NCBI RefSeq assembly: GCF_020532675.1
Contig: NZ_JAJAVE010000001.1
Span: 1,488,001 to 1,552,000 of the forward strand
DNA length: 64,000 bases
Reading direction: 5' to 3'
From: Methylobacillus gramineus
Lineage (GTDB): Bacteria > Pseudomonadota > Gammaproteobacteria > Burkholderiales > Methylophilaceae
Under the pieces are notes generated by a model, which saw nothing but the letters and a program-made list of their open reading frames with translations, made no database searches and had not been told where the DNA came from. The translations under genes and the position numbers were made by a program. Shown here in pieces: positions 1-64,000 of this stretch; positions within the stretch are counted from its first letter, which is position 1, and each line of letters begins with the position of its first letter.

Positions 1-790
1 CAATATCTTCCCTGGATTTACCAAAGCGCGGATTCTGCTGTACAAAGCTATCGATATCCTGGGCAAAACAATTACCGCCATACCATTGATTAAACGCGGC
101 ATGCATATGATAAAAAGCCTCTTTCGTTGACCCTGGCGTCGCCTTGAGTCGCTTGATTCTCCTGTGCGCATGCGCAAATGCACCGCCCATGAATGGCAAC
201 CATTTCTTGTCAGCATTGATATAAATCAACGCCAGCAAACCAGACACTACCAGACACACACAAACGCCTAGCCAGGCATGCAGCTTTGCCACCTCCACTG
301 CAGGTGGCCGGAACTGGGCCTGCATATTGATCCCGGCCTTACCAGAACTACTGACGACCAAGGGGGAAAACCAGAATGGCCACTGAGGAATGGTCAACAC
401 GGACTCCTGCCCATCCTGGGCTGACATCTTCAGGCTGGCTTGTGGCAGCCGCATCACCACCGGCTTGGCACTGCTCGCAAACACTTGATAATCCAGCCGC
501 AGACTATATTGCCGCCCATTGCCACTGTCGCTCTCACTGACCTCAACCCCCACCAGCTCTATGCCCTCGGCCTTGCTGCCCTTTAGTGGCACGCCAGCTT
601 TAGCAATAGTGCTACCCGCAGGCAGGTCTAGTACTATCCTGCGAGACAAGGTGTCCCCAACCTGTATGCCATAACTTTTGGCAGGGTTGATTATCTGTAA
701 CCCAGGTTGCTCATCTGCAGCCGATGCTGCGGGAAAATAGCCCAATACAGCGATCAAACCACCTATCAATAGCATCATATTTTTCATCAT
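1..790 (-). CDS. MxaA-like protein, second copy (partial, runs off left edge)
   Basis: Reads on the minus strand from an ATG at 790 that overlaps the stop of the upstream gene (ATGA); about 263 residues are visible and no stop is reached. It has a signal peptide ending near residue 23 (Ala-Ala-Ser-Ala), a beta-rich periplasmic part, one membrane segment at about residues 171-191, and then the motif NADKKWLPFMGG. The complete MxaA at 53975-54883 has the same layout and nearly the same motif (NADKRWLPFMGG). MxaA is a membrane-anchored accessory protein needed for calcium insertion into methanol dehydrogenase in methylotrophs; whether this copy serves that enzyme or a paralogue is inference. It is the third gene of an mxaR'-S'-A' operon that probably continues beyond the window. 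Confidence 0.8.
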   Translation of the reverse strand, partial: MMKNMMLLIGGLIAVLGYFPAASAADEQPGLQIINPAKSYGIQVGDTLSRRIVLDLPAGSTIAKAGVPLKGSKAEGIELVGVEVSESDSGNGRQYSLRLDYQVFASSAKPVVMRLPQASLKMSAQDGQESVLTIPQWPFWFSPLVVSSSGKAGINMQAQFRPPAVEVAKLHAWLGVCVCLVVSGLLALIYINADKKWLPFMGGAFAHAHRRIKRLKATPGSTKEAFYHMHAAFNQWYGGNCFAQDIDSFVQQNPRFGKSREDI

Positions 791-1647
791 GTCAGGTATT
801 GCTCAAAGTAATTAGTCATCAGGTCAGGGTGGTAGTCGTCGTTGATATAGAGTGCGGGACTATCAAACTTGAGAAACAGCTGTTGTAGCGTCTGCCGCCG
901 CTCTGCATAGACATCTTCAACTTTCTGCCTCAAGGCGGAGGTAAAAAACATCGTTCGACTCAGGCCGGACTCTGGATCTATCATGTTGCTGAACCCAAGC
1001 CTGGGCAGCTTTCTGATCTCATAATCATCCCAGATCACGACTGGAATCACCTGATGAGCCGACATTGCAGTGAGCGTCAGCTCAATGTGTGCCATCGGCA
1101 TATGAAAATCAGAGAGCCAGAACACCAGGCTTTTTTTCTGGCCCAGATATTGAGGCACCTGCAAAATGCCATCGCCATTCAGGCCTAGTCCATGATATTC
1201 ACCAATCCGGCATAACTGGGCCAGCAACTCATTAACCCGGTTACTCAACGGCAACAAGCTGTCTTCCAGCACCTCCTCGTGATAGGCAATCAAACTGAAG
1301 ACATCGCCTGCATGTGCCACCGCACTGCCAATGGAAGCGGCAATCCCGAGCGCCTGATCCAGTTTCCTGACCTGTCCCCTGAACTGCATGGAACTGGACA
1401 TATCACACAGGATATACACCGGCGTTGGGCTTTCCTGGTTGAACAAGCGGACCTGAATCTGCTCAAATGGGTCACGCAGGCTACGACTCAAATCCATGCG
1501 CCTGGCATCCGGGTAATCAATCAGCGACACATTCCCGCGGTACTCAAACCCCAGGCCTCGTTGTGCACCTGGGTGATCGCCAAGATGGGTGTTGTCCGAC
1601 TTCCAGGGAATACTGTAGGTGAACGATTTTTCTGGTATCGCAATCAT
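787..1647 (-). CDS. MxaS-like DUF58 protein, second copy
   Basis: Protein of 286 residues in the DUF58/von Willebrand A-like family. An incomplete MIDAS metal site is visible as DMSSS at residues 82-86. The protein aligns end to end with MxaS at 54880-55743 (shared IPWKS, HxGDH, GLGFEY, RMDL, DPxEQxQVRLFN). A longer reading from 1677 exists, but the ATG at 1647 gives exactly the same distance to the IPWKS motif as in the paralogue and begins 7 nt after the upstream stop, so I chose it. MxaS works with the MoxR-type ATPase MxaR in maturing methanol dehydrogenase. Its stop overlaps the start of the MxaA-like gene, which suggests translational coupling. Confidence 0.85.
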   Translation of the reverse strand: MIAIPEKSFTYSIPWKSDNTHLGDHPGAQRGLGFEYRGNVSLIDYPDARRMDLSRSLRDPFEQIQVRLFNQESPTPVYILCDMSSSMQFRGQVRKLDQALGIAASIGSAVAHAGDVFSLIAYHEEVLEDSLLPLSNRVNELLAQLCRIGEYHGLGLNGDGILQVPQYLGQKKSLVFWLSDFHMPMAHIELTLTAMSAHQVIPVVIWDDYEIRKLPRLGFSNMIDPESGLSRTMFFTSALRQKVEDVYAERRQTLQQLFLKFDSPALYINDDYHPDLMTNYFEQYLT

Positions 1648-1654
1648 GTCGTGG

Positions 1655-2692
1655 TCAGTGCCTGCCTGGAACCACAACCGTGTTAATGATCTGTGCAGTC
1701 AGTTCACGCGCCAGGGCAGTCCGCTTGGAGTCGTACATGGGGTTGAATACCAGCCTGTGGGCAATGATTTCGTGAAATACCGCATGGATATCCTCTGGCA
1801 ACAAGCTGTCCCGTCCATTCAGCCAGGCATTCACCCGCGCCGCCTTCATCAGCATGCCCATGCCGCGAGGACTCGCCCCGCTTTGCACCAAGCGGCTGAT
1901 TTCCACGCCTTCCAGACGGACACCAAACTTGGCTGGATCTTGCGTGGATTCCCATAGATCCAGCGCATATTCCTCCATCACAGGACTGGATTGGATGTGG
2001 TGTTGGATCGTATTGGAGAATTGGTTCAGCTGATCAAACTGCAGGATATGGTCTTCCACCTGCTGGGTAAGCGCCTCTGCATGCTGGAAGCGGGTGTCAA
2101 AAATCAGTGACTTCCTGTGCTCGCGACTGGCGGGGATCACGATCGGAATTTCCATCATAAATCTATCCCGCGCAGCGGATGGAATCTCGAATGTTTCGTT
2201 TTTCTCCACCTGGTTGCGATCAGCAAATACCACCATATGCGGCAAACGATAATCCTTTTTGAAGGCATGCACGTGTTTTTCAGCCATCACCCGCAACATC
2301 AGGGCATGTACCTGCGGCCTTGCCCGATTGATTTCATTAAAGAAGAACACCGACAGGTTTTCCCCAGCCCGCAATAAGGGGCCTTCATCAATTTGTGGGC
2401 GGCCCTCGGAATTGAGGTAAGTGTGATACACAATATCGTTGGGCATCAGGTCCACCGTGCCCTCTATCCGCTCATAGGCTCCACCGATACCTCGTGCAAT
2501 CGACTGCAGCAATGTGGTTTTACCCACCCCTACACCACCTTCAAGCAGCACATGTCCACGGGCAAAAATAGCGGTGGTCATCAGGCGGATAGCCCTGGTC
2601 TGCCCGACGATGACTTTTTCAATTTCACTTTCCAGCTTCAACGCCTTGGTACGCCAGTCAGCAAGCTCTATGTCATTGGAAACCGTGTTCAT
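1655..2692 (-). CDS. MoxR/MxaR-type AAA+ ATPase, second copy
   Basis: AAA+ ATPase of the MoxR family, 345 residues. Walker A is GGVGVGKT at residues 52-59. The Walker B region reads VFFFNE at about 115-120, with Asn where MoxR proteins normally carry Asp. Roughly four of five residues match MxaR at 55748-56785 across the ATPase core. The ATG at 2692 is preceded by a GAGGAG ribosome site; an in-frame TTG at 2704 lies on top of that site and is rejected. MoxR ATPases act with VWA/DUF58 partners as metal- or cofactor-inserting chaperones, here with the MxaS-like and MxaA-like genes that follow. It is the first gene of its operon, divergent from the MocR regulator. Confidence 0.9.
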   Translation of the reverse strand: MNTVSNDIELADWRTKALKLESEIEKVIVGQTRAIRLMTTAIFARGHVLLEGGVGVGKTTLLQSIARGIGGAYERIEGTVDLMPNDIVYHTYLNSEGRPQIDEGPLLRAGENLSVFFFNEINRARPQVHALMLRVMAEKHVHAFKKDYRLPHMVVFADRNQVEKNETFEIPSAARDRFMMEIPIVIPASREHRKSLIFDTRFQHAEALTQQVEDHILQFDQLNQFSNTIQHHIQSSPVMEEYALDLWESTQDPAKFGVRLEGVEISRLVQSGASPRGMGMLMKAARVNAWLNGRDSLLPEDIHAVFHEIIAHRLVFNPMYDSKRTALARELTAQIINTVVVPGRH

Positions 2693-2774
2693 ATTTCTCC
2701 TCAATTCGGGTGTATATCCATACAGTTAAAATAACCATATGTTTTTAATATGATTTTTAAATTATTAATTTAAG

Positions 2775-2804
2775 TGTTACCAATTGTAATAATTTGTTAC
2801 TGGT
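2775..2804. promoter_or_regulatory. Three 10-bp-phased direct repeats (TGTTAC/TGTAAT/TGTTAC)
   Basis: In the divergent region between the mxaR' operon and the MocR gene, the hexamers TGTTAC, TGTAAT and TGTTAC start at 2775, 2785 and 2795, exactly one helical turn apart. This is the layout expected for an OmpR-family response regulator. It resembles the repeat in front of the CpxR-like gene at 28454-28483. The function is inferred. Confidence 0.4.
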
Positions 2805-2926
2805 ATACAGAAGTGCCAGAAAATTTATAATGCATGGTCCAGAATGAATTTTTCATGTGCATGGCCATTAACATTTCTAGAAATAGTCTTCTGGGAAAAA
2901 TCACACCTACGATATAGAGGAAAACT

Positions 2927-4402
2927 ATGGTGAAACGTGTCCGGCTATGGGATTTCAAGTTTGAACTGGCCTCTGGTTCCAAACTGCCAGTCTTCATGCA
3001 GATCGTGCAGAAGATCATTGAGGAAATTCAAGCAGGCAGACTGGCCCCTTCCTCGCCCATGCCCAGTACCCGCCAATTGGCCCTTAACCTTTCGGTCAAC
3101 CGCAAAACCGTCATCATGGCGTATGAGGAACTGATTGCGCAGGGCTGGCTGTCAGCCACGATGAGAAGCCAAACCTTTGTGTCGCCCAATCTACCGTCAT
3201 CATCAGGCACCCCCTCATTCCCACCCACCATGAAGACGGTGGCTGAATCTGCCAGCACGAATATCGCCAGGTTTATCACCCAACAAGCAGATGTCCTTTA
3301 CTTCGGTGATGGCATGCCAGATACACGATTAATTCCCAGCAATGTGATTGCGCGTGCCTTTCGCCATAGCTTGCTCCACTCCAGCAAAAACAATTGCCTG
3401 GCCTATGGCGACCCCAAAGGAATCTACGCATTAAGAAGCTCCATTTCAGAGATGCTGAACATGGAACGGGGACTGTATGTGACGACGGATAATATTTGCA
3501 TCGTCAGGGGTAGCCAAATGGGCATATTTTTGGCGGCGCGGGTGTTGGTCAAGCCAGAAGACAATGTGGTGGTAGAAAGCTTGACCTACCCCCCAGCGCG
3601 CGATGCACTTCAATCCTGCGGTGCCAATATCCTGACGGTGGGTTTGGATGAGTTTGGCTTGAGGGTGGATGAACTGGAAGAGATATGCCGAAAAACCACC
3701 ATCCGTGCAGTCTATGTCACACCTCACCACCAGTTCCCGACTACCGTGACCATGACAGCTGAGCGTAGACTCAAGCTCCTGATGCTGGCAGACAAGTATG
3801 ATTTTTACATCATAGAAGATGACTACGACCATGAGTTTCACTTCACCAATCACCCCATCCTTCCCCTCGCCAGCAATGACAAACAGCATCGCGTACTCTA
3901 TGTAGGCTCACTGTCCAAAGTGTTGGCCCCAGCTTTGAGAGTGGGCTACCTGGTCGCATCCAGTGCTTTGATAGAACGCTACAGTCAGGAAATCCTGCTC
4001 ATCGACAGGCAGGGTAACTCCGTTACCGAGCAAACGGTGTCGGAACTGATCAACACCGGCGAACTCAGGCACCATATCCGCAAGACATTCAAGATTTATT
4101 CTGAAAGGCGGCGCACGCTGGAAGGGTTGATCAATGAACACCTGGCTGAGCATGTAGATTTCAAAATGCCCGTAGGAGGGCTGGCCTTCTGGATATTACT
4201 GAAAGACGGCGAGAAAATGCAGTCTTTGCTCAAGCGCGCCATCATAGAAAAAGTCGGCTTATTGCCCGCGGCCAACTTTTCAACGGAGAAGCTGAACTTG
4301 GCCGCCTTCAGGCTAGGCTTTGGTCATTTAAACCTGGAAGAAATTACTGAAGGGATCATGCGGCTGAAAAAGGCTTTAGACGCTGTCAGGGCCAACATCT
4401 AG
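2927..4402 (+). CDS. MocR/GabR-type regulator (GntR HTH fused to aminotransferase domain)
   Basis: A 491-residue fusion. Residues about 15-85 form a GntR winged helix (SPMPSTRQLALNLSVNRKTV). Residues about 115-485 form a fold-type I aminotransferase domain with the PLP lysine in SLSK at residue 331 and the DDYDHEF motif before it. MocR proteins (PdxR, GabR, TauR) bind PLP and an amino-compound effector and control vitamin B6, GABA or taurine genes. The effector cannot be told from sequence, and no pdx or gab genes are adjacent. The start has a GAGGAAA site 6-7 nt upstream. It is divergent from the mxaR' operon, so it could control that operon or itself. Confidence 0.9.
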   Translation: MVKRVRLWDFKFELASGSKLPVFMQIVQKIIEEIQAGRLAPSSPMPSTRQLALNLSVNRKTVIMAYEELIAQGWLSATMRSQTFVSPNLPSSSGTPSFPPTMKTVAESASTNIARFITQQADVLYFGDGMPDTRLIPSNVIARAFRHSLLHSSKNNCLAYGDPKGIYALRSSISEMLNMERGLYVTTDNICIVRGSQMGIFLAARVLVKPEDNVVVESLTYPPARDALQSCGANILTVGLDEFGLRVDELEEICRKTTIRAVYVTPHHQFPTTVTMTAERRLKLLMLADKYDFYIIEDDYDHEFHFTNHPILPLASNDKQHRVLYVGSLSKVLAPALRVGYLVASSALIERYSQEILLIDRQGNSVTEQTVSELINTGELRHHIRKTFKIYSERRRTLEGLINEHLAEHVDFKMPVGGLAFWILLKDGEKMQSLLKRAIIEKVGLLPAANFSTEKLNLAAFRLGFGHLNLEEITEGIMRLKKALDAVRANI

Positions 4403-4499
4403 AAGCCCAGACCGAGCGCTGGTCTGGGATGAATAGAAAACGCGCTGCTTGCCCCGGATGAGTTCACCACGATCCAAGACCAAGGGGAAACCTGGCAGG

Positions 4500-4895
4500 T
4501 TAAACGCCCCAGGTACCCTTCTGGATAAACTCCACCTTATATCCATCTGGATCTTCCACAAAAGCGATGACGGTGGTGCCATGCATCATGGGACCGGCTT
4601 CACGTACTACTTTACCACCCGCTTTTTTCACTTGCTCACAGGCAGCATAGGCGTCATCTACTTCAATCGCGATATGGCCGTAAGCATTACCCTTATCGTA
4701 AGTCTCGGTTCCCCAGTTATAAGTGAGCTCAATCACCGCAGTGTCCTGCTCACTGCCATATCCGATAAAGGCCAGGGTGAATTTCCCGTCCGGATACTCA
4801 TGCCGACGTAACAGCTGCATGCCCAGCACCTCGGTATAAAAGGCAATCGAGCGTTCCATATCCCCGACTCTTAACATGGTATGCAATATGCGCAT
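4500..4895 (-). CDS. gloA: Lactoylglutathione lyase (glyoxalase I)
   Basis: A 131-residue vicinal-oxygen-chelate protein that isomerises the methylglyoxal-glutathione hemithioacetal to S-lactoylglutathione. Metal ligands are recognisable in ILHTMLRV (His5), [16 protein letters not shown] and DGYKVEFIQ. The length is typical of small Ni/Co-type bacterial GloA. The ATG at 4895 has an AGGAG site 8 nt upstream; an upstream in-frame TTG at 4913 overlaps the ferredoxin gene and has no site. It is the last gene of a minus-strand run that includes the ferredoxin and coaD. Confidence 0.93.
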
Positions 4896-4905
4896 GGCTT
4901 TTCTC

Positions 4906-5654
<749 letters not shown>

Positions 5655-5719
5655 TCTCTATCCTCACCTCATGCCGGCCTGATTGCCAAAGCACAATCAA
5701 ACGCCGCCATGCAACCTGT

Positions 5720-6277
5720 TCAATTCGCTGATTCGTCTGCCAATTTTAACAGGTGATAGAAAACATTGCCTGCTTTGCCGTGTTTATGCACCTGCCACAC
5801 TCCATCGGACTCAAGGACATATTCGGCTTCTACATAGACATAGCCTTGATTGGCAAGATGGGTCGCAAGCGCTGGTAGCAACTTGGGTAACCAGCCTTGC
5901 TGGTAAGGCGGATCAACAAAGATGATGTTGAACAGCTCCCGGTTTTGCGCCAGAAACTGCAAGGCATCCTGCTGCAAGATGCGGGCCTTGTCGGCTTGGA
6001 GCAAGGTCTTGTTAGCCTGCAGGGACTTCACTGCTGGCAAGGACTTTTCCACCATCACTGCCTGAGCAGCACCTCGAGACAAGGCCTCAAACCCCATCAC
6101 ACCGGTGCCAGAGAACAAGTCCAGGCAATTCAGCCCGTGCAAATCCTGGCCCAGCCAATTGAACAGGGTTTGCCGAACCCGGTCCGGCGTAGGCCGCAAA
6201 CCAGGCACATCAGGAAAATCCAATAAGCGGCTGCGCCACTCGCCGCCGCCTATCCGTACACGATTACTTGCTGCCAC
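5720..6277 (-). CDS. rsmD: 16S rRNA (guanine966-N2)-methyltransferase
   Basis: A 185-residue SAM-dependent methyltransferase. It has an SAM-binding LDLFSGTGVMGFEALSRGA motif (about residues 52-70) and the catalytic DPPY tetrapeptide in FVDPPYQQ, as in RsmD/YhhF. The N-terminal VRIGGGEWRSRLLDFP and RPTPDRVRQTLFNWL motifs are family hallmarks. The start is a GTG at 6277 that overlaps the end of the M16 peptidase gene by 14 nt. The protein methylates G966 of 16S rRNA in the assembled 30S subunit. Confidence 0.95.
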   Translation of the reverse strand: MAASNRVRIGGGEWRSRLLDFPDVPGLRPTPDRVRQTLFNWLGQDLHGLNCLDLFSGTGVMGFEALSRGAAQAVMVEKSLPAVKSLQANKTLLQADKARILQQDALQFLAQNRELFNIIFVDPPYQQGWLPKLLPALATHLANQGYVYVEAEYVLESDGVWQVHKHGKAGNVFYHLLKLADESAN

Positions 6278-7580
6278 CCACCACCACCGTCACCATTTTA
6301 TTCGGGTCTATACGACGACTAAACGCATCCTTGATCTGTGCAGCTGTCACCTGCTCTACCTTGCCGTTGAACTCATCCAGATACGTCAGCGGCAAATGAT
6401 AAAAACCAATCACTGCCAGGTAATCCAGAATTTTACTGTTGCTGTCTATCCGCATGGGAAAACCACCAATGATATTTTGCTTGGCAGCCTTGAGTTCAGC
6501 CTCCGTCACGCCCTTGCTGATAAAGGTAGCCAGGGTTTCACGTACCAGCTTGAGCGCATCCTCAGCCTGATCACGCTTGGTCTGCAAGCCAACCTGGAAC
6601 TGGCCCAACTCCTGCATCGGGATAAAATAGCTGTATACGCTGTAAACCAAGCCACGCTTTTCTCGCACTTCCTCAGTCAGGCGTGACACAAAGCCACCGC
6701 CGCCCAGGATGTAATTGCCAACGTATAAGGCAAAGTAATCATCGTCACCACGTTTTACGCCAGGATAGCCAAGCAGGATATGGGATTGACTGGCAGGATG
6801 GGGAATGCGCTTTTCCACCGCAGCACTAGGATAGCTTACCGTCGGCAAGGCAGCCGCGGCCGGTGAGTCTGGCAAACCGGCAGAAATCCGCTCGGCAATC
6901 TGCTTGGCCTGTTCCGGGGTCATATCCCCCATCAAGGCAATCACTGCATTCTTGGCACCGTAATATTGCTGGTAAAACTGTTGCAGATCAGTCCGTGTAA
7001 TCGCATTCACAGCTTCAGGTTCGCCCTCGTCATCCACGGCATAAGGATGCGTCCCATACAAGGCCTTGAGGAAAGCCTTGTTGGAAATACTGGCAGGCTG
7101 GGTAGCCGCCTCCTTCAGGCCCGCAATGATCCGGGCTTTTTCCCGCTTCAAGGTAGCTTCAGGAAAGTCTGGCTGATGCAGTATCTTGATATAAGTGTCC
7201 AGCGCTGCCGCTTGTTCGCGGGCGCTGCTCAAGGTACGCAATTTGAGACCAGCACGATCTGCATCCAGTTCACCACCTAACACCGCCCCCACATCAGCAA
7301 ACGAGTTGGAAATCTGCTCGTCGGTCATACCAGCCGCGCCTAGCGTCAGCATATAGCGGGTAATCCCGGACAAGCCTGGCTTGGCAGTATCCCGTGCACT
7401 GCCAGCAGCGAAATTGGTACTGATATCTATAATCGGCAGGTCGTGGTTTTCCACAAAATAGACTTCTGTACCCTTGCTGGTTTGCCATTTCTGTATGTTA
7501 AGCGCGGCATATGCCTGCGCGCTCAGCATGACACCCGCTGCCAGCAGCAGCAGTTTCTTGAGTGTTGAATTAACGATCAT
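6264..7580 (-). CDS. M16 peptidase-like protein without zinc site (partner subunit)
   Basis: A 438-residue exported M16-family protein with a signal peptide (LLLLAAGVMLSAQAYA). The zinc-binding HxxEH of active M16 peptidases is replaced by ITRYM near residue 85, so this subunit should be inactive alone. It retains the C-terminal REKRGLVYSVYS stretch holding the Arg/Tyr pair that completes the active site of the partner. Such pairs form heterodimeric periplasmic proteases. The ATG at 7580 is chosen over 7604 because it directly starts the signal peptide. The gene overlaps the catalytic subunit gene by 11 nt. Confidence 0.9.
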   Translation of the reverse strand: MIVNSTLKKLLLLAAGVMLSAQAYAALNIQKWQTSKGTEVYFVENHDLPIIDISTNFAAGSARDTAKPGLSGITRYMLTLGAAGMTDEQISNSFADVGAVLGGELDADRAGLKLRTLSSAREQAAALDTYIKILHQPDFPEATLKREKARIIAGLKEAATQPASISNKAFLKALYGTHPYAVDDEGEPEAVNAITRTDLQQFYQQYYGAKNAVIALMGDMTPEQAKQIAERISAGLPDSPAAAALPTVSYPSAAVEKRIPHPASQSHILLGYPGVKRGDDDYFALYVGNYILGGGGFVSRLTEEVREKRGLVYSVYSYFIPMQELGQFQVGLQTKRDQAEDALKLVRETLATFISKGVTEAELKAAKQNIIGGFPMRIDSNSKILDYLAVIGFYHLPLTYLDEFNGKVEQVTAAQIKDAFSRRIDPNKMVTVVVGGSK

Positions 7581-8928
7581 AAGGCTTGCCTTTTGGTTTT
7601 GCATTGGGGTCCATGGGTTGTGGATCCAGGGTAGCCACAGTCAAGGTATCCCGGATCAGATATTTCCTGGCGACTTCCTGCACTTGCTGCGGCGTCACGG
7701 CCTGCAACTTGGCTGGATAGTCCTTGAGCGTGCGCCAGGAGAAACCTGTAGTTTCCAGACGGCCTATCTTCATTGCCTGGTAAAACACTGAATCGCGCTG
7801 ATAGACGTCCGCGGCGATCACTTGCGCCTTCACCCGTTGCAGCTCTTCGTTGGTAACTCCTTTTTGCTTGATCTCTTCCACCTGCTCAAGCAATGCAGCT
7901 TCCAGCTCTGCTACAGTCTTGCCTTCACTGGGCGTGCCTTCCAGCTCAAACAAGCCTATCTTGCCTCGTTGCACCATGTCATAACCGGCACCGACATCCA
8001 CCGCCAATTGCTGCTCTCGCACCAGTTTCTGGTTCAAGCGCGCTGAGGCATTGCCATCCAGCACCCCTGCCAGAATTTCCAATGCATACGGCTCCCAATC
8101 CTTGTCCGGATCTTGCAACACAGGTACATGGAAGCCCATCAGGACATAAGGCAACTCTGCGGGCACTTTGACCACAGTGCGGCGCTCGCCTATCTGTTGT
8201 GGCTCAACCTGCGACTTGCGCACAGGCAGGGCGTGCGGCTTGATCACGCCGAAATGCTGTTTTGCCAGTTTCAAGACATCCTGCGCCTTCACATCCCCTG
8301 CCACCACCAGGATGGCGTTATTAGGGGCATACCAGTTGTGGTACCACTCACGGGCATCCTCCACTGTCATGTTCTCGAGGTCGTTCATCCAGCCAACGAT
8401 GGGGCGACTATAAGGGTGTGCCTGATATGCAACGGCATTGAACTGCTCATTGAGCATACCCTGTGGCTTATCATCAGTACGCCAGCGACGCTCCTCCATC
8501 ACTACGCGGATTTCCTTGGAAAACTCATCCTTGGTCAGCTCAAGGTTGGCCATGCGATCAGCCTCCAGCTTGATGGATAGTGGTAACTGGGATTTTTCCA
8601 GTTGCTGGTAGTACGCAGTGTAGTCCGGCCCGGTAAATGCATTCTCACGTCCACCTGCCGCGGCAATCAGCCTGGAGAACTGCCCAGGAGGGACGGTCTT
8701 GGTGCCCTTGAACATCATGTGTTCCAGCACATGAGCAACCCCGGTTTTACCATTGACTTCGTCCACGCTACCAGCCCGGTACCACACCTGCGATACCACG
8801 ACCGGCGCCCGGTGATCTTCCTGCACAATCACCCGCATGCCATTGTCCAGTTTGAACTCATGCGTATCTGCTGCCTGGGCCACCATAGGCATCAATGCCA
8901 GGGTCAGCCACATTCCTCGAATAAACAC
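7570..8928 (-). CDS. M16 zinc peptidase, catalytic subunit
   Basis: A 452-residue exported zinc protease of the insulinase/processing-peptidase family. It carries HVLEHMMFKG (the HxxEH zinc motif) near residue 70 and a downstream Glu in KEIRVVMEERRWRTDD. A signal peptide (LTLALMPMVAQA) targets it to the periplasm. The start is taken as a GTG at 8928 because an AAAGGAG site lies 8 nt upstream; the in-frame ATG at 8952 would place that site inside the gene. The partner downstream supplies the second half of the active site. This pair upstream of ftsYEX is common in betaproteobacteria. Confidence 0.92.
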   Translation of the reverse strand: MFIRGMWLTLALMPMVAQAADTHEFKLDNGMRVIVQEDHRAPVVVSQVWYRAGSVDEVNGKTGVAHVLEHMMFKGTKTVPPGQFSRLIAAAGGRENAFTGPDYTAYYQQLEKSQLPLSIKLEADRMANLELTKDEFSKEIRVVMEERRWRTDDKPQGMLNEQFNAVAYQAHPYSRPIVGWMNDLENMTVEDAREWYHNWYAPNNAILVVAGDVKAQDVLKLAKQHFGVIKPHALPVRKSQVEPQQIGERRTVVKVPAELPYVLMGFHVPVLQDPDKDWEPYALEILAGVLDGNASARLNQKLVREQQLAVDVGAGYDMVQRGKIGLFELEGTPSEGKTVAELEAALLEQVEEIKQKGVTNEELQRVKAQVIAADVYQRDSVFYQAMKIGRLETTGFSWRTLKDYPAKLQAVTPQQVQEVARKYLIRDTLTVATLDPQPMDPNAKPKGKPYDR

Positions 8929-9231
8929 CTTGTGATTCTCCTTTAGCCGCATTATTCATGCATTATAGCGGTAGTACTCAAAAATGCCTGTGCCACAATA
9001 CTGTTGCCAGATGGCATGCGCATGTCATATATCAACTCGATGCAACCATGCTCTGACAGAGCCGTTGTAAAGTTAGTTCTTATACATCGCTCATATATAT
9101 TGATGAGATATATAGCGTCTATCCCGTCTCATGGTAAAAATACGTGAAGATATCGTCAGATATCCAGTTTCAGCCACTGCAAGCGCTTTGTTTTGCTTTA
9201 AAATATCCACTTATTGGTAAACACACGCCCC
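8929..9231. other. Divergent intergenic region with AT-rich hairpin
   Basis: No gene is seen in this region between the M16 pair and ftsY. It must contain both promoters. The clearest structure is an imperfect inverted repeat at 9088-9117 (CGCTcATATAT / ATATATAGCG, one bulged base, 9-nt loop). Smaller palindromes lie at 9005-9016 (TGCCAgaTGGCA) and near 9150 (GATATCgtcaGATATC). No function can be assigned. Confidence 0.5.
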
Positions 9232-10242
9232 ATGTTCGATTTTTTCAAAAAAGATAAAACTCCACCGGCTCCTGCGCCTGAACCCGAGAAAATAGTCCCC
9301 GTTCAGCCACAGCCCCTCACTCAGGAAAAACCCAGCTTGAGTTGGGCCGAGCGACTCAAGCGTGGCCTGGCCAAAACGCGCAGCCAGCTTGGCAACCAGT
9401 TGGCCAGCCTGTTTGGCGGTGGCAAGATTGATGAAGATGTTTATGAAGAGCTTGAAACCATTCTTCTGACTTCCGACGTGGGCATCGCTGCCACCCAGGC
9501 ATTGCTGGAACAGATCCGCACCCGCGTCAAACGGCAGAACCTGAACGACACTACCCAGTTACGTGAAGCACTCAAGCAATCGCTGCTGGAACTGCTGGCA
9601 CCACTGGAAAAACCTCTTGATACCACCACAGGCCAACCATTTGTCATCATGCTGGCTGGCGTCAATGGCGCAGGTAAAACCACGACCATAGGCAAGCTGG
9701 CGAACATGTTTCAGGCACAGGGCAAGTCGGTGCTGATTGCTGCAGGCGACACCTTTCGTGCCGCTGCACGTGAGCAATTGCAGGCCTGGGGCGAACGCAA
9801 CAAGGTACACGTGGTGGCCCAGGAAAGTGGCGATCCAGCTGCGGTAATCTTCGATGCCGTCAATTCGGCCAGGGCGCGTGGCATAGACATTGTGCTGGCT
9901 GATACAGCTGGTCGCTTACCCACCCAGCTCAACCTGATGGAAGAAATCCGTAAAGTACAGCGCGTGATCAACAAATCCCTGCCAGGTGCCCCGCATGAGG
10001 TACTGCTGGTATTAGATGCCAACACCGGGCAAAACGCCGTGACCCAAGTGAAGGCGTTTGACGATGCACTTAAGGTCACCGGCCTGGTGCTGAGCAAACT
10101 GGATGGGACGGCCAAAGGTGGCGTCATTGCGGCCATCGCCCAATCACGCCCTATTCCCATCCGCTATATCGGTGTAGGTGAATCCATAGAAGACTTGCGC
10201 CAGTTCAAGGCCAGTGAGTTTGTTGATGCTTTGTTTGAATAA
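9232..10242 (+). CDS. ftsY: Signal recognition particle receptor FtsY
   Basis: A 336-residue SRP GTPase that docks SRP-ribosome complexes at the Sec translocon. A short charged/proline-rich A region (residues 1-40) is followed by the N domain and the G domain. G motifs are GVNGAGKTTTIGKLA (G1), DTFRAAA (G2), DTAGRL (G3), SKLDGTAKGG (G4) and RYIGVGE (G5). The start is the ATG at 9232 giving MFDFFKK, typical of FtsY; an upstream in-frame TTG at 9214 has no ribosome site. It is the first gene of ftsYEX, as in most proteobacteria. Confidence 0.96.
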   Translation: MFDFFKKDKTPPAPAPEPEKIVPVQPQPLTQEKPSLSWAERLKRGLAKTRSQLGNQLASLFGGGKIDEDVYEELETILLTSDVGIAATQALLEQIRTRVKRQNLNDTTQLREALKQSLLELLAPLEKPLDTTTGQPFVIMLAGVNGAGKTTTIGKLANMFQAQGKSVLIAAGDTFRAAAREQLQAWGERNKVHVVAQESGDPAAVIFDAVNSARARGIDIVLADTAGRLPTQLNLMEEIRKVQRVINKSLPGAPHEVLLVLDANTGQNAVTQVKAFDDALKVTGLVLSKLDGTAKGGVIAAIAQSRPIPIRYIGVGESIEDLRQFKASEFVDALFE

Positions 10243-10256
10243 GAGAGTATGAACGC

Positions 10257-10913
10257 ATGATACGTTTTGACCAGGTCAGCAAACGGTATCCCGGCAGCGA
10301 TGAGGCACTGCGTGGCGTTTCATTTGAAATTGCCCAGGGTGAACTGGCGTTTGTGACTGGTCACTCCGGCGCTGGCAAGAGCACACTACTCAAGCTGATG
10401 GCGGCAATTGAGCGCCCTAGCTCGGGCACCGTACTTATCGGCAACCAGAATGTCAGCAAACTGCGTCCACGTATCGTGCCCTATATGCGCCGCAAGTTTG
10501 GCCTGGTATTCCAGGATCACAAGCTGCTATATGACCGTAATTGCTTTGAGAACGTCGCATTACCCCTTTACATCAACGGGGTGACCGGTCAGGAAGCTGC
10601 CAAGCGCATACGGGCTGCCCTTGATAAAGTAGGCTTGCTCGGCAAGGAAAAAGCCATGCCCATCACCCTGTCAGGCGGGGAACAACAACGTTTGGCGATT
10701 GCCCGCGCAGTGGTCAGCCGACCATCTATCCTGATTGCGGACGAACCTACTGGCAATCTCGACGAAACCTATGCGGCTGACATCATGGCGCTATTTCATG
10801 CGTTTCGCCAGGTAGGCGTGACTGTCATTATTGCTACCCATGATGCCCATGGCATCAACTCTATCCCGGGGAAAATGTTGCATCTGGATCACGGAAAGCT
10901 CACGGTATCATGA
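10257..10913 (+). CDS. ftsE: Cell division ABC ATPase FtsE
   Basis: A 218-residue ABC ATPase with Walker [10 protein letters not shown] (about 36-44), signature LSGGEQQR (about 139-146), Walker [13 protein letters not shown] and H-loop ATHD. The start [23 protein letters not shown] is classic FtsE. With FtsX it regulates peptidoglycan hydrolases at the divisome through EnvC-type partners. It follows ftsY by 14 nt and its stop overlaps ftsX (ATGA). Confidence 0.97.
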
Positions 10914-11818
10914 AGCATTGGATCAATCAGCACACCCTGGTCTGGCGCCTGGTACTTGCCCGTATTTGCCGCAACAAGCTGGCTACCCTCTTGATCTGGG
11001 CGGTGATAGGCATTGCATTGTGCCTGCCTGCCATCCTGTACGTCATTATAGATAACGTGAATCAGCTTGCTGGTGAAGTCAAGAACGAGCCACAAATCAG
11101 CGTCTTCATGAAACTGGATGCCGATAAGGCCACTGTCGCCAACATCAAATCCCTACTGGAAAAACATAGTGGCATCAGCAACCTGAAGTTTGTGAGCAAA
11201 GACAGCGCCTGGAAAGCGATGCAGGACAGTGCGCTCACTGACAATATTGCCGCCAATCTCAAGCACAACCCATTACCTGATGCCTTTTTCATTCAACCCA
11301 AGGCGCATGCTCCCAGCGCGATAGATCAGCTGCAGCATGAACTGCAAACGCTGGAAGGTGTTGAGCATGTGTTAGCAGATGCTGATTGGGCCAAGCGCCT
11401 TTACTCCATCCTGGAACTGGGCAAAAAAGCCGTATGGGTATTATCTGGCTTGCTCGGTTTCGCCTTGGTCACCATCATAGGCAACACCATACGCCTGCAA
11501 ATCCTGACTCAACGGGAAGAAATCGAGGTCAGCAAACTAATTGGTGCGACAGATGGCTTCATTCGCCGCCCTTTCCTCTATGCAGGAACACTGTACGGGC
11601 TAGGCGGCAGCCTGGCTGCACTACTCTTTGTCAACGGCATCATTACAATCTTTAACCTGTCTGTGGCCGATTTGGCCGAACTTTATGGCAGCAGCTTCAT
11701 CTTAGCTTTACCGGACTGGCAAATCAGCCTGGGGATTACCGCTTGTGCCGTTGCACTGGGTTGGCTGGGTTCATATATTGCCGTCAATCGCTCGCTGGCA
11801 CGCCTCAATCCACATTAA
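10910..11818 (+). CDS. ftsX: Cell division permease-like protein FtsX
   Basis: A 302-residue FtsX with an N-terminal transmembrane segment (about residues 22-45) and a large extracytoplasmic loop (about 50-170: QISVFMKLD and similar). Three more transmembrane segments follow (about 175-290). EIEVSKLIGATDGFIRRPFLY is the conserved FtsX cytoplasmic motif. It forms the membrane part of FtsEX. The start codon overlaps the ftsE stop, showing translational coupling. Confidence 0.96.
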   Translation: MKHWINQHTLVWRLVLARICRNKLATLLIWAVIGIALCLPAILYVIIDNVNQLAGEVKNEPQISVFMKLDADKATVANIKSLLEKHSGISNLKFVSKDSAWKAMQDSALTDNIAANLKHNPLPDAFFIQPKAHAPSAIDQLQHELQTLEGVEHVLADADWAKRLYSILELGKKAVWVLSGLLGFALVTIIGNTIRLQILTQREEIEVSKLIGATDGFIRRPFLYAGTLYGLGGSLAALLFVNGIITIFNLSVADLAELYGSSFILALPDWQISLGITACAVALGWLGSYIAVNRSLARLNPH

Positions 11819-11860
11819 CCCAACCCGCTTACAAAAGAAATTGACTCCGGACTTATAACC

Positions 11861-12934
11861 GTGGCTGCACCGCGCCTGTTACACCAGATCATCGCCGCCA
11901 TTCGTGGCACCAAGGGCAAGGCGCGCCCTGAGGATTCATCCAACCAGTCAACGCAGCCATTAGCCTGGCAGGAGTCGCAAAAGGGCGACCAGTACATCGA
12001 GTTCCGCATCCGCCGCAATACCTTCTATGCATTGATCGTTTCGCTGATCCTGCATTTGATCCTGTTCTTTGGCTTTATCATGCCCACGCTGGATCAAGGA
12101 GACGACTCCGGCAAAGAGGAAGGCGAAAAGCAGTTGATGGTGAATTTGGCGCAGCCCTCCAAGGAAAAACCACAACAGGAGATGGCACCCCCGCCATCCT
12201 CTTCGCCGCCACCCCCACCGCCTTCAGCCAGCAAACCAAGTAAGGCTACCAAGCAGCCACGCAAGCAAACCAAGCCAACACCACCGGTGATCACAGGCAA
12301 GGATAAACCCTTGCCGCAACCGGTAGAAAAATCGGCCCCAAAACCAACGCTGCAGCCACCTGCCCCGCCACGCCCGCAGGAGCCTGATCCTTCCCAGTTT
12401 GCCGACATGTCATCCTATATGAATGCCATGCGTGAATTCCGCAAATCCACAGACAATAACTATGCAGCCATGATGGAAAACGAGCGGGCTCAGCGTGAGT
12501 CTGGCAGCAAAACACTATCTGATGATGAGCGCCGTAACGAAGTCATCAAGAAGAACTTGTCATCCGGTGCCAGTGGCGTATTCCGTATCATGAGCATGAG
12601 CTCCTATACTGCCACCTTTGAGTTCCGCGGCTGGGTCAACGATTTCAGCACCGCCAAACGCGAAGTGTTCCAGATAGAAGCCAAGGCAGGTGAAGACATA
12701 CAACGCGCCACCGTGCGCAAGATGATAGAACTCATACGCCGCCACTACTCAGGTGACTTCAATTGGGAGTCCCACCAGTTAGGCCGGGTGGTCGTGCTTT
12801 CAGCCCGTATGGAAGACAGTGCTGGATTGGAAGACTTCCTGATCAAGGAATTCTTCGGTGATGGTGACATGCGCTACCAAGAACTACAACGCCGTCGCCC
12901 ACCACCAGGGCCTCCACGGTATCCGGTGCCCTGA
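11861..12934 (+). CDS. TonB-like membrane-anchored proline-rich protein, function unknown
   Basis: A 357-residue protein starting with GTG. A cytoplasmic arm of about 50 residues is followed by one transmembrane segment (about residues 53-73: YALIVSLILHLILFFGFIMP). A long proline/lysine-rich spacer follows (about 100-175, runs of PPPPPP and KPTP). The C-terminal folded domain is about 230-340. This is the architecture of TonB, but the C-terminal domain does not show the usual TonB motif (YP.A....G.V...). It follows ftsX by 42 nt and may be cotranscribed with ftsYEX. The role is not known; an envelope-spanning or energy-transducing role is only inference. Confidence 0.75.
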   Translation: MAAPRLLHQIIAAIRGTKGKARPEDSSNQSTQPLAWQESQKGDQYIEFRIRRNTFYALIVSLILHLILFFGFIMPTLDQGDDSGKEEGEKQLMVNLAQPSKEKPQQEMAPPPSSSPPPPPPSASKPSKATKQPRKQTKPTPPVITGKDKPLPQPVEKSAPKPTLQPPAPPRPQEPDPSQFADMSSYMNAMREFRKSTDNNYAAMMENERAQRESGSKTLSDDERRNEVIKKNLSSGASGVFRIMSMSSYTATFEFRGWVNDFSTAKREVFQIEAKAGEDIQRATVRKMIELIRRHYSGDFNWESHQLGRVVVLSARMEDSAGLEDFLIKEFFGDGDMRYQELQRRRPPPGPPRYPVP

Positions 12935-13077
12935 TGTAACAGATTATTAAGGTGCTTATCCTGGATCAATCTGCAAATATTGCAAGCAAAGCACGGGCAC
13001 GGCAAGCGATTATACAAACCCTCAACTAGCCCTGCATGTGCAAAGACCCAGCATTCACTCTGCACAACCCCCAATAA

Positions 13078-13107
13078 AAAAGCTGGCATATCACTATGCC
13101 AGCTTTT
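13078..13107. terminator. Bidirectional intrinsic terminator
   Basis: Perfect 13-bp inverted repeat AAAAGCTGGCATA / TATGCCAGCTTTT with a 4-nt loop. It lies between the convergent genes at 11861-12934 (plus) and 13135-13911 (minus). Tracts of A and T on both flanks serve both directions. Confidence 0.9.
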
Positions 13108-13134
13108 CAAGCTTACTCTCAACGATACGCGAGA

Positions 13135-13911
13135 TTACTTCTCGGCAAATGCACGCTCAATCACGTAATCACCGACATCACCAATACGCTCTGACACCTT
13201 GAGGCCAGCTGCATCAAGAATCTTGCATGTATCAATCAGCATTTGCGGGCTGCCGCACAACATGGCACGATCAGTTTCCGGATTGAGTGGAGGCAAGCCA
13301 ATATCCTCATAGATCTTGCCGTTTTCCATCAGGTCCGTCAGACGGCCTTGATAACGGAACTCTTCACGTGTCACGGTGGGGTAATAAATCAGCTGGTTCT
13401 TCACCTGCTCACCAAAGAATTCATTCTCTGGCAACTCCTTGGTAATGAACTCTTCATACGCCAGATCGTTCACGCGACGTACACCGTGCACCAGAATCAC
13501 CTTTTCGAAACGCTCATAGGTTTCAGGATCCTGAATCAGGCTGATGAATGGCGCCAAACCTGTCCCTGTAGACAAAAGATAAAGATTCTTGCCTGGCTTG
13601 AGGTCAGACAGCAGCAGTGTGCCGGTGGGCTTGCGGCTCACCAGCAAGTCATCACCCACCTTCAAGTGCTGCAGACGGGAGGTCAAAGGACCATTGGGCA
13701 CCTTGATACTGAAGAACTCGAGGTTCTCAGCATAATTGGCACTGGCGATACTGTAAGCGCGCATCAATGGCTTGCCATCCACCGGCAGGCCTATCATGAC
13801 AAACTGGCCGTTTTCAAAGCGCAGTGCTTCGTTGCGGGTCGTGGTGAAGCTGAACAGGCTGTCATTCCAGTGTCTGACGGTCAGCACTTTTTCGGTGTTA
13901 AATGCACTCAT
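13135..13911 (-). CDS. fpr: Ferredoxin--NADP+ reductase
   Basis: A 258-residue FAD enzyme of the bacterial (subclass I) FNR type. The FAD motif is RAYSIASANY (about 50-59), the NADP motif is STGTGLAPFISLI (about 115-127), and CGSPQML lies in the C-terminal NADP domain. It ends in the extended FAEK tail typical of subclass I. It exchanges electrons between NADPH and ferredoxin or flavodoxin. It lies directly downstream of etfB-etfA on the same strand (23-nt gap), so it may share their transcript. Confidence 0.93.
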   Translation of the reverse strand: MSAFNTEKVLTVRHWNDSLFSFTTTRNEALRFENGQFVMIGLPVDGKPLMRAYSIASANYAENLEFFSIKVPNGPLTSRLQHLKVGDDLLVSRKPTGTLLLSDLKPGKNLYLLSTGTGLAPFISLIQDPETYERFEKVILVHGVRRVNDLAYEEFITKELPENEFFGEQVKNQLIYYPTVTREEFRYQGRLTDLMENGKIYEDIGLPPLNPETDRAMLCGSPQMLIDTCKILDAAGLKVSERIGDVGDYVIERAFAEK

Positions 13912-13934
13912 GGATACTTTTCTCTATCAGTTGA

Positions 13935-14864
13935 TTAGTTATTCAGTGCGGCTGTGAGCTCGGGCACCACATCAAACAAGTTGGCTACCAGGCCGTAATC
14001 TGCATGTTGGAAAATAGGCGCATCAGCATCGTGATTGATCGCCACAATGATCTTGCTGTCCTTCATCCCGGCCAAGTGCTGCATGGCACCGGAAATACCA
14101 ATCGCGAAATATAGCTCAGGTGCCACGATGGTACCAGTCTGACCTACCTGGATATCGTTCGGGGCAAAGCCTGCATCAACGCAGGCACGGGTAGCACCCA
14201 GTGCTCCACCAAATTTGTGCGCCAGGGGTTCAAGCAGTTCATCGAAACGTTCACCCAGGCTACGGCCACCAGACACGACAACACGGGCAGATGAAAGCTC
14301 GGGACGGTCAGAAACGTTCTTGTCTTCCTTGATCCAGCGGCTTAGGCCACTAGCAGCAGGTGCAGCTACTGTAACCACCTCCGCGCTATTGCCATTAGCA
14401 GGCACGGCAAACGAAGTAGCACGAATGGTCACTACCTGGATCGCATCGCTGCTTTCCACGGTGGACAATACATTGCCTGCATAAATAGGGCGCACATAAG
14501 TGGCTGGGGCAGTAATACTGATGACATCAGACACCATGGCAACATCCAGCACGGCAGCCACACGCGGCAGCACACTCTTGCTGAAGGCCGTATGGGCAGA
14601 GAGGATGACGGTGTAATCCCGCCCCAACTGGGTGAGCAATGCAGAAACATCTTCCGCCAGTGGATGCTCAAACTGCGCAGCATCCGCGTGCAGCACCTTG
14701 GTAACACCGGTGACTTCCGCAGCTTGCTGGGCAATGACACCACTTTGCGCACCCACCACCAGCAGATGCACAGGAAGTTGCCACGCACTCGCCGCAGTCA
14801 CGGCTTGACGGGTGGATTGCTTGATATGTTTGCCGTCGTGTTCGGCCAGAATCAGAATACTCAT
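13935..14864 (-). CDS. etfA: Electron transfer flavoprotein alpha subunit
   Basis: A 309-residue ETF alpha/FixB protein. The C-terminal FAD-binding domain has VVSGGRSLG, GATRACVDAGF, QVGQTGTIVAPELYFAIGISG and NHDADAPIFQHADYGLV. With EtfB it accepts electrons from flavin dehydrogenases and passes them to ETF-quinone oxidoreductase. Its ATG overlaps the etfB stop (TAATG). A plausible electron source (D2HGDH-type) and the acceptor oxidoreductase are both encoded within 7 kb. Confidence 0.96.
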   Translation of the reverse strand: MSILILAEHDGKHIKQSTRQAVTAASAWQLPVHLLVVGAQSGVIAQQAAEVTGVTKVLHADAAQFEHPLAEDVSALLTQLGRDYTVILSAHTAFSKSVLPRVAAVLDVAMVSDVISITAPATYVRPIYAGNVLSTVESSDAIQVVTIRATSFAVPANGNSAEVVTVAAPAASGLSRWIKEDKNVSDRPELSSARVVVSGGRSLGERFDELLEPLAHKFGGALGATRACVDAGFAPNDIQVGQTGTIVAPELYFAIGISGAMQHLAGMKDSKIIVAINHDADAPIFQHADYGLVANLFDVVPELTAALNN

Positions 14865-15610
14865 TACAGGACTTCCGCTAGACGTAGTTTTTCGACAAGT
14901 TCCGCCACATTGGCCACCTTGATACCAGGCTTACGTGGCTCGGGATCAGCCGCTTTCAATTGCTTAAGACGTGGATTGATATCCAGGCCAAGATCGGCAG
15001 CATTAATCGTTTCAATCGGCTTTTTCTTTGCCATCATCAGATTAGGCAGCTTGATGAAGCGTGGCTCATTAAGGCGCAAGTCAGTGGTGACCACGGCTGG
15101 CAACTTGAGCGCCACCACATCGGTACCACCGTCAATTTCACGGGTGACTTCAATCTCACCTGCCTTCACTTCAATAATGGAGGCAAATGTACCCTGCCCT
15201 GCATTGATCAATGCAGCCAGCATCTGGCCTGTCTGTCCAAGATCATCGTCAATCGCCTGCTTGCCCAGAATAATCAGTTGCGGCTGCTCGCGCTCTATAA
15301 CTGACTTTAATAACTTGGCCACTGCCAACGGCTGCACTTCCACATCAGTCTGAATCAGCACCGCTTTATCCACACCCATGGCCAGTGCATGACGCAAGGT
15401 GTCCTGGCTGTTGGCCTTGCCTATGGTCACAGCAATCACTTCAGTCGCTACACCACGCTCCTTGAGGCGGATAGCTTCTTCCACGGCGATTTCGTCAAAC
15501 GGGTTAATCCCCATTTTGACGCCAGCAATATCGACATCGGAACCATCAGGTTTGACACGCGGCTTGATGTTGTAATCAACCACATGTTTTACAGCCACTA
15601 AAACTTTCAT
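14864..15610 (-). CDS. etfB: Electron transfer flavoprotein beta subunit
   Basis: A 248-residue ETF beta/FixA protein. It begins MKVLVAVKHVVDYN and carries MGINPFDEIAVEEAIRLKE, the AMP-binding region GKQAIDDDLGQTGQM, and the recognition-loop region LPAVVTTDLRLNEPRFIKLPNLMMAKKKPI. Length is usual for group I ETFs. It is divergent from the LysR gene with a 114-bp promoter region between them. Confidence 0.96.
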   Translation of the reverse strand: MKVLVAVKHVVDYNIKPRVKPDGSDVDIAGVKMGINPFDEIAVEEAIRLKERGVATEVIAVTIGKANSQDTLRHALAMGVDKAVLIQTDVEVQPLAVAKLLKSVIEREQPQLIILGKQAIDDDLGQTGQMLAALINAGQGTFASIIEVKAGEIEVTREIDGGTDVVALKLPAVVTTDLRLNEPRFIKLPNLMMAKKKPIETINAADLGLDINPRLKQLKAADPEPRKPGIKVANVAELVEKLRLAEVL

Positions 15611-15708
15611 ATTTACGATCCCACTCCATAATTTGCCGCGTATTTTAATCGGCGGTAAAATATCTGTTAAATCAATAATTACTATATCACATATCTACCA
15701 CATCGATA

Positions 15709-15723
15709 TGAGAATCATTCTCA
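15709..15723. promoter_or_regulatory. Fur-like 7-1-7 palindrome ahead of the LysR gene
   Basis: Perfect 15-bp palindrome TGAGAATCATTCTCA ending one base before the LysR start codon, in the etfB/LysR divergent region. It matches the Fur 7-1-7 model TGATAATnATTATCA at 12 of 14 defined bases. It could instead be a LysR autoregulatory site. It leaves little room for a Shine-Dalgarno sequence. Confidence 0.4.
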
Positions 15724-15724
15724 G

Positions 15725-16651
15725 ATGAGACATACCTTACGACAACTCGAAGTGTTTGTTGCCATTGCTCGTATGGAGAATGTGTCGCGCGCGGCCGAAT
15801 CGTTGGCATTATCGCAATCTGCGGCGAGCACTGCACTTGCCGAACTGGAACGACAGTTTGATTGCAAACTGTTTGACCGCATGGGTAAAGTGCTGAAACT
15901 CAACGAGCTCGGAAGGAGCCTGCTACCTATGGCAGCCGCCCTGCTTGACCGGGCCGTTGAAATCGAGACTATTTTACAGGGAAAATCCGCCTTTGGCTTG
16001 TTAAAAGTAGGCGCCACCCTGACTATCGGTAATTACCTGGCTACGTTGCTGATAGGGTCGTTCATGAAACAGCATACTGACTGCCAGGTGCAGCTGTATG
16101 TACAGAATACTAACTCGGTCATGAACCAGGTTGCCATGTATGATCTCGACCTCGGATTGATAGAGGGCGATTGCCATCACCCTAATTTGGAAGTAGAGCC
16201 GTGGATAGAAGATGAGCTGACTGTCTTTTGCCCGCCACAGCACCCACTGGCTTTGCGCAAAGAGGTTTCCCTGGATGAGTTGCTGCAAGAGAGCTGGGTC
16301 TTGCGTGAGCATGGCTCCGGCACCCGAGAAACCTTTGACCATGCCCTGCGCCATCACCACACTCGGCTTAATGTCAAACTGGTACTGGAACACACTGAGG
16401 CCATCAAACGCGCAGTGGAGTCAGGGCTGGGACTCGGCTGTGTTTCCCGGCTGGCGTTGAAAGATGACATTGCGCGTGGCAATTTGGTCGCCATTAATAC
16501 CCCTGAACTGGACTTAAAACGCCAGTTCATGTTTGTCTGGCATAAAAAGAAGTACCAGACGACGGCAGTACGTGAATTCCTTAATCATTGTCGACTGCTG
16601 ACACGCGATGCGCGGCGCAGCGACGAAATCAACATACCGTATATTCCATGA
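15725..16651 (+). CDS. LysR-family transcriptional regulator
   Basis: A 308-residue LysR-type regulator. The N-terminal HTH (residues about 5-65: QLEVFVAIARMENVSRAAESLALSQSAASTALAELE) is followed by a helical linker and a periplasmic-binding-like effector domain (about 95-295). The effector is unknown. It sits between divergent etfB-etfA and the downstream ETF-quinone oxidoreductase gene, so control of ETF electron transfer is the simplest guess. The ribosome site before the ATG is weak. Confidence 0.9.
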   Translation: MRHTLRQLEVFVAIARMENVSRAAESLALSQSAASTALAELERQFDCKLFDRMGKVLKLNELGRSLLPMAAALLDRAVEIETILQGKSAFGLLKVGATLTIGNYLATLLIGSFMKQHTDCQVQLYVQNTNSVMNQVAMYDLDLGLIEGDCHHPNLEVEPWIEDELTVFCPPQHPLALRKEVSLDELLQESWVLREHGSGTRETFDHALRHHHTRLNVKLVLEHTEAIKRAVESGLGLGCVSRLALKDDIARGNLVAINTPELDLKRQFMFVWHKKKYQTTAVREFLNHCRLLTRDARRSDEINIPYIP

Positions 16652-16661
16652 AAGTTTTAGC

Positions 16662-18311
16662 ATGCAACGCGATGTAATGAATTATGACGTACTGATCGTA
16701 GGCGCTGGCCCCTCTGGCCTGGCAGCAGCGATCCGCATCAAGCAACTGGCACAGGAGGCCGGTCGCGAAATCGGTGTGTGCATCCTGGAAAAAGGTGCTG
16801 AAGTAGGTGCCCACATCCTGTCTGGCGCCGTCATAGATCCGATTGCACTCAATGAACTGATCCCCGACTGGAAGGAAAAAGGCGCTCCCCTGCATACCGA
16901 GGTCACTGACGACCAATTCCTGATGCTGGGCAAGCAAGCTAGTTGGAAGATCCCTCACAAGCTGCTGCCACCACTCATGAGCAACCATGGCAATTACATC
17001 GTCAGCCTGGGTGATGTATGCCGCTGGCTGGGAGAGCAAGCGGAAGCGCTGGGCGTGGAAATTTACCCTGGCTTCAGTGCGGCCGAGGTCATCTACGACG
17101 AAGCGGGTGTGGTGCAAGGTGTCATCACCGGCGACATGGGCCGCGACAAAGCGGGCAATGAAAAATCGGGATTTGCACTGGGTATGGAGTTGCGCGCGCA
17201 CTATACCCTGTTTGCCGAAGGCGCACGTGGCTCACTGACCAAAGACCTGACAGAGAAATTCAATCTGCGCAGCAATGCCGAACCTCAAAAATACGGCATA
17301 GGATTCAAGGAAATCTGGCAAATCGCGCCTGACCAATCCAAACCCGGCCTGGTGATGCACTCCCAGGGCTGGCCACTGGATAACAGCACTGGCGGCGGCG
17401 CATTTATCTACCATGTAAAAGAAAACACAGTGGCGATTGGCTTTGTAGTTCATCTCAACTATAGCAATCCGCACCTGAGCCCATTTGACGAGTTTCAGCG
17501 CTACAAAACACACCCGGCCATCCGCCCATTACTGGAAAACGGCAAGCGCCTGAGCTATGGCGCACGCGCGATTACCGAAGGTGGTCTGCAATCCTTGCCT
17601 ACCCTGGTGTTCCCGGGCGGATTGGTCATCGGCTGCTCTGCCGGGTTTGTGAATGTGCCTCGTATCAAAGGCACTCACAATGCCATGAAGTCAGGCATGC
17701 TTGCGGCTGAAGCAGTAGTGGAAGCACTCGCGGCAGACAAACTGGGTGCAACGCTGGATGCCTACCCGCAAAAAGTACGTGATTCCTGGATATGGAAAGA
17801 CCTGCACGCCGTACGCAATATCAAACCGGCTATTTCCAGGTTTGGCAATATCATTGGCAGCCTCTATGGCGGCGTCGAAATGTGGCTGGAATCCTTTGGC
17901 ATCAGCCTGCCTTGGACACTCAAGCACGGCAAGGCCGATCACGAAACCTTGAAGAAAGTCAGCGAAGCTCCCAAGATTGATTATCCAAAACCAGATGGCG
18001 TGGTGAGCTTTGACAAGCTCTCCTCAGTCTACCTGACCAACGTCTTTCACGAAGAAGATCAACCCTGCCACCTGGTATTAAAGAACACCAGCATCCCGAT
18101 TGATATAAACCTGCCGCAATACGATGCCCCTGAGCAGCGCTACTGCCCTGCCGGGGTATACGAAATTGTGCAGCAGGAAGGCAATCCTCACCTGCAAATC
18201 AATGCGTCCAATTGCATACACTGCAAAACCTGCGATATCAAGGATCCGCTGCAGAACATCAACTGGCGCACGCCTGAAGGCGGTGGTGGCCCGAATTACG
18301 TGGGCATGTAA
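16662..18311 (+). CDS. Electron transfer flavoprotein-ubiquinone oxidoreductase
   Basis: A 549-residue ETF-QO. The N-terminal FAD Rossmann motif is DVLIVGAGPSGLAAAIR. A substrate/quinone region includes GCSAGFVNVPRIKGTHNAMKSGMLAAEA. The C-terminal [4Fe-4S] ferredoxin-like motif is ASNCIHCKTCDIKDP. The enzyme is membrane-associated and reduces ubiquinone with electrons from ETF. I place the start at the ATG at 16662; another ATG at 16677 is possible, and the upstream ATG at 16608 lies inside the LysR gene. The gene lies 10 nt after LysR and is likely cotranscribed with it. Confidence 0.95.
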   Translation: MQRDVMNYDVLIVGAGPSGLAAAIRIKQLAQEAGREIGVCILEKGAEVGAHILSGAVIDPIALNELIPDWKEKGAPLHTEVTDDQFLMLGKQASWKIPHKLLPPLMSNHGNYIVSLGDVCRWLGEQAEALGVEIYPGFSAAEVIYDEAGVVQGVITGDMGRDKAGNEKSGFALGMELRAHYTLFAEGARGSLTKDLTEKFNLRSNAEPQKYGIGFKEIWQIAPDQSKPGLVMHSQGWPLDNSTGGGAFIYHVKENTVAIGFVVHLNYSNPHLSPFDEFQRYKTHPAIRPLLENGKRLSYGARAITEGGLQSLPTLVFPGGLVIGCSAGFVNVPRIKGTHNAMKSGMLAAEAVVEALAADKLGATLDAYPQKVRDSWIWKDLHAVRNIKPAISRFGNIIGSLYGGVEMWLESFGISLPWTLKHGKADHETLKKVSEAPKIDYPKPDGVVSFDKLSSVYLTNVFHEEDQPCHLVLKNTSIPIDINLPQYDAPEQRYCPAGVYEIVQQEGNPHLQINASNCIHCKTCDIKDPLQNINWRTPEGGGGPNYVGM

Positions 18312-18497
18312 TTTAAAGGACTCCCAATAAAGGCATGATGAAGCAGGTTTGGTTTTGGTCCTACTCTCCCCATCGCTCCGGCACAGCCTGACGGGGCCAA
18401 CACACCAACCCAGGGCATAAAAGCCAGTGCCTGGATCATCTTGATCTCCCCTCATCATTCACTACCGGCAGGATAGCGGCCTCCCTCTCCTCAAAAT

Positions 18498-18526
18498 AAA
18501 AAGGGCACATTGAATGTGCCCTTTTT
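18498..18526. terminator. Bidirectional intrinsic terminator
   Basis: Perfect 13-bp inverted repeat AAAAAGGGCACAT / ATGTGCCCTTTTT with a 3-nt loop. It lies between the ETF-QO gene (plus) and serA (minus), which converge here. Confidence 0.92.
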
Positions 18527-18570
18527 ATCGTCATTGCAGAATTAACTCAACAGCGATATGCAACCATATT

Positions 18571-19803
18571 TTAGTAAAGCACGCGTGTACGTAAAGTACC
18601 CTCTACCGTCTGCAATGCTTCAATCGCGGCATCAGAAGCAGAAGCCTCCACATCCATGATCATATAGCCGATATCACCCTTGGTCATCATGCTCTGCGCC
18701 GAGATATTAATGTTGTTTCGTGCAAACAGGCTGTTGACCGCAGACAACACGCCAGGCACGTTGCGGTGGATATGCAACAGGCGATGTGTGCCGGTTTGTT
18801 GCGGGATGGCGACCTCAGGAAAGTTAACTGCCGTGATGGTAGAACCAGCATCGGAGTAGCGCACAAACTTCTCGCCTACTTCAATCCCGATATTGGCCTG
18901 TGCTTCCTGGGTCGACCCGCCAATATGCGGGGTGAGGATCACATTCTCGTAAGGACGCAATGCCGACACAAACTCTTCGTCGTTACCCTTGGGCTCAACC
19001 GGGAACACATCAATCGCGGCGCCCCCAAGATGCTTGGAAGCAATTGCAGCAGCCAAGGCATCAATATCCACGCAGGTGCCACGCGCTGCATTGATGAAGA
19101 TGCCGCCCTTCTTCATTTTGGCAAAGTCTTCGGCGCGCATCATGTTTTTGGTGGAAGGCAACTCAGGTACATGCAAGGACACTACATCCGCCTCAGCCAA
19201 GAGTTCATCCATGTTGGCTACCTGGCGTGCGTTACCCAATGGCAACTTGGCGATCACGTCAAAATAAATCACCTTCATGCCCAGGCTTTCTGCCAGAACC
19301 GAGAGCTGGGAACCAATAGACCCGTAACCCACAATGCCCAGCGTCTTGCCGCGTGCCTCATAAGATCCCTCGGCTGACTTGGTCCAGCCACCGCGGTGTA
19401 CCAATGCATTTTTCTCTGGAATGCCACGCAGCAGCAGTATGGTTTGTGCCAGTACCAACTCAGCCACTGAGCGTGTGTTGGAATAAGGAGCATTGAATAC
19501 AGGAATTCCTCGCTCCAGAGCACCATCTAAATCAACCTGGTTGGTGCCAATGCAGAAGCAGCCAATCGCGGTGAGCTTGTTGGCTGCATCCAGCACCTTG
19601 GCCGTAATCTGCGTACGGGAACGGATACCGATAAAATGTACATCCTTGATTGCTTCAATCAGCACATCTTCATCCAGTGCGGTCTTGCGATAATCAATAT
19701 TGTGATATCCGGCGGCATGGAGTACATCGACGGCATTTTGGTGCACGCCCTCCAGCAACAGGAAACGAATCTTATCTTTTTGCAAAGAAAGTTGTTGGGT
19801 CAT
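18571..19803 (-). CDS. serA: D-3-phosphoglycerate dehydrogenase, E. coli type with ACT domain
   Basis: A 410-residue NAD-dependent dehydrogenase, the same length as E. coli SerA. The NAD site is TLGIVGYGSIGSQL. The catalytic Arg is in NAARGTCVD, the Glu region is DVFPVEPKG, and the catalytic His is in LTPHIGGST. The C-terminal ACT domain (about 335-410) binds serine for feedback inhibition. It catalyses the first step of serine synthesis; E. coli-type enzymes also reduce 2-oxoglutarate to D-2-hydroxyglutarate. It is divergent from a D-2-hydroxyglutarate dehydrogenase-type gene, which fits that activity. Confidence 0.96.
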   Translation of the reverse strand: MTQQLSLQKDKIRFLLLEGVHQNAVDVLHAAGYHNIDYRKTALDEDVLIEAIKDVHFIGIRSRTQITAKVLDAANKLTAIGCFCIGTNQVDLDGALERGIPVFNAPYSNTRSVAELVLAQTILLLRGIPEKNALVHRGGWTKSAEGSYEARGKTLGIVGYGSIGSQLSVLAESLGMKVIYFDVIAKLPLGNARQVANMDELLAEADVVSLHVPELPSTKNMMRAEDFAKMKKGGIFINAARGTCVDIDALAAAIASKHLGGAAIDVFPVEPKGNDEEFVSALRPYENVILTPHIGGSTQEAQANIGIEVGEKFVRYSDAGSTITAVNFPEVAIPQQTGTHRLLHIHRNVPGVLSAVNSLFARNNINISAQSMMTKGDIGYMIMDVEASASDAAIEALQTVEGTLRTRVLY

Positions 19804-20014
19804 TACTGCTCCGAGGAAAAGGCCAAAAATCAGCTATCGTAGCACAGCGCCAAACTTATTAAACCCCTATGAAATCAGGGATACGGGGCAGATTGCTCTT
19901 CATTTGGCCCCGGGCATGACAAATAGTGAATCAGGAATCAATATCAATAAAAACTGTTAAAATGATGAAATAGCTTATTCTTCCGCCAACTCGCTTTTTA
20001 ACAGGCCTTACTTG

Positions 20015-21424
20015 ATGAATGCCCCGACCATCCTACCCGCTGCTGTATTGGAACAACTGCAAACCATCGTTGGAGAACAACGAGTCAAGACCGACCACGA
20101 CAGCCTGATCACGTGGGGTGCTGATTGGACCAAGCATTACGAGCCAAAACCCTCAGTGATTGTCTTTCCGGCCAGTACCGAGGAAGTCCAAGCCATCATC
20201 AAACTCGCCAATGCACACCAGATCCCCGTCACGCCAAGTGGTGGACGTACTGGGCTCTCGGCTGGTGCAGTCGCCTCCAATGGTGAAATTGTCATCAGCC
20301 TGGACCGCATGAATAAGGTGCTGGACTTCCTGCCTGCAGATCGGCTGGTCAGGGTACAAGCTGGTGTGGTCACTGAGCAGCTGCAACAGTATGCAGAACA
20401 ACAGGATTTGTATTATCCAGTGGATTTTGCTGCTGCCGGTTCCAGCCAGATTGGCGGCAACATCGGCACCAACGCAGGTGGCATCAAGGTCATCCACTAC
20501 GGCATGACACGCGAATGGATATTGGGATTGACAGTCGTGACTGGCAAGGGTGACATCCTGCACCTGAACAAAGGCATGATCAAGAACGCGACCGGCTATG
20601 CCCTGCACCAGCTGTTTATTGGTTCTGAAGGCACACTGGGCATCGTCACAGAGGCCGAGATCAAGTTGACACGTCAGCCGCAGGATCTCAAGGTGCTGGT
20701 CCTGAGTGTGCCGGATTTTGCCGCGGTGATGCCCATACTGCATGCTTTCCAGCAGCGTATCGACCTGACCGCGTTCGAATTTTTTAACGATATCGCCCTC
20801 CAGAAGATCATGGCAGCTGGTCACGCAGCACGTCCGTTTGACACCGAGTCCCCGCTGTATGTATTGCTGGAATTCGAAGGCCGTTTCGAGGCGGTGGTGG
20901 ATGATGCCATGAGCATCTTTGAACACTGCATGGAACAAGGCTGGATCCTGGACGGCGTCATGAGCCAATCACAAGCACAGGCGCAGGCACTCTGGCATCT
21001 ACGTGAAGGCATTTCCGAAACGATCGCCCCCTTCACACCTTACAAGAACGACATTTCCGTCCTGATCACCCATGTCCCTGCATTTATCGCCGATATCGAT
21101 GCGGTAGTCTCGGCTAACTATCCCGACTTTGAAGTGTGCTGGTTCGGCCATATCGGTGACGGCAACTTGCACCTCAACATCCTCAAGCCAGCCATCCTCA
21201 GCAAGGATGAGTTCTTTGAGAAGTGCAAAGTAGTCAACCAACACGTCTTTGAATCCGTGCAGAAATACAATGGCTCCATCTCGGCTGAACACGGTGTAGG
21301 CATGACCAAGAAGGACTATCTGGGCTACACTCGCGACGAAGTAGAAATCGGCTATATGCGCGAGTTGAAAAAAGTCTTTGATCCCCAAGGCATCATGAAT
21401 CCGGGTAAAGTCTTCGATTTATAA
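20015..21424 (+). CDS. FAD-linked oxidase, probable D-2-hydroxyglutarate dehydrogenase
   Basis: A 469-residue flavoprotein. The PCMH-type FAD domain is about residues 40-220 (PVTPSGGRTGLSAGAV, GGNIGTNAGGIKVIHYGMTREWILGL, LFIGSEGTLGIVTEAEIKL). The FAD-oxidase C-terminal domain has metal and substrate motifs GHIGDGNLHLNI and SAEHGVGMTKK. The family includes D-lactate, glycolate (GlcD) and D-2-hydroxyglutarate dehydrogenases. Absence of glcE/glcF and divergence from serA favour D-2-hydroxyglutarate. In Pseudomonas stutzeri such an enzyme recycles the SerA by-product and feeds ETF; the ETF genes lie 5 kb away. The ATG at 20015 is preferred to the adjoining TTG. Confidence 0.85.
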   Translation: MNAPTILPAAVLEQLQTIVGEQRVKTDHDSLITWGADWTKHYEPKPSVIVFPASTEEVQAIIKLANAHQIPVTPSGGRTGLSAGAVASNGEIVISLDRMNKVLDFLPADRLVRVQAGVVTEQLQQYAEQQDLYYPVDFAAAGSSQIGGNIGTNAGGIKVIHYGMTREWILGLTVVTGKGDILHLNKGMIKNATGYALHQLFIGSEGTLGIVTEAEIKLTRQPQDLKVLVLSVPDFAAVMPILHAFQQRIDLTAFEFFNDIALQKIMAAGHAARPFDTESPLYVLLEFEGRFEAVVDDAMSIFEHCMEQGWILDGVMSQSQAQAQALWHLREGISETIAPFTPYKNDISVLITHVPAFIADIDAVVSANYPDFEVCWFGHIGDGNLHLNILKPAILSKDEFFEKCKVVNQHVFESVQKYNGSISAEHGVGMTKKDYLGYTRDEVEIGYMRELKKVFDPQGIMNPGKVFDL

Positions 21425-21434
21425 TTCATCAATG

Positions 21435-21461
21435 TGTCTTGCTAGGTACTCTGGCAAGACA
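21435..21461 (+). terminator. Weak hairpin after the D2HGDH gene
   Basis: Inverted repeat TGTCTTGC / GCAAGACA with an 11-nt loop, 10 nt after the stop. Only a short T-poor stretch follows, so termination is likely but not certain. Confidence 0.45.
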
Positions 21462-21685
21462 TCTATTCCCGCCAAAACCTTCCTGCCCCAAACTTGTCAT
21501 ACTCACTAACAAGTATAGCTATTTTGAACTTTCCAGCTTTGCACATATAAACTGAAGTGATTAATAGCACACTGGTTTTCCAGCTGAATAACCTTGATTA
21601 GAGTGTGTACAAATCTGTATATAGGCCGTAAGATAAGACAATAATAAAACGTAATCTGTATTTGTATGGATTCGAGGAGAGAGTA

Positions 21686-22153
21686 ATGCATGACCAACAG
21701 GCACGCATTAAATCGCACATCGAATCTCATCAACATATGGCTAGCCCGTTATTGCCTTTGTTGCATGCGATTCAGGACGATTTAGGCTACATCCCGGAAG
21801 AGAGCTACAGCAATATTGCCAAAGCTCTTAACCTTTCCGTTGCAGAAGTACATGGCGTCGTCACGTTTTACCATCATTTCCGCACCCATCCGCCGGGCAA
21901 GCATGTGCTACAAGTCTGTCGTGCGGAGTCATGCCAGGCCATGGGCAGTGAAGCGCTTGAAACGCACGTCAAATCCTCTCTAGGCATAGATTTTCACCAA
22001 ACCACCAGTGACGGTGCGATTACCCTGGAACCGGTCTACTGTCTTGGCAACTGCGCCTGCTCCCCGGCCATTATGCTGGACGACCAAGTCTATGGTCGCG
22101 TCAGCAGCAAACAAGTAGACCGCCTGCTGGCAGATGCCAAGGAGGCGGTATGA
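21686..22153 (+). CDS. fdsG: NAD-dependent formate dehydrogenase gamma subunit
   Basis: A 155-residue NuoE-like thioredoxin-fold [2Fe-2S] protein. The cluster cysteines are in [10 protein letters not shown] and [10 protein letters not shown]. Start at the ATG at 21686, 5-6 nt after a GAGGAGAGAG ribosome site; the upstream TTG at 21662 is rejected because the site would fall inside it. It is the first gene of fdsGBACD, the soluble molybdenum formate dehydrogenase that oxidises formate to CO2 with NAD+, the last energy-yielding step of methanol oxidation. Confidence 0.95.
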
Positions 22154-23703
22154 CCACCACCATCTATGTCCCACGTGATTCCAGTGCACTGTCCCTAGGA
22201 GCCAATCAGGTGGCCACTGCCATCATGCATGAGGCTGCCGCCCGCAACATCCCGGTCAACATAGTACGCAATGGTTCACGCGGCATGTTTTGGCTCGAAC
22301 CCTTAGTGGAAGTGGTAACGGATGCTGGGCGCGTTGCCTACGGGCAAGTCACGGAAGATGATATCGATTCTCTGTTCACTGCTGGTTTTCTGGAAGGCGA
22401 GGATCATGCATTACGCTTGGGCCTCACCGAAGAGCTTTCCTGGTTGAGGAATCAGGAACGCCTGACCTTTGCTCGCGTCGGGATCACAGATCCAGTCTCC
22501 TTACAGGATTATCTGGACCATGATGGCTACAAAGGTCTGCATCAGGCGTTGACACTGGCAGGCAGCGATATCGTGCAGCAGGTCACAGACTCAGGCCTGC
22601 GAGGCCGTGGTGGTGCCGCATTCCCCACCGGTATCAAGTGGAAAACCGTATTGGAAGCCAAAGCCGAGCAGAAATATATTGTTTGCAACGCTGATGAAGG
22701 TGATTCGGGAACTTACTCTGATCGCATGATCATGGAGGGCGACCCCTTTGTACTGATTGAAGGGATGACGATTGCCGGCATCGCAGTGGGAGCCACGCAA
22801 GGCTATATCTATGTCCGCTCGGAATATCCGCACTCCATAGAAACCCTCAACCTGGCGATCAAGACTGCCTACGCCTCTGGCTATCTGGGACGAGGTATAT
22901 TAGGCAGTAAGCACGACTTTTACCTGGAAGTGCGCCGCGCTGCAGGTGCCTATGTCTGCGGTGAAGAAACCGCATTATTGGAAAGCCTGGAAGGCAAGCG
23001 TGGCCTGGTGCGCTTCAAGCCACCATTGCCTGCCATTTCCGGCCTGTTTGGCAAACCCACTGTCATTAACAATGTGATCTCACTTGCCACAGTGCCTATC
23101 ATCATGGACAAGGGCAGTGTGTATTACCGTGATTACGGCATGGGTCGTTCTCGCGGTACCTTGCCGATCCAACTGGCGGGCAATATCAAGCATGGCGGCC
23201 TGGTTGAAAAAGCCTTTGGCGTGACACTGCGGGAATTGTTGTATGACTACGGTGGTGGATCAGCCTCTGGCCGCCCTATCAAGGCCGTCCAGGTAGGTGG
23301 CCCTCTTGGTGCTTACCTGCCGGAATCACAATTTGACACACCACTGGATTATGAAGAATTTGGCAAACTATGGGCCGTACTTGGTCATGGGGGTATTGTC
23401 GCCTTTGATGACACTGTCGATATGGCGCACATGGCACGTTATGCCTTTGAATTCTGTGCAATTGAGTCGTGTGGCAAATGCACCCCCTGCCGCATTGGTT
23501 CAACACGTGGCGTAGAGGTCATGGACAAGATCATTGCCGGAACAGAACAGGCACAAAGTATCGCATTGGTAAAAGACCTCAGCGATACCATGCTGAACGG
23601 CTCACTCTGTGCGCTAGGCGGCATGACCCCGTATCCGGTATTGAGTGCACTCAATCATTTCCCGGAGGATTTTGGCTTGGTAAAGAAGGAACATGCAGCA
23701 TGA
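22150..23703 (+). CDS. fdsB: NAD-dependent formate dehydrogenase beta subunit
   Basis: A 517-residue NuoF-like subunit with an N-terminal NuoE-like extension. The FMN/NAD site is [18 protein letters not shown] and [20 protein letters not shown]. The [4Fe-4S] motif is [13 protein letters not shown] near residue 440. It carries the diaphorase activity that reduces NAD+ with electrons arriving from FdsA. It overlaps fdsG by 4 nt (ATGA). Confidence 0.96.
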
Positions 23704-23792
23704 ATGAGTAGTGATTGAAAACCGCAGGACACCTTCAAACGCTTCACATAAAAATGCAGGGTCTTGCTTCAAGGAAGTAAGAGGAGAAAGTG

Positions 23793-26642
23793 ATGGACAA
23801 GCAAGCAGACTACGGCACCCCAGCGAGCCGCGTAACTGATCAGCAAGTCACGCTGGAAATTGACGGTAGACAGATTACCGTTGCCGCAGGCACCTCGATT
23901 ATGCATGCCGCCGTAGAGGCGGGCATCAGCATACCCAAGTTATGTGCTACCGACAGCCTTGAAGCCTTTGGCTCATGTCGACTATGCCTGGTAGAGGTAG
24001 AAGGCAGGCGCGGCTACCCTGCTTCCTGCACCACCCCGGTGGACAATGGCCTCAAGGTGCATACACAAAGTCCAAAACTGGCCGATATACGCCGCGGTGT
24101 GATGGAGCTATATATCTCAGACCACCCGCTGGATTGCCTCACATGCTCCGCCAATGGTGATTGCGAACTGCAGGATATGGCGGGGGCAGTCGGCTTGCGT
24201 GAAGTGCGCTACGGCTATGATGGCAGCAACCACCTGGATGCAGAAAAAGACGTTTCCAATCCCTATTTCCAGTTTGATGCTTCCAAGTGCATTGTCTGTT
24301 CGCGTTGCGTACGCGCCTGCGAAGAAACCCAGGGTACGTTTGCCCTCACTATTTCAGGCCGAGGCTTTGATTCAAAAGTGGCGGCGGGCAATTTCGACAA
24401 CTTCCTCGAGTCTGAATGCGTATCCTGCGGCGCTTGCGTCACCGCTTGCCCGACTGCCACCCTGATGGAAAAATCCGTGATTGACCACGGTCAACCCGAG
24501 CACAGCGTGATTACCACCTGCGCCTACTGCGGCGTTGGTTGCTCATTCCGCGCCGAAATGAAGGGCGAGCAAGTGATACGCATGGTGCCGGACAAAAACG
24601 GCGGCGCCAATCATGGCCACTCTTGCGTCAAAGGCAGATTTGCCTGGGGTTATGCCACCCATAAAGACCGCATTACCACCCCCATGATCCGCAAAAGTAT
24701 CCAGGATCCATGGCAGGAGGTCTCCTGGGAGGAGGCCATCAGTTACGCGGCTAGTGAACTTAAACGCATACAAGCCAAGCATGGCCGCAACTCCATAGGC
24801 GCTATCACCTCTTCACGCTGTACTAATGAGGAAACCTATCTGGTGCAGAAACTGGTGCGTGCAGCCTTCGGCAACAACAATGTGGATACCTGCGCCCGCG
24901 TTTGCCACTCCCCTACAGGCTATGGCCTTAAACAAACACTGGGCGAATCCGCAGGCACTCAGACGTTTGACTCGGTCATGCAGTCAGACGTCATCATGGT
25001 CATCGGTGCCAACCCCACTGACGGCCATCCGGTTTTCGGCTCACAGATGAAACGCCGTCTGCGCCAAGGTGCCAAACTCATCATTGCAGACCCCAGGGCC
25101 ATCGATCTGGTATCCGGTCCACACGTCAAGGCAGACTATCACCTGAAGTTGCGCCCAGGCACCAATGTAGCGCTGATTACCGCAATGGCGCACGTTGTAG
25201 TCACCGAAGGCTTGGTAGATGAAGCATTTGTACGCAGCCGTTGCGAATGGGACTCCTTTGAATACTGGAGCGAATTTGTTGCGCAGCCAGAGCACTCCCC
25301 CGAGGCCATGCAGGAAGCAACAGGCGTGTCCGCTGCAGACGTGCGGGCCGCGGCACGACTATTCGCAACTGGTGGCAATGCGGCCATTTATTACGGCCTG
25401 GGCGTCACCGAGCATAGCCAGGGGTCTACCATGGTCATGGGGATTGCCAACCTCGCAATGGCTACCGGCAACATCGGCCGCGAAGGCGTAGGGGTCAATC
25501 CCTTGCGTGGGCAAAATAATGTGCAGGGATCCTGCGATATGGGTTCGTTCCCGCACGAGTTCCCAGGCTATCGCCATGTCTCTGATGACGCAACCCGCGC
25601 CTTGTTTGAAAATGCCTGGGGCAGACCACTGGATAACGAGCCAGGTTTGCGCATTCCCAATATGCTGGACTTTGCGATTGATGGCAGTTTCAAGGCACTC
25701 TACTGCGAAGGTGAGGATATCGCTCAATCAGATCCCAACACCCAGCATGTCACCCATGCGCTGTCCTCCATGGAGTGCGTGATCGTGCAAGACCTGTTCC
25801 TCAATGAAACCGCAATGTACGCGCATGTGTTCCTGCCCGGTTGCTCATTCCTGGAGAAGAGCGGCACCTTTACCAATGCAGAACGCCGTATTTCGCCCGT
25901 CAGACGTGTCATGACGCCCAAGAACGGATATGAGGACTGGCAAGTCACGGCCATGTTATCCGAGGCACTGGGCTACCCCATGCCTTATCAACATGCATCC
26001 GAGATATTGGATGAGATTGCCAGGCTGACCCCGACTTTCCATGGCGTGAGTGCCCAGCGTCTTGAAGAACTGGGCAGCATACAGTGGCCATGCAACGAGG
26101 AGCATCCGACTGGCACGCCTATCATGCACGTAGATGAATTTGTACGTGGCAAGGGCAGATTCATGGTCACCGAATACGTACCTACCTCCGAAAAGGTCAA
26201 CAGCAAGTACCCGCTCATCCTGACGACGGGGCGTATACTGTCGCATTACAACGTTGGTGCACAGACCAGGCGCACCGAGAATGTGGCATGGCACCCTGAA
26301 GACCGGGTAGAAATCCATCCACACGACGCTGAGGATCGAGGTATTGCAGATGGCGACTGGGTAGGTATTACCAGCCGCGCTGGCAATACGGTGCAGCGCG
26401 CTCAAATCTCCGAGCGGGTGCAACCCGGGGTGATCTACACCACCTTCCATCATCCCGAGTCAGGTGCCAACGTCATTACCACCGACAACTCGGACTGGGC
26501 AACCAATTGTCCTGAATTCAAGGTGACTGCGGTTGAGGTCACACGCGTCACGCAGCTGTCTGAATGGCAGCGCAACTACCAGGAATTCAGCGACGAACAG
26601 ATTGCCCTGGCCCAACAGCGGGATGAAGCCCGCGTGGAATAG
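23793..26642 (+). CDS. fdsA: NAD-dependent formate dehydrogenase catalytic alpha subunit
   Basis: A 949-residue molybdopterin enzyme. In order: an N-terminal [2Fe-2S] domain (CATDSLEAFGSCRLC); a His-Cys cluster region (HPLDCLTCSANGDC); two [4Fe-4S] motifs (CIVCSRCVRACEE, CVSCGACVTACPT); the proximal cluster CAYCGVGC; and the bis-MGD catalytic domain. The likely molybdenum ligand is Cys371 in CARVCHSPTG, a cysteine codon rather than selenocysteine. The C-terminal dinucleotide-binding domain includes TTGRILSHYNVGAQTRR. The ATG at 23793 lies 6 nt after GAGGAG; the overlapping GTG at 23790 is too close. An 86-nt gap separates it from fdsB. Confidence 0.97.
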   Translation: MDKQADYGTPASRVTDQQVTLEIDGRQITVAAGTSIMHAAVEAGISIPKLCATDSLEAFGSCRLCLVEVEGRRGYPASCTTPVDNGLKVHTQSPKLADIRRGVMELYISDHPLDCLTCSANGDCELQDMAGAVGLREVRYGYDGSNHLDAEKDVSNPYFQFDASKCIVCSRCVRACEETQGTFALTISGRGFDSKVAAGNFDNFLESECVSCGACVTACPTATLMEKSVIDHGQPEHSVITTCAYCGVGCSFRAEMKGEQVIRMVPDKNGGANHGHSCVKGRFAWGYATHKDRITTPMIRKSIQDPWQEVSWEEAISYAASELKRIQAKHGRNSIGAITSSRCTNEETYLVQKLVRAAFGNNNVDTCARVCHSPTGYGLKQTLGESAGTQTFDSVMQSDVIMVIGANPTDGHPVFGSQMKRRLRQGAKLIIADPRAIDLVSGPHVKADYHLKLRPGTNVALITAMAHVVVTEGLVDEAFVRSRCEWDSFEYWSEFVAQPEHSPEAMQEATGVSAADVRAAARLFATGGNAAIYYGLGVTEHSQGSTMVMGIANLAMATGNIGREGVGVNPLRGQNNVQGSCDMGSFPHEFPGYRHVSDDATRALFENAWGRPLDNEPGLRIPNMLDFAIDGSFKALYCEGEDIAQSDPNTQHVTHALSSMECVIVQDLFLNETAMYAHVFLPGCSFLEKSGTFTNAERRISPVRRVMTPKNGYEDWQVTAMLSEALGYPMPYQHASEILDEIARLTPTFHGVSAQRLEELGSIQWPCNEEHPTGTPIMHVDEFVRGKGRFMVTEYVPTSEKVNSKYPLILTTGRILSHYNVGAQTRRTENVAWHPEDRVEIHPHDAEDRGIADGDWVGITSRAGNTVQRAQISERVQPGVIYTTFHHPESGANVITTDNSDWATNCPEFKVTAVEVTRVTQLSEWQRNYQEFSDEQIALAQQRDEARVE

Positions 26643-26644
26643 TG

Positions 26645-27481
26645 ATGAAACAGTCTGAATTCTTGATAGAGGGTGAGTCTACTGACAGTACGGTCACGGT
26701 CCTGAAGTACGAGGATGGTCAGTTACGCCAGCTTGAGGACCGCGTAGCAGAGGAAGTCCCTGTTGCCATGATCTATAACGGCATTTCACATGCCGTGATG
26801 CTGGCAACACCCGATGACCTTACCGACTTTGCGTTGGGATTCTCCCTGTGTGAAGGCATACTCTCCAGCGCCAAGGATCTGTATGACATGGAAGTTGTGC
26901 AACGGGTCAATGGCATAGAACTGCAGATGGAGATTGCCTCGGAGAACTTCCAGCACCTTAAGGAACGCCGTCGCAGCATGACTGGCCGCACTGGCTGCGG
27001 CCTTTGCGGATCGGAAAGCCTGGACCAGGCCATTCGCATCCCCAATCCGATACAGGCACAGGATATCCACTTTGACGCTGAAGTCATTTATCTGGCGCAA
27101 CGTAACATGCAGGCATTGCAGGCATTGCAAGGCCGAACTGGTGCCACTCACGCCAGTGCCTGGGTCAGTCCGACAGGCGAGGTGCTCATGGTGCGTGAAG
27201 ATGTAGGTCGCCATAACGCGTTGGATAAACTGATAGGTGCTCGCGCCCGACAAGGGCAGCAAACACCAGGCTTTGTGCTGACTTCCAGCCGTGCCAGCTA
27301 TGAAATGGTGCAGAAAGCTGCCAGTGCCAACATCCCCATGCTGGTGGCTATTTCAGCGCCTACCGGACTTGCCATCCGCATGGCACAAGCATGCGGTGTA
27401 ACGCTAGTAGGGTTTGCACGCAAACAGCAACATGTAGTGTATAGCTGCCCAGAGCGGCTTTTGCATAAGGAACTGGCATGA
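26645..27481 (+). CDS. fdsC: Formate dehydrogenase accessory sulfurtransferase (FdsC/FdhD)
   Basis: A 278-residue FdhD-family protein. The redox-active CGLCG loop is near residue 119, and VREDVGRHNALDKLIG and SSRASYEMVQKAA are FdhD hallmarks. FdhD/FdsC binds the bis-MGD cofactor and passes sulfur to it before insertion into FdsA. It begins 2 nt after the fdsA stop; a GTG at 26642 overlapping that stop is an alternative start. It is part of the fds operon. Confidence 0.95.
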   Translation: MKQSEFLIEGESTDSTVTVLKYEDGQLRQLEDRVAEEVPVAMIYNGISHAVMLATPDDLTDFALGFSLCEGILSSAKDLYDMEVVQRVNGIELQMEIASENFQHLKERRRSMTGRTGCGLCGSESLDQAIRIPNPIQAQDIHFDAEVIYLAQRNMQALQALQGRTGATHASAWVSPTGEVLMVREDVGRHNALDKLIGARARQGQQTPGFVLTSSRASYEMVQKAASANIPMLVAISAPTGLAIRMAQACGVTLVGFARKQQHVVYSCPERLLHKELA

Positions 27482-27717
27482 ACATAGAACACCTGGTCAA
27501 AATGGCCAACCAGATCGGTGATTTCTTTCGCTCCTATCCTGACCAGGAACAGGCAAAACAGGATATCGCCAGCCACCTCACCCGCTTCTGGGCCCCCCAG
27601 ATGCGACAGCAAATCCTTGACCATATTGCCCAGACTACGGACACCGGACTGCAACCGCTGGTATTAAACGCCATCCGTGAACATGTCCATATCAAGAATG
27701 CTGCTCAACCAACCTGA
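27478..27717 (+). CDS. fdsD: NAD-dependent formate dehydrogenase delta subunit
   Basis: A 79-residue FdsD protein (LVKMANQIGDFFRSYP...ASHLTRFWAPQMRQQILDHI, the family signature). It is a small subunit of soluble NAD formate dehydrogenases, required for the complex or for cofactor handling. It overlaps fdsC by 4 nt (ATGA) and closes the operon. Confidence 0.93.
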   Translation: MNIEHLVKMANQIGDFFRSYPDQEQAKQDIASHLTRFWAPQMRQQILDHIAQTTDTGLQPLVLNAIREHVHIKNAAQPT

Positions 27718-27797
27718 TTAGCCGACGTAAGTCATTACTTCCAGACATGACCGCACTGGGTCGATTGGATGGACTCAGAGAATGACTGCCATTCCGT

Positions 27798-27833
27798 AAT
27801 TAAAAACCCGGTATTAAATCCGGGTTTTTAATT
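27798..27833. terminator. Bidirectional intrinsic terminator
   Basis: Perfect 14-bp inverted repeat AATTAAAAACCCGG / CCGGGTTTTTAATT with an 8-nt loop. It lies between the fds operon and the convergent CpxP-like gene. Confidence 0.93.
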
Positions 27834-27848
27834 ATTCACACAATCCGT

Positions 27849-28343
27849 TTAAGCTTTCTCGGCATGTCTGGCTTTTACCTTGGACTCATATTCTGCCCAC
27901 TTCTTTTGCTGCTCCGGTGTCAGCACTTTGTAGACTTCATGCAGGGTGCTGGTACGCAATACAATCAGATCCGCCTGTATGTTGGCTTGTTGACTTGCAA
28001 GCTGCTGCACATTTTTTTCGTCATAACGCTCACTGCTGGAAGCTGCTGCCAGCGCTTTGTAGGCGTCATGAATCGCTTGTCGCTTCTCGGCAAACACTGG
28101 CTTTTGTTTTTCAAAAATCTGCTTCACCTGGGCTTGCTGCTCCGTACTCAAATTGAGCGGACGCAGCTTGTGTTCAAGAAAACGGCCCTCTGAAAAACCA
28201 TGGCGTCCATCAAAAGAGACGTGCTTTTTATACTTGTCGCACTTCTGGTCACCCGACTCCGCATGACTCGCTGCAATATTCATCGCCAGCAGGGAAGATG
28301 CCAGAATGGCGGAAGATACCAATAACTTACGTGTCCTGATCAT
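27849..28343 (-). CDS. Periplasmic Spy/CpxP-family protein
   Basis: A 164-residue exported helical protein. The signal peptide is residues about 1-28 (LLVSSAILASSLLAMNIAASHA). Two LTxxQ-type repeats are present: LSTEQQAQV and LTPEQQKKW. CpxP/Spy proteins are periplasmic chaperone-like modulators that bind misfolded proteins or metal and restrain the CpxA sensor. It is divergent from an OmpR-family regulator and histidine kinase, the standard cpxP-cpxRA arrangement. Confidence 0.88.
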   Translation of the reverse strand: MIRTRKLLVSSAILASSLLAMNIAASHAESGDQKCDKYKKHVSFDGRHGFSEGRFLEHKLRPLNLSTEQQAQVKQIFEKQKPVFAEKRQAIHDAYKALAAASSSERYDEKNVQQLASQQANIQADLIVLRTSTLHEVYKVLTPEQQKKWAEYESKVKARHAEKA

Positions 28344-28453
28344 TTTGATGCTCCTTCTAGAGTAACCTTAAAATGACAAACCGCTTGATTGCGTTGCCTG
28401 ACTGTTACGAGTCCTATTCTGGTCAAATGTTTGTATGCTTGCGTCTGGTCGGT

Positions 28454-28483
28454 GTAATACTTGGTAAAACTTTGTAATATGGC
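28454..28483. promoter_or_regulatory. CpxR-like binding site, three half-sites at 10-bp period
   Basis: Half-sites GTAAT (28454), GTAAA (28464) and GTAAT (28474) are each followed by a 5-nt spacer starting ACTT or ATGG. This matches the CpxR consensus GTAAA-N5-GTAAA with an extra third half-site. It lies in the divergent cpxP/cpxR promoter region and implies autoregulation. Confidence 0.7.
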
Positions 28484-28548
28484 ATTTCTGCAGTACTCTC
28501 ATGCGGCAAAATCAACACCTGTTATTTTTTTAGAAGGGGCAACATACC

Positions 28549-29247
28549 GTGCTACGTGTACTGCTCATCGACGATGATGTCGAGCTTTGTCAGATGATGG
28601 AAGAGTATCTGGGTGCTGAGGATTTCACGCTGGAAATCGCGCATGACGGCGAACAGGGTGCACGGCTGGCATTGTCTGGTGACTTTGACCTCGTGGTGCT
28701 GGATGTGATGATGCCGCGTTTCAATGGTTTTGATACCCTCAGGCTTATCCGTGGCAGCAGCCAGATCCCGGTCATCATGCTGACCGCCAAAGGCGATGAA
28801 ATAGACCGGATCGTGGGGCTGGAACTGGGTGCTGATGACTACCTGTCAAAACCCTTCAACCCACGAGAACTGGTCGCCAGGTTACGCGCCATCCAGCGCC
28901 GGGTTGTGGTACGTGATGAAGTCCTGCAATCCCAGCAGAACGTCAACATCACCCGTGTCGGCAAGATTGCCATCTACCCTTCCGAGCGCATCATTGAATG
29001 GAAAGGTGAACCACTGGATATCACCACCAGCGAATACGCATTGCTGGAAGTGCTCGCGCGCCATGCTGGTCATGTCGTCAGCAAGGCAGATTTGTTCAGC
29101 CAGGCATTGGGACGTGCTGAAAGCCGCTATGACCGCAGCATTGATGTCCACGTCAGTAACCTGAGGCAAAAGCTGGGGCTGCTGGAAGATGGTCGCTCGC
29201 CGATACAAACGGTGCGTGGCGTTGGCTACCAGTTTATTGCTGGCTAA
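28549..29247 (+). CDS. cpxR: OmpR-family response regulator, CpxR-like
   Basis: A 232-residue two-component regulator. The receiver domain (residues 1-120) has acidic pocket DDD at 8-10, phosphoacceptor Asp52 (LDVMMP) and Lys in LSKPF. The C-terminal OmpR winged helix (about 135-230) has DITTSEYALLEVLARHAG and DVHVSNLRQKLG. The start is a GTG. It is followed by its kinase after 17 nt and is divergent from a CpxP-like gene. It therefore most likely controls envelope stress genes. Confidence 0.9.
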   Translation: MLRVLLIDDDVELCQMMEEYLGAEDFTLEIAHDGEQGARLALSGDFDLVVLDVMMPRFNGFDTLRLIRGSSQIPVIMLTAKGDEIDRIVGLELGADDYLSKPFNPRELVARLRAIQRRVVVRDEVLQSQQNVNITRVGKIAIYPSERIIEWKGEPLDITTSEYALLEVLARHAGHVVSKADLFSQALGRAESRYDRSIDVHVSNLRQKLGLLEDGRSPIQTVRGVGYQFIAG

Positions 29248-29264
29248 AACCCGGGGACATCATC

Positions 29265-30614
29265 ATGGGACGTCTATTCTGGAAAATCTTTATCGGTTTC
29301 TCCCTCACCTTGCTGGTGACAGTTGGTGGGGTTGGTGGTGCGATTTATCTGAATGAGAAATCGCCATCGACGGAAGAGGGATTCTTGCGCGATCGGCGCG
29401 CTGACTTTGTAGTCGGCATCACAGCCAATGCCTTGCAATATGGCAATGAAGATGGTGCCAAGGCACTTTTCGACACTTGGCCTGGGCAAAAACGACCTAC
29501 AGTGCTCATTATCAACGACCATGATGCAGATATCCTGGGGCGTGAAGTACATCCAGACACCTTACGCCAGGCCATCAATGCCCTCACGCTAGACCCTCCG
29601 CCGACCAGTGTACGCAAGGTCACTACCGAAACAGGTAACGAATATATTTTATTCATCCCTGCTACCAGCGCTGACTCAGCCGGCCCTTTGAAATACAGCC
29701 TGGAGCTGCAAATTTTCATTGCCTTGCTGGCCAGCCTGCTATTCAGTGCAGGCTTTGCGGTATACCTCAGCCGCCCAATCAAGCTGTTGCGCAAGGCCAG
29801 CCGCAAGCTGGCGGAAGGTGACCTCAGCACACGAGTGAGCCCCGAGCTGGAAGACCGTAACGATGAGCTGACAGAGCTGGGCCAGGATTTTGACTACATG
29901 GCCACTCGCCTGCAAACCCTGTTGGATGCACAGCGCCTGCTGTTGCACGATGTATCGCATGAGCTGCGCTCGCCGGTCGCACGCATGCGTCTGGCAATAG
30001 GCTTGGCTCAACAGCAACCAGACAAGCTGGCATCCGCATTAAGCCGCATTGAGCGTGAAACCGAGCGGCTGGATGAACTGCTGGGGCAGATGCTGACCTT
30101 ATCTCGCCTGGAAGCAGGAATAGGCAGCGAGAGCAGCGATAACATCAGCCTGACCGATCTGCTGGCAGACATTGTGCAAGATGCCAACTTTGAAGCGCAA
30201 GCCGTGGGCAGCAGCATAAACTTCAATGCCTCTGACGAAGTATTGATGCAAGGACATTATGAATTGCTGCGACGTGCGTTCGAAAACATTATCCGTAACG
30301 CGCTGAAATATAACCATGCTGGCGAAACCGTGGAAGTGTCGGTGAGCAAGAATGATAAACAGGAAATTCTGGTAGAAGTACGTGACCATGGCCCCGGGCT
30401 GCCAGAGAATGAAATTAGCAAGGTATTCCAGCCATTTTACCGTGTACCTGGTGCTGACAAGCCCGCCAATGTGGGATATGGGTTGGGACTGGCGATCGCC
30501 CAACGTGCGATTGAGCGCCACCAAGGCACCATCGTCTTAAGTAATTGCGAAGATGGAGGTTTGTGCGTCCACACCACTTTTCCATCCAATATTGTCGTTA
30601 TTCAGGCAGATTAA
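29265..30614 (+). CDS. cpxA: Sensor histidine kinase, CpxA-like
   Basis: A 449-residue inner-membrane kinase. Transmembrane segments are at about 5-27 and 150-170, flanking a periplasmic sensor of about 120 residues. A HAMP domain follows (SRPIKLLRKASRKLAEGDLSTRV). The dimerisation domain carries the phospho-His in HDVSHELRSP (His232). The ATPase domain has ENIIRNALKY (N box), DHGPGL (G1) and GYGLGLAIA (G2). It pairs with the upstream regulator. Confidence 0.9.
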   Translation: MGRLFWKIFIGFSLTLLVTVGGVGGAIYLNEKSPSTEEGFLRDRRADFVVGITANALQYGNEDGAKALFDTWPGQKRPTVLIINDHDADILGREVHPDTLRQAINALTLDPPPTSVRKVTTETGNEYILFIPATSADSAGPLKYSLELQIFIALLASLLFSAGFAVYLSRPIKLLRKASRKLAEGDLSTRVSPELEDRNDELTELGQDFDYMATRLQTLLDAQRLLLHDVSHELRSPVARMRLAIGLAQQQPDKLASALSRIERETERLDELLGQMLTLSRLEAGIGSESSDNISLTDLLADIVQDANFEAQAVGSSINFNASDEVLMQGHYELLRRAFENIIRNALKYNHAGETVEVSVSKNDKQEILVEVRDHGPGLPENEISKVFQPFYRVPGADKPANVGYGLGLAIAQRAIERHQGTIVLSNCEDGGLCVHTTFPSNIVVIQAD

Positions 30615-30654
30615 GCGGGATCTGAGCCTGACATCCTGCCCGCCATCAATATGG

Positions 30655-30969
30655 CTAATGCAGGCTGGAGAAAGTTAGATCCGGTTTGAACTGAACACAA
30701 TATCCATCCGGCACCTCGGCAGCGCTTTTCGCGGTTTTCAGCGTCGCGGGCAAAGAACGGGGCAGCAGGTACTCATAGTGCAAAGAGTCGGTAGTCGCTT
30801 TCAAGTGATCCTTGGGCAACCCCACAATACGCTCAGGCCTCTTGCGTACTCCTGTTGCATCGCACTCCCAACTCAGGGCAAGCCAGATCAGATTTTCCTG
30901 CTCAAATGCATCACTGAAATGAATATCCCCAGTGTCATCAAATGCAACACATACCTTGAATAATTCCAT
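30655..30969 (-). CDS. Small conserved-type hypothetical protein
   Basis: A 104-residue protein, not recognised. It has no signal peptide or membrane segment. The composition is that of a soluble folded protein (MELFKVCVAFDDTGDIHFSDAF; WLALSWECDATG; LPRSLPATLKTAKSA). It converges with the CpxA-like gene. No function is proposed. Confidence 0.6.
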   Translation of the reverse strand: MELFKVCVAFDDTGDIHFSDAFEQENLIWLALSWECDATGVRKRPERIVGLPKDHLKATTDSLHYEYLLPRSLPATLKTAKSAAEVPDGYCVQFKPDLTFSSLH

Positions 30970-31176
30970 AGCGCTTATACCCGTGATCGCGATTAATTAA
31001 GATTGGGGGCATCATGCCCGCCTGACTTCAAAATGGCAGTAGGATGGTCCTGAAGATGTTGTAGGAATTGGCTGATGAGGTAGAGAAGGTCATCCACCAT
31101 TTCATTATTCATCCTATTACTACGCCCTGATTGATTGCTGGCAGCCTACTTAAATCCAAGCACTTGTATTACCTTA

Positions 31177-31225
31177 TTAGTTATCTTAATATAAAGACAA
31201 ATTAACTTAATGTTAAGATAACTAA
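31177..31225. promoter_or_regulatory. MarR-type operator overlapping the regulator's start codon
   Basis: Perfect 13-bp inverted repeat TTAGTTATCTTAA (31177-31189) and TTAAGATAACTAA (31213-31225). A third related half-site TTAACTTAA (31202-31210) lies between them. The right arm ends on the first base of the start codon, so binding would block transcription of the MarR-MFS operon (autorepression). Confidence 0.65.
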
Positions 31226-31734
31226 TGTCTCAATCTCCCGACAACGATCATATTGACCTGTTAATCAACAGCTGGAATCAATTACTTCCCGGGAAAGATT
31301 TCTCACACATGGAGCTTGCCACGCGCCTGTTACGCACAGTCACCCTGCTGACCAAGGAAATCATGCCGGTTATTGTCAATGCAGGCCTTAACCAAGGTGA
31401 ATTTGACGTGCTGGCAACCTTATACCGCAATGGTGGCCGCCTTTCCCCCACTACGCTTTATCAACGCCTGCTCATCACGTCAGGTGCCATGACTAACCGG
31501 TTAGCTACCCTCACAGAAAAAGGCCTGGTTCAACGTGCAGAGAACCCTGAAGACAAGCGTAGCATAGACGTGATTTTGTCCACCGAAGGCCGCCTCCTGT
31601 TTGAGCCGCTGCTGGATAGTTACCTGCAGCAGCTGCAACGCAGCCTCAATAGCCTGGAGCCCAGTCAGCAACATGTCATTAACCAGGGATTGCGCCCGTT
31701 GCTGCTGGCACTGGATGCCAGGAGTGAAGCATGA
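31225..31734 (+). CDS. MarR-family transcriptional regulator
   Basis: A 169-residue MarR protein. The winged HTH is about residues 55-115 (GLNQGEFDVLATLYRNGG, TTLYQRLLITSGAMTNRLATLTEKGLVQRAENPEDKRSIDVILSTEGR). Dimerisation helices lie at both ends. It is the first gene of a two-gene operon; its stop overlaps the transporter start. A palindromic operator covers its start. The ligand is unknown and is probably a substrate of the transporter. Confidence 0.9.
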   Translation: MSQSPDNDHIDLLINSWNQLLPGKDFSHMELATRLLRTVTLLTKEIMPVIVNAGLNQGEFDVLATLYRNGGRLSPTTLYQRLLITSGAMTNRLATLTEKGLVQRAENPEDKRSIDVILSTEGRLLFEPLLDSYLQQLQRSLNSLEPSQQHVINQGLRPLLLALDARSEA

Positions 31735-32885
31735 AGAGCCTACTCACTATCTGTCTGCTGTTCGCGATCGGCATCAACTTACGCCCCGTCATGGCCACGA
31801 TAGGCCCACTCACCGATAGCCTACTAGCGACTTGGCATCTTAACTACAGCTGGATTTCCTTGTTGAATGGCCTGCCTATCCTGATGATGGGATTGGGTGC
31901 CCTATTCAGCAATCGCTTGTTACAACACTACTCCTCTAGACAGATTGTCACATTTGCCTTGTGGCTGATCGGCATCACCACCTTATGGCGGTTATGCAGT
32001 TGGTCACCAATGGTCATGGTTATTTCTGCCATCTTGGCTGGGTTGGGCATTGCATTGATCCAAGCAGTATTTCCCACCATCATCAAAAGTTTGTGGCCAG
32101 AAAAAACTGCGTCTTACATGGGATTTTACGTGGCAGCCATCATGGGGGGAGCAGCCATCTCAGCCGCGCTGGCACCCCAGCTTATGCATCATGCCAGCAT
32201 GGCAGCTGCACTCGGGCTCTGGGGCATATTAGCGCTGCCCGCACTCTGGCTGTTCTGGCTACAGGTGCCCAAGCGCCATGCATCCCAACAGCGGGCAGAT
32301 ACCGTGTCTTCGGTACCCATTAATGCCCGATTCTGGCGGCTTGCTGTATTTTTTGGATTAGGAACGTCAGGTTTTACCTGCATGCTGGCCTGGTTGCCTC
32401 CGCACTTTATGGATATAGGCTATAGCCCTACTCAGGCCGGTTTAGCACTATCCCTGCTCAGTGGTGTTGAGGTCTTATCAGGCCTGTTTCTCTCACAACT
32501 AGCCTCTAGATATCCAGACCGCAGGCCGTGGCTGATAGTGGCGCTGTCATTGGCAATTATCGGCTTGTTATGCCTGACTATGCACGGCACGATGGCATGG
32601 ATAGGCGTCATTCTGGCAGGCTGCGGTGTCGGTGCTTTATTTCCACTCACCTTGATCGTCAGCATGGACCACCTGCCAGATCCACGGGAAGCAGGCATAC
32701 TGACAGCACGCGTTCAGGGAGTTGGTTACTTGCTAGCCGGGACCGCTCCCATGCTGGCAGGAATATTGAGGGATGAGCTGAACAGCTTCAACCTCACGTG
32801 GTATTTACTGGCTGGAGTATTTGCCGGATTACTGATCATGGCAACCGGTTTTAACCCCAAACAATATGCAAGGAGTATGTCCTGA
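31731..32885 (+). CDS. MFS transporter of the CynX/NimT family
   Basis: A 384-residue major facilitator protein with about 12 membrane segments. It begins INLRPVMATIGPLTDSL, the signature of the CynX/NimT/YycB group (cyanate and nitroimidazole-type exporters or importers). It is preceded by its MarR regulator with a 4-nt overlap. The substrate is not identifiable. The stop codon lies within a hairpin (GTCCTGAG at 32879, CTCAGGAC at 32905) that lacks a T tract. Confidence 0.85.
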   Translation: MKSLLTICLLFAIGINLRPVMATIGPLTDSLLATWHLNYSWISLLNGLPILMMGLGALFSNRLLQHYSSRQIVTFALWLIGITTLWRLCSWSPMVMVISAILAGLGIALIQAVFPTIIKSLWPEKTASYMGFYVAAIMGGAAISAALAPQLMHHASMAAALGLWGILALPALWLFWLQVPKRHASQQRADTVSSVPINARFWRLAVFFGLGTSGFTCMLAWLPPHFMDIGYSPTQAGLALSLLSGVEVLSGLFLSQLASRYPDRRPWLIVALSLAIIGLLCLTMHGTMAWIGVILAGCGVGALFPLTLIVSMDHLPDPREAGILTARVQGVGYLLAGTAPMLAGILRDELNSFNLTWYLLAGVFAGLLIMATGFNPKQYARSMS

Positions 32886-33060
32886 GTACAAGCTAGCCAT
32901 TGTGCTCAGGACAATGCATGGTGATTATCTTGCGAAAACAATTTGATACGTCAGAAGATACGATCAGCCAGGCGTAAAGCGCCAGGGTTCTTTGCAATCA
33001 AAATCTGCTGATGAGCGCTCTTTCAGTTTTGCCATTAGGCATATACATTACAATTACGCT

Positions 33061-33107
33061 GGCTGATCATGATGATAAGCGGGCGGCATGGATCATCATG
33101 ATCAGCC
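33061..33107. repeat. Perfect 16-bp inverted repeat, 15-nt spacer
   Basis: GGCTGATCATGATGAT at 33061-33076 and its exact reverse complement at 33092-33107. It lies upstream of the small DUF4144-like gene and has no T tract on either side, so it is not an obvious terminator. It may be an operator or an RNA hairpin in the leader of the next gene. Confidence 0.7.
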
Positions 33108-33150
33108 AAGACATAACAGCGGAAAATTAAGGCAGGATATTCACAAACTC

Positions 33151-33471
33151 ATGCACGACGACACCATCCACTGGCCAGCCATTATCCAGCATGCAGGCGA
33201 TGATGAACTGGACTATATTGCAGACCAACAGAGCTGGAACGCCTGGCCTCCATCTCAAGGAGATGCCCGATTCATAGACTCAGCTGGCCGTGTCTATGTC
33301 ATCACTGGCCCCAGGCAATTGAAGTTAAAGAACACCAGACTATCGTTGAATGAAATACTGACCTTAGTAAGAGCGCATGCCATGCTGGAAGGCCTGTGCT
33401 GCACCACCAAGATAGGGGCCGCCAATATCCAGGATGCCATCTCCCTCATCCCCAGCATGGAGCGGTCATAA
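33151..33471 (+). CDS. DUF4144-like small protein
   Basis: A 106-residue soluble protein (DTIHWPAIIQHAGDDELDYIAD; DARFIDSAGRVYVI; SLNEILTLVRAHAMLEGLCCTTKIGA) resembling the DUF4144 family of gammaproteobacteria and betaproteobacteria. I place the start at 33151, because the longer reading from 33088 would begin inside the 33061-33107 inverted repeat. Function unknown. It is followed after 2 nt by a DUF3820 gene. Confidence 0.6.
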   Translation: MHDDTIHWPAIIQHAGDDELDYIADQQSWNAWPPSQGDARFIDSAGRVYVITGPRQLKLKNTRLSLNEILTLVRAHAMLEGLCCTTKIGAANIQDAISLIPSMERS

Positions 33472-33473
33472 TC

Positions 33474-33698
33474 ATGCAGCCCGAAGACCTTGAGCTACTG
33501 GTGACGCGGACTATGCCCTATGGCAAGCATAAAGGCCGCTTGATTGCAGACTTGCCGGGCAACTACCTCAACTGGTTTGCACGTGAGGGATTTCCCCCAG
33601 GGGAAATTGGCCGGCTGCTGGCATTGATGCAGGAGCTGGACCATAACGGCCTGTCATCGCTGCTGGCACCATTAAGACAGAAACAATCTGGCCATTGA
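33474..33698 (+). CDS. DUF3820 family protein
   Basis: A 74-residue protein with the DUF3820 signature TMPYGKHKGRLIADLPGNYLNWFAREGFPPGEIGRLLALM. The same MPFGKYKG..L.DLP..YL.W fold occurs in putative quorum-sensing-regulated virulence factor and exonuclease-associated domains. The ATG at 33474 is chosen because the family motif starts a few residues later; the frame is open further upstream but overlaps the previous gene. Function unknown. Confidence 0.8.
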   Translation: MQPEDLELLVTRTMPYGKHKGRLIADLPGNYLNWFAREGFPPGEIGRLLALMQELDHNGLSSLLAPLRQKQSGH

Positions 33699-33728
33699 CG
33701 TCCATCACTAGGCAATGACAGATATTCA

Positions 33729-34451
33729 CTATTGCTTATGACTAAGCTTGAATATTTTATTCCGGTAAGCCAAGGTCAATAAGAAAATCACCATTATGGC
33801 CACCCAGCCTGACCACAATGTATGGCTCAGGAAATGAGCGCCACGCATTTGCTGTATCCAACCCATGGAGAGACCTATGCTCAATCCCCCGATAAATACC
33901 CAGGCGGCCTTTCTAGGATTGTGCGGCAGCCAAAACACTGCAATTGAAGCCAGCCACAAACCTGTGCTTGCATGCCCGGCAGGAAAGCAATGTCCGGCAT
34001 GCCAACCTACAGGAATATGGTCAAACATTTTGAGGTAAGGCAGATGACCTCCATAGCGTTCGATTTCCCAAGGGCAGCTCAACGCAGAGTGGCGCTTAAG
34101 GCCACGAATCACGGCAGGAACCAATACTGAGGATAAGGCAATCAGCTGCAGGCGATAGCGAACAAAATCCGAGATCTGACGTATACGATAGACTCGGTCA
34201 ATAATCACCAGCGCCAGCATCAGCAATCCACTATTGATAATGATGCTCTTCAGCCACTCATGCGCAAAATCTGTAGCAAACCAGGCATTACGCCACGGGA
34301 AATCGTTCAGGTGTTTGTCAAAAAACCAGTCCTCCAGTTGCAAATCCATCTCTGTGAAATGTTCCAGAAAAAGCAGCAGTAGCGCAGAGATCAATAAACC
34401 GCTCACAATTGTGCGGTAAGGCAAGCTACTCATAGCATTATCCACGACCAT
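33729..34451 (-). CDS. PAP2-family membrane phosphatase
   Basis: A 240-residue protein with about six membrane segments and the three PAP2 motifs: KRHSALSCP, FPAGHAS (PSGH-like) and MRGAHFLSH. Relatives remove phosphate from undecaprenyl, lipid A or phosphatidate substrates. The ATG at 34451 has an AGGAG site 6 nt upstream and overlaps the sulfatase stop by 14 nt, so the two genes are translationally linked. A shared role in modifying lipid A or a periplasmic glycan is inference. Confidence 0.88.
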   Translation of the reverse strand: MVVDNAMSSLPYRTIVSGLLISALLLLFLEHFTEMDLQLEDWFFDKHLNDFPWRNAWFATDFAHEWLKSIIINSGLLMLALVIIDRVYRIRQISDFVRYRLQLIALSSVLVPAVIRGLKRHSALSCPWEIERYGGHLPYLKMFDHIPVGWHAGHCFPAGHASTGLWLASIAVFWLPHNPRKAAWVFIGGLSIGLSMGWIQQMRGAHFLSHTLWSGWVAIMVIFLLTLAYRNKIFKLSHKQ

Positions 34452-36471
34452 GTGGCTCTCCTGCGGCAAGCACACGGTGCGGATGATGGAATTTCAACTC
34501 CCCATGCTTGAAGGCATTGGACGCAGTCTGATAATAGGCAATCGCCTCCTTCAGCAACTGTGAGTCTACAGGTGCCGGCGTAGCTTCATAACTTGCAGGG
34601 TCGATCTTGAATGCCTGCACCTTGCCCTTGGGCGACAGCACAATCAAGTGATCATGCTTGTAATATCCCAGATCCTGGTAGTTACTGATAAATGCACGCG
34701 GTTCAGCCAAGTGCTCAGCAAACAGTGACTCGCCATAGAAAGTATCTTGAGGCTGGCCCAGAATCTGCATCAGCGTAGGCGCAATATCAATCTGGCTGGC
34801 CATGCGGCTGTACTCGCCTGGCTGTAGCATGTCAGGTGCGTAGAAAATCAGTGGGATTTGGTATTTGCCCACTGGCAGGCTGGTTTTCCCTGCCACCGAA
34901 GCACAGTGATCGGCCACAATCACAAACAGCGTGTCCTTGAACCATGGCTTGGCCTTGGCCTGTGTAATAAAACGTCCTATCGCATAATCGGTATACTCAA
35001 TCGCCCCTTTCCGTGTGCCCTGTTCTGCCTGCACTCTATGCTCCGGGAAGGTATAAGGCCTGTGGTTGCTGGTGGTCATGATCTGGGCCATGAATGGCCT
35101 GCCCTCAGCACTGGCCCGATCCAGCTCGTGCAAGGTATTGTCAAACAGGCTTTCATCCGCCACGCCCCAGATGTTTTCTGTCGCAATACTCTTGGGATCA
35201 AAATCAGTACGATCAACGACACGGTAATCATTGCCGCGGAAGTAGTGATTCATATTGTCAAAATACCCATACCCGCCATAAATGAAATAACTGGCAAAGC
35301 CCTGGTCTTGCAGCAACTCCCCCAATGTGGCCAAGTGTTCATTATTCGGTCTATGGATAATCGCTTGCCCAGGAATGGGAGGTGTCCCAAGAGACAAAGC
35401 CTCCAGGCCACGTACCGTGCGCGTGCCTGTTGCATACAGATGGCTAAATCGCAGGCCTTCACTGGCAATTTTGTCCAACTGGGGCGTCAACTGTTGATTG
35501 CCGCCATAGCTACCTAGGTACTCCGCAGAAAGACTTTCTACTGTAATCAGTACAATATTTTTAGGCCTACGCGCAAACGACGATGGTAATGCGGTTTGCG
35601 TCGCATGACTCTCAATGGGAGAGGCCCCGTTCAAACTCGCCAGATGTACAGGCATTGACCCCGGCACCTGTCTCCCGGAAGTCACACCTAGCTTAGCCAG
35701 CACCTGCTGGGCATCATTGGGCTTCATGGTGGCATAGAACTTGTCATAATCCAGTTCATTACGTCGCATCGCCGCCGCCAGTGAAAACAAGCCATTGCCA
35801 GCCAGTTCCTCGGCATAGTGGTTAGTGGATGATGATTGATCAAGATTGGCGAACAGAGTAGCCGCTATCGGCAAACCCAAGCCCAATGTCATCATCAGGG
35901 TACGGCCGCGCAAGGTATGTGCTACCACCCTAAAACTCACCCACTTGCGTACTAACAACCACAGCACGGTACTCACCAAGCCTATACCCCCCAACATCAG
36001 TGGAATCGGGTAGGACTCACGGATGTTACCGATCACTTCATGGGTATAAATCAGGTAATCCACCGCAATGAAGTTAAAACGTGTAGTGAACTCCTGCCAG
36101 AAAATAAATTCTGCCACAACACCAAAGATTAGCGCCGCTATTGCGATCAAGAGCATGAACCAGCGCATCCGGTTTGCCCATCGACCAAGACGTAGCCTAT
36201 TTGGTAGAACACTGCTTAATAGGAAAAGTGGCGCAAGGAGATAGGCTAGTGTCCAAATATCAAACCAGCCCCCCATACCCAGTGCGTTGAATGAGCCTTT
36301 CCATGCAAGCTGATCTTGCTGACCCACGTCTACCCACAATGCCAGTCTGAGTAATTGCCACAACACCAGAGCAACTATGGCAAGCACCAAATCAAATGGC
36401 AACGAGCGTTTAAGCGCTGATGACTTGGCAAGAGTAGGAGATAGGCGTGATAAAACAGGATGTGAGGACAT
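34438..36471 (-). CDS. LTA synthase-like membrane sulfatase (phosphoglycerol/phosphoethanolamine transferase family)
   Basis: A 677-residue protein. Five N-terminal membrane segments (about residues 15-220) are followed by a periplasmic alkaline-phosphatase-fold domain. That domain has IVLITVESLSAEYLGSYGG (metal site), the probable nucleophile Thr in YATGTRTVRGLEAL, and VIVADHCAS. The family includes LtaS, MdoB and EptA-like enzymes that move phosphoglycerol or phosphoethanolamine onto envelope glycans. Gram-negative members usually act on periplasmic glucans. The start is uncertain (ATG at 36471, or an upstream GTG at 36543). It is operonic with the PAP2 gene. Confidence 0.85.
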   Translation of the reverse strand: MSSHPVLSRLSPTLAKSSALKRSLPFDLVLAIVALVLWQLLRLALWVDVGQQDQLAWKGSFNALGMGGWFDIWTLAYLLAPLFLLSSVLPNRLRLGRWANRMRWFMLLIAIAALIFGVVAEFIFWQEFTTRFNFIAVDYLIYTHEVIGNIRESYPIPLMLGGIGLVSTVLWLLVRKWVSFRVVAHTLRGRTLMMTLGLGLPIAATLFANLDQSSSTNHYAEELAGNGLFSLAAAMRRNELDYDKFYATMKPNDAQQVLAKLGVTSGRQVPGSMPVHLASLNGASPIESHATQTALPSSFARRPKNIVLITVESLSAEYLGSYGGNQQLTPQLDKIASEGLRFSHLYATGTRTVRGLEALSLGTPPIPGQAIIHRPNNEHLATLGELLQDQGFASYFIYGGYGYFDNMNHYFRGNDYRVVDRTDFDPKSIATENIWGVADESLFDNTLHELDRASAEGRPFMAQIMTTSNHRPYTFPEHRVQAEQGTRKGAIEYTDYAIGRFITQAKAKPWFKDTLFVIVADHCASVAGKTSLPVGKYQIPLIFYAPDMLQPGEYSRMASQIDIAPTLMQILGQPQDTFYGESLFAEHLAEPRAFISNYQDLGYYKHDHLIVLSPKGKVQAFKIDPASYEATPAPVDSQLLKEAIAYYQTASNAFKHGELKFHHPHRVLAAGEPHGRG

Positions 36472-36778
36472 TGCAGTTGAATTCCAAATAGTGGTGCTAC
36501 TTATTTGGCAATCTGCATACCAGCTATATTTTTCGCGAGGCACATCTTTTAAATCATCAAAACAAAAACACTATCTTATTGATTTAAATGTATAAATTAA
36601 AAAAATACCTTTGATTCGACCACGCACAATGTCAATACTGAACCTGCTTGAATCAACAAAAATATTCACATTGTTTGCAGACCTTAATCGAGAGTCTGCA
36701 AAAAACGTATGATGGAATCATCCTGCATATTGGAAAATGAATATCAGCGAAAGAAGGCCAACCAAGAAAGCTGCGCTG
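36472..36778. other. Leader/promoter region of the sulfatase gene with an inverted repeat
   Basis: AT-rich sequence between the sulfatase start and the small-RNA terminator. It contains one clear inverted repeat, TTTGCAGAC (36674-36682) and GTCTGCAAA (36694-36702), with an 11-nt spacer. There is no T tract in either direction, so an operator or leader hairpin is more likely than a terminator. No gene is seen. Confidence 0.5.
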
Positions 36779-36880
36779 AAAAAGAAAACGCCGGACATAA
36801 GTCCGGCGTCGTATTTGAGTCTTTCGCCAGGGGGGGATGGCTAAGACTCGAAGATAGACCTACAAGCGGTCTGTCCTTCT
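36779..36880 (-). ncRNA. Candidate sigma54-dependent small RNA with C-rich loop
   Basis: A predicted transcript of about 102 nt, minus strand. From the 5' end: hairpin 1 (arms GAAG...AGACC and GGTCT...CTTC, 36849-36879); hairpin 2 (GAGTCTT at 36849-36843 with AAGACTC at 36823-36817, inner stem GCCA/TGGC) closing an 8-nt loop TCCCCCCC; and terminator hairpin 3 (ACGCCGGAC / GTCCGGCGT, 4-nt loop, 36788-36809) followed by TTTTCTTTTT. A near-perfect -24/-12 promoter ends 12 nt before the predicted start. There is no coding potential. The C-rich loop is the type that pairs with Shine-Dalgarno sequences in mRNA-targeting small RNAs. Existence and targets are inferred, not demonstrated. Confidence 0.72.
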
Positions 36881-36891
36881 AGTGGATATAT

Positions 36892-36908
36892 AGCACTTAT
36901 CGTGCCAG
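36892..36908 (-). promoter_or_regulatory. Sigma54 (RpoN) -24/-12 promoter
   Basis: On the minus strand CTGGCACGATAAGTGCT matches the sigma54 consensus YTGGCACGrNNNTTGCW with a single mismatch. The GG and GC dinucleotides are 10 nt apart as required. The predicted start is about 36880-36881, immediately before the structured RNA. Confidence 0.75.
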
Positions 36909-36974
36909 ATTTAATAAGCCAATGTTTTTTAACAACTTTATAAAACCATACCCGTTTATTTGCATGGGCAATAC

Positions 36975-36990
36975 GTCTCCATATAGAGAC
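36975..36990. promoter_or_regulatory. Promoter-proximal palindrome GTCTC-N6-GAGAC
   Basis: A 16-bp palindrome with identical arms to the one at 37051-37066, centred about 102 bp upstream of the predicted small-RNA start. This is the usual distance for an enhancer-binding protein site of a sigma54 promoter. Confidence 0.6.
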
Positions 36991-37050
36991 AGTAAAAAAC
37001 GAGAATCAAACAAAAAACCCCATCTAATTGTTTTATAAAGAAAAACAAGC

Positions 37051-37066
37051 GTCTCAAAAATGAGAC
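37051..37066. promoter_or_regulatory. Promoter-distal palindrome GTCTC-N6-GAGAC
   Basis: Second copy of the palindrome, 76 bp (about seven helical turns) from the first. It is centred about 178 bp upstream of the predicted start. The base before both copies is C and the base after both is A. Confidence 0.6.
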
Positions 37067-37382
37067 ATTCCTATTTAATCAGTTTGCAATGTGTTGGATA
37101 TCACAATCACTCATTAATAATCAGACAGTTACACACAATCCACCTATCCTCGACATAGAGCTACGTGCTCGGCATGCTCCATGCGTGATATCGATTGGAG
37201 TCGTGATGTCTGCCATGTTGCTTAAAGGGAATATGAAGGATCAGTCGATGGTATTCAGTACGATACTCTACTGCCAGCACTGAATAGTGCGGGATGCTGA
37301 AAATACCTTTAGTGCACGGTGCTCTCGAGTGCTGATTACCTGCTTAGATAATGCCATGTATAAAAATCTTGAGTCACAGCAC
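37067..37382. other. Gene-poor region
   Basis: No convincing gene. A 64-codon plus-strand frame (37089-37283) has no ribosome site or recognisable content. Several GTGCT/AGCAC words cluster at 37268-37336, but I see no clear symmetrical site. Confidence 0.4.
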
Positions 37383-37661
37383 TCAGGATGCCAATCCCTG
37401 AGCGGAGGACTCCGGGCTTTTAACAAGTTTCTGCAGCAAGAGATCATCTTTGCGGATCAGCGCGATCATTTCTCGCCACGCCGTTAGCTGCTCATCCTCA
37501 ATTTCGAGCTGTATGCCAAGAATTTCATCGACTGGCGTGCCATCCTTGATGAGTTGGCTCTGTAGCTTGAAGCTCATTCTTGACATCAGGCGCTCTGCTT
37601 TCTTCATACTGAGATTCTGGGCTTTGGATAGATAATCGGCTTTGCAAGATTTGACTTTCAC
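37383..37661 (-). CDS. Small hypothetical protein
   Basis: A 92-residue, helical, charged protein, not recognised. A GTG at 37661 follows a GAGAGAGAG ribosome site; the longer frame from 37730 would put that site inside the gene. Sequence highlights: SKAQNLSMKKAERLMSRMS, VDEILGIQLEIEDEQLTAWREMIALIRKDDLLLQKL. It lacks membrane segments. It lies upstream, on the same strand, of the small-RNA locus. Confidence 0.55.
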   Translation of the reverse strand: MKVKSCKADYLSKAQNLSMKKAERLMSRMSFKLQSQLIKDGTPVDEILGIQLEIEDEQLTAWREMIALIRKDDLLLQKLVKSPESSAQGLAS

Positions 37662-37992
37662 GATGGCTCTCTCTCGTTGACAGTTCAATACTTCATGAAT
37701 GGGTAAGAAATATTGCGGTTTTATGAACATTAGCTAGCAGGCTAACTACTTAATATTTCAATATCATGATGCTTTTGTGTCAGCCACCCTGGGAGTATGC
37801 AGGCATGTTAGAGGTATCTCTTCTTTAATGCGCCATGAAGTGGATTCACACCTCCCAATATCAATACTACACTCAACCACATATCTCTTACCTGAATTGG
37901 CTTGTTAGCTGTCTTTTATTGCATGAATAAAACGCTATCGACCTTAAAGGTGAGGATTGTGTGGAAATAGGACATTGAGACAACAGCACAGA
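37662..37992. other. AT-rich intergenic region, nothing assigned
   Basis: No open frame with a ribosome site was found. A short hairpin TTAGC-tagcag-GCTAA lies at 37730-37745. The region probably contains the promoter of the small hypothetical gene to its left and the terminator of the thioredoxin/HTH pair to its right, but neither is clear. Confidence 0.35.
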
Positions 37993-38244
37993 TCACAAGC
38001 TAATCTGTACCTTGGCAGGTCGCCCGCCACTCTGCTTGGGAATATAGCCCTTCAATCTACAGCTGATTCCTTCTACTTTCTTGCCATCTACATATTTTGT
38101 GATTTTGCAGCTGACGACTTCCCCGCTCTTTTCCATCTCAGTCAACAGGGTGCGAACCGTAGCAAGGGATAGGCCTGTTCGCTGAGCAATATCCTTATCT
38201 ATTTGCTCCCCATACTTTTCTAAATGTTCAACGATTGCCTGCAT
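37993..38244 (-). CDS. Small winged-helix DNA-binding protein
   Basis: An 83-residue protein made of one winged HTH (IVEHLEKYGEQIDKDIAQRTGLSLATVRTLLTEMEKSGEVVSCKITKYVDGKKVEGISCRLKG) and a basic tail GGRPAKVQISL. The ATG at 38244 has GGAGG 5 nt upstream. It resembles stand-alone helix-turn-helix regulators of the ArcR/FaeA-like type. It lies 12 nt downstream of the thioredoxin gene, so it is probably cotranscribed. Its target is unknown. Confidence 0.7.
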   Translation of the reverse strand: MQAIVEHLEKYGEQIDKDIAQRTGLSLATVRTLLTEMEKSGEVVSCKITKYVDGKKVEGISCRLKGYIPKQSGGRPAKVQISL

Positions 38245-38256
38245 ACAAGCCTCCAT

Positions 38257-38583
38257 TTAAATATTGCTGTCAATAAATGCCTCTAACTGGCTTTGAGAAA
38301 GTGCTCCGACCTTGGTGGCATGCACGCTACCATTCTTAAACAACATAAGTGTAGGTATACCACGGATCCCATACTGGGGCGCTGTCTCCGGGTTTTCATC
38401 GATATTTAACTTTGCAACGATTAGGCGGCCAGCATAATGTTGTGCAACCTCGTCCAATACAGGCGCAATCATTTTGCATGGCCCGCACCATTCTGCCCAA
38501 TAATCTACCAGCACAGGCAACTCAGCCTGCAAAACATCTTCAGCAAACTTGCCATCCGTTGTGTAGACAATATGATGACTCAT
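38257..38583 (-). CDS. Thioredoxin
   Basis: A 108-residue thioredoxin with the active site WCGPCK (Cys33, Cys36), the buried Asp region VLVDYWAEW, cis-Pro in [12 protein letters not shown], and the length of TrxA. It is cytoplasmic (no signal peptide). It is followed by the winged-helix gene. The SDR gene upstream is on the same strand 108 bp away. It is probably an accessory copy rather than the housekeeping thioredoxin, judging by its position among accessory genes. Confidence 0.92.
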
Positions 38584-38690
38584 GATGTGGCCTCCAGTTG
38601 TAAGGTTGTAGCTTAAAAATCAGGAACACTAGGCGGAGCTCCAATGACGTATCTACACCGCCGCCCGACATTCTCGCAGTGATTGCTCCG

Positions 38691-39443
38691 TTATTTCATA
38701 CCACCTGCAATGTTGATGGTTGCCCCTGTAATGTATTTAGAATCTTCAGACGCAAGATAGACAGCAGTTGGTGCAATATCATCTACCTGCCCGATGCGTG
38801 CCAGTGGCGCTGATGTTTCAACCCATGCCTTCATATCCCCTTCCGCAAACCCACCTGTGTGGGTACCCTCGGTCGCGATCAGCCCAGGGTTAATAGCATT
38901 GACTCGAATCTTGCGGGAACCCAACTCTTTAGCGAGGACACCAGTCAAGGAGTCAACAGCCCCTTTTGTGGCTGTGTATACAGAGGAATTAGGGGGAAAA
39001 AGTGTGGTCACGGCAGAACTGATATTGATCACGCTACCGCCCGCAGCACTAAATAGTGCCAGCGCTTCCTTGGTGGTGAGCAATAATCCCAGCACGTTTA
39101 AATTGAACTGTTTATGAAAATGCTCTTCACTGACTTGCTCCAGTGGTGCAAATTCATACACACCTGCATTGTTGACCAGAATATCCAGTTGTCCATAAAT
39201 CGATTTTGTTTCGCTGAACAGCTGAGTGATGTCTGCCTGCTTTGACACATCCGCTTGAACAGCTACCGCCTGACCACCTTGCTTGGCAATATCTGCGACT
39301 ACCTTGTCAGCGCCTTCTTTACTTGAAGCATAGTTGACAATGACGGAAGCCCCCTCTGCCGCGAGTGCTTTGGCAATAGCAGCACCAATCCCTTTAGATG
39401 CTCCTGTCACAACAGCGACCTTACCTTCTAATTTCTTGCTCAT
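38691..39443 (-). CDS. Short-chain dehydrogenase/reductase (3-oxoacyl-ACP reductase-like)
   Basis: A 250-residue classical SDR. The NADP motif is VVTGASKGIGAAIAKAL (TGxxxGxG), followed by VNNAGVYEF (NNAG), catalytic Ser in INISSAVT, and YxxxK in YTATKGAVDSL. The C-terminal ITGATINIAGGMK is typical of FabG-like enzymes and related alcohol/ketone reductases. The substrate is unknown. It is divergent from an ArsR-family gene with a shared operator and is likely derepressed together with it. Confidence 0.92.
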   Translation of the reverse strand: MSKKLEGKVAVVTGASKGIGAAIAKALAAEGASVIVNYASSKEGADKVVADIAKQGGQAVAVQADVSKQADITQLFSETKSIYGQLDILVNNAGVYEFAPLEQVSEEHFHKQFNLNVLGLLLTTKEALALFSAAGGSVINISSAVTTLFPPNSSVYTATKGAVDSLTGVLAKELGSRKIRVNAINPGLIATEGTHTGGFAEGDMKAWVETSAPLARIGQVDDIAPTAVYLASEDSKYITGATINIAGGMK

Positions 39444-39477
39444 GTGGTTTCTCCAATTTAAATTTGAATTAGATTAA

Positions 39478-39516
39478 TTAGTACATTAATTCATTATTAT
39501 TGAACTAATGTACTAA
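39478..39516. promoter_or_regulatory. ArsR-type operator in the SDR/ArsR divergent promoter
   Basis: Inverted repeat with 16-bp arms and one mismatch: TTAGTACATTAATTCA (39478-39493) and TGAACTAATGTACTAA (39501-39516), 7-bp spacer. It sits between the two divergent start codons and fits binding by the adjacent ArsR-family dimer. Confidence 0.75.
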
Positions 39517-39544
39517 TGTCAACGAGAATGTTAGAATTGTTGCT

Positions 39545-39862
39545 ATGGTTCAATTTGTTCACCCCTCAAAAGAAGACATCACCCTCGAAGGCCTGCTGGG
39601 CGCACTGGCAGATCCCATGCGGCTTCAAATCATGAGAAGCCTGATGAACGTTGAAGGCTGCATGTCTTGCTCAGAAGCTGCGCCCTGCCCCAACATGGCA
39701 AAATCTACCCTTTCCCATCACTTTCGCATGTTGCGTGAAGCTGGCCTGATACGTACCACTAAAAAAGGGGTTGAGAATCAAAATATAGTGCGAGCAGAGG
39801 AAATCAACGAACGTTTTCCAGGATTGCTCGCTTTGATCCTGGATTTATCCAAAGCAAAGTAG
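39545..39862 (+). CDS. ArsR-family transcriptional regulator
   Basis: A 105-residue winged-helix protein (LLGALADPMRLQIMRSLM; MAKSTLSHHFRMLREAGLIRTTKKG). Three cysteines are clustered just before the recognition helix (CMSCSEAAPC, about residues 39-48). That is not the usual metal site of ArsR/SmtB and suggests thiol or redox sensing. It is divergent from the SDR gene with a long palindromic operator between them. The neighbouring thioredoxin gene fits a redox theme, but that is inference. Confidence 0.88.
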   Translation: MVQFVHPSKEDITLEGLLGALADPMRLQIMRSLMNVEGCMSCSEAAPCPNMAKSTLSHHFRMLREAGLIRTTKKGVENQNIVRAEEINERFPGLLALILDLSKAK

Positions 39863-40091
39863 CGATTGAGGATATACCTAGTAGGCAACTAAGCTACTCC
39901 TATTAGCAAATGAAGTGCTGTAGATTGACCTCACAATATCAGTCAACATTTCTATACTGCAGGGATCAAGGAAGTATCTACTGATTCAGGCCGACCTCCC
40001 GACAATATCCTTCGCCGAGCAGGCGCTGCAAGCATTTCATGAAGAAAACCGAGCGGCATTATACTTTCCACTTTATCAACATAATGTTTGC

Positions 40092-40115
40092 AATATATGA
40101 TTGGCATCATATATT
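40092..40115. promoter_or_regulatory. Operator ahead of the broken TetR gene
   Basis: Perfect palindrome AATATATGAT-TGGC-ATCATATATT, 10 nt before the TetR start codon. Its core ATATGA-N6-TCATAT recurs at 40618-40635 upstream of the downstream SDR gene. Confidence 0.65.
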
Positions 40116-40124
40116 ATACACTTC

Positions 40125-40581
40125 ATGAAACATGCCACGACAAAACACAGCACTTCCAATCGCAAAGCACTGACCCATAACCGCATTGTAGAAACCGTAG
40201 CACGGGCAATTCGTAGAAGTGGCTACGATGGCATGGTGTTGCTGACATCATGAAAGAAGCTGGGCTCACTCATGGAGGGTTTTATGCTCATTTTTCTTCC
40301 ATGGATGCAATGCTTGCAGATGCAGCAGATATAGCTGGGGCGCAGACGATCGTAACGGGCAGAGCATATACTCTCTAAGGTATCTCCAGATCAAGGAAAT
40401 GACCGCACTCATTGAAAGTCGATTATCTGAACAAACAGAGTCAAACGCTCATGAAGCAGCGCCTTTAATGATATCCACGATGGTAGGTACATTGATGTTA
40501 GCTCTTGCGGTAGATGATCCTGAACTGTGTGATGCTTTTCGCAAAGCAGCATTAAAGCTGTATGCATCTCAGGAAGGTTGA
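40125..40581 (+). pseudogene. TetR-family regulator, frameshifted
   Basis: Three pieces of one TetR protein lie in order but in different frames. The first is the start and first HTH helix (NRIVETVARAIRRSGYDGM, from 40125). The second is the rest of the HTH (ADIMKEAGLTHGGFYAHFSSMDAMLADAADIAG) in another frame. The third is the C-terminal domain (AAPLMISTMVGTLMLALAVDDPELCDAFRKAAL, 40399-40581). The first frame ends in TGA at about 40253 within the HTH. A complete TetR would be about 190 residues; the middle section is also shortened. The gene is therefore inactive unless the frameshifts are sequencing errors. Confidence 0.8.
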
Positions 40582-40617
40582 AGATATTTTAGCCACATTG
40601 GCTTTTTTTAAATATAA

Positions 40618-40635
40618 ATATGATATTCGTCATAT
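40618..40635. promoter_or_regulatory. Second copy of the TetR operator, ahead of the SDR gene
   Basis: ATATGA-tattcg-TCATAT, the same half-sites and the same 6-nt spacing as upstream of the TetR pseudogene. It lies 49 nt before the SDR start codon, placing this gene in the former TetR regulon. Confidence 0.65.
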
Positions 40636-40683
40636 AAAATTAACATATTGTTTCAGGTTCAAATATAAAACAGGAGATGTATC

Positions 40684-41517
40684 GTGAATAAAAAGATCGC
40701 AATTGTGACAGGCGCATCATCAGGCATTGGTGAAGCCACAGCAGAGCTACTGGCAAACTCTGGGTACAAGGTTTATGGAACGAGTCGCAGAGGCGCGCAA
40801 ATCACTAAGGGTTCATTTAAGCTGATTTCCTTAGATGTAAATAGCGAGGAATCTATCGAGGCTGCCATCAATGAAATCATCAAGACCGAAGGACGAATAG
40901 ATTTATTGGTGAACAATGCCGGTTTCGGTGTTGCTCCAGGAGGTGCAGAAGAAAGCTCGATAGAACAAGGAAAATCGATTTTTGACACCAATTTTTTTGG
41001 TATTGTCCGCATGACACGTGCAGTTGTACCCCATATGCGCAAGCAGGGAACAGGACGAATCATCAATATCGGCTCGGTATTAGGGTTCTTGCCTGCCCCT
41101 TACATGGCGCTATATGCCGCAACCAAGCATGCAGTAGAAGGATATTCAGAATCGTTAGACCATGAATTACGTACTAGAGGGATTCGAGTTTCCATCATAG
41201 AGCCTGCCTATACCAATACACAGTTTGATAGCAATACTCAAGAAGTCGATAGCAAGATTCCTGAATATAACGCCGCTCGGCAAGCAGTGGCCAAATTAGT
41301 GAAAATTGCTGTGCAAGGAGGTGATAATCCAGCCATTGTAGCCAATGTGGTACTCAAAGCAGCCAACGCCAAGCAGCCTAAGCTACGCTACACAGCCGGA
41401 AAATTAGCTGCTCGCCTGAGCTTATTGAGAAAATTCGCACCGGCTTCATTAGTGGATATAGGCATTCGTAAAGAATTAAAACTGGATACGCCAGACCACA
41501 TAGCGAGGAACCTATAA
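40684..41517 (+). CDS. Short-chain dehydrogenase/reductase
   Basis: A 277-residue classical SDR beginning with GTG; an AGGAG site lies 7 nt upstream. NAD(P) motif IVTGASSGIGEATAELL, LVNNAGFGV, catalytic INIGSVLGF and YAATKHAVEGYSESL. The length and C-terminal extension resemble oxidoreductases of the YbbO/17-beta-HSD-like group; the substrate is unknown. Codon use is AT-richer than in the core genes, in line with acquisition together with its TetR regulator. Its stop lies in the first unit of an 11-bp tandem repeat. Confidence 0.88.
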   Translation: MNKKIAIVTGASSGIGEATAELLANSGYKVYGTSRRGAQITKGSFKLISLDVNSEESIEAAINEIIKTEGRIDLLVNNAGFGVAPGGAEESSIEQGKSIFDTNFFGIVRMTRAVVPHMRKQGTGRIINIGSVLGFLPAPYMALYAATKHAVEGYSESLDHELRTRGIRVSIIEPAYTNTQFDSNTQEVDSKIPEYNAARQAVAKLVKIAVQGGDNPAIVANVVLKAANAKQPKLRYTAGKLAARLSLLRKFAPASLVDIGIRKELKLDTPDHIARNL

Positions 41518-41587
41518 GAAACCTATAAGAAACCTATAAGAAACCTATAAGAAACCTATAAGAAACCTATAAGAAACCTATAAGAAA
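41511..41587. repeat. Seven tandem copies of an 11-bp unit
   Basis: Unit CCTATAAGAAA repeated exactly seven times without spacers (41511-41587). The first copy contains the last codon and stop of the SDR gene, so copy-number change would not alter the protein. A slipped-strand origin is likely. Confidence 0.97.
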
Positions 41588-41589
41588 CG

Positions 41590-41715
41590 TTGCGAAGCCA
41601 GGGCTATTATCCCATCGTAGATCCTGAACTCCTGTTTTCATGGATTCAGGAAGCATTGGCGGATATAGATACAGGTCGCGCTAAAGGAAAGTCCATAGTA
41701 AAAGTGATTGGATAG
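41590..41715 (+). pseudogene. Possible C-terminal remnant of an oxidoreductase
   Basis: An open stretch of about 41 codons without a start, ending in TAG at 41713-41715. It reads YYPIVDPELLFSWIQEALADI and then DTGRAKGKSIVKVIG. The last part resembles the C-terminus of zinc-type alcohol dehydrogenase/quinone reductase proteins (ESGKAKGKVVVKV). It directly follows the tandem repeat. The assignment is tentative. Confidence 0.35.
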
Positions 41716-41745
41716 TCGCTTCCTACACATAAAATAATCACATCT

Positions 41746-42993
41746 ATGACGGCACAACGAACATTCTGGACATTGGTAATATCAGCGGCGGCTATTTTGG
41801 CCGTCACCATGGGGATACGGCAGTCTATGGGCTTATTCGTATCCCCATTAAATACCTCAACCAGGCTGGGTATTGTGACGGTGAGCTTTGCCATGGCCAT
41901 TGCCCAATTTGCATGGGGAGCGGCTCAACCCCTGTTTGGCATGCTTGCAGACCGCGTTGGCTCATTCAAGGTTATCGTACTGGGCACTGTATTACTGGCA
42001 GCAGGTTTGGCGATCACCCCCTTTATGGACTCTGCATTTGGCTTGGTCTTTGCAGTAGGGATTCTCAGCGCAGTGGGGGCCGGTGCAGGCAGTTTCTCCA
42101 TTTTGATCGGCGCAGCAGCACAGAGATTACCGGCAGAGCGTCGATCTACTGCCGCTGGATTTATCAATGCCGGTGGCTCCATGGGGCAGTTCATATTTGC
42201 GCCACTGACCCAGGCACTGATTCATACATTTAATTGGGTCATTGCTTTGTTTGCATTGGCTGCAACTTCGCTGACTGCCATCCTTTTAGCACTACCACTA
42301 CGTGAAAACAAAGGTGTCGCTGAAAAGCGCGCAGTCGCTCAGGCTGAAGGTATCACCCTGGGCCAGCAGCTTAGTCTTGCCTTTAAAGACCGCAGCTACA
42401 TTTGCTTGAATATAGGATTCTTGACCTGTGGTTTCCACATTGCTTTTTTAGTGACCCATCTTCCAGGCGAAGTAAGCCTGTGCAGCTTATCAGCATCGGT
42501 GGGCGCAGCATCATTAGCTATTATTGGGCTGGCCAATGTAATTGGCAGCATTGGCGCTGGCTGGCTAGGACAAACCAGGCGTATGAAGATGATTTTGTTT
42601 TGGATGTACGGTTCGCGTGCGGTTGCAATTGCCATCTATTTGCTAGCCCCCAAGACTGAGCTTACTTTCTACATATTTGCGGCTGTACTTGGCCTCACCT
42701 GGCTAGCCACGGTCCCGCCAACAGCGGGGTTGGTAGGCAAGTTATTTGGGCCTCGCTATTTAGCGACCCTGTTTGGTTTCACTTTATTTAGTCACCAAAT
42801 TGGTGGTTTTTTTGGGGCCTGGCTGGGCGGCATTACGCTAGTACAAACGGGCAGCTATGAGTGGATGTGGTATGCAGATATCGTGCTTGCTTGCATTGCA
42901 GCGCTGGTCAACCTGCCTATCCGGGAGTCTCACCCCAACCTATCACTTAGTAAACAGCTGACGCATGAGAGCAGCATCCAATCCAATGAATAG
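41746..42993 (+). CDS. MFS transporter (monocarboxylate-porter-like)
   Basis: A 415-residue major facilitator protein with about 12 membrane segments. It shows GMLADRVGSFKVIVLG (loop 2-3 motif) and GGSMGQFIFAPLTQALI. It resembles the MCT/OFA-type group (oxalate:formate antiporter-like) found in proteobacteria; the substrate cannot be assigned. No strong ribosome site precedes the ATG. It is the last gene of the accessory stretch before rpoH. Confidence 0.85.
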   Translation: MTAQRTFWTLVISAAAILAVTMGIRQSMGLFVSPLNTSTRLGIVTVSFAMAIAQFAWGAAQPLFGMLADRVGSFKVIVLGTVLLAAGLAITPFMDSAFGLVFAVGILSAVGAGAGSFSILIGAAAQRLPAERRSTAAGFINAGGSMGQFIFAPLTQALIHTFNWVIALFALAATSLTAILLALPLRENKGVAEKRAVAQAEGITLGQQLSLAFKDRSYICLNIGFLTCGFHIAFLVTHLPGEVSLCSLSASVGAASLAIIGLANVIGSIGAGWLGQTRRMKMILFWMYGSRAVAIAIYLLAPKTELTFYIFAAVLGLTWLATVPPTAGLVGKLFGPRYLATLFGFTLFSHQIGGFFGAWLGGITLVQTGSYEWMWYADIVLACIAALVNLPIRESHPNLSLSKQLTHESSIQSNE

Positions 42994-43023
42994 CAAAATT
43001 GCATCTATCTGAACTTTTTGCCA

Positions 43024-43050
43024 CTAGCACTCTCCAACCCGGAGTGCTAA
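43024..43050. promoter_or_regulatory. CIRCE element (HrcA operator) upstream of rpoH
   Basis: CTAGCACTC-N9-GAGTGCTAA matches the CIRCE consensus TTAGCACTC-N9-GAGTGCTAA at 17 of 18 positions with the exact spacing. It is 28 nt before the rpoH start codon, so HrcA would repress rpoH. Confidence 0.9.
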
Positions 43051-43078
43051 AATTGTTTTCATGAGAGAGGTTTCCAAC

Positions 43079-43936
43079 ATGAGCAACGCCATGACATTAC
43101 CTGCTATTTCTTCCTTTGACAGCCTTGATCAGTACATGCGTACGATCAAGACTTTTCCTGTGCTGACAGCAGAGGAGGAGCATAGCTTGGCTACACGCCT
43201 GCACAAGGAAAATGATCTTGAAGCGGCAAAAACGCTGGTAGTGTCGCATTTGCGTCTGGTTGCCAGCATCGCCCGCGGCTACTCCGGTTATGGTTTGCCA
43301 CAGGCTGACCTGATCCAGGAAGGTAATATCGGCTTGATGAAAGCGGTCCGGCGCTTTGATCCTGAACGCGGTGTACGTCTGGTGTCTTTCGCCATGCATT
43401 GGATTAAAGCCGAGATGCATGAATATATCGTGCGCAATTGGCGCTTGGTCAAGGTGGCTACCACCAAGGCCCAACGTAAACTATTCTTCAATCTGCGCAG
43501 CATGAAAAAAGGTCATGCAGCAAGTTTGCAATCTGACGAAATTGAGCATATTGCACGCGAGCTGAATGTAAAACCTGAGGAAGTGCTGGAGATGGAGTCC
43601 CGCATGTCCGGGCACGAAATCTCGCTGGAGGGTAACACCGATGATGATAGTGAAGATATATTCAGCCCGATTTCCTATCTGCAGGACACAAATGCTGAGC
43701 CGTCAGAACTGCTAGCCGAGCAAGAAGCTGAGCGCTTGCAGGCCTCCGGCCTGGCAACAGCACTGGCAAATCTGGATGAACGTAGCCGTCGGATCGTTGA
43801 GGCTCGCTGGTTACAAGAGGATAGCTCCTCGACACTGCATGAATTGGCAGCAGAGTTTGGTGTTTCTGCGGAACGTATCCGCCAGATCGAGCAAAAGGCC
43901 ATGAAGCAGATGAAAGGCTTCCTCACCCCAGCTTAA
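43079..43936 (+). CDS. rpoH: RNA polymerase heat-shock sigma factor sigma32
   Basis: A 285-residue sigma-70-family factor. Region 2 is DLIQEGNIGLMKAVRRFDPERGVRLVSFAMHWIKAEMHEYIV, and the RpoH box is QRKLFFNLR. Region 4 is TLHELAAEFGVSAERIRQIEQKAMKQMK. Length is standard (about 285). The start is the ATG at 43079 after a GAGAGG site; the upstream ATG at 43061 would encode six extra residues and lacks a site. It directs transcription of heat-shock genes. A CIRCE element lies immediately upstream. Confidence 0.96.
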   Translation: MSNAMTLPAISSFDSLDQYMRTIKTFPVLTAEEEHSLATRLHKENDLEAAKTLVVSHLRLVASIARGYSGYGLPQADLIQEGNIGLMKAVRRFDPERGVRLVSFAMHWIKAEMHEYIVRNWRLVKVATTKAQRKLFFNLRSMKKGHAASLQSDEIEHIARELNVKPEEVLEMESRMSGHEISLEGNTDDDSEDIFSPISYLQDTNAEPSELLAEQEAERLQASGLATALANLDERSRRIVEARWLQEDSSSTLHELAAEFGVSAERIRQIEQKAMKQMKGFLTPA

Positions 43937-43959
43937 ATGCTAAGTGAAGTAGTATAAAA

Positions 43960-44003
43960 CAGGTAATAAAAAAGGCTGCATATGCAGCCTTTTTTATTAC
44001 CTG
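43960..44003. terminator. 44-bp perfectly symmetrical bidirectional terminator
   Basis: A fully palindromic 44-bp sequence centred on TGCATATGCA, with AAAAAAGG on the left and CCTTTTTT on the right. It separates rpoH (plus) from the convergent dynamin-ccoS operon (minus). Confidence 0.93.
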
Positions 44004-44013
44004 AATCTATTGA

Positions 44014-44142
44014 TCAAGCAAAGATGATCACTGACAGCACACTCAGCCATGACATCGTGATGAGACCGATGGTAATGGTCAATGGCAGGTTCTCAAAAGT
44101 GAAGTAGGACTTGAAGCTATCGTTATCTGTAGTAGTGCTCAT
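44014..44142 (-). CDS. 42-residue single-pass membrane protein
   Basis: A short gene of 42 codons plus TGA. About 19 polar residues (MSTTTDNDSFKSYFTFENL) are followed by one membrane segment (PLTITIGLITMSWLSVLSVIIFA) to the C-terminus. The ATG follows a GGGGA ribosome site. It lies 17 nt after ccoS and before the shared terminator, so it is part of that operon. It is not recognised; a small cytochrome-oxidase-associated or stabilising subunit is only a guess from the ccoS link. Confidence 0.6.
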   Translation of the reverse strand: MSTTTDNDSFKSYFTFENLPLTITIGLITMSWLSVLSVIIFA

Positions 44143-44159
44143 GATTGTTCCCCAGCAAG

Positions 44160-44366
44160 TTATTTCTGAATTTTATTCTGATTAGCCACATGCTTCAAGT
44201 GGTTAAAGGGAATCATGGGGTCATCATCGTCCATCAGGATACGCTGGGCAGGACCCTCTAGATCGTCATATTGCCCGTTCTTGATTGCCCAAAGAATACC
44301 CACGGCAGCGAACCCGATGAATACAAAGGTTAATCCTAGCTGGAGTAATAGTCCCGATAGATTCAT
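44160..44366 (-). CDS. ccoS: Cbb3-type cytochrome oxidase assembly protein CcoS
   Basis: A 68-residue membrane protein with one segment (LLLQLGLTFVFIGFAAVGILWAI) followed by KNGQYDDLEGPAQRILMDDD, the CcoS/FixS signature (xQ(F/Y)DDLExPxxRIL.DDD). CcoS is needed for copper/haem insertion into CcoN of cbb3 oxidase. No ccoNOQP or ccoGHI genes are present here. Its start overlaps the stop of the dynamin gene (ATGA). Confidence 0.9.
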   Translation of the reverse strand: MNLSGLLLQLGLTFVFIGFAAVGILWAIKNGQYDDLEGPAQRILMDDDDPMIPFNHLKHVANQNKIQK

Positions 44367-46321
44367 GCAGCGTTTTCCTCCAAAGCCTCCTCGAAATGAA
44401 GCGCATTATGCATATGCTGGCGTAGCACTTTGAGGTCAGCCATTTGTGCCTGTATGCTTTTCTCTATAGTTTCAAGCTCGCCAATACGGTCTTCCAAGGT
44501 ATCCGTGGCCTTATAGATACGCTTGATACTTTCCAGACGTCTACGCAATTGCAGTTGATGCTCACGTACTTGAGACTCCATTGGCGCAATCACTGCCTTG
44601 AGCCAGTTTTCCACATCATGATTGGCGACTTCATACACATGGATCACACGGCTCGCCAAGGTCTCGAAAAATTTAGACGTCAATGTCATTTTTTCGTTCG
44701 TAATCATATTCAATGCTGTATTGAATTGTTCTCGATACGCTCGTTCCAGCTTTGCCAACTCTTTCTGGTAACGTAGTGTCGAGAATGCCGGCGGCTCTGC
44801 TTTACGCAAGCCATGATCCTTGGCAAATTTTTCATACATGGCATCCATCATGCGCTTGATCTCGTCAATCTGAGTATCAGACTGCACCAGCCTGTCCCTG
44901 AGATCAGCAAAAAAGCCATCCATGGCAGTACGGATACTCTTAGTAAAACTGGCACTGATCATGGTATTGCGGGTATTGGTCACATGCACTTTGAGTGCTT
45001 CCATACCGAGCAGGGTAAATAGCTTATTGGTTTGTTGCGAGAATACGCTACGCAAGGCCTGAAAGCGCTGCAGCCCTTTTTCGAAGATTTCCTTGTCAAC
45101 CTTGACCTTGTTCATCATATGTTCAATGACGTCTTCGTTCTTGCCACGCAAGCCACGCAATTCCTCCAGCTGCTCATTCAAGCTGGCAAGTCGCGCATCC
45201 AGAATCAGGTTGGAATTCCCAACCAGATCATCTATCTCACTTTGGGTATTGTCCCGGACAATTTCCTTTTTGGAAGGAATCAACTCATCCGATAAAGCCT
45301 TCTCAAGTGCTGGCAGACCACTCCGGGCAAGCAAGTCATCATCGCCAGCAATTTTGGCCAACAGACCTTTCTGGGCTGAGATTGGGAAAATCTGGCTTTC
45401 CTGCAAGCCGAGCAATTCTGCACTGGACCTGGTTTGCTTGTTGATCTCACGGCTAATCTCTTCATCGTCGCGCAGCTCATCCCACAAACCATCGATTTTG
45501 TTCAGCACCGCCAAACGCCCTTTTTGCTTCCAGCGCGTTCCGCTGATGTACTGGCGCCAGACATCGATTTCAGACTTGGTCACCCCGGTATCCGCTGCCA
45601 GAATAAACAAGACGGCATGGGCATTGGGCAGCATGTTCAGGGTCAATTCAGGCTCAGTACCAATCGCATTCAGGCCAGGGGTATCAAGAATCACCAACCC
45701 CTGTTCAAGCAAGGGGTGAGGAAAATTAATCACCGCATAACGCCAGCATGGAATATCCACACTGCCATCACTATTGAGGCTCAGAGCATCGTCTGCACTA
45801 TTGGCATCAAACAGGCCATAGCGCTCTGCTTCTTCAACCGTCACACGCTTGGTGCGACTCACCTCCTTGAACACCTCCACCATGCTGTCGCTATTGGCTA
45901 CATCAAACGGGAGAGCAGTCCACTCTTCCGGATAGCGCTTGTATTCAGTCGTGGTAGCGTCAGACGTACGGGTTTCTATCGGAAGCAATTGCAGGGAGGT
46001 TGGCTTGGTGGCGTCGTAAAGTAACTCGGTGGGACACATCGTGGTACGCCCGGCGCTGGAGGGAAGCAGGCGTTGACCATAATCGGGGAAAAAAATGGCG
46101 TTGATTAACTCAGACTTTCCGCGTGAAAATTCGGCAACAAATGCCACATTGAGTTTGTCCTCACGCAAGCGCTCAAGCAGTTGTTGCAGACGCAACTCCA
46201 ATTGCGCATCGTTCAACTCTTGCTCATTGAGCCAGTTGCGATAGTCGCAAATCGTCTCCACCAAGGCTTTACGCCACTCCGTATACACCTCAAAATGACG
46301 TGTCAGCTTATTACCTGCCAT
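44363..46321 (-). CDS. Dynamin-like GTPase
   Basis: A 652-residue large GTPase. The P-loop is EFSRGKSELINAIF (about residues 64-77), followed by Thr in SSAGRTTMCPTE, DTPGLNAIG (G3) and LNKIDGLWDEL (G4). Long helical and coiled-coil regions (about 340-640) correspond to the stalk of bacterial dynamin-like proteins. These proteins bind and remodel membranes. No partner dynamin gene is adjacent; instead it is translationally coupled to ccoS, an unusual pairing. Confidence 0.88.
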   Translation of the reverse strand: MAGNKLTRHFEVYTEWRKALVETICDYRNWLNEQELNDAQLELRLQQLLERLREDKLNVAFVAEFSRGKSELINAIFFPDYGQRLLPSSAGRTTMCPTELLYDATKPTSLQLLPIETRTSDATTTEYKRYPEEWTALPFDVANSDSMVEVFKEVSRTKRVTVEEAERYGLFDANSADDALSLNSDGSVDIPCWRYAVINFPHPLLEQGLVILDTPGLNAIGTEPELTLNMLPNAHAVLFILAADTGVTKSEIDVWRQYISGTRWKQKGRLAVLNKIDGLWDELRDDEEISREINKQTRSSAELLGLQESQIFPISAQKGLLAKIAGDDDLLARSGLPALEKALSDELIPSKKEIVRDNTQSEIDDLVGNSNLILDARLASLNEQLEELRGLRGKNEDVIEHMMNKVKVDKEIFEKGLQRFQALRSVFSQQTNKLFTLLGMEALKVHVTNTRNTMISASFTKSIRTAMDGFFADLRDRLVQSDTQIDEIKRMMDAMYEKFAKDHGLRKAEPPAFSTLRYQKELAKLERAYREQFNTALNMITNEKMTLTSKFFETLASRVIHVYEVANHDVENWLKAVIAPMESQVREHQLQLRRRLESIKRIYKATDTLEDRIGELETIEKSIQAQMADLKVLRQHMHNALHFEEALEENAA

Positions 46322-46515
46322 AGCACCCCCCGATGCTTTTTATTTAGCTAGCACTCTAGCATGGTTGTGTAAATAATCAAATGAATCATACAGCTAATAC
46401 ATATAGTTGAAGCGGTATCCGGACAAGCGGAAACATTGTACGGACAGACGGTATTTTGAAGGCTGATTGCACATTCTGCTATCATCGCCTTTTAGCATTT
46501 TCCGGCACGACAGAC

Positions 46516-46899
46516 ATGAGCGGCTTGAGTCCAGATTCCCCTCGTCCCACAGATATCCGCCTGCATCAGGCATCGCGCAAACTGGATATCTCTTTTGACA
46601 ATGGATTGAGTGGCACCCTCTCCTGTGAATTTCTCCGCGTGTACTCGCCTTCCGCAGAAGTACGAGGTCACGGGGCAGGTCAGGAAGTGCTACAAACCGG
46701 CAAGCAGGACGTCAATATCACGGCAATTGAACCTATAGGTCACTATGCCGTAAAACTGACCTTCACTGATGGTCACAACAGCGGCCTCTACTCATGGGAC
46801 TACCTGTATGAATTGCTGGAAAATCATGATGCCCTATGGCAAAAGTATATAGAGAGGCTAGAGGCCTCCAATGCTAACCGTAGCCCTGAAAACCAGTAA
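46516..46899 (+). CDS. DUF971 (gamma-butyrobetaine hydroxylase-like N-domain) protein
   Basis: A 127-residue DUF971 protein (PTDIRLHQASRKLDISFDNG, LSCEFLRVYSPSAEVRGHG, YAVKLTFTDGHNSGLYSWDYLYEL). The domain is a small Fe-S/zinc-like fold also found on gamma-butyrobetaine hydroxylase. A conserved neighbour of ubiE in betaproteobacteria, function unclear. The ATG at 46516 is preferred; a longer frame from 46456 encodes an unrelated leader. Confidence 0.88.
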   Translation: MSGLSPDSPRPTDIRLHQASRKLDISFDNGLSGTLSCEFLRVYSPSAEVRGHGAGQEVLQTGKQDVNITAIEPIGHYAVKLTFTDGHNSGLYSWDYLYELLENHDALWQKYIERLEASNANRSPENQ

Positions 46900-46938
46900 T
46901 TACAATATAGTCAGCGGCGACAACTTGGAAATTAAAAG

Positions 46939-47679
46939 ATGAGCGACAATACAAAAACCCACTTCGGCTTCGAGACCGTGGATGAAAGAGACAAGGCCCG
47001 CAAGGTAGGCGAAGTATTTCACTCCGTGGCCAGAAAATATGACCTGATGAATGATGTCATGTCAGCGGGCCTGCACCGGGCATGGAAGCGTTTCACGGTG
47101 GAAATTAGCGGAGTCAAAGCTGGTGACCGCGTACTGGATGTTGCGGGTGGTAGCGGTGATCTTTCCCGTCTGTTTTCGAACAAAGTCGGGCCGGATGGCC
47201 AAGTGATACTCACCGACATCAATGCCTCAATGCTGGCTGTGGGCCGTGATCGCCTCATAGATGAAGGCAAGGCTGTGCCTGCATTGCAATGTGATGCAGA
47301 AAAACTGCCTTTCCCGGACCAATATTTTGACTGCGTGATTGTCGCATTTGGCTTGCGCAATATGACGCATAAAGACAAGGCGCTGGCCGAGATGCAGCGT
47401 GTGCTCAAGACTGGTGGCCGCTTGCTGGTCCTGGAATTTTCTCAGGTATGGAAGCCATTGGCACCGCTTTATGATGCCTATTCATTCAAGCTGCTGCCCT
47501 TCATGGGTAAGCTGTTTGCCAATGATGCAGATAGCTATCGCTACCTTGCTGAATCTATTCGCATGCACCCGGATCAGGAAACCCTGAAGCACATGATGCT
47601 GGAAGCCGGGTTGGGTAAAGTTGACTATTACAATCTGGCCGCAGGGGTTGTCGCCCTGCACAAAGGCTGGAAAACCTGA
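46939..47679 (+). CDS. ubiE: Ubiquinone/menaquinone biosynthesis C-methyltransferase
   Basis: A 246-residue SAM methyltransferase. [36 protein letters not shown] is the UbiE start signature. The SAM site is [14 protein letters not shown], and [32 protein letters not shown] is the C-terminal signature. It methylates C2 of 2-polyprenyl-6-methoxy-1,4-benzoquinol. It is the first gene of a ubiE-ubiJ-ubiB cluster. Confidence 0.97.
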
Positions 47680-47707
47680 TCACGAACAGAATATAGAAAT
47701 CAAGCCC

Positions 47708-48298
47708 ATGCTCAAGCCTGTCTTAACACGCCTACTCAACCACCTGCTGACACAGAACAGCTGGGCACGCAGCCTGCTACACCCTTTTGGTGGCAAGAAC
47801 GCACGCTTCATCATCCAGCCCCTGAGTGCAACCGTTGCAGTTCTGGAGGATGGCGGGCTGGCGATCGCAGGTGAGGCGGCCATCACTGATGCCACCATCA
47901 CGATTTCGCTACCCGTTGCTTTACGGATACTGTCTGGTGATGAAACAGCTGGTGCACAAGCCGTCATCGAGGGGGATACAGAATTTGCCACTGCCCTTTC
48001 GCGCATACTACAAGGCATGTCCTGGGAATATGAAGAAGACCTGAGTCACATTGTGGGAGATGTACCAGCCCACGAAATCGCCAAATTTGGCCGCAATGCA
48101 GTAGAACAGGTCAGGAAAAAAAGTATCAGCGTCGCGGGCATGTTTGCCGAATATTGGCAGGAAGAAATGCCATTGATTGCAAAAAAACGGCATATCAACC
48201 AGTTTTTGCAAAACGTGGATATCCTGCACGAAGATACTGAGCGTCTTGAAAAACGCATCCAAAAGCTTCAATCCCGCTCCTCTGCGACTAACAGCTAA
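47708..48298 (+). CDS. ubiJ: Ubiquinone biosynthesis accessory factor UbiJ
   Basis: A 196-residue protein with an N-terminal SCP2 lipid-binding domain (about 15-115: FIIQPLSATVAVLEDGGLAIAGEAAITDATITISLPVALRILSGDE) and a C-terminal coiled coil (about 170-190). Position between ubiE and ubiB identifies it as UbiJ, which helps hold the Ubi complex and its lipid substrates. The ATG at 47708 starts the domain; the longer frame from 47621 overlaps ubiE. Confidence 0.93.
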   Translation: MLKPVLTRLLNHLLTQNSWARSLLHPFGGKNARFIIQPLSATVAVLEDGGLAIAGEAAITDATITISLPVALRILSGDETAGAQAVIEGDTEFATALSRILQGMSWEYEEDLSHIVGDVPAHEIAKFGRNAVEQVRKKSISVAGMFAEYWQEEMPLIAKKRHINQFLQNVDILHEDTERLEKRIQKLQSRSSATNS

Positions 48299-48319
48299 TC
48301 CAGAAAGACTTTATTCGCG

Positions 48320-49864
48320 ATGCGTTTTATCCGGCTATTCAACATCATCTTTGTCACCCTGCGCTTTGGTCTTGATGAATTTATGCTGGGGCACACCCGC
48401 CTGCGCCCCTTGCAACGCCCTGTCAACCTGCTGTTATTCTGGCGCAACACCTCCAGCCCCAGAGGAGAAAGATTAAGGCTTGCCCTGGAATCTTTAGGCC
48501 CTATTTTCGTCAAGTTCGGCCAGATGCTTTCCACCCGCCGCGACCTGATCCCGCTTGACCTAGCAGACGAACTGGCAAAGCTGCAGGATAGAGTCCCCGC
48601 CTTCCCTTACAGCGATGTCCAGGCCATCATAGAAACGTCCTTTGGCAAACCCATTCTGGACGTTTTTGAGCAGTTTGATATTGAGCCGATTGCCAGTGCA
48701 TCAGTGGCCCAGGTGCACTTTGCAATCCTGCCGGGAGGTACTCCGGTCGCGGTCAAGATTTTGCGTCCTGGCATCAGTACCGTCATTGAGAAAGACTTGC
48801 GACTGCTGGATGGAGCAGCCTGGCTATTGCAAACCCTATCCTCAGACGGCAAACGCCTCAAGCCCCGTGAAGTGGTCGCAGAATTTTCCCGTCATATTCA
48901 CAGCGAACTCGACCTGATGCTGGAAGCAGCGAATTGCAGCCTGCTGGGCCGCAATTTTGCCGACAAGCGCCTGCTGCTGGTACCTGAAGTCTATTGGGAC
49001 TGGTGCCACGAGCAAGTCATGGTCATGGAGCGCATGAATGGCACACCAGTCAGCCAGGTCGCCTACATGCGCGAGATTGGCGTTGATATTCCCAAGCTGG
49101 CACGCGACGGGGTAGAGATTTTCTTCACCCAGGTGTTCCGTGATGGTTTCTTCCATGCAGATATGCACCCCGGTAACGTACAGGTTGCCGCAGATGGTCG
49201 CTATGTCGCACTGGATTTTGGCATCATGGGTACATTGAGCGATCAGGATAAACAATACCTCGCTCGCAACTTCCTGGCTTTTTTCCGCAGGGATTATAGA
49301 GAAGTTGCCCGCGCCCATATCGAATCCGGCTGGGCCCCCAAGGATACGCCGCTGGATGAATTTGAAACTGCCATCCGTGCCGTCTGTGAGCCCATTTTTG
49401 ACAAGCCGCTCAAGGAAATTTCTTTCGGCAAGGTATTGCTGCGCCTGTTTCAGACTTCGCGTCGGTTTGGCGTTGAAATCCAGCCGCAACTGGCCATGTT
49501 GCAGAAAACCCTGCTGAATGTGGAAGGCCTTGGACGCGACCTGGATCCCAACCTGGATTTATGGAAAACTGCGCGCCCCTATCTGGAGCGATGGATGTCG
49601 GAGCAAATGGGCTGGCGCAGCGCATTGGATAACCTCAAGGCTGAATTGCCTTACTGGGGCAAGATACTGCCGCAAATGCCACGCTTGCTACACCAGCAAC
49701 TGGAGCGCAACCTTGAGCATGCACCTGGCAATATAGAATTGCAGTTAATCCTGCAGGAACATCAGCGCCAAAGCCGATGGTTACGCCTGATTGCCGTGGT
49801 ATTGATATTGCTGGTCATATTACAGCTCGCCACTACATTCTGGCTGCCGACACATTCAGGATAA
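48320..49864 (+). CDS. ubiB: UbiB (ABC1/ADCK) atypical kinase-like ubiquinone factor
   Basis: A 514-residue UbiB. The KxGQ motif is in [20 protein letters not shown], the Ala-rich loop in [11 protein letters not shown], and the catalytic regions in [13 protein letters not shown] and [12 protein letters not shown]. The C-terminal membrane segments are [20 protein letters not shown]. It is an inner-membrane ATPase that promotes extraction or delivery of ubiquinone intermediates. It is the third gene of the ubi cluster. Confidence 0.96.
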
Positions 49865-49993
49865 GCCCTGACGACAAGGCTGTTGATTCTTCGTGAGAAA
49901 GTCGCCAGTCTTGCCCAGTTTTTGCTAGAATCTGCCAGCCAAAAATAAGCTCGTCACAATTTCATCGATCATTATTAGCAAAGGGCCGGTTTA

Positions 49994-51469
49994 GTGCTGA
50001 TCTGGTTTGTCATTCTTTACGTCCTGGTGTCTATCAGCATCGGCCTGTTTGCCGCCACTCGTGTCAAAACCACCAAAGATTATGCCGTTGCCGGACGACA
50101 CCTGCCCCTGCCTGTCGTCATGGCCACCGTGTTTGCCACCTGGTTTGGCGCCGAAGCTGTATTCGGCATCTCGGCCACTTTCGTCAAAGACGGCCTGAAT
50201 GGCATTGTGGCAGACCCCTTTGGATCCAGCATGTGTTTGGTCATTGCAGGTGTCTTCTTTGGCACCCAGCTATACAAACTCAACATTATCACCCTGGGTG
50301 ACTTTTACCGGATGCGCTACAACCGCACCGTAGAAGTGCTCACCACCATCGCAATCGTCGTCTCTTATCTGGGCTGGGTAGCAGCCCAGATCAAGGCGCT
50401 GGGCCTGATCTTCCATATCATCACCGATGGTGCTGTCAGCCAGGAAGCCGGCATGATCCTGGGAACCGCCATCGTGCTGACCTATACAACGTTTGGCGGC
50501 ATGCTGTCTGTAGCCATCCTCGATTTTGTCCAGATGACCGTCATCATTGGTGGCATGCTCTATATCGGCTACATGGTCTCGGGCATGACCGGCGGTGTGG
50601 CGCCTGTCATCGAGCATGCGCGACTGGCCGGCAAGCTCGAATTCCTGCCTCCCGCAGACCCATGGCTCTGGGTCACGTTTATAGGCGCATGGATGACGAT
50701 GATGCTGGGGTCGATTCCACAACAGGACGTGTTTCAGCGCATCACTTCGGCCAAAAGCGCCAAGGTCGCCATTTGGGGATCCGTGCTCGGGGCTTCTGTC
50801 TATTTCTGCTTTACCTTTGTGCCCATGTTCATCGCCTATTCAGCGACCATCATCGACCCGGTATTCTTTAACAAGCTGATAGACCTGGACTCACAGCGTG
50901 TGTTGCCTACCTTGGTTCTGCAACATATGCCGCTGTTTGCGCAGGTGATCTTTTTTGGTGCCGTCCTCTCCGCCATCATGAGTTGCTCATCAGCGACCCT
51001 GCTTGCCCCATCCATCTCCTTTGCGGAGAATATCGTACGCGGCTATGTGCCACACCTGGATGACAAAGGGTTTCTCAAGGTCATGCGCATCTGCCTGGTA
51101 GGTTTCGCCGCTTGCGTGCTGTTGTATGCGCTGAATTCGGAAATGTCGATTTTTGGCATGGTGGAATCCGCCTATAAAATTACCCTGGCTGGCGCATTCG
51201 TGCCTTTGTTCTTCGGGGCATTCTGGAAACGGGCCACCAATCAGGGCGCACTGGCTGCGATTATTGGCGGGATTACTACCTGGGTCCTGATCGAAGTGCT
51301 GGTGGGCGAGCAAAGCCTGGTACCTGCACAGCTCATAGGCCTGGCAGTCAGTATTGTCGGGATGGTTGCAGGCTCATTACTCCCGCAGAAAATTGCCAGG
51401 ACAAGCCAGGAACATGCAGGCTATCTGCACAGCCATGCGGCACATCCCCATGTGCCGCACCATAAGTAA
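49994..51469 (+). CDS. Sodium:solute symporter (SSF family)
   Basis: A 491-residue protein with about 13 membrane segments and SSF hallmarks (KDYAVAGRHLPLPVVMATVFATWFGAEAVFG; GWVAAQIKALGLIF; MMLGSIPQQDVFQRITSAKSAK). The start is a GTG. The C-terminus is histidine-rich (HAGYLHSHAAHPHVPHHK). The substrate is unknown; SSF members carry sugars, amino acids, acetate or proline with Na+. It converges on the mxa operon. Confidence 0.9.
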   Translation: MLIWFVILYVLVSISIGLFAATRVKTTKDYAVAGRHLPLPVVMATVFATWFGAEAVFGISATFVKDGLNGIVADPFGSSMCLVIAGVFFGTQLYKLNIITLGDFYRMRYNRTVEVLTTIAIVVSYLGWVAAQIKALGLIFHIITDGAVSQEAGMILGTAIVLTYTTFGGMLSVAILDFVQMTVIIGGMLYIGYMVSGMTGGVAPVIEHARLAGKLEFLPPADPWLWVTFIGAWMTMMLGSIPQQDVFQRITSAKSAKVAIWGSVLGASVYFCFTFVPMFIAYSATIIDPVFFNKLIDLDSQRVLPTLVLQHMPLFAQVIFFGAVLSAIMSCSSATLLAPSISFAENIVRGYVPHLDDKGFLKVMRICLVGFAACVLLYALNSEMSIFGMVESAYKITLAGAFVPLFFGAFWKRATNQGALAAIIGGITTWVLIEVLVGEQSLVPAQLIGLAVSIVGMVAGSLLPQKIARTSQEHAGYLHSHAAHPHVPHHK

Positions 51470-51502
51470 ATCACGATCAGGCCAACCTCACTATCTTGAG
51501 GT

Positions 51503-52480
51503 TTAGGCTACCCTGGATTTCCTGATTGCCATCAGGTTGGGTAGATAGCTCGCCAATATCAGTAACAATGCCAACGACATGTAGATCCAGCGTACAGAAT
51601 AGGCGGTGACAAAGCTGGCTGCCGGTTTCTGCTTTTGCACAAAACTGTAAAACGCAGGAGCATCGTCTCCATGGATATACTGCCCATCAATCTCTTTTGC
51701 CAATACCTGTAAATATTCCGCGTCCAGCTTGGATAAATACCTGTCGTAGTCGGCTGAAGCCACTGGCGGATCCGGATCATCCTTGCTGGTGTCGTTATAG
51801 GTAATCCCCACGGCTCCCGCTGAGTTTTCCTTGGCATCAGAAGACCAATAGCCTATCCACTGATTATTGGAGTTATAGCGTGGAATAGGCACATCCTGAT
51901 TCCCCCCCACTCCAACAAAGACTACATTCTCACCGATCTGCAAATCACTAAGATCCAGTTTATTGATTGCATTGACCTTGGGGGCTTCATCCCCGTCCGT
52001 GAAAAACAACAAGCGAGCTGGCGCATTCAGTGAATCAAACACCTTGGCAGCGCCTTTCACGCCAAAGCTCAGGCGGCTATTGCCGCGCCAGGACATGCGC
52101 CATTCGAGGTGATCGATGGCATCCACAATCACGTCATAATTGGCACAGGTTTCCAGCGGCATGAACAGCAAGGCCACATCCTCAGCGGCAAACACGCCCA
52201 AGCTAAAGTAAGTCCCGCAAGGTGAAGTCTCCACCAGCTTACGCATCAGATGGCGCGTATACGCAATACGGCTCACATTCTTGCCATCCAGTTTGACATC
52301 TTCCGCATTCATGCTTTGTGAAACATCCGCCAGCAGTAAGTAATTGTGCACCTCTTGCTTGAGCTGAATCTGCGGCTTGAAAATGGCCAGCAAGAGCAGG
52401 ATAACGACAGCGAGGTACAGCGCTGACTCGTAATGGTCTTTTACCCAGCTCCAGCAATGACTCACAGACAGTTTGATCAT
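51503..52480 (-). CDS. mxaL: Methanol dehydrogenase maturation protein MxaL
   Basis: A 325-residue VWA-domain protein. Membrane segment at residues 17-35, then a periplasmic VWA domain with MIDAS motif DVSQS (about 53-57), and a C-terminal membrane segment (about 298-318). MxaL, with MxaA and MxaK, is needed for calcium incorporation in methanol dehydrogenase of methylotrophs. It is the last gene of mxaRSACKL; its start overlaps the mxaK stop. Confidence 0.9.
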   Translation of the reverse strand: MIKLSVSHCWSWVKDHYESALYLAVVILLLLAIFKPQIQLKQEVHNYLLLADVSQSMNAEDVKLDGKNVSRIAYTRHLMRKLVETSPCGTYFSLGVFAAEDVALLFMPLETCANYDVIVDAIDHLEWRMSWRGNSRLSFGVKGAAKVFDSLNAPARLLFFTDGDEAPKVNAINKLDLSDLQIGENVVFVGVGGNQDVPIPRYNSNNQWIGYWSSDAKENSAGAVGITYNDTSKDDPDPPVASADYDRYLSKLDAEYLQVLAKEIDGQYIHGDDAPAFYSFVQKQKPAASFVTAYSVRWIYMSLALLLILASYLPNLMAIRKSRVA

Positions 52481-53013
52481 GGCAGGCCTACAGGAATATT
52501 ACTCAACTCCATGCCTGCCTGTTCCTTTTGCAGACCTTGTATTCCATCAGGCAATACCAGTAACAGCAGGCTGAGATTGAATTTAGCGATACGTGAGGGT
52601 GGATCCAGCCTCAATGCCTGCTCATAGGCAATCCGCGCTTGCGATACATCATATTTGGCCTCGTCCTTGAGACTGCCATCGTCATTCAGCCGTCGCTTGA
52701 GGCCAGACAATAATAGATTGTTGCCAATGTTGTATTGAATCAATGCCTGCTCGGTTTGCTCAGGAGCTGTCTCCAGAAGTTGGCTGTAACTCTGCACCGC
52801 ATGCTTGTGGTCACCAGACTGACCCAACTTGTAAGCTGCCATCAATTTCTTTTGCAGTGGATAGGCATCGCTGCCTATCAGTCCACCTTGCTTGATCTGT
52901 TGATTCACCTGTTCAATCTGCCACCACTGACTACCTTCATAGATAGCCCCTGCCATCCCTGCCAATAGCAGCAAGCCGAGAAAGAGGTTAATCCCTTTTA
53001 TGCGGTTTCCCAT
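52477..53013 (-). CDS. mxaK: Methanol dehydrogenase maturation protein MxaK
   Basis: A 178-residue protein with an N-terminal membrane anchor (GINLFLGLLLLAGMAGAIYEG) and a helical TPR-like domain (AYKLGQSGDHKHAVQSYSQLLETAP; ARIAYEQALRLDPPSRIAKFNLSLLLLV). Its place between mxaC and mxaL identifies it. It overlaps mxaC by 16 nt. Confidence 0.88.
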   Translation of the reverse strand: MGNRIKGINLFLGLLLLAGMAGAIYEGSQWWQIEQVNQQIKQGGLIGSDAYPLQKKLMAAYKLGQSGDHKHAVQSYSQLLETAPEQTEQALIQYNIGNNLLLSGLKRRLNDDGSLKDEAKYDVSQARIAYEQALRLDPPSRIAKFNLSLLLLVLPDGIQGLQKEQAGMELSNIPVGLP

Positions 53014-53978
53014 GTATGCACCCTGAAGTTTTTGATGACGAGCATGCCCAGGCTCAATATCATGGCCAGCAGTATCAGGTCGCGGGCATAATCATGGCCG
53101 GGTACCGTCACTGAATATTGGATAATATTTTTCTCTCGGCTATCAATATCCTGAATAGCCGTTTGCAATGCCACCGGGTTATCCGCCTCGTAAGCCTTGT
53201 AAGTAATCTTGAGCGACTTAAAGAACCGATCCAGCTGTATGGCCGCTGGCCCATCGTCTGGCGGATAGATTCGCTTGCCAAAAATGCTGACATCATCCGG
53301 CTCGCGCAACACGATCCAATACAGGTTGATGCCTTTGGTTTTGATTTCCTGTTTGATCCTTTCCTTCACTCGCGGACTCAGCTTACCGGCACCGTCTGAG
53401 AGCAGGATGATGGCACGTGAGCCAGAACTCTGGATATTGTCAAACAAGGTGCTTGCCTGCGTAATGCCTGCCCCGATATTGGTCTGGTTGATACCTGAAC
53501 TCGTAGCCGCATTGATGGCGGCATGTATCGCATCCCGATTGGAGGTAATCTTCATGCCATACAGGGCAGAATTGGTGAATGCGACCACCCCCATCATGTC
53601 ATCCGGCCTGGAATCGATAAAGCGCGTGATCAGGCGACGAGCCGCCGTAGACTTGATCTCCCCTGCCCGCCCGCTGGTAGCATCGCCGGCAAAAGGATGA
53701 TCCATACTCACACTACGGTCTATCACCATCACGGTTTGTGCACCTTTGCCCACCTTGCGTACGATCTTGTCACTGCCTTGCGGCGAAGCGATCGCCAGCA
53801 CGATACTTAAAATAATGATGGCAGTGACGATTTTCAATAGCAGGTTAATGTGGTCGGAAAACCTGTCCTCCGGCACCATTTCCAGCCAGGAGTAACGTTG
53901 CCCTTCCAGGCTCTTGAGCCAGAATGGCACCATGGCAAGCGGCAACAGCAATAACGCCCAGGGATGGAGGAAGGTCAT
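52998..53978 (-). CDS. mxaC: Methanol dehydrogenase maturation protein MxaC
   Basis: A 326-residue VWA-domain membrane protein. Membrane segments are at about 5-22, 48-65 and 300-318. The MIDAS motif is DRSVS (about 87-91), with threonine and aspartate sites in SGINQTNIGAG and ILLSDGAGKL. This BatA/BatB-like architecture works with a MoxR ATPase (MxaR). It overlaps mxaA by 4 nt (ATGA). Confidence 0.9.
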   Translation of the reverse strand: MTFLHPWALLLLPLAMVPFWLKSLEGQRYSWLEMVPEDRFSDHINLLLKIVTAIIILSIVLAIASPQGSDKIVRKVGKGAQTVMVIDRSVSMDHPFAGDATSGRAGEIKSTAARRLITRFIDSRPDDMMGVVAFTNSALYGMKITSNRDAIHAAINAATSSGINQTNIGAGITQASTLFDNIQSSGSRAIILLSDGAGKLSPRVKERIKQEIKTKGINLYWIVLREPDDVSIFGKRIYPPDDGPAAIQLDRFFKSLKITYKAYEADNPVALQTAIQDIDSREKNIIQYSVTVPGHDYARDLILLAMILSLGMLVIKNFRVHTWETA

Positions 53979-54883
53979 GCCACTCTCCGCTCACAATCTC
54001 GCAAAGCGCGAGAGAACTGCTGCGTATCCTCGATAAACTTGGCTGCATCAACAGGCTGGGTGGTAAAGAGTACAGTGTCTGATCGTGCAAAAAATGCATC
54101 AATTTCGTCCTGCATCTGGCGATACTCAGGATGCTCAGCAAAAAATTGCTCCAGGTTTTGCCTGAATAGTGAGCGTCCATACACCTGATTGAATGCCTGG
54201 TGCACGTGTTGCAATGCCTGTTGCTCCTGACCGGGCGTTCTCGGCAGCTTGCGCAATTTTCTATACGCCCGTGAAAACTCGCCGCCCATGAACGGCAACC
54301 AGCGCTTGTCTGCATTGACATAAACCAGGCCAACCAATCCTGCCAGCATCAATGCTAGCGCTAGCCCGAATCGCAGTTGGTGAGTGTCAGTTTCAATCAA
54401 AAATGGCTTCATTTGTGGCTGGATATTGTCTCTGGCAGTATGAATGCTGCCAGTCACCAAGGGCGAGAACCAGAACTGCCATACGGGAATATTGACCGCT
54501 GCTGCCTCCTTGCCACCTGTGAATGCAAAGGCAGTGTCTGGCAAACGCAGCACTTTGGGTTGTTTTGCTGCACTGAATACTTGATAACTCAATGTGACAA
54601 CATATCGGCTATCATCCCCTGCTTTGTCTGTTTGCACGGCAACATCCACCAACTCCACACCCTGATTTCGCTCCCCCTTGATCGGCAGCGCAGTCGTTGA
54701 TAGTTGATAAGGCGCTTTTGATTGCAGATGTATCTCGCGCTGCAAGACATCGCCGATATGGATGCCCGTGGTCATACGAGGATTCAGCACACTCACCAGA
54801 TTGACCGGGCCTTCAGCGGCATATCCTGCTGCTGACAGGATCAGGCTGGCAACCATTAACCATAAAATCGTTACTTTTTTCAT
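53975..54883 (-). CDS. mxaA: Methanol dehydrogenase maturation protein MxaA
   Basis: A 302-residue protein with a signal peptide (ILWLMVASLILSAAGYA), a periplasmic domain, a membrane segment at about 177-195 (FGLALALMLAGLVGLVYVNADKRW), and a cytoplasmic tail with helical motifs (QEQQALQHVHQAFNQVYGRSLF). MxaA takes part in calcium insertion into methanol dehydrogenase. It overlaps both neighbours by 4 nt. A second copy lies at the left end of the window. Confidence 0.9.
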   Translation of the reverse strand: MKKVTILWLMVASLILSAAGYAAEGPVNLVSVLNPRMTTGIHIGDVLQREIHLQSKAPYQLSTTALPIKGERNQGVELVDVAVQTDKAGDDSRYVVTLSYQVFSAAKQPKVLRLPDTAFAFTGGKEAAAVNIPVWQFWFSPLVTGSIHTARDNIQPQMKPFLIETDTHQLRFGLALALMLAGLVGLVYVNADKRWLPFMGGEFSRAYRKLRKLPRTPGQEQQALQHVHQAFNQVYGRSLFRQNLEQFFAEHPEYRQMQDEIDAFFARSDTVLFTTQPVDAAKFIEDTQQFSRALRDCERRVA

Positions 54884-55743
54884 GCTGTCATATACTTTTC
54901 AAAGTATTGGGTCATGGCGTCAGGATGGAACTCGCCACTGATAAAATGCGGGGGGCTTTCAAATGCCAGAAACAAATCCTCCAGCGCCAAACGCCTTTGT
55001 GCAAAAGCCTCTACAAACTTGGTACGGATAGACTCACGAAAGAAAATGGTGCGATCCCTGCCCGTTTCAGGGTCTATCATGGTGCCCAAGCCAAAGCGTG
55101 GCAGCTTGTTAAACTCTTGCTCCTGCCATAACACCACCGGTATCACCTGATGCTGGGAAAACATGTTCATCGCCTGTTCTATCATCGCAAGCGGCATATG
55201 GAAGTCTGATATCCAGAACACCAGGCCTTTGTTCTGGCTAAGGTACTGCGCTGCCTCAAGCACGCCAGCAGATCCCTTGCCCCAACTATTGAGTTGAGAG
55301 AACGACCCAATACGCTCCAGAGCCTCATGTACCTGGTAACTCAATGGCAAGACATAGTCATCCAGGACATGCTGATCGTAGCCAATCAAACCGAAAATAT
55401 CGTTTTCATCAGAAACAGAACAAGCGACGGATGCCGCAATTTCCATCACCAGCTCTATCTTGCGTCGCCCGCCCTTGAACAGCATCGAGCTGGACAAGTC
55501 ACAAATGGCATAGACTGGTGTAATCGAATCATGATTGAACAGCCTCACCTGGACTTGCTCATAGGGGTCACGCAAGGTCTGTCGCAAATCCATACGCCTG
55601 AGGTCAGGGTAATCCACCAGGGAGGTATTGCCCTTGTATTCAAAGCCCAGACCTCGCTGTATACCCAGATGATCACCTGAGTGCACGCTGGCTGACTTCC
55701 AGGGAATCTGGTAGGCAAATGGCTTGACGTAAGCAGGGTTCAT
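54880..55743 (-). CDS. mxaS: Methanol dehydrogenase maturation protein MxaS (DUF58)
   Basis: A 287-residue DUF58 protein with a VWA-type motif DLSSS at residues 82-86 and the family motifs HSGDHLGIQRGLGFEY and RMDLRQTLRDPYEQVQVRLFN. It acts with the MxaR ATPase. It begins 4 nt after the mxaR stop. The paralogue at 787-1647 has the same length to within one residue. Confidence 0.9.
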   Translation of the reverse strand: MNPAYVKPFAYQIPWKSASVHSGDHLGIQRGLGFEYKGNTSLVDYPDLRRMDLRQTLRDPYEQVQVRLFNHDSITPVYAICDLSSSMLFKGGRRKIELVMEIAASVACSVSDENDIFGLIGYDQHVLDDYVLPLSYQVHEALERIGSFSQLNSWGKGSAGVLEAAQYLSQNKGLVFWISDFHMPLAMIEQAMNMFSQHQVIPVVLWQEQEFNKLPRFGLGTMIDPETGRDRTIFFRESIRTKFVEAFAQRRLALEDLFLAFESPPHFISGEFHPDAMTQYFEKYMTA

Positions 55744-55747
55744 GAGC

Positions 55748-56785
55748 TCAGGACTTTGCCGGTACTGCCACAGTTTCCAGGATTTTTGCCGTCAATTGCC
55801 GGGATAACAATGTACGACGGCTTTCATACATGGAATTGAACACCAATCTATGCGCGATCACCTCATGGAACACGGCATGAATATCCTCAGGATACAAATA
55901 GTCACGATTCATGAGCCATGCATGGACACGGGCAGCCTTGAGCAGCATGCCCATGCCTCGCGGACTGGCACCCGCTTGAATAAGGCGGTGCATATCCACG
56001 CCATCAAGCGTGATGCCCACACTTTCTGGCTTTTGAGTCGCCGTCCATAAATCCATCACGTATTCTTCCAGCGCAGGCGATGACTGCACATGGTTTTGTA
56101 GCAGATCGGAAAAGTCATTCAACTGGTCAAATGCCAACAGGCCCGACTCCACCTTTTGCGTCAACTTCTCTGCATGCTGGAACTTGGTATCGAACACCAG
56201 GGATTTCCGCAGCTCGCGATCCTCGGGGATATCAATCCCAATTTCCATCATGAAGCGGTCGCGCGCCGCAGAGGGAATCTCGAAGGTTTCATTCTTTTCC
56301 ACCTGGTTGCGGTCAGCGAACACCACCATATGCGGCAGGCGGTATTCCTTTTTAAAGGCATGCAGATGGCGCTCGGCCATCACCCGCAGCATCAGCGCAT
56401 GGACTTGCGGACGGGCACGATTGATTTCATTGAAAAAGAATACGGAAAGTTTCTCGCCAGCCCGCAACAAGGGGCCTTCATCAATTTGAGGGCGTCCTTC
56501 AGGGCCAAGAAACGTGTGATAGACCAAATCATTGGGCATCAGGTCGACCGTACCCTCGATACGCTCATAGGCTCCGCCTATACCTCTGGCCACAGATTGC
56601 AACAGTGTCGTCTTGCCAACCCCGACCCCACCCTCAAGCATCACATGGCCTCTGGCGAAGATGGCAATATTGATCAAGCGTATGGCAGCATCCTGGCCTA
56701 CGATCACGCCCTGCACTTCACTTTCCAGTTTCAGGGCACGGGTTCTCCAATCTGCCAACTGGGTATCGATAGCTGCACTTTCCAT
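55748..56785 (-). CDS. mxaR: MxaR, MoxR-type AAA+ ATPase
   Basis: A 345-residue AAA+ ATPase. Walker A is GGVGVGKT at 52-59; the Walker B region is VFFFNEINRARPQ with Asn in place of the usual Asp. It is the first gene of mxaRSACKL. Two in-frame starts are equally supplied with ribosome sites (ATG at 56803 after AGGAAG and ATG at 56785 after AGGACG). I chose 56785 because the resulting N-terminus aligns residue for residue with the paralogue at 1655-2692. MxaR is thought to drive insertion of Ca or PQQ-related maturation of methanol dehydrogenase. Confidence 0.9.
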   Translation of the reverse strand: MESAAIDTQLADWRTRALKLESEVQGVIVGQDAAIRLINIAIFARGHVMLEGGVGVGKTTLLQSVARGIGGAYERIEGTVDLMPNDLVYHTFLGPEGRPQIDEGPLLRAGEKLSVFFFNEINRARPQVHALMLRVMAERHLHAFKKEYRLPHMVVFADRNQVEKNETFEIPSAARDRFMMEIGIDIPEDRELRKSLVFDTKFQHAEKLTQKVESGLLAFDQLNDFSDLLQNHVQSSPALEEYVMDLWTATQKPESVGITLDGVDMHRLIQAGASPRGMGMLLKAARVHAWLMNRDYLYPEDIHAVFHEVIAHRLVFNSMYESRRTLLSRQLTAKILETVAVPAKS

Positions 56786-57160
56786 ATCACGTCCTAATGC
56801 CATATCACTTCCTAATCTTGAATAAACGGCAGGATAAAAATATACAGGTCTGTATACATTCAAAGTATGGCTGCGATATTATTTTTTCGCAATATAATTT
56901 AGATAATTTCCCGACATAATGACATGATCGGGAAATTCTCCCATCCATAGCAGAAGCTCAATACAGAGAAATCAGGAAGGACAAGATGCAGAGATATAGA
57001 AAGGAATAAAGGGGTAATAGCTTATCAGCCAATGCCGCATGAGGACGGATACCATGCAGTCAATATAGGCATACACAAGAAGATCGCACCTCGCAAGATA
57101 GGCGCTTGGCATGTGAGACGACGACCTGTCATCACAGGTCATCAACGGGGGTGAGTTTGC
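56786..57160. promoter_or_regulatory. mxa operon upstream region with two inverted repeats
   Basis: This 375-bp region has no gene. It contains a 16-bp palindrome TATACAG-GT-CTGTATA at 56841-56856. It also has an inverted repeat ATTTCCCGA (56906-56914) / TCGGGAAAT (56928-56936) whose arms are two helical turns apart. Both lie upstream of mxaR and are candidate response-regulator sites. A hairpin GACCTGT-catc-ACAGGTC at 57123-57140 follows mutM but lacks a T tract. Confidence 0.5.
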
Positions 57161-57976
57161 TTACTTTTTCTGGCAGTGCTGGCAATAGAAAGTAGAGCGT
57201 TGCCCCAATCTGACAGACAGTATTGGAGCAGCACAGATTTTGCATGGTTGCCCGGTGCGACCATAGACAAAATATTCCTGCTGGAAATATCCAGGATTAC
57301 CATCCGCACCAAAAAAATCACGCAGGCTACTTCCACCGGCTTGTAGCGCATCCCGTAAGGTCGCTTTGACTTCCACCACCAGGCGATCACACTCAACCAG
57401 AGTCAGCTTGTTTGCAGGTTTTTCGGGATGAATACGGGCCCGGAACAATGACTCGCTTGCGTAGATATTGCCCACCCCTACCACCAGATGGCTATCCATG
57501 ATCACGTTCTTGATGCAGGAAGTACGGCTACGAATCTGGCTATGCAGCCAGGCACCAGTGAATATATCATCCAGCGGCTCAGGCCCAAGTACGCTTAATA
57601 ATGCATGCGCAGCAGGTTCTAGCCCAGCCCAGAGCACGGCACCAAAACGGCGAGGGTCCCGCAGGCGCATTACACGACCATCGGTGAAATGGATATCGAA
57701 ATGGTCATGCTTTTCCGGCTGGATATCATGCTCCAACAAGCAGAGCCTGCCCGACATGCCGAGATGGAGTATCAGCGACCCGCTCTCAAACCGGGCAATG
57801 ATGTATTTGCCGCGGCGATTGAGCTCTAGTAGCTTGTTACCGACCAGGGTGGAATGAAGGTGATCGGGAATGGGCCAGCGCATTGAAGGTTGGCGCACAA
57901 TCACCTGCGCTACAGCCTGACCCAGAAGCGGCATCAGGCCGCGACGGGTCACTTCAACTTCTGGTAGCTCAGGCAT
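57161..57976 (-). CDS. mutM: Formamidopyrimidine-DNA glycosylase
   Basis: A 271-residue Fpg/MutM. The N-terminus MPELPEVEV has catalytic Pro2 and Glu3. The H2TH region is GVGNIYASESLFRARIHPEKPA, and the C-terminal zinc finger is CKIC...CQHC. It removes 8-oxoguanine and formamidopyrimidines and cuts the backbone. It lies downstream of the Gld-like ABC genes on the same strand. Confidence 0.97.
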   Translation of the reverse strand: MPELPEVEVTRRGLMPLLGQAVAQVIVRQPSMRWPIPDHLHSTLVGNKLLELNRRGKYIIARFESGSLILHLGMSGRLCLLEHDIQPEKHDHFDIHFTDGRVMRLRDPRRFGAVLWAGLEPAAHALLSVLGPEPLDDIFTGAWLHSQIRSRTSCIKNVIMDSHLVVGVGNIYASESLFRARIHPEKPANKLTLVECDRLVVEVKATLRDALQAGGSSLRDFFGADGNPGYFQQEYFVYGRTGQPCKICAAPILSVRLGQRSTFYCQHCQKK

Positions 57977-58000
57977 GCATTCAGGCTTGAAAGCCGTGCC

Positions 58001-58882
58001 TTACTTGGCAAGACCAATAGGAGGATTAAGCAAGGCAAACCCTGCATCAGCCGGAAAGTGGTAGCGCATGCCCTCATCAGGACGTCCCAGGATCAGCTCT
58101 GGTGCTTCCTGTAGCTTGTCAAAATGGACTTTTTTTCCGTCCTTGAGCTTGACCGAGAATGAAGGATAGCTCGCCTTGCGATCAGGTGTGTACGGCTCAA
58201 CAGCACTGGCGCGAATCTTGCCCCAATAGGTGTCATACCATTCGTTCATGGCCTGCTGATCCGGCTTGGCATTTTGCAGAGACACCTTCCACTTCGCATC
58301 GTCAGTCAGATCCACCTGCAAACGCACATCTTCCCATTGCTCCAGCCTGGAGAAATCGAAACCGGACACCTTTTCAGTGGGCTTCAGCGGACTCTTGTCC
58401 AGAAGCTCGACAATCTGGGTAGATGCTGTCTCTGAATAGATGGGGGGAACCAGGTAAACCGCATCCTTGTAAGCCACATACTGCTCTGCACTGACAGGAT
58501 TGTAGATACCAAAGATAAACTCCTCCTGATCCAGCTTCAGCTTGAGCCTGGGATTATCCAGCCCGAAGCGCGCCAAGTCATTGCCAGGAAACTGCTCTGG
58601 ACTCTTGGCTGCCACAATCGACAGAATGCGCTGCACCGTCATCTGGTCAGCACGCGCCTTGTAAGGCTGTGCGAGATACCAGAACCCATCCACCTTATCA
58701 AACACCACCGGCGCTTTGGCAGGAAACTCTACGCTAAGCCTGGAGAAATCTGCGAGTTTGAGCGAAGACACCGGATATTGCTGCGCCAACTCTTCTTTTT
58801 CCGCAGGTCTGAGGTAAAGAAAAGCCACAATGCCAGCCACCAGCAATAACAGCGCAAAGTTAACTAACCAACGCGTCCTCAT
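58001..58882 (-). CDS. DUF4340 membrane-anchored protein
   Basis: A 293-residue protein with one N-terminal membrane segment (WLVNFALLLLVAGIVAFLYL) and two DUF4340-type repeats in the exported part (FDKVDGFWYLAQPYKARADQMTVQRILSIV; FARFGLDNPRLKLKL-like motifs). The ATG at 58882 overlaps the upstream stop (ATGA). DUF4340 proteins accompany GldG-type ABC systems; molecular function unknown. Confidence 0.85.
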   Translation of the reverse strand: MRTRWLVNFALLLLVAGIVAFLYLRPAEKEELAQQYPVSSLKLADFSRLSVEFPAKAPVVFDKVDGFWYLAQPYKARADQMTVQRILSIVAAKSPEQFPGNDLARFGLDNPRLKLKLDQEEFIFGIYNPVSAEQYVAYKDAVYLVPPIYSETASTQIVELLDKSPLKPTEKVSGFDFSRLEQWEDVRLQVDLTDDAKWKVSLQNAKPDQQAMNEWYDTYWGKIRASAVEPYTPDRKASYPSFSVKLKDGKKVHFDKLQEAPELILGRPDEGMRYHFPADAGFALLNPPIGLAK

Positions 58883-60252
58883 GCCTTGCGACGCCTCCAC
58901 CAGATCACTACACCAATAATTACCAGGGTCACTGGCAGTATCCGGCTGAAGCCGATAAACACGGCTTGGGCCATCAGGTTGGACCAGCCATCTGAAGGGA
59001 TAATAACGTTCACGTCTTTCAGCGGCTTGGGCTGAATGGTGATCAAGCGATCATCTCCGGCCAGCCAGTTCACCATATTGAGGCCAAGATCCAGATTGCC
59101 GCCATTGCCGAGGAAAGTATTGGCCAGGAAGTTGCCATTACCTACGACGACCACGCGCTGGCCTTTTTCACCGTATTTACGTTCCATGGCCACTGCAATA
59201 TTGATGGGGCCAGGAATATCTTTCTTGTTGTCGAAACTGACCTTGTCGTCGATTTCGCCGGTTTCCAGCCAGCCATTCGGTGCCACTTCAACGATATTGG
59301 ATACCTTCCAGCCATTCTCATAAGTACCTGCTGCCGTCAGCATACGCGCCTCGGGGAACAAGGTGCGCAACATGAAGTTTTTGGTAATCGCGTGCACACC
59401 GTACTGGTTGGCAAACGCAATCTTGGCATCTGCGCCATACTGTTTGGCAGATAAATCCACCACCATGCCAGGGGTCAGCTCCAGCCCCAGATATTCAGCA
59501 ATCGGCTGAAGCCCGTGCAGATTCTTCTCGTCATCAATCAGCCACAACACATTGCCACCTGAGTCGAGATAATCCTTGATCTTCTTTACTTCAATATCAG
59601 TGACATTGACCTGCGGGCTGGCAATCACCAGCATGGCACCGTTATGCGGTACCGCTTGGGCAATCAACAGGTCTGGATTGGCAAGCTTGAAGCCTTTCTT
59701 TTCCAGGTGTTTACCAAAATCACCAATATCGTGATTTTTCACACCAATCAGGCTACGTTCGCCATGCCCATCCAGAAACATGATGGCGTTCTGGTTGGTA
59801 CGTGAAAGTCTCACCAGCAGGTTGGTCACTTCCTGCTCAATAAAGGCTTGCGGCGGCACGATATGCTCTGTGCGCTTGTTGAACTCAACCACCAGCTCGA
59901 TTTCCGAACGCACACCCGCATCCTGCGTTGCCTTGGGCTCTTCTGCTGGATTTACAAACTCCAGTTTGATATCAGGTTTCACACGCTGGTAGCGCTCAAC
60001 AAACTTATGGATGAACTTGCGATAAGCCTCATCTTTGGTCACATAAGCCGTGATGGTGATCGGCCCATTCATTTGCTTCAATACATTCACGCTACCTTCG
60101 GTGAGCGTATTGCGGCTGCCCTGAGTGACATCACGACTGGCATGGTACTCATGCGACAAAAAGCCGATCAGGAAAATAAAGACCAGAAACAGCACAACAA
60201 AAAAGCTGTTCTGGACGAATAATTGAAAGCGTAGTTTGCGATTGGTTTTCAT
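58879..60252 (-). CDS. GldG-family ABC transporter auxiliary protein
   Basis: A 457-residue protein. Membrane segments lie at about 10-32 and near the C-terminus (about 430-452, VTLVIIGVVIWWRRRK). The periplasmic ABC-type uncharacterised domain includes NTLTEGSVNVLKQMNGPITITAYVT, IMFLDGHGERSLIG, YLDSGGNVLWLIDDEKN and GNGNFLANTFLGNGGNLDLGLNMVNWLAGDD. Homologues include GldG of gliding Bacteroidetes and proteins in many non-gliding bacteria. Substrate unknown. Confidence 0.88.
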   Translation of the reverse strand: MKTNRKLRFQLFVQNSFFVVLFLVFIFLIGFLSHEYHASRDVTQGSRNTLTEGSVNVLKQMNGPITITAYVTKDEAYRKFIHKFVERYQRVKPDIKLEFVNPAEEPKATQDAGVRSEIELVVEFNKRTEHIVPPQAFIEQEVTNLLVRLSRTNQNAIMFLDGHGERSLIGVKNHDIGDFGKHLEKKGFKLANPDLLIAQAVPHNGAMLVIASPQVNVTDIEVKKIKDYLDSGGNVLWLIDDEKNLHGLQPIAEYLGLELTPGMVVDLSAKQYGADAKIAFANQYGVHAITKNFMLRTLFPEARMLTAAGTYENGWKVSNIVEVAPNGWLETGEIDDKVSFDNKKDIPGPINIAVAMERKYGEKGQRVVVVGNGNFLANTFLGNGGNLDLGLNMVNWLAGDDRLITIQPKPLKDVNVIIPSDGWSNLMAQAVFIGFSRILPVTLVIIGVVIWWRRRKA

Positions 60253-60264
60253 AGAGTCTCTCGA

Positions 60265-61011
60265 TCAGCCACGCAAGCGATCAGCATCCAGTCTACGGAT
60301 GGTCAAGGTCAGGAAAGTCACGATAAACAACACGAAGTAAGCCACATCCCGTGTATCAATAAGACCGCGGGAGAAAGGCTCAAAGTGCTTCATCAGGGAA
60401 AGATAAGCCGCTGTGTTGCTTGGGTCACCCGCCAGGAAATGATCCAGCAGCAGCAAGGCAAACAATGCCACAAAGGTGATGATAGCGGCCACCACCGGTT
60501 GTTGCGTGGTGCTGGACACATAGATACCGAGCGCACAGAAACTCGCTACCAGCAACCAGAGACCTGCAAGATTGGAAAGTACAAAGCCTACATCGATATC
60601 AGCCCACAAATTCAGCGAGAACAACATGGAGCCTATCAGCAGGATGGTGATCGTCAGGAATATGACCAGGCCAAAAAACTTGCCCAGGACAATCTCGGTA
60701 AGCGATAAAGGTGCACTGAACAGGAATGGCAGGGTTTGCTGGCGACGCTCTTCACTGATCAGGCGCATGGAAAGCAAGGGCACCGCAAACAGCATGATAA
60801 AGGAGGCAATCCCGAATACATTGCTGCCGACAAACTCGGTCACCCCTATACGCTGGTCAGGACGCATCGCGCCGGACATGGTCAGGAAATATTGGTCTAT
60901 CCCCATCAGGAAAAATGTAGCAAAGACAAACTGGAGCAGAGCCAGGATCACCCAGCCCATGGGCGAGGAAAACAGCCCCTTCAGTTCTTTTCTGGCGATA
61001 TTAATGATCAT
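60265..61011 (-). CDS. ABC transporter permease (ABC-2/GldF type)
   Basis: A 248-residue permease with six membrane segments (about 18-40, 62-84, 105-130, 140-163, 168-190, 222-240). It begins with IARKELKGLFSSPMGWVILALLQFV, typical of GldF/NosY-like ABC-2 permeases. It is second in the operon after the ATPase and before the GldG protein. Substrate unknown. Confidence 0.9.
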   Translation of the reverse strand: MIINIARKELKGLFSSPMGWVILALLQFVFATFFLMGIDQYFLTMSGAMRPDQRIGVTEFVGSNVFGIASFIMLFAVPLLSMRLISEERRQQTLPFLFSAPLSLTEIVLGKFFGLVIFLTITILLIGSMLFSLNLWADIDVGFVLSNLAGLWLLVASFCALGIYVSSTTQQPVVAAIITFVALFALLLLDHFLAGDPSNTAAYLSLMKHFEPFSRGLIDTRDVAYFVLFIVTFLTLTIRRLDADRLRG

Positions 61012-61044
61012 GAATGAATCACCCTCTTGGGAACACTACGCCTA

Positions 61045-61980
61045 TCAGGCAGCAGATGGTTCCTGGAATGTTAATTGGACGAAAACTTCTTCAAGGCTGG
61101 TTTGATCAGGGTTGATCTGGAACAGGCCCCAGTTTTGGCTGACCGCTGCTTGCACCAAAGCCTCGGCAGGCACATGGCCAGGTGTGTGATGCACACGCAG
61201 GAAACCACCTTCCACCGTATCCACACTTTCCACACCGGGAATGGCAAGTAACGCCTCGGTAGCAGGTGGGTGATGCAGGCCTAGTAGCAAGCGGTTGCCG
61301 TGACGTTGCTCCTTGAGCACATCAATCGAACCGTTAAATACCAGGGAACCCTTGTGGATGATTTGCACACGATCACAGACCATTTCAACTTCTGGCAGGA
61401 TGTGGGTAGAAAGAATAACGCTATGTTCCCCGCCCAGCTCTTTGATCAGGGCGCGGATATCACGAATCTGGATGGGATCCAGCCCGACTGTGGGTTCATC
61501 CAGGATCACGACCATGGGGTTGTGGATAATGGCTTGGGCAATCCCCACACGCTGCTGATAACCCTTGGACAGGTTCTCAATCAGGCGCTTGCCCATTTCA
61601 GTGAGACCACACCGCTGCTTGGCAACATCCACCGCCTTTTTGATGTGACCACGGCTGACGCGATGCAGACGTGCGGCAATCGTGAGAAATTCATCAACAG
61701 TCAATTCACGGTAAAGCGGTGGCTGTTCGGGCAGATACCCAATCAATGCCTTGGCATCCTTGGGTTTCTCTATCATGTCGATGCCGCAAATTTTCACAGA
61801 GCCATTGCTGGGTGCCAAATTACCGGTCAACATTTTCATTGTGGTCGACTTACCGGCACCATTTGGCCCCAGAAAGCCCAGCACCTCACCCTTATTCAGC
61901 GAAAAACTTACATCGCTGACTGCTGCACGACCGCCATATTTGCGGGTTAAATCTGATGCCTCTACGGTAATAGTCGTCAT
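61045..61980 (-). CDS. ABC transporter ATP-binding protein (GldA type)
   Basis: A 311-residue ABC ATPase. Walker A GPNGAGKST (about 38-46), Q-loop YLPEQPPLY, signature NLSKGYQQR, Walker B VVILDEPTVGLDP and H-loop STHIL. A C-terminal domain of about 90 residues is typical of GldA/CcmA-like ATPases. It is the first gene of a four-gene operon (ATPase, permease, GldG, DUF4340). Confidence 0.93.
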   Translation of the reverse strand: MTTITVEASDLTRKYGGRAAVSDVSFSLNKGEVLGFLGPNGAGKSTTMKMLTGNLAPSNGSVKICGIDMIEKPKDAKALIGYLPEQPPLYRELTVDEFLTIAARLHRVSRGHIKKAVDVAKQRCGLTEMGKRLIENLSKGYQQRVGIAQAIIHNPMVVILDEPTVGLDPIQIRDIRALIKELGGEHSVILSTHILPEVEMVCDRVQIIHKGSLVFNGSIDVLKEQRHGNRLLLGLHHPPATEALLAIPGVESVDTVEGGFLRVHHTPGHVPAEALVQAAVSQNWGLFQINPDQTSLEEVFVQLTFQEPSAA

Positions 61981-62014
61981 AAATTCTATGGGATATCCGG
62001 TTTACAGGGGTGCT

Positions 62015-62043
62015 AAGTTAAAAAAACGCCTGACAACTGTCAA
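62015..62043 (-). promoter_or_regulatory. Sigma70-type promoter of the ABC operon
   Basis: On the minus strand TTGACA (62043-62038), a 17-nt spacer, and TAACTT (62020-62015). The predicted start is near 62008, about 28 nt before the ABC ATPase start codon. Confidence 0.6.
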
Positions 62044-62278
62044 GCGCGATGTATTTTAATCCAAGGTGGTCGCCGGGAATATATTGATGATAACGCTATT
62101 GAAAGATCATATTTAAAACGGCTATAGTCGAACTTCATTATGGATGAACTTGCATCTAGTGTCACGGACTAAGCATAGAGATGCAAAATCCTGCAAAGGT
62201 TTCATGAATGCTGTTGAAACCGGGGCAGCCAAACCTCATATTTGACATCATCAATCTAGCAATGAGACCTCTTATAAA

Positions 62279-63976
62279 ATGCCTATCAGCAAAATTATTA
62301 AAATAGCCGTCGCTTCTGCGGTAATGACACTAGGCATGAACCATGCAGCATTTGCCGCTACCCAGAGCACCATCAGCCCCTCCGACCAGCCAGCGCTGAC
62401 CGGAGAGTTCGTCTATAAATATCTGATCGGTGAGATTGCCGGGCAACGGGGCCAGTATGACCTGGCGAGCGCCGTCTTTCTTGATCTGGCAAAAGGCAGC
62501 AAAGACTCTCGCCTGGCAGAACGCGCGGCCAAGACTGCCGTCATCGGCAATGATGGCAGGACTGCGATTGAAGCCGCCAATCTGTGGTCTCAGCTAGATC
62601 CTGAATCAACCGAGGCTCACCAGGCCCTGACCCAGATGCTGATTAACACGGGCAAACTTTCTGAAGCCAAGCCGCACTTGCAGAAGCTGTTGGCTAATGA
62701 AGAAGCAAGGCCCAGCGGCTTTATGTTCCTCAACAGCCTGCTTTCACGCCAACCTGACAAGGCAGCAGTACTGACGCTGGTTCAGGATTTGGCCAAAAAC
62801 TACCCGGAACTGCCCGAAGCCCACTTTTCTATTGCACACGCGGCATGGAACGCAGGCAATGTTCAACTGGCATTGAGCGAACTCAATACCGCCAGCAAAT
62901 TACGTCCAGGCTGGGAAATGGCTGCCCTGATGCAAGGGCAAGTATTGCTTGGTCAATCCCCAGACCAGGCTGTCACCTTTTATCGCGACTTCCTGCAAAA
63001 ACACGGCGACGCCAATGAAATACGCCTGGCCATGGCCCGCATCCTGGCAGGTCAAAAGAAGTTTGACGAAGCAAAGTCCGAATTCATCAAGCTGATCCAG
63101 GCCTCCAACGGCAATCCGGAAATTCTGGTCGTCGTTGGCCTGCTGTCACTACAGGCAGGAGAGCTGGCTGAAGCTGAGCAATACCTGACACAGGCACTGG
63201 AAAAAGATTTCAAGGATAAAGATCAGGTCTATCTATACCTGGGACAGATTGCGGAAAAGAAACGCAATGACGATGAAGCCGTCAGTTGGTATAGCAAAGT
63301 AGCCCCCGGTGAAGTGCGCTATGTGGATGCCCAACTTGGTGTGGCCAATGTGATTGCGCGCAAGCAAGGCATCGATGCCGCCATTAACTCACTCGAAAAC
63401 CTCAAAGGCCTGTCAGATGCTCAACGCGCCGCCGTGGTCCACGCCCAGGCCAATGTACTGACACAGGCCAAACGCTATCAGGAAGCATTTAGCCGGCTGG
63501 AAAATGCGATTAACACATTGCCGAACAGCCCAGAGTTGATCTATGACTATGCGATGGCGGCTGAGCGCGTGCAGAAGCTCGATGTGATGGAGCGGGAATT
63601 ACGCAAACTGATCAAGCTGCAACCGGAATTCTCTCAAGCCTACAATGCGCTCGGCTACTCGCTAGCAGACCGCAATATCAAGCTGGAAGAAGCCAAGGCA
63701 CTGGTAGAAAAAGCCCATGCATTAAGTCCGGACGACCACTACATCCTTGACAGCGTGGGCTGGGTCTACTATCGCCTGGGCAAGCTGGATACAGCATTGG
63801 AATATCTACGCCGGGCCTATTCGCAGCAAAGCGACCCAGAAATAGCGGCTCACCTGGGTGAAGTATTGTGGGCCCAGGGCAAGCGTGACGAAGCAGTGAA
63901 AACCTGGGAAGCAGCTCTGGCACAGTTTCCTGAGAACGAAATATTGCTAAGCACCAATAGAAAATTCAATCGCTAG
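62279..63976 (+). CDS. Exported tetratricopeptide repeat protein
   Basis: A 565-residue protein with a signal peptide (residues about 1-27, ending AAFA) followed by TPR repeats through the whole length (GQYDLASAVFLDLAKGSKDSRLAERAAKTA; LDTALEYLRRAYSQQSDPEIAAHLGEVLWAQGKRDEAVKTWEAAL). It matches the large TPR protein commonly found upstream of lolB in betaproteobacteria. It has a scaffold-like periplasmic role; partner unknown. Confidence 0.9.
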   Translation: MPISKIIKIAVASAVMTLGMNHAAFAATQSTISPSDQPALTGEFVYKYLIGEIAGQRGQYDLASAVFLDLAKGSKDSRLAERAAKTAVIGNDGRTAIEAANLWSQLDPESTEAHQALTQMLINTGKLSEAKPHLQKLLANEEARPSGFMFLNSLLSRQPDKAAVLTLVQDLAKNYPELPEAHFSIAHAAWNAGNVQLALSELNTASKLRPGWEMAALMQGQVLLGQSPDQAVTFYRDFLQKHGDANEIRLAMARILAGQKKFDEAKSEFIKLIQASNGNPEILVVVGLLSLQAGELAEAEQYLTQALEKDFKDKDQVYLYLGQIAEKKRNDDEAVSWYSKVAPGEVRYVDAQLGVANVIARKQGIDAAINSLENLKGLSDAQRAAVVHAQANVLTQAKRYQEAFSRLENAINTLPNSPELIYDYAMAAERVQKLDVMERELRKLIKLQPEFSQAYNALGYSLADRNIKLEEAKALVEKAHALSPDDHYILDSVGWVYYRLGKLDTALEYLRRAYSQQSDPEIAAHLGEVLWAQGKRDEAVKTWEAALAQFPENEILLSTNRKFNR

Positions 63977-63977
63977 T

Positions 63978-64000
63978 ATGTCGTTTATACGCCGCTGGCT
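63978..64000 (+). CDS. Start of a gene cut by the window edge, probably lolB
   Basis: An ATG one base after the stop of the TPR gene opens a frame of seven visible complete codons (MSFIRRW). The position after a TPR gene is typical for lolB, the outer-membrane lipoprotein receptor, in betaproteobacteria. Too little sequence is visible to confirm it. Confidence 0.35.

What the first reader, a model, noticed from the sequence alone, without database searches (positions are those of the whole stretch)
36779..36908. Possible new sigma54-dependent small RNA with a seven-cytosine loop
Seen: on the minus strand a 17-nt match to YTGGCACGrNNNTTGCW with one mismatch. About 12 nt further on begins a sequence of about 102 nt that folds into three consecutive hairpins. 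The middle one exposes TCCCCCCC and the last is an intrinsic terminator with TTTTCTTTTT. There is no reading frame. Known: C-rich loops in bacterial small RNAs pair with Shine-Dalgarno sequences, and sigma54 drives a few small RNAs (GlmY/GlmZ in enterics). Inference: a regulated post-transcriptional repressor in this methylotroph.
Basis: partly seen in the sequence, partly recalled or inferred. Interest (0 to 1): 0.88.

Follow-up and report, generated by a model that had tools for sequence, protein, structure and literature searches.

The report
GlrR-controlled small RNA, C-rich loop
A methanol-eating Methylobacillus carries a small RNA gene, predicted from sequence alone, that an envelope-sensing regulator probably switches on and whose loop of seven cytosines may block translation of a few messages, perhaps including that of the flagellar master switch.

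Summary
Minus strand 36881-36779 folds as a 5' hairpin, a hairpin exposing UCCCCCCC, and a terminator (z -6.0; -4.4 without the terminator). All 6 of 6 Methylobacillus genomes held carry it, one (G004) diverged with two C-rich hairpins. All three hairpins show compensatory changes. Outside the genus, the 24 covariance-model loci opened have no C6 run at the match and no palindrome.

The sigma-54 match alone is within chance, but its GG/GC is kept in 6 of 6, with two GTCTC-N6-GAGAC palindromes about 160 and 82 bp upstream, two copies degenerate. All 11 strict palindrome pairs in these genomes lie here or behind glrR. The controller is therefore very probably GlrR/QseF, which drives GlmY in enterics; the RNA is not GlmY.

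Target is only a lead: flhC has a GGGGGG start region in 4 of 4 Methylobacillus with flhC, and in 2 of 22 readable flhC outside the genus. Those two lack a detected sRNA, and two sRNA carriers lack detectable flhC. No transcript evidence exists.

The parts
36779..36881 (-). small RNA gene, about 103 nt (5' end near 36881, 3' end near 36779; not mapped)
   Evidence: fold, homologues in 6 of 6 genus genomes, compensatory changes
36850..36879 (-). hairpin 1 (5' hairpin)
   Evidence: weakest of the three in the pair count, 79.2% of cells paired
36817..36849 (-). hairpin 2, exposes the C-rich loop
   Evidence: 100% of cells paired in 6 sequences
36830..36837 (-). loop UCCCCCCC
   Evidence: at least C7 in the window and four relatives, C8 and C6 in the two hairpins of G004
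36779..36810 (-). intrinsic terminator with U tract
   Evidence: 98.3% of cells paired
36892..36908 (-). sigma-54 promoter element (-24/-12)
   Evidence: one mismatch; GG and GC kept in 6 of 6
36975..36990 (-). near palindrome GTCTCTATATGGAGAC, likely GlrR site
37051..37066 (-). far palindrome GTCTCATTTTTGAGAC, likely GlrR site
36930..36942 (-). weak IHF-like match (consensus recalled), not at the place where the five relatives have theirs
44363..46321 (-). dynamin-like GTPase gene (by eye from its sequence), candidate target; GGGGGG at 46326-46331 just before the start codon

Best explanation
A free-standing small RNA gene. The kinase GlrK/QseE phosphorylates GlrR/QseF; GlrR binds the two palindromes and sigma-54 RNA polymerase starts near 36881 and stops at the terminator near 36779. 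The RNA then acts in trans: its exposed C-rich loop pairs with G-rich ribosome-binding regions and blocks translation. The best candidates are flhC, whose G6 can sit in a short hairpin with a GGGG loop so that a loop-loop contact is possible, and a dynamin-like GTPase gene. Shown by computation: structure, conservation with compensatory changes, promoter spacing, sharing of the paired sites with the glrR locus. Inferred: transcription, binding by GlrR, repression, targets. My split: sigma-54-driven small RNA 0.9; controlled by GlrR 0.85; acts by the C loop on G-rich start regions 0.65; flhC a direct target 0.3. The confidence below is for the chain up to action by the C loop, without any named target.
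For: 6 of 6 genus genomes carry the RNA. 6 of 23 pairs have changes on both sides, 8 cells against 3.4 in shuffles, 0 of 500 reach it. GG/GC and two palindromes at 80-83 and 158-162 bp in 6 of 6. 11 of 11 strict palindrome pairs in the six genomes lie at the sRNA (4) or directly behind glrR (7), reversed control 0. Regulator: NCBIfam GlrR 621.5 bits, next NtrC 419.8, in an operon with a kinase (HisKA, HATPase_c, HAMP). Published QseF sites TGTN12ACA or TGTCN10GACA (PMC6075780, PMC8745638, passages); window copies read TGTC-N10-GACG. flhC G6 in 4 of 4 Methylobacillus with flhC and the only start shared by blastp between the own and G001 G6 lists.
Against: No transcript data. The sigma-54 match alone is within chance. 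GlrR's score is below its curated cut-off of 763. The pair count was made on a model-fitted alignment of six sequences, and one of its measures (further pair types) is not above shuffles, 108 of 500. For flhC: two genomes of another genus (G007, G029) have the same G6 start without a detected sRNA; G002 and G004 have the sRNA but no flhC match; G6 is also explained as a local translation hairpin; in co-folding the C loop of the window RNA does not engage flhC of the own genome or of G003, only that of G001 and G005 and the GTPase start (co-folding cannot show loop-loop contacts); flhC of G005 is beaten or equalled by 10 of 80 background starts.
Confidence: 0.6

Rival explanations
1. The RNA is real and GlrR-driven, but the G6 hairpins at flhC and the GTPase gene are independent translation elements; the C loop acts on other messages or on a protein.
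For: G6 flhC starts in G007 and G029, where model and palindrome searches showed no such sRNA; sRNA without detectable flhC in G002 and G004; local GGGG-loop hairpins in the flhC and GTPase starts of four genomes and in the two g3 flhC starts.
Against: C6-C8 loops are kept in 6 of 6 and G6 flhC starts are rare: 20 of 22 readable flhC outside the genus have G runs of 1-4.
Confidence: 0.3
2. A GlmY/GlmZ homologue that works through RapZ on glmS.
For: Same kind of regulator, sigma-54 promoter and site type.
Against: No Rfam match to GlmY or GlmZ even at E 10 nor at gathering in the window or homologue loci; not beside qseEGF: about 1.2 Mb away on the same contig; about 103 nt.
Confidence: 0.03
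3. A 5' leader or attenuator of the downstream sulfatase gene (34438-36543, same strand).
For: Same strand in the window.
Against: In four of five relatives (G003, G001, G005, G004) the next gene downstream is a convergent homologue, by eye, of the QSregVF_b gene of the window; in G002 the next ORFs are convergent too.
Confidence: 0.03
4. A chance promoter match before an ordinary terminator; no RNA gene.
For: The promoter match alone is within chance.
Against: Compensated hairpins, kept loop and fixed-spacing palindromes in 6 of 6.
Confidence: 0.03

Closest known systems
GlmY/GlmZ of Enterobacterales with QseE-QseG-QseF (GlrK-GlrR)
   Same: Likely the same kind of activator, a sigma-54 promoter, palindromic upstream sites of the TGTC-N10-GACA kind, and (in five relatives) an IHF-like match beside the promoter (PMC6075780 and PMC8745638, passages)
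   Different: No sequence or structure match; not next to the regulator genes; C-rich loop, no sign of glmS or RapZ link tested. In Proteus mirabilis QseF-GlmY promotes swarming and flhDC expression (PMC8745638, abstract and passages), the opposite sign to what I propose for flhC
S17 of Bordetella and related betaproteobacterial 'toxic sRNAs' (PMC11722255, abstract and passages)
   Same: Betaproteobacterial sRNA that represses messages by pairing
   Different: S17 starts from a sigma-A promoter and represses a sigma-54 activator; the window RNA has no such Rfam hit up to E 10
Other sigma-54-driven sRNAs such as Qrr, CrcZ, NrsZ (recalled, no call)
   Same: Activator-dependent sigma-54 transcription of a regulatory RNA
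   Different: No match of the window RNA to any Rfam family at gathering

Membership tests
GlmY/GlmZ sRNA family | Match to the family's covariance model | tested here: not met
   no GlmY or GlmZ among matches up to E 10, none at gathering
GlmY/GlmZ sRNA family | glmY next to qseEGF | tested here: not met
   sRNA at C1:1524779, glrR at C1:313587
GlmY/GlmZ sRNA family | Action on glmS through RapZ | not testable with these tools
   needs experiment; glmS and rapZ were not looked for
Sigma-54/GlrR(QseF)-controlled genes | -24/-12 element with GG and GC | tested here: met
   6 of 6
Sigma-54/GlrR(QseF)-controlled genes | Upstream sites TGTCN10GACA | tested here: met
   palindrome pairs in 6 of 6, two copies with 1 or 2 mismatches; window copies end GACG in place of GACA
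Sigma-54/GlrR(QseF)-controlled genes | Genome encodes GlrR with kinase and lipoprotein in one operon | tested here: met
   GlrR below the curated cut-off; the lipoprotein-like 197-aa ORF is judged by eye and has no family match
Sigma-54/GlrR(QseF)-controlled genes | GlrR binding and rpoN dependence | not testable with these tools
   needs experiment
Shine-Dalgarno-pairing sRNAs | Exposed conserved C-rich loop | tested here: met
Shine-Dalgarno-pairing sRNAs | Conserved complementary start region in a target | tested here: inconclusive
   flhC 4 of 4 but also 2 genomes without a detected sRNA; GTPase 4 of 4 in the genomes looked at
Shine-Dalgarno-pairing sRNAs | Direct pairing shown by compensatory mutations | not testable with these tools
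   needs experiment

The most novel reading that the evidence does not exclude
In the Methylophilaceae the envelope-sensing GlrK-GlrR (QseEGF) system has acquired, more than once, small RNAs unrelated to GlmY with exposed C-rich loops against Shine-Dalgarno sequences: C7 in Methylobacillus, and UUCCUCCC directly behind glrR in genus g19. In Methylobacillus the loop meets GGGG-loop hairpins at the start codons of flhC and a dynamin-like GTPase gene, so that envelope stress shuts off flagellar synthesis by loop-loop contact.
Probability: 0.22. Interest if true: 0.75.

Novelty: new variant of a known kind. Interest (0 to 1): 0.57.

Why it matters
QseEGF clusters are reported across Betaproteobacteria (PMC12691602, passages), but in my searches of open papers (listings, with passages of three papers) I saw no RNA output described outside enterics. 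This would give one, unrelated to GlmY, and a second candidate in a sister genus. It would mean that the wiring (envelope sensor, sigma-54, small RNA) is kept while the RNA is replaced, and that one C-rich loop may tie envelope state to flagella.

Tried and rejected
Rejected: GlmY homology; leader of the sulfatase gene; spread beyond the genus: 72 of 187 family genomes had a model match at E up to 0.1, but the 24 outside-genus loci opened have no C6 run at the match and no GTCTC-N6-GAGAC palindrome with up to one mismatch, and two more matches in genus g3 are bare terminators. The other weak rows were not opened, so a diverged relative elsewhere is not excluded. CsrA was considered by eye only: no GGA at the G run in the G001 and G005 flhC starts or the GTPase starts.

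Target hunt: GGGGGGAT-N0-10-ATG occurs 50 times in the six genomes against 8 for the reversed pattern (two of the 50 are the antisense of the G004 sRNA), but many of the sites opened are not gene starts and a reversed pattern is not a full control, since ribosome-binding sites are G-rich anyway. GGGGGG-N2-10-ATG: 76 rows in the own genome, of which 66 unique sites lay in the fetched pieces and 3 in the window (two of these three are followed by ORFs of 13 and 22 codons); 43 rows in G001, 42 unique sites used. The list was cut off within G005. In G001, flgB- and flgD-like genes with G6 starts belong to another flagellar cluster than the one beside flhC. In the four stretches of about 20 kb beside flhC no other gene start with G5 or more was seen, one was seen in the G002 stretch.

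flhC control: of 30 loci, 4 are Methylobacillus (all G6); of 26 outside the genus, 22 have a readable start (19, 3 more), 20 with G runs of 1-4 and 2 with G6 (G007, G029); four weak, distant matches (L329, L330, L331, L333) were left out. Some starts outside the genus are uncertain.

Duplex ranking: background of 80 mechanically picked ORF starts, the GTPase gene being one of them and the best; flhC own equalled or beaten by 3 of 80, G003 and G001 by 2, G005 by 10.

Failed or useless steps: wrong stretch aligned; faulty scripts; ran on nothing; plasmids: no match; pattern: no match. The flhC odds are set at 0.3 (0.35 in the first attempt) because the recount confirmed that the two G6 exceptions lack a detected sRNA and because the co-folding result against it had been left out; the main confidence and the novel-case odds follow.

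Full report
Observation. The element CTGGCACGATAAGTGCT at 36892-36908 has one mismatch to the sigma-54 consensus, but one such match in 64 kb is not unusual: 0.37 expected, 32 of 100 shuffles have at least one. Downstream, 36881-36779 folds into a 5' hairpin, a hairpin with the loop UCCCCCCC, and a terminator: -45.7 kcal/mol for the 116-nt stretch given, against a shuffle mean of -26.9 (z -6.0, 0 of 200 as good). Without the terminator z is -4.4. No minus-strand ORF of 20 codons or more lies inside it. Rfam: nothing at gathering and only matches far below gathering scores up to E 10.

Relatives. A DNA search of 61 genomes found it in the own genome and three others of the genus, and in none of the 55 genomes of other genera. 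A second query on the 6 genus genomes added a fifth, G002. The sixth, G004, showed no DNA match, but its paired palindromes led to a diverged version with two C-rich hairpins, one of which the covariance model scores at 37 bits. So 6 of 6 genus genomes held carry it. By equal contig lengths G001 is Methylobacillus arboreus VKM B-2590 and G003 M. caricis VKM B-3158; G005 is by recall M. flagellatus KT (genome size, and two glrR copies 143 kb apart). In the model search of 187 family genomes there were many weak matches outside the genus; the 24 such loci I opened have no C6 run at the match and no palindrome, and two more in genus g3 are bare terminators. The rest of the list was not opened.

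Structure test. On the model-fitted alignment of six sequences 95.7% of cells pair (92.1% in shuffles, 2 of 500 as high); 6 of 23 pairs have changes on both sides (3.0, 6 of 500) in 8 cells (3.4, 0 of 500); the covariation score is 0.301 (0.216, 0 of 500); further pair types are not above shuffles (14 against 12.7, 108 of 500). Slid controls fall to 26-42% paired. Each of the three hairpins has at least one pair changed on both sides; the C-loop hairpin pairs in 100% of cells, the terminator in 98%, the 5' hairpin in 79%. RNAalifold on the five closer sequences gave the same three hairpins with three compensated pairs, and a small covariation term. The six-sequence alignment was fitted to the structure, which leans the count.

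Promoter and regulator. In 6 of 6 genomes the -24 GG and -12 GC are kept, one GTCTC-N6-GAGAC palindrome starts 80-83 bp and another 158-162 bp before the TGGCA element (one mismatch in the near copy of G003, two in the far copy of G002), and the five relatives have an IHF-like match (at most one mismatch, consensus recalled) 19-20 bp before it; the window does not have it at that place. A strict paired-palindrome pattern gave 11 sites in the six genomes: four at the sRNA and seven directly behind glrR (two of them in the duplicated copies of G005), with 0 for the reversed control. In the family it hit 22 of 187 genomes; of the 22 loci opened, 21 have a sigma-54-like element 68-99 bp after the start of the second site, one of these (L082) weak. 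The operon in the own genome is kinase, 197-aa lipoprotein-like ORF (by eye), regulator. The regulator's best NCBIfam model is GlrR, 621.5 bits against 419.8 for NtrC, but below GlrR's curated cut-off of 763. Published QseF sites are TGTN12ACA (PMC6075780, passages) or TGTCN10GACA (PMC8745638, abstract and passages); the window copies read TGTC-N10-GACG. The qseEGF cluster is reported in Betaproteobacteria (PMC12691602, passages). GlrR control is inferred from this; binding is not shown.

Neighbourhood. Upstream in the window and four relatives (not G004, whose upstream ORF is another) lies an ORF of about 90-120 codons; the window copy has no Pfam or NCBIfam match. In four of five relatives (G003, G001, G005, G004) the next gene downstream is, by eye, a convergent homologue of the window's QSregVF_b gene; in the window a sulfatase and a PAP2 gene lie between. 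This argues against a leader RNA.

Targets. Because the loop stays C6-C8 in all six, I looked for G runs at gene starts. Between the own-genome and G001 site lists, flhC was the only orthologous start found by blastp; the dynamin-like GTPase gene at 44363-46321 was added by direct check, its G6 start being the same in own, G001, G003 and G005, though its leader is well conserved as a whole. FlhC is confirmed by Pfam. Its start region reads CCGGGGGGAT in two and ATCGGGGGGTATC in the other two of the 4 Methylobacillus with flhC, while the rest of the flhD-flhC spacer differs. Of 22 readable flhC starts outside the genus, 20 have G runs of 1-4 and 2, both of genus g3, have G6. The G6 stretches can fold into short stems with GGGG loops in the flhC and GTPase starts of the four genomes and in the two g3 flhC starts, so a loop-loop contact with the C7 loop is possible, and so is a role of the hairpin on its own. 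Against the flhC link: no sRNA was found in g3, no flhC in G002 or G004 (G002 does have a flg cluster), co-folding does not engage the C loop with flhC of the own genome or G003, and duplex energies rank flhC high but not uniquely among 80 start regions (3, 2, 2 and 10 of 80 as good for own, G003, G001, G005).

A parallel. In four genomes of genus g19 (G104, G107, G108, G116) the GlrR-type site pair and a sigma-54 element directly behind a glrR homologue (64-66% identical) are followed by another short RNA-like stretch with the loop UUCCUCCCUUG and a terminator, without Rfam match at gathering. A fifth g19 genome with the site pair, G109, has an ORF there instead; the other g19 genomes searched had no such pair.

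Verdict. The finding is real as a conserved sequence feature and very probably a sigma-54, GlrR-dependent small RNA. It works like GlmY in its control but fails the tested family features of GlmY. Action by the C loop is likely; the flhC link is a lead. My paper searches (listings, with passages from four papers) showed no such RNA for this family; only open-licence papers are covered.

Noticed in passing
L073 (minus strand, 1644), L074 (plus, 1644), L075 (minus, 1645), L077 (minus, 1645): Directly behind glrR in four genomes of genus g19, GlrR-type sites and a sigma-54 element lead into a short RNA-like stretch with a UUCCUCCCUUG loop and a terminator, without Rfam match at gathering.
   Followed up: partly
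window 44363-46321 (-): Dynamin-like GTPase gene with a GGGGGG start region inside an AGCAUC-GGGG-GGUGCU hairpin, the same in four Methylobacillus genomes.
   Followed up: partly
L318, L319 (flhC of G007 and G029, genus g3): flhC with the same GGGGGG hairpin start although no C-loop sRNA was detected in these genomes.
   Followed up: partly
L259, L260 (G001 contig C4): A second flagellar cluster in M. arboreus whose flgB- and flgD-like genes have GGGGGG start regions.
   Followed up: partly
window 37383-37730 (-): Small ORF upstream of the sRNA, similar by eye to ORFs at the same place in four relatives, without Pfam or NCBIfam match.
   Followed up: no
L030 4875-5360 (-): 161-aa ORF directly behind glrR with its own palindrome pair and sigma-54 element, no Pfam or NCBIfam match; likely the other member of the GlrR regulon.
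   Followed up: no
L028 589-765 (+) (G004): The G004 version of the sRNA has two C-rich hairpins in tandem (C8 and C6 loops), about 177 nt long.
   Followed up: partly
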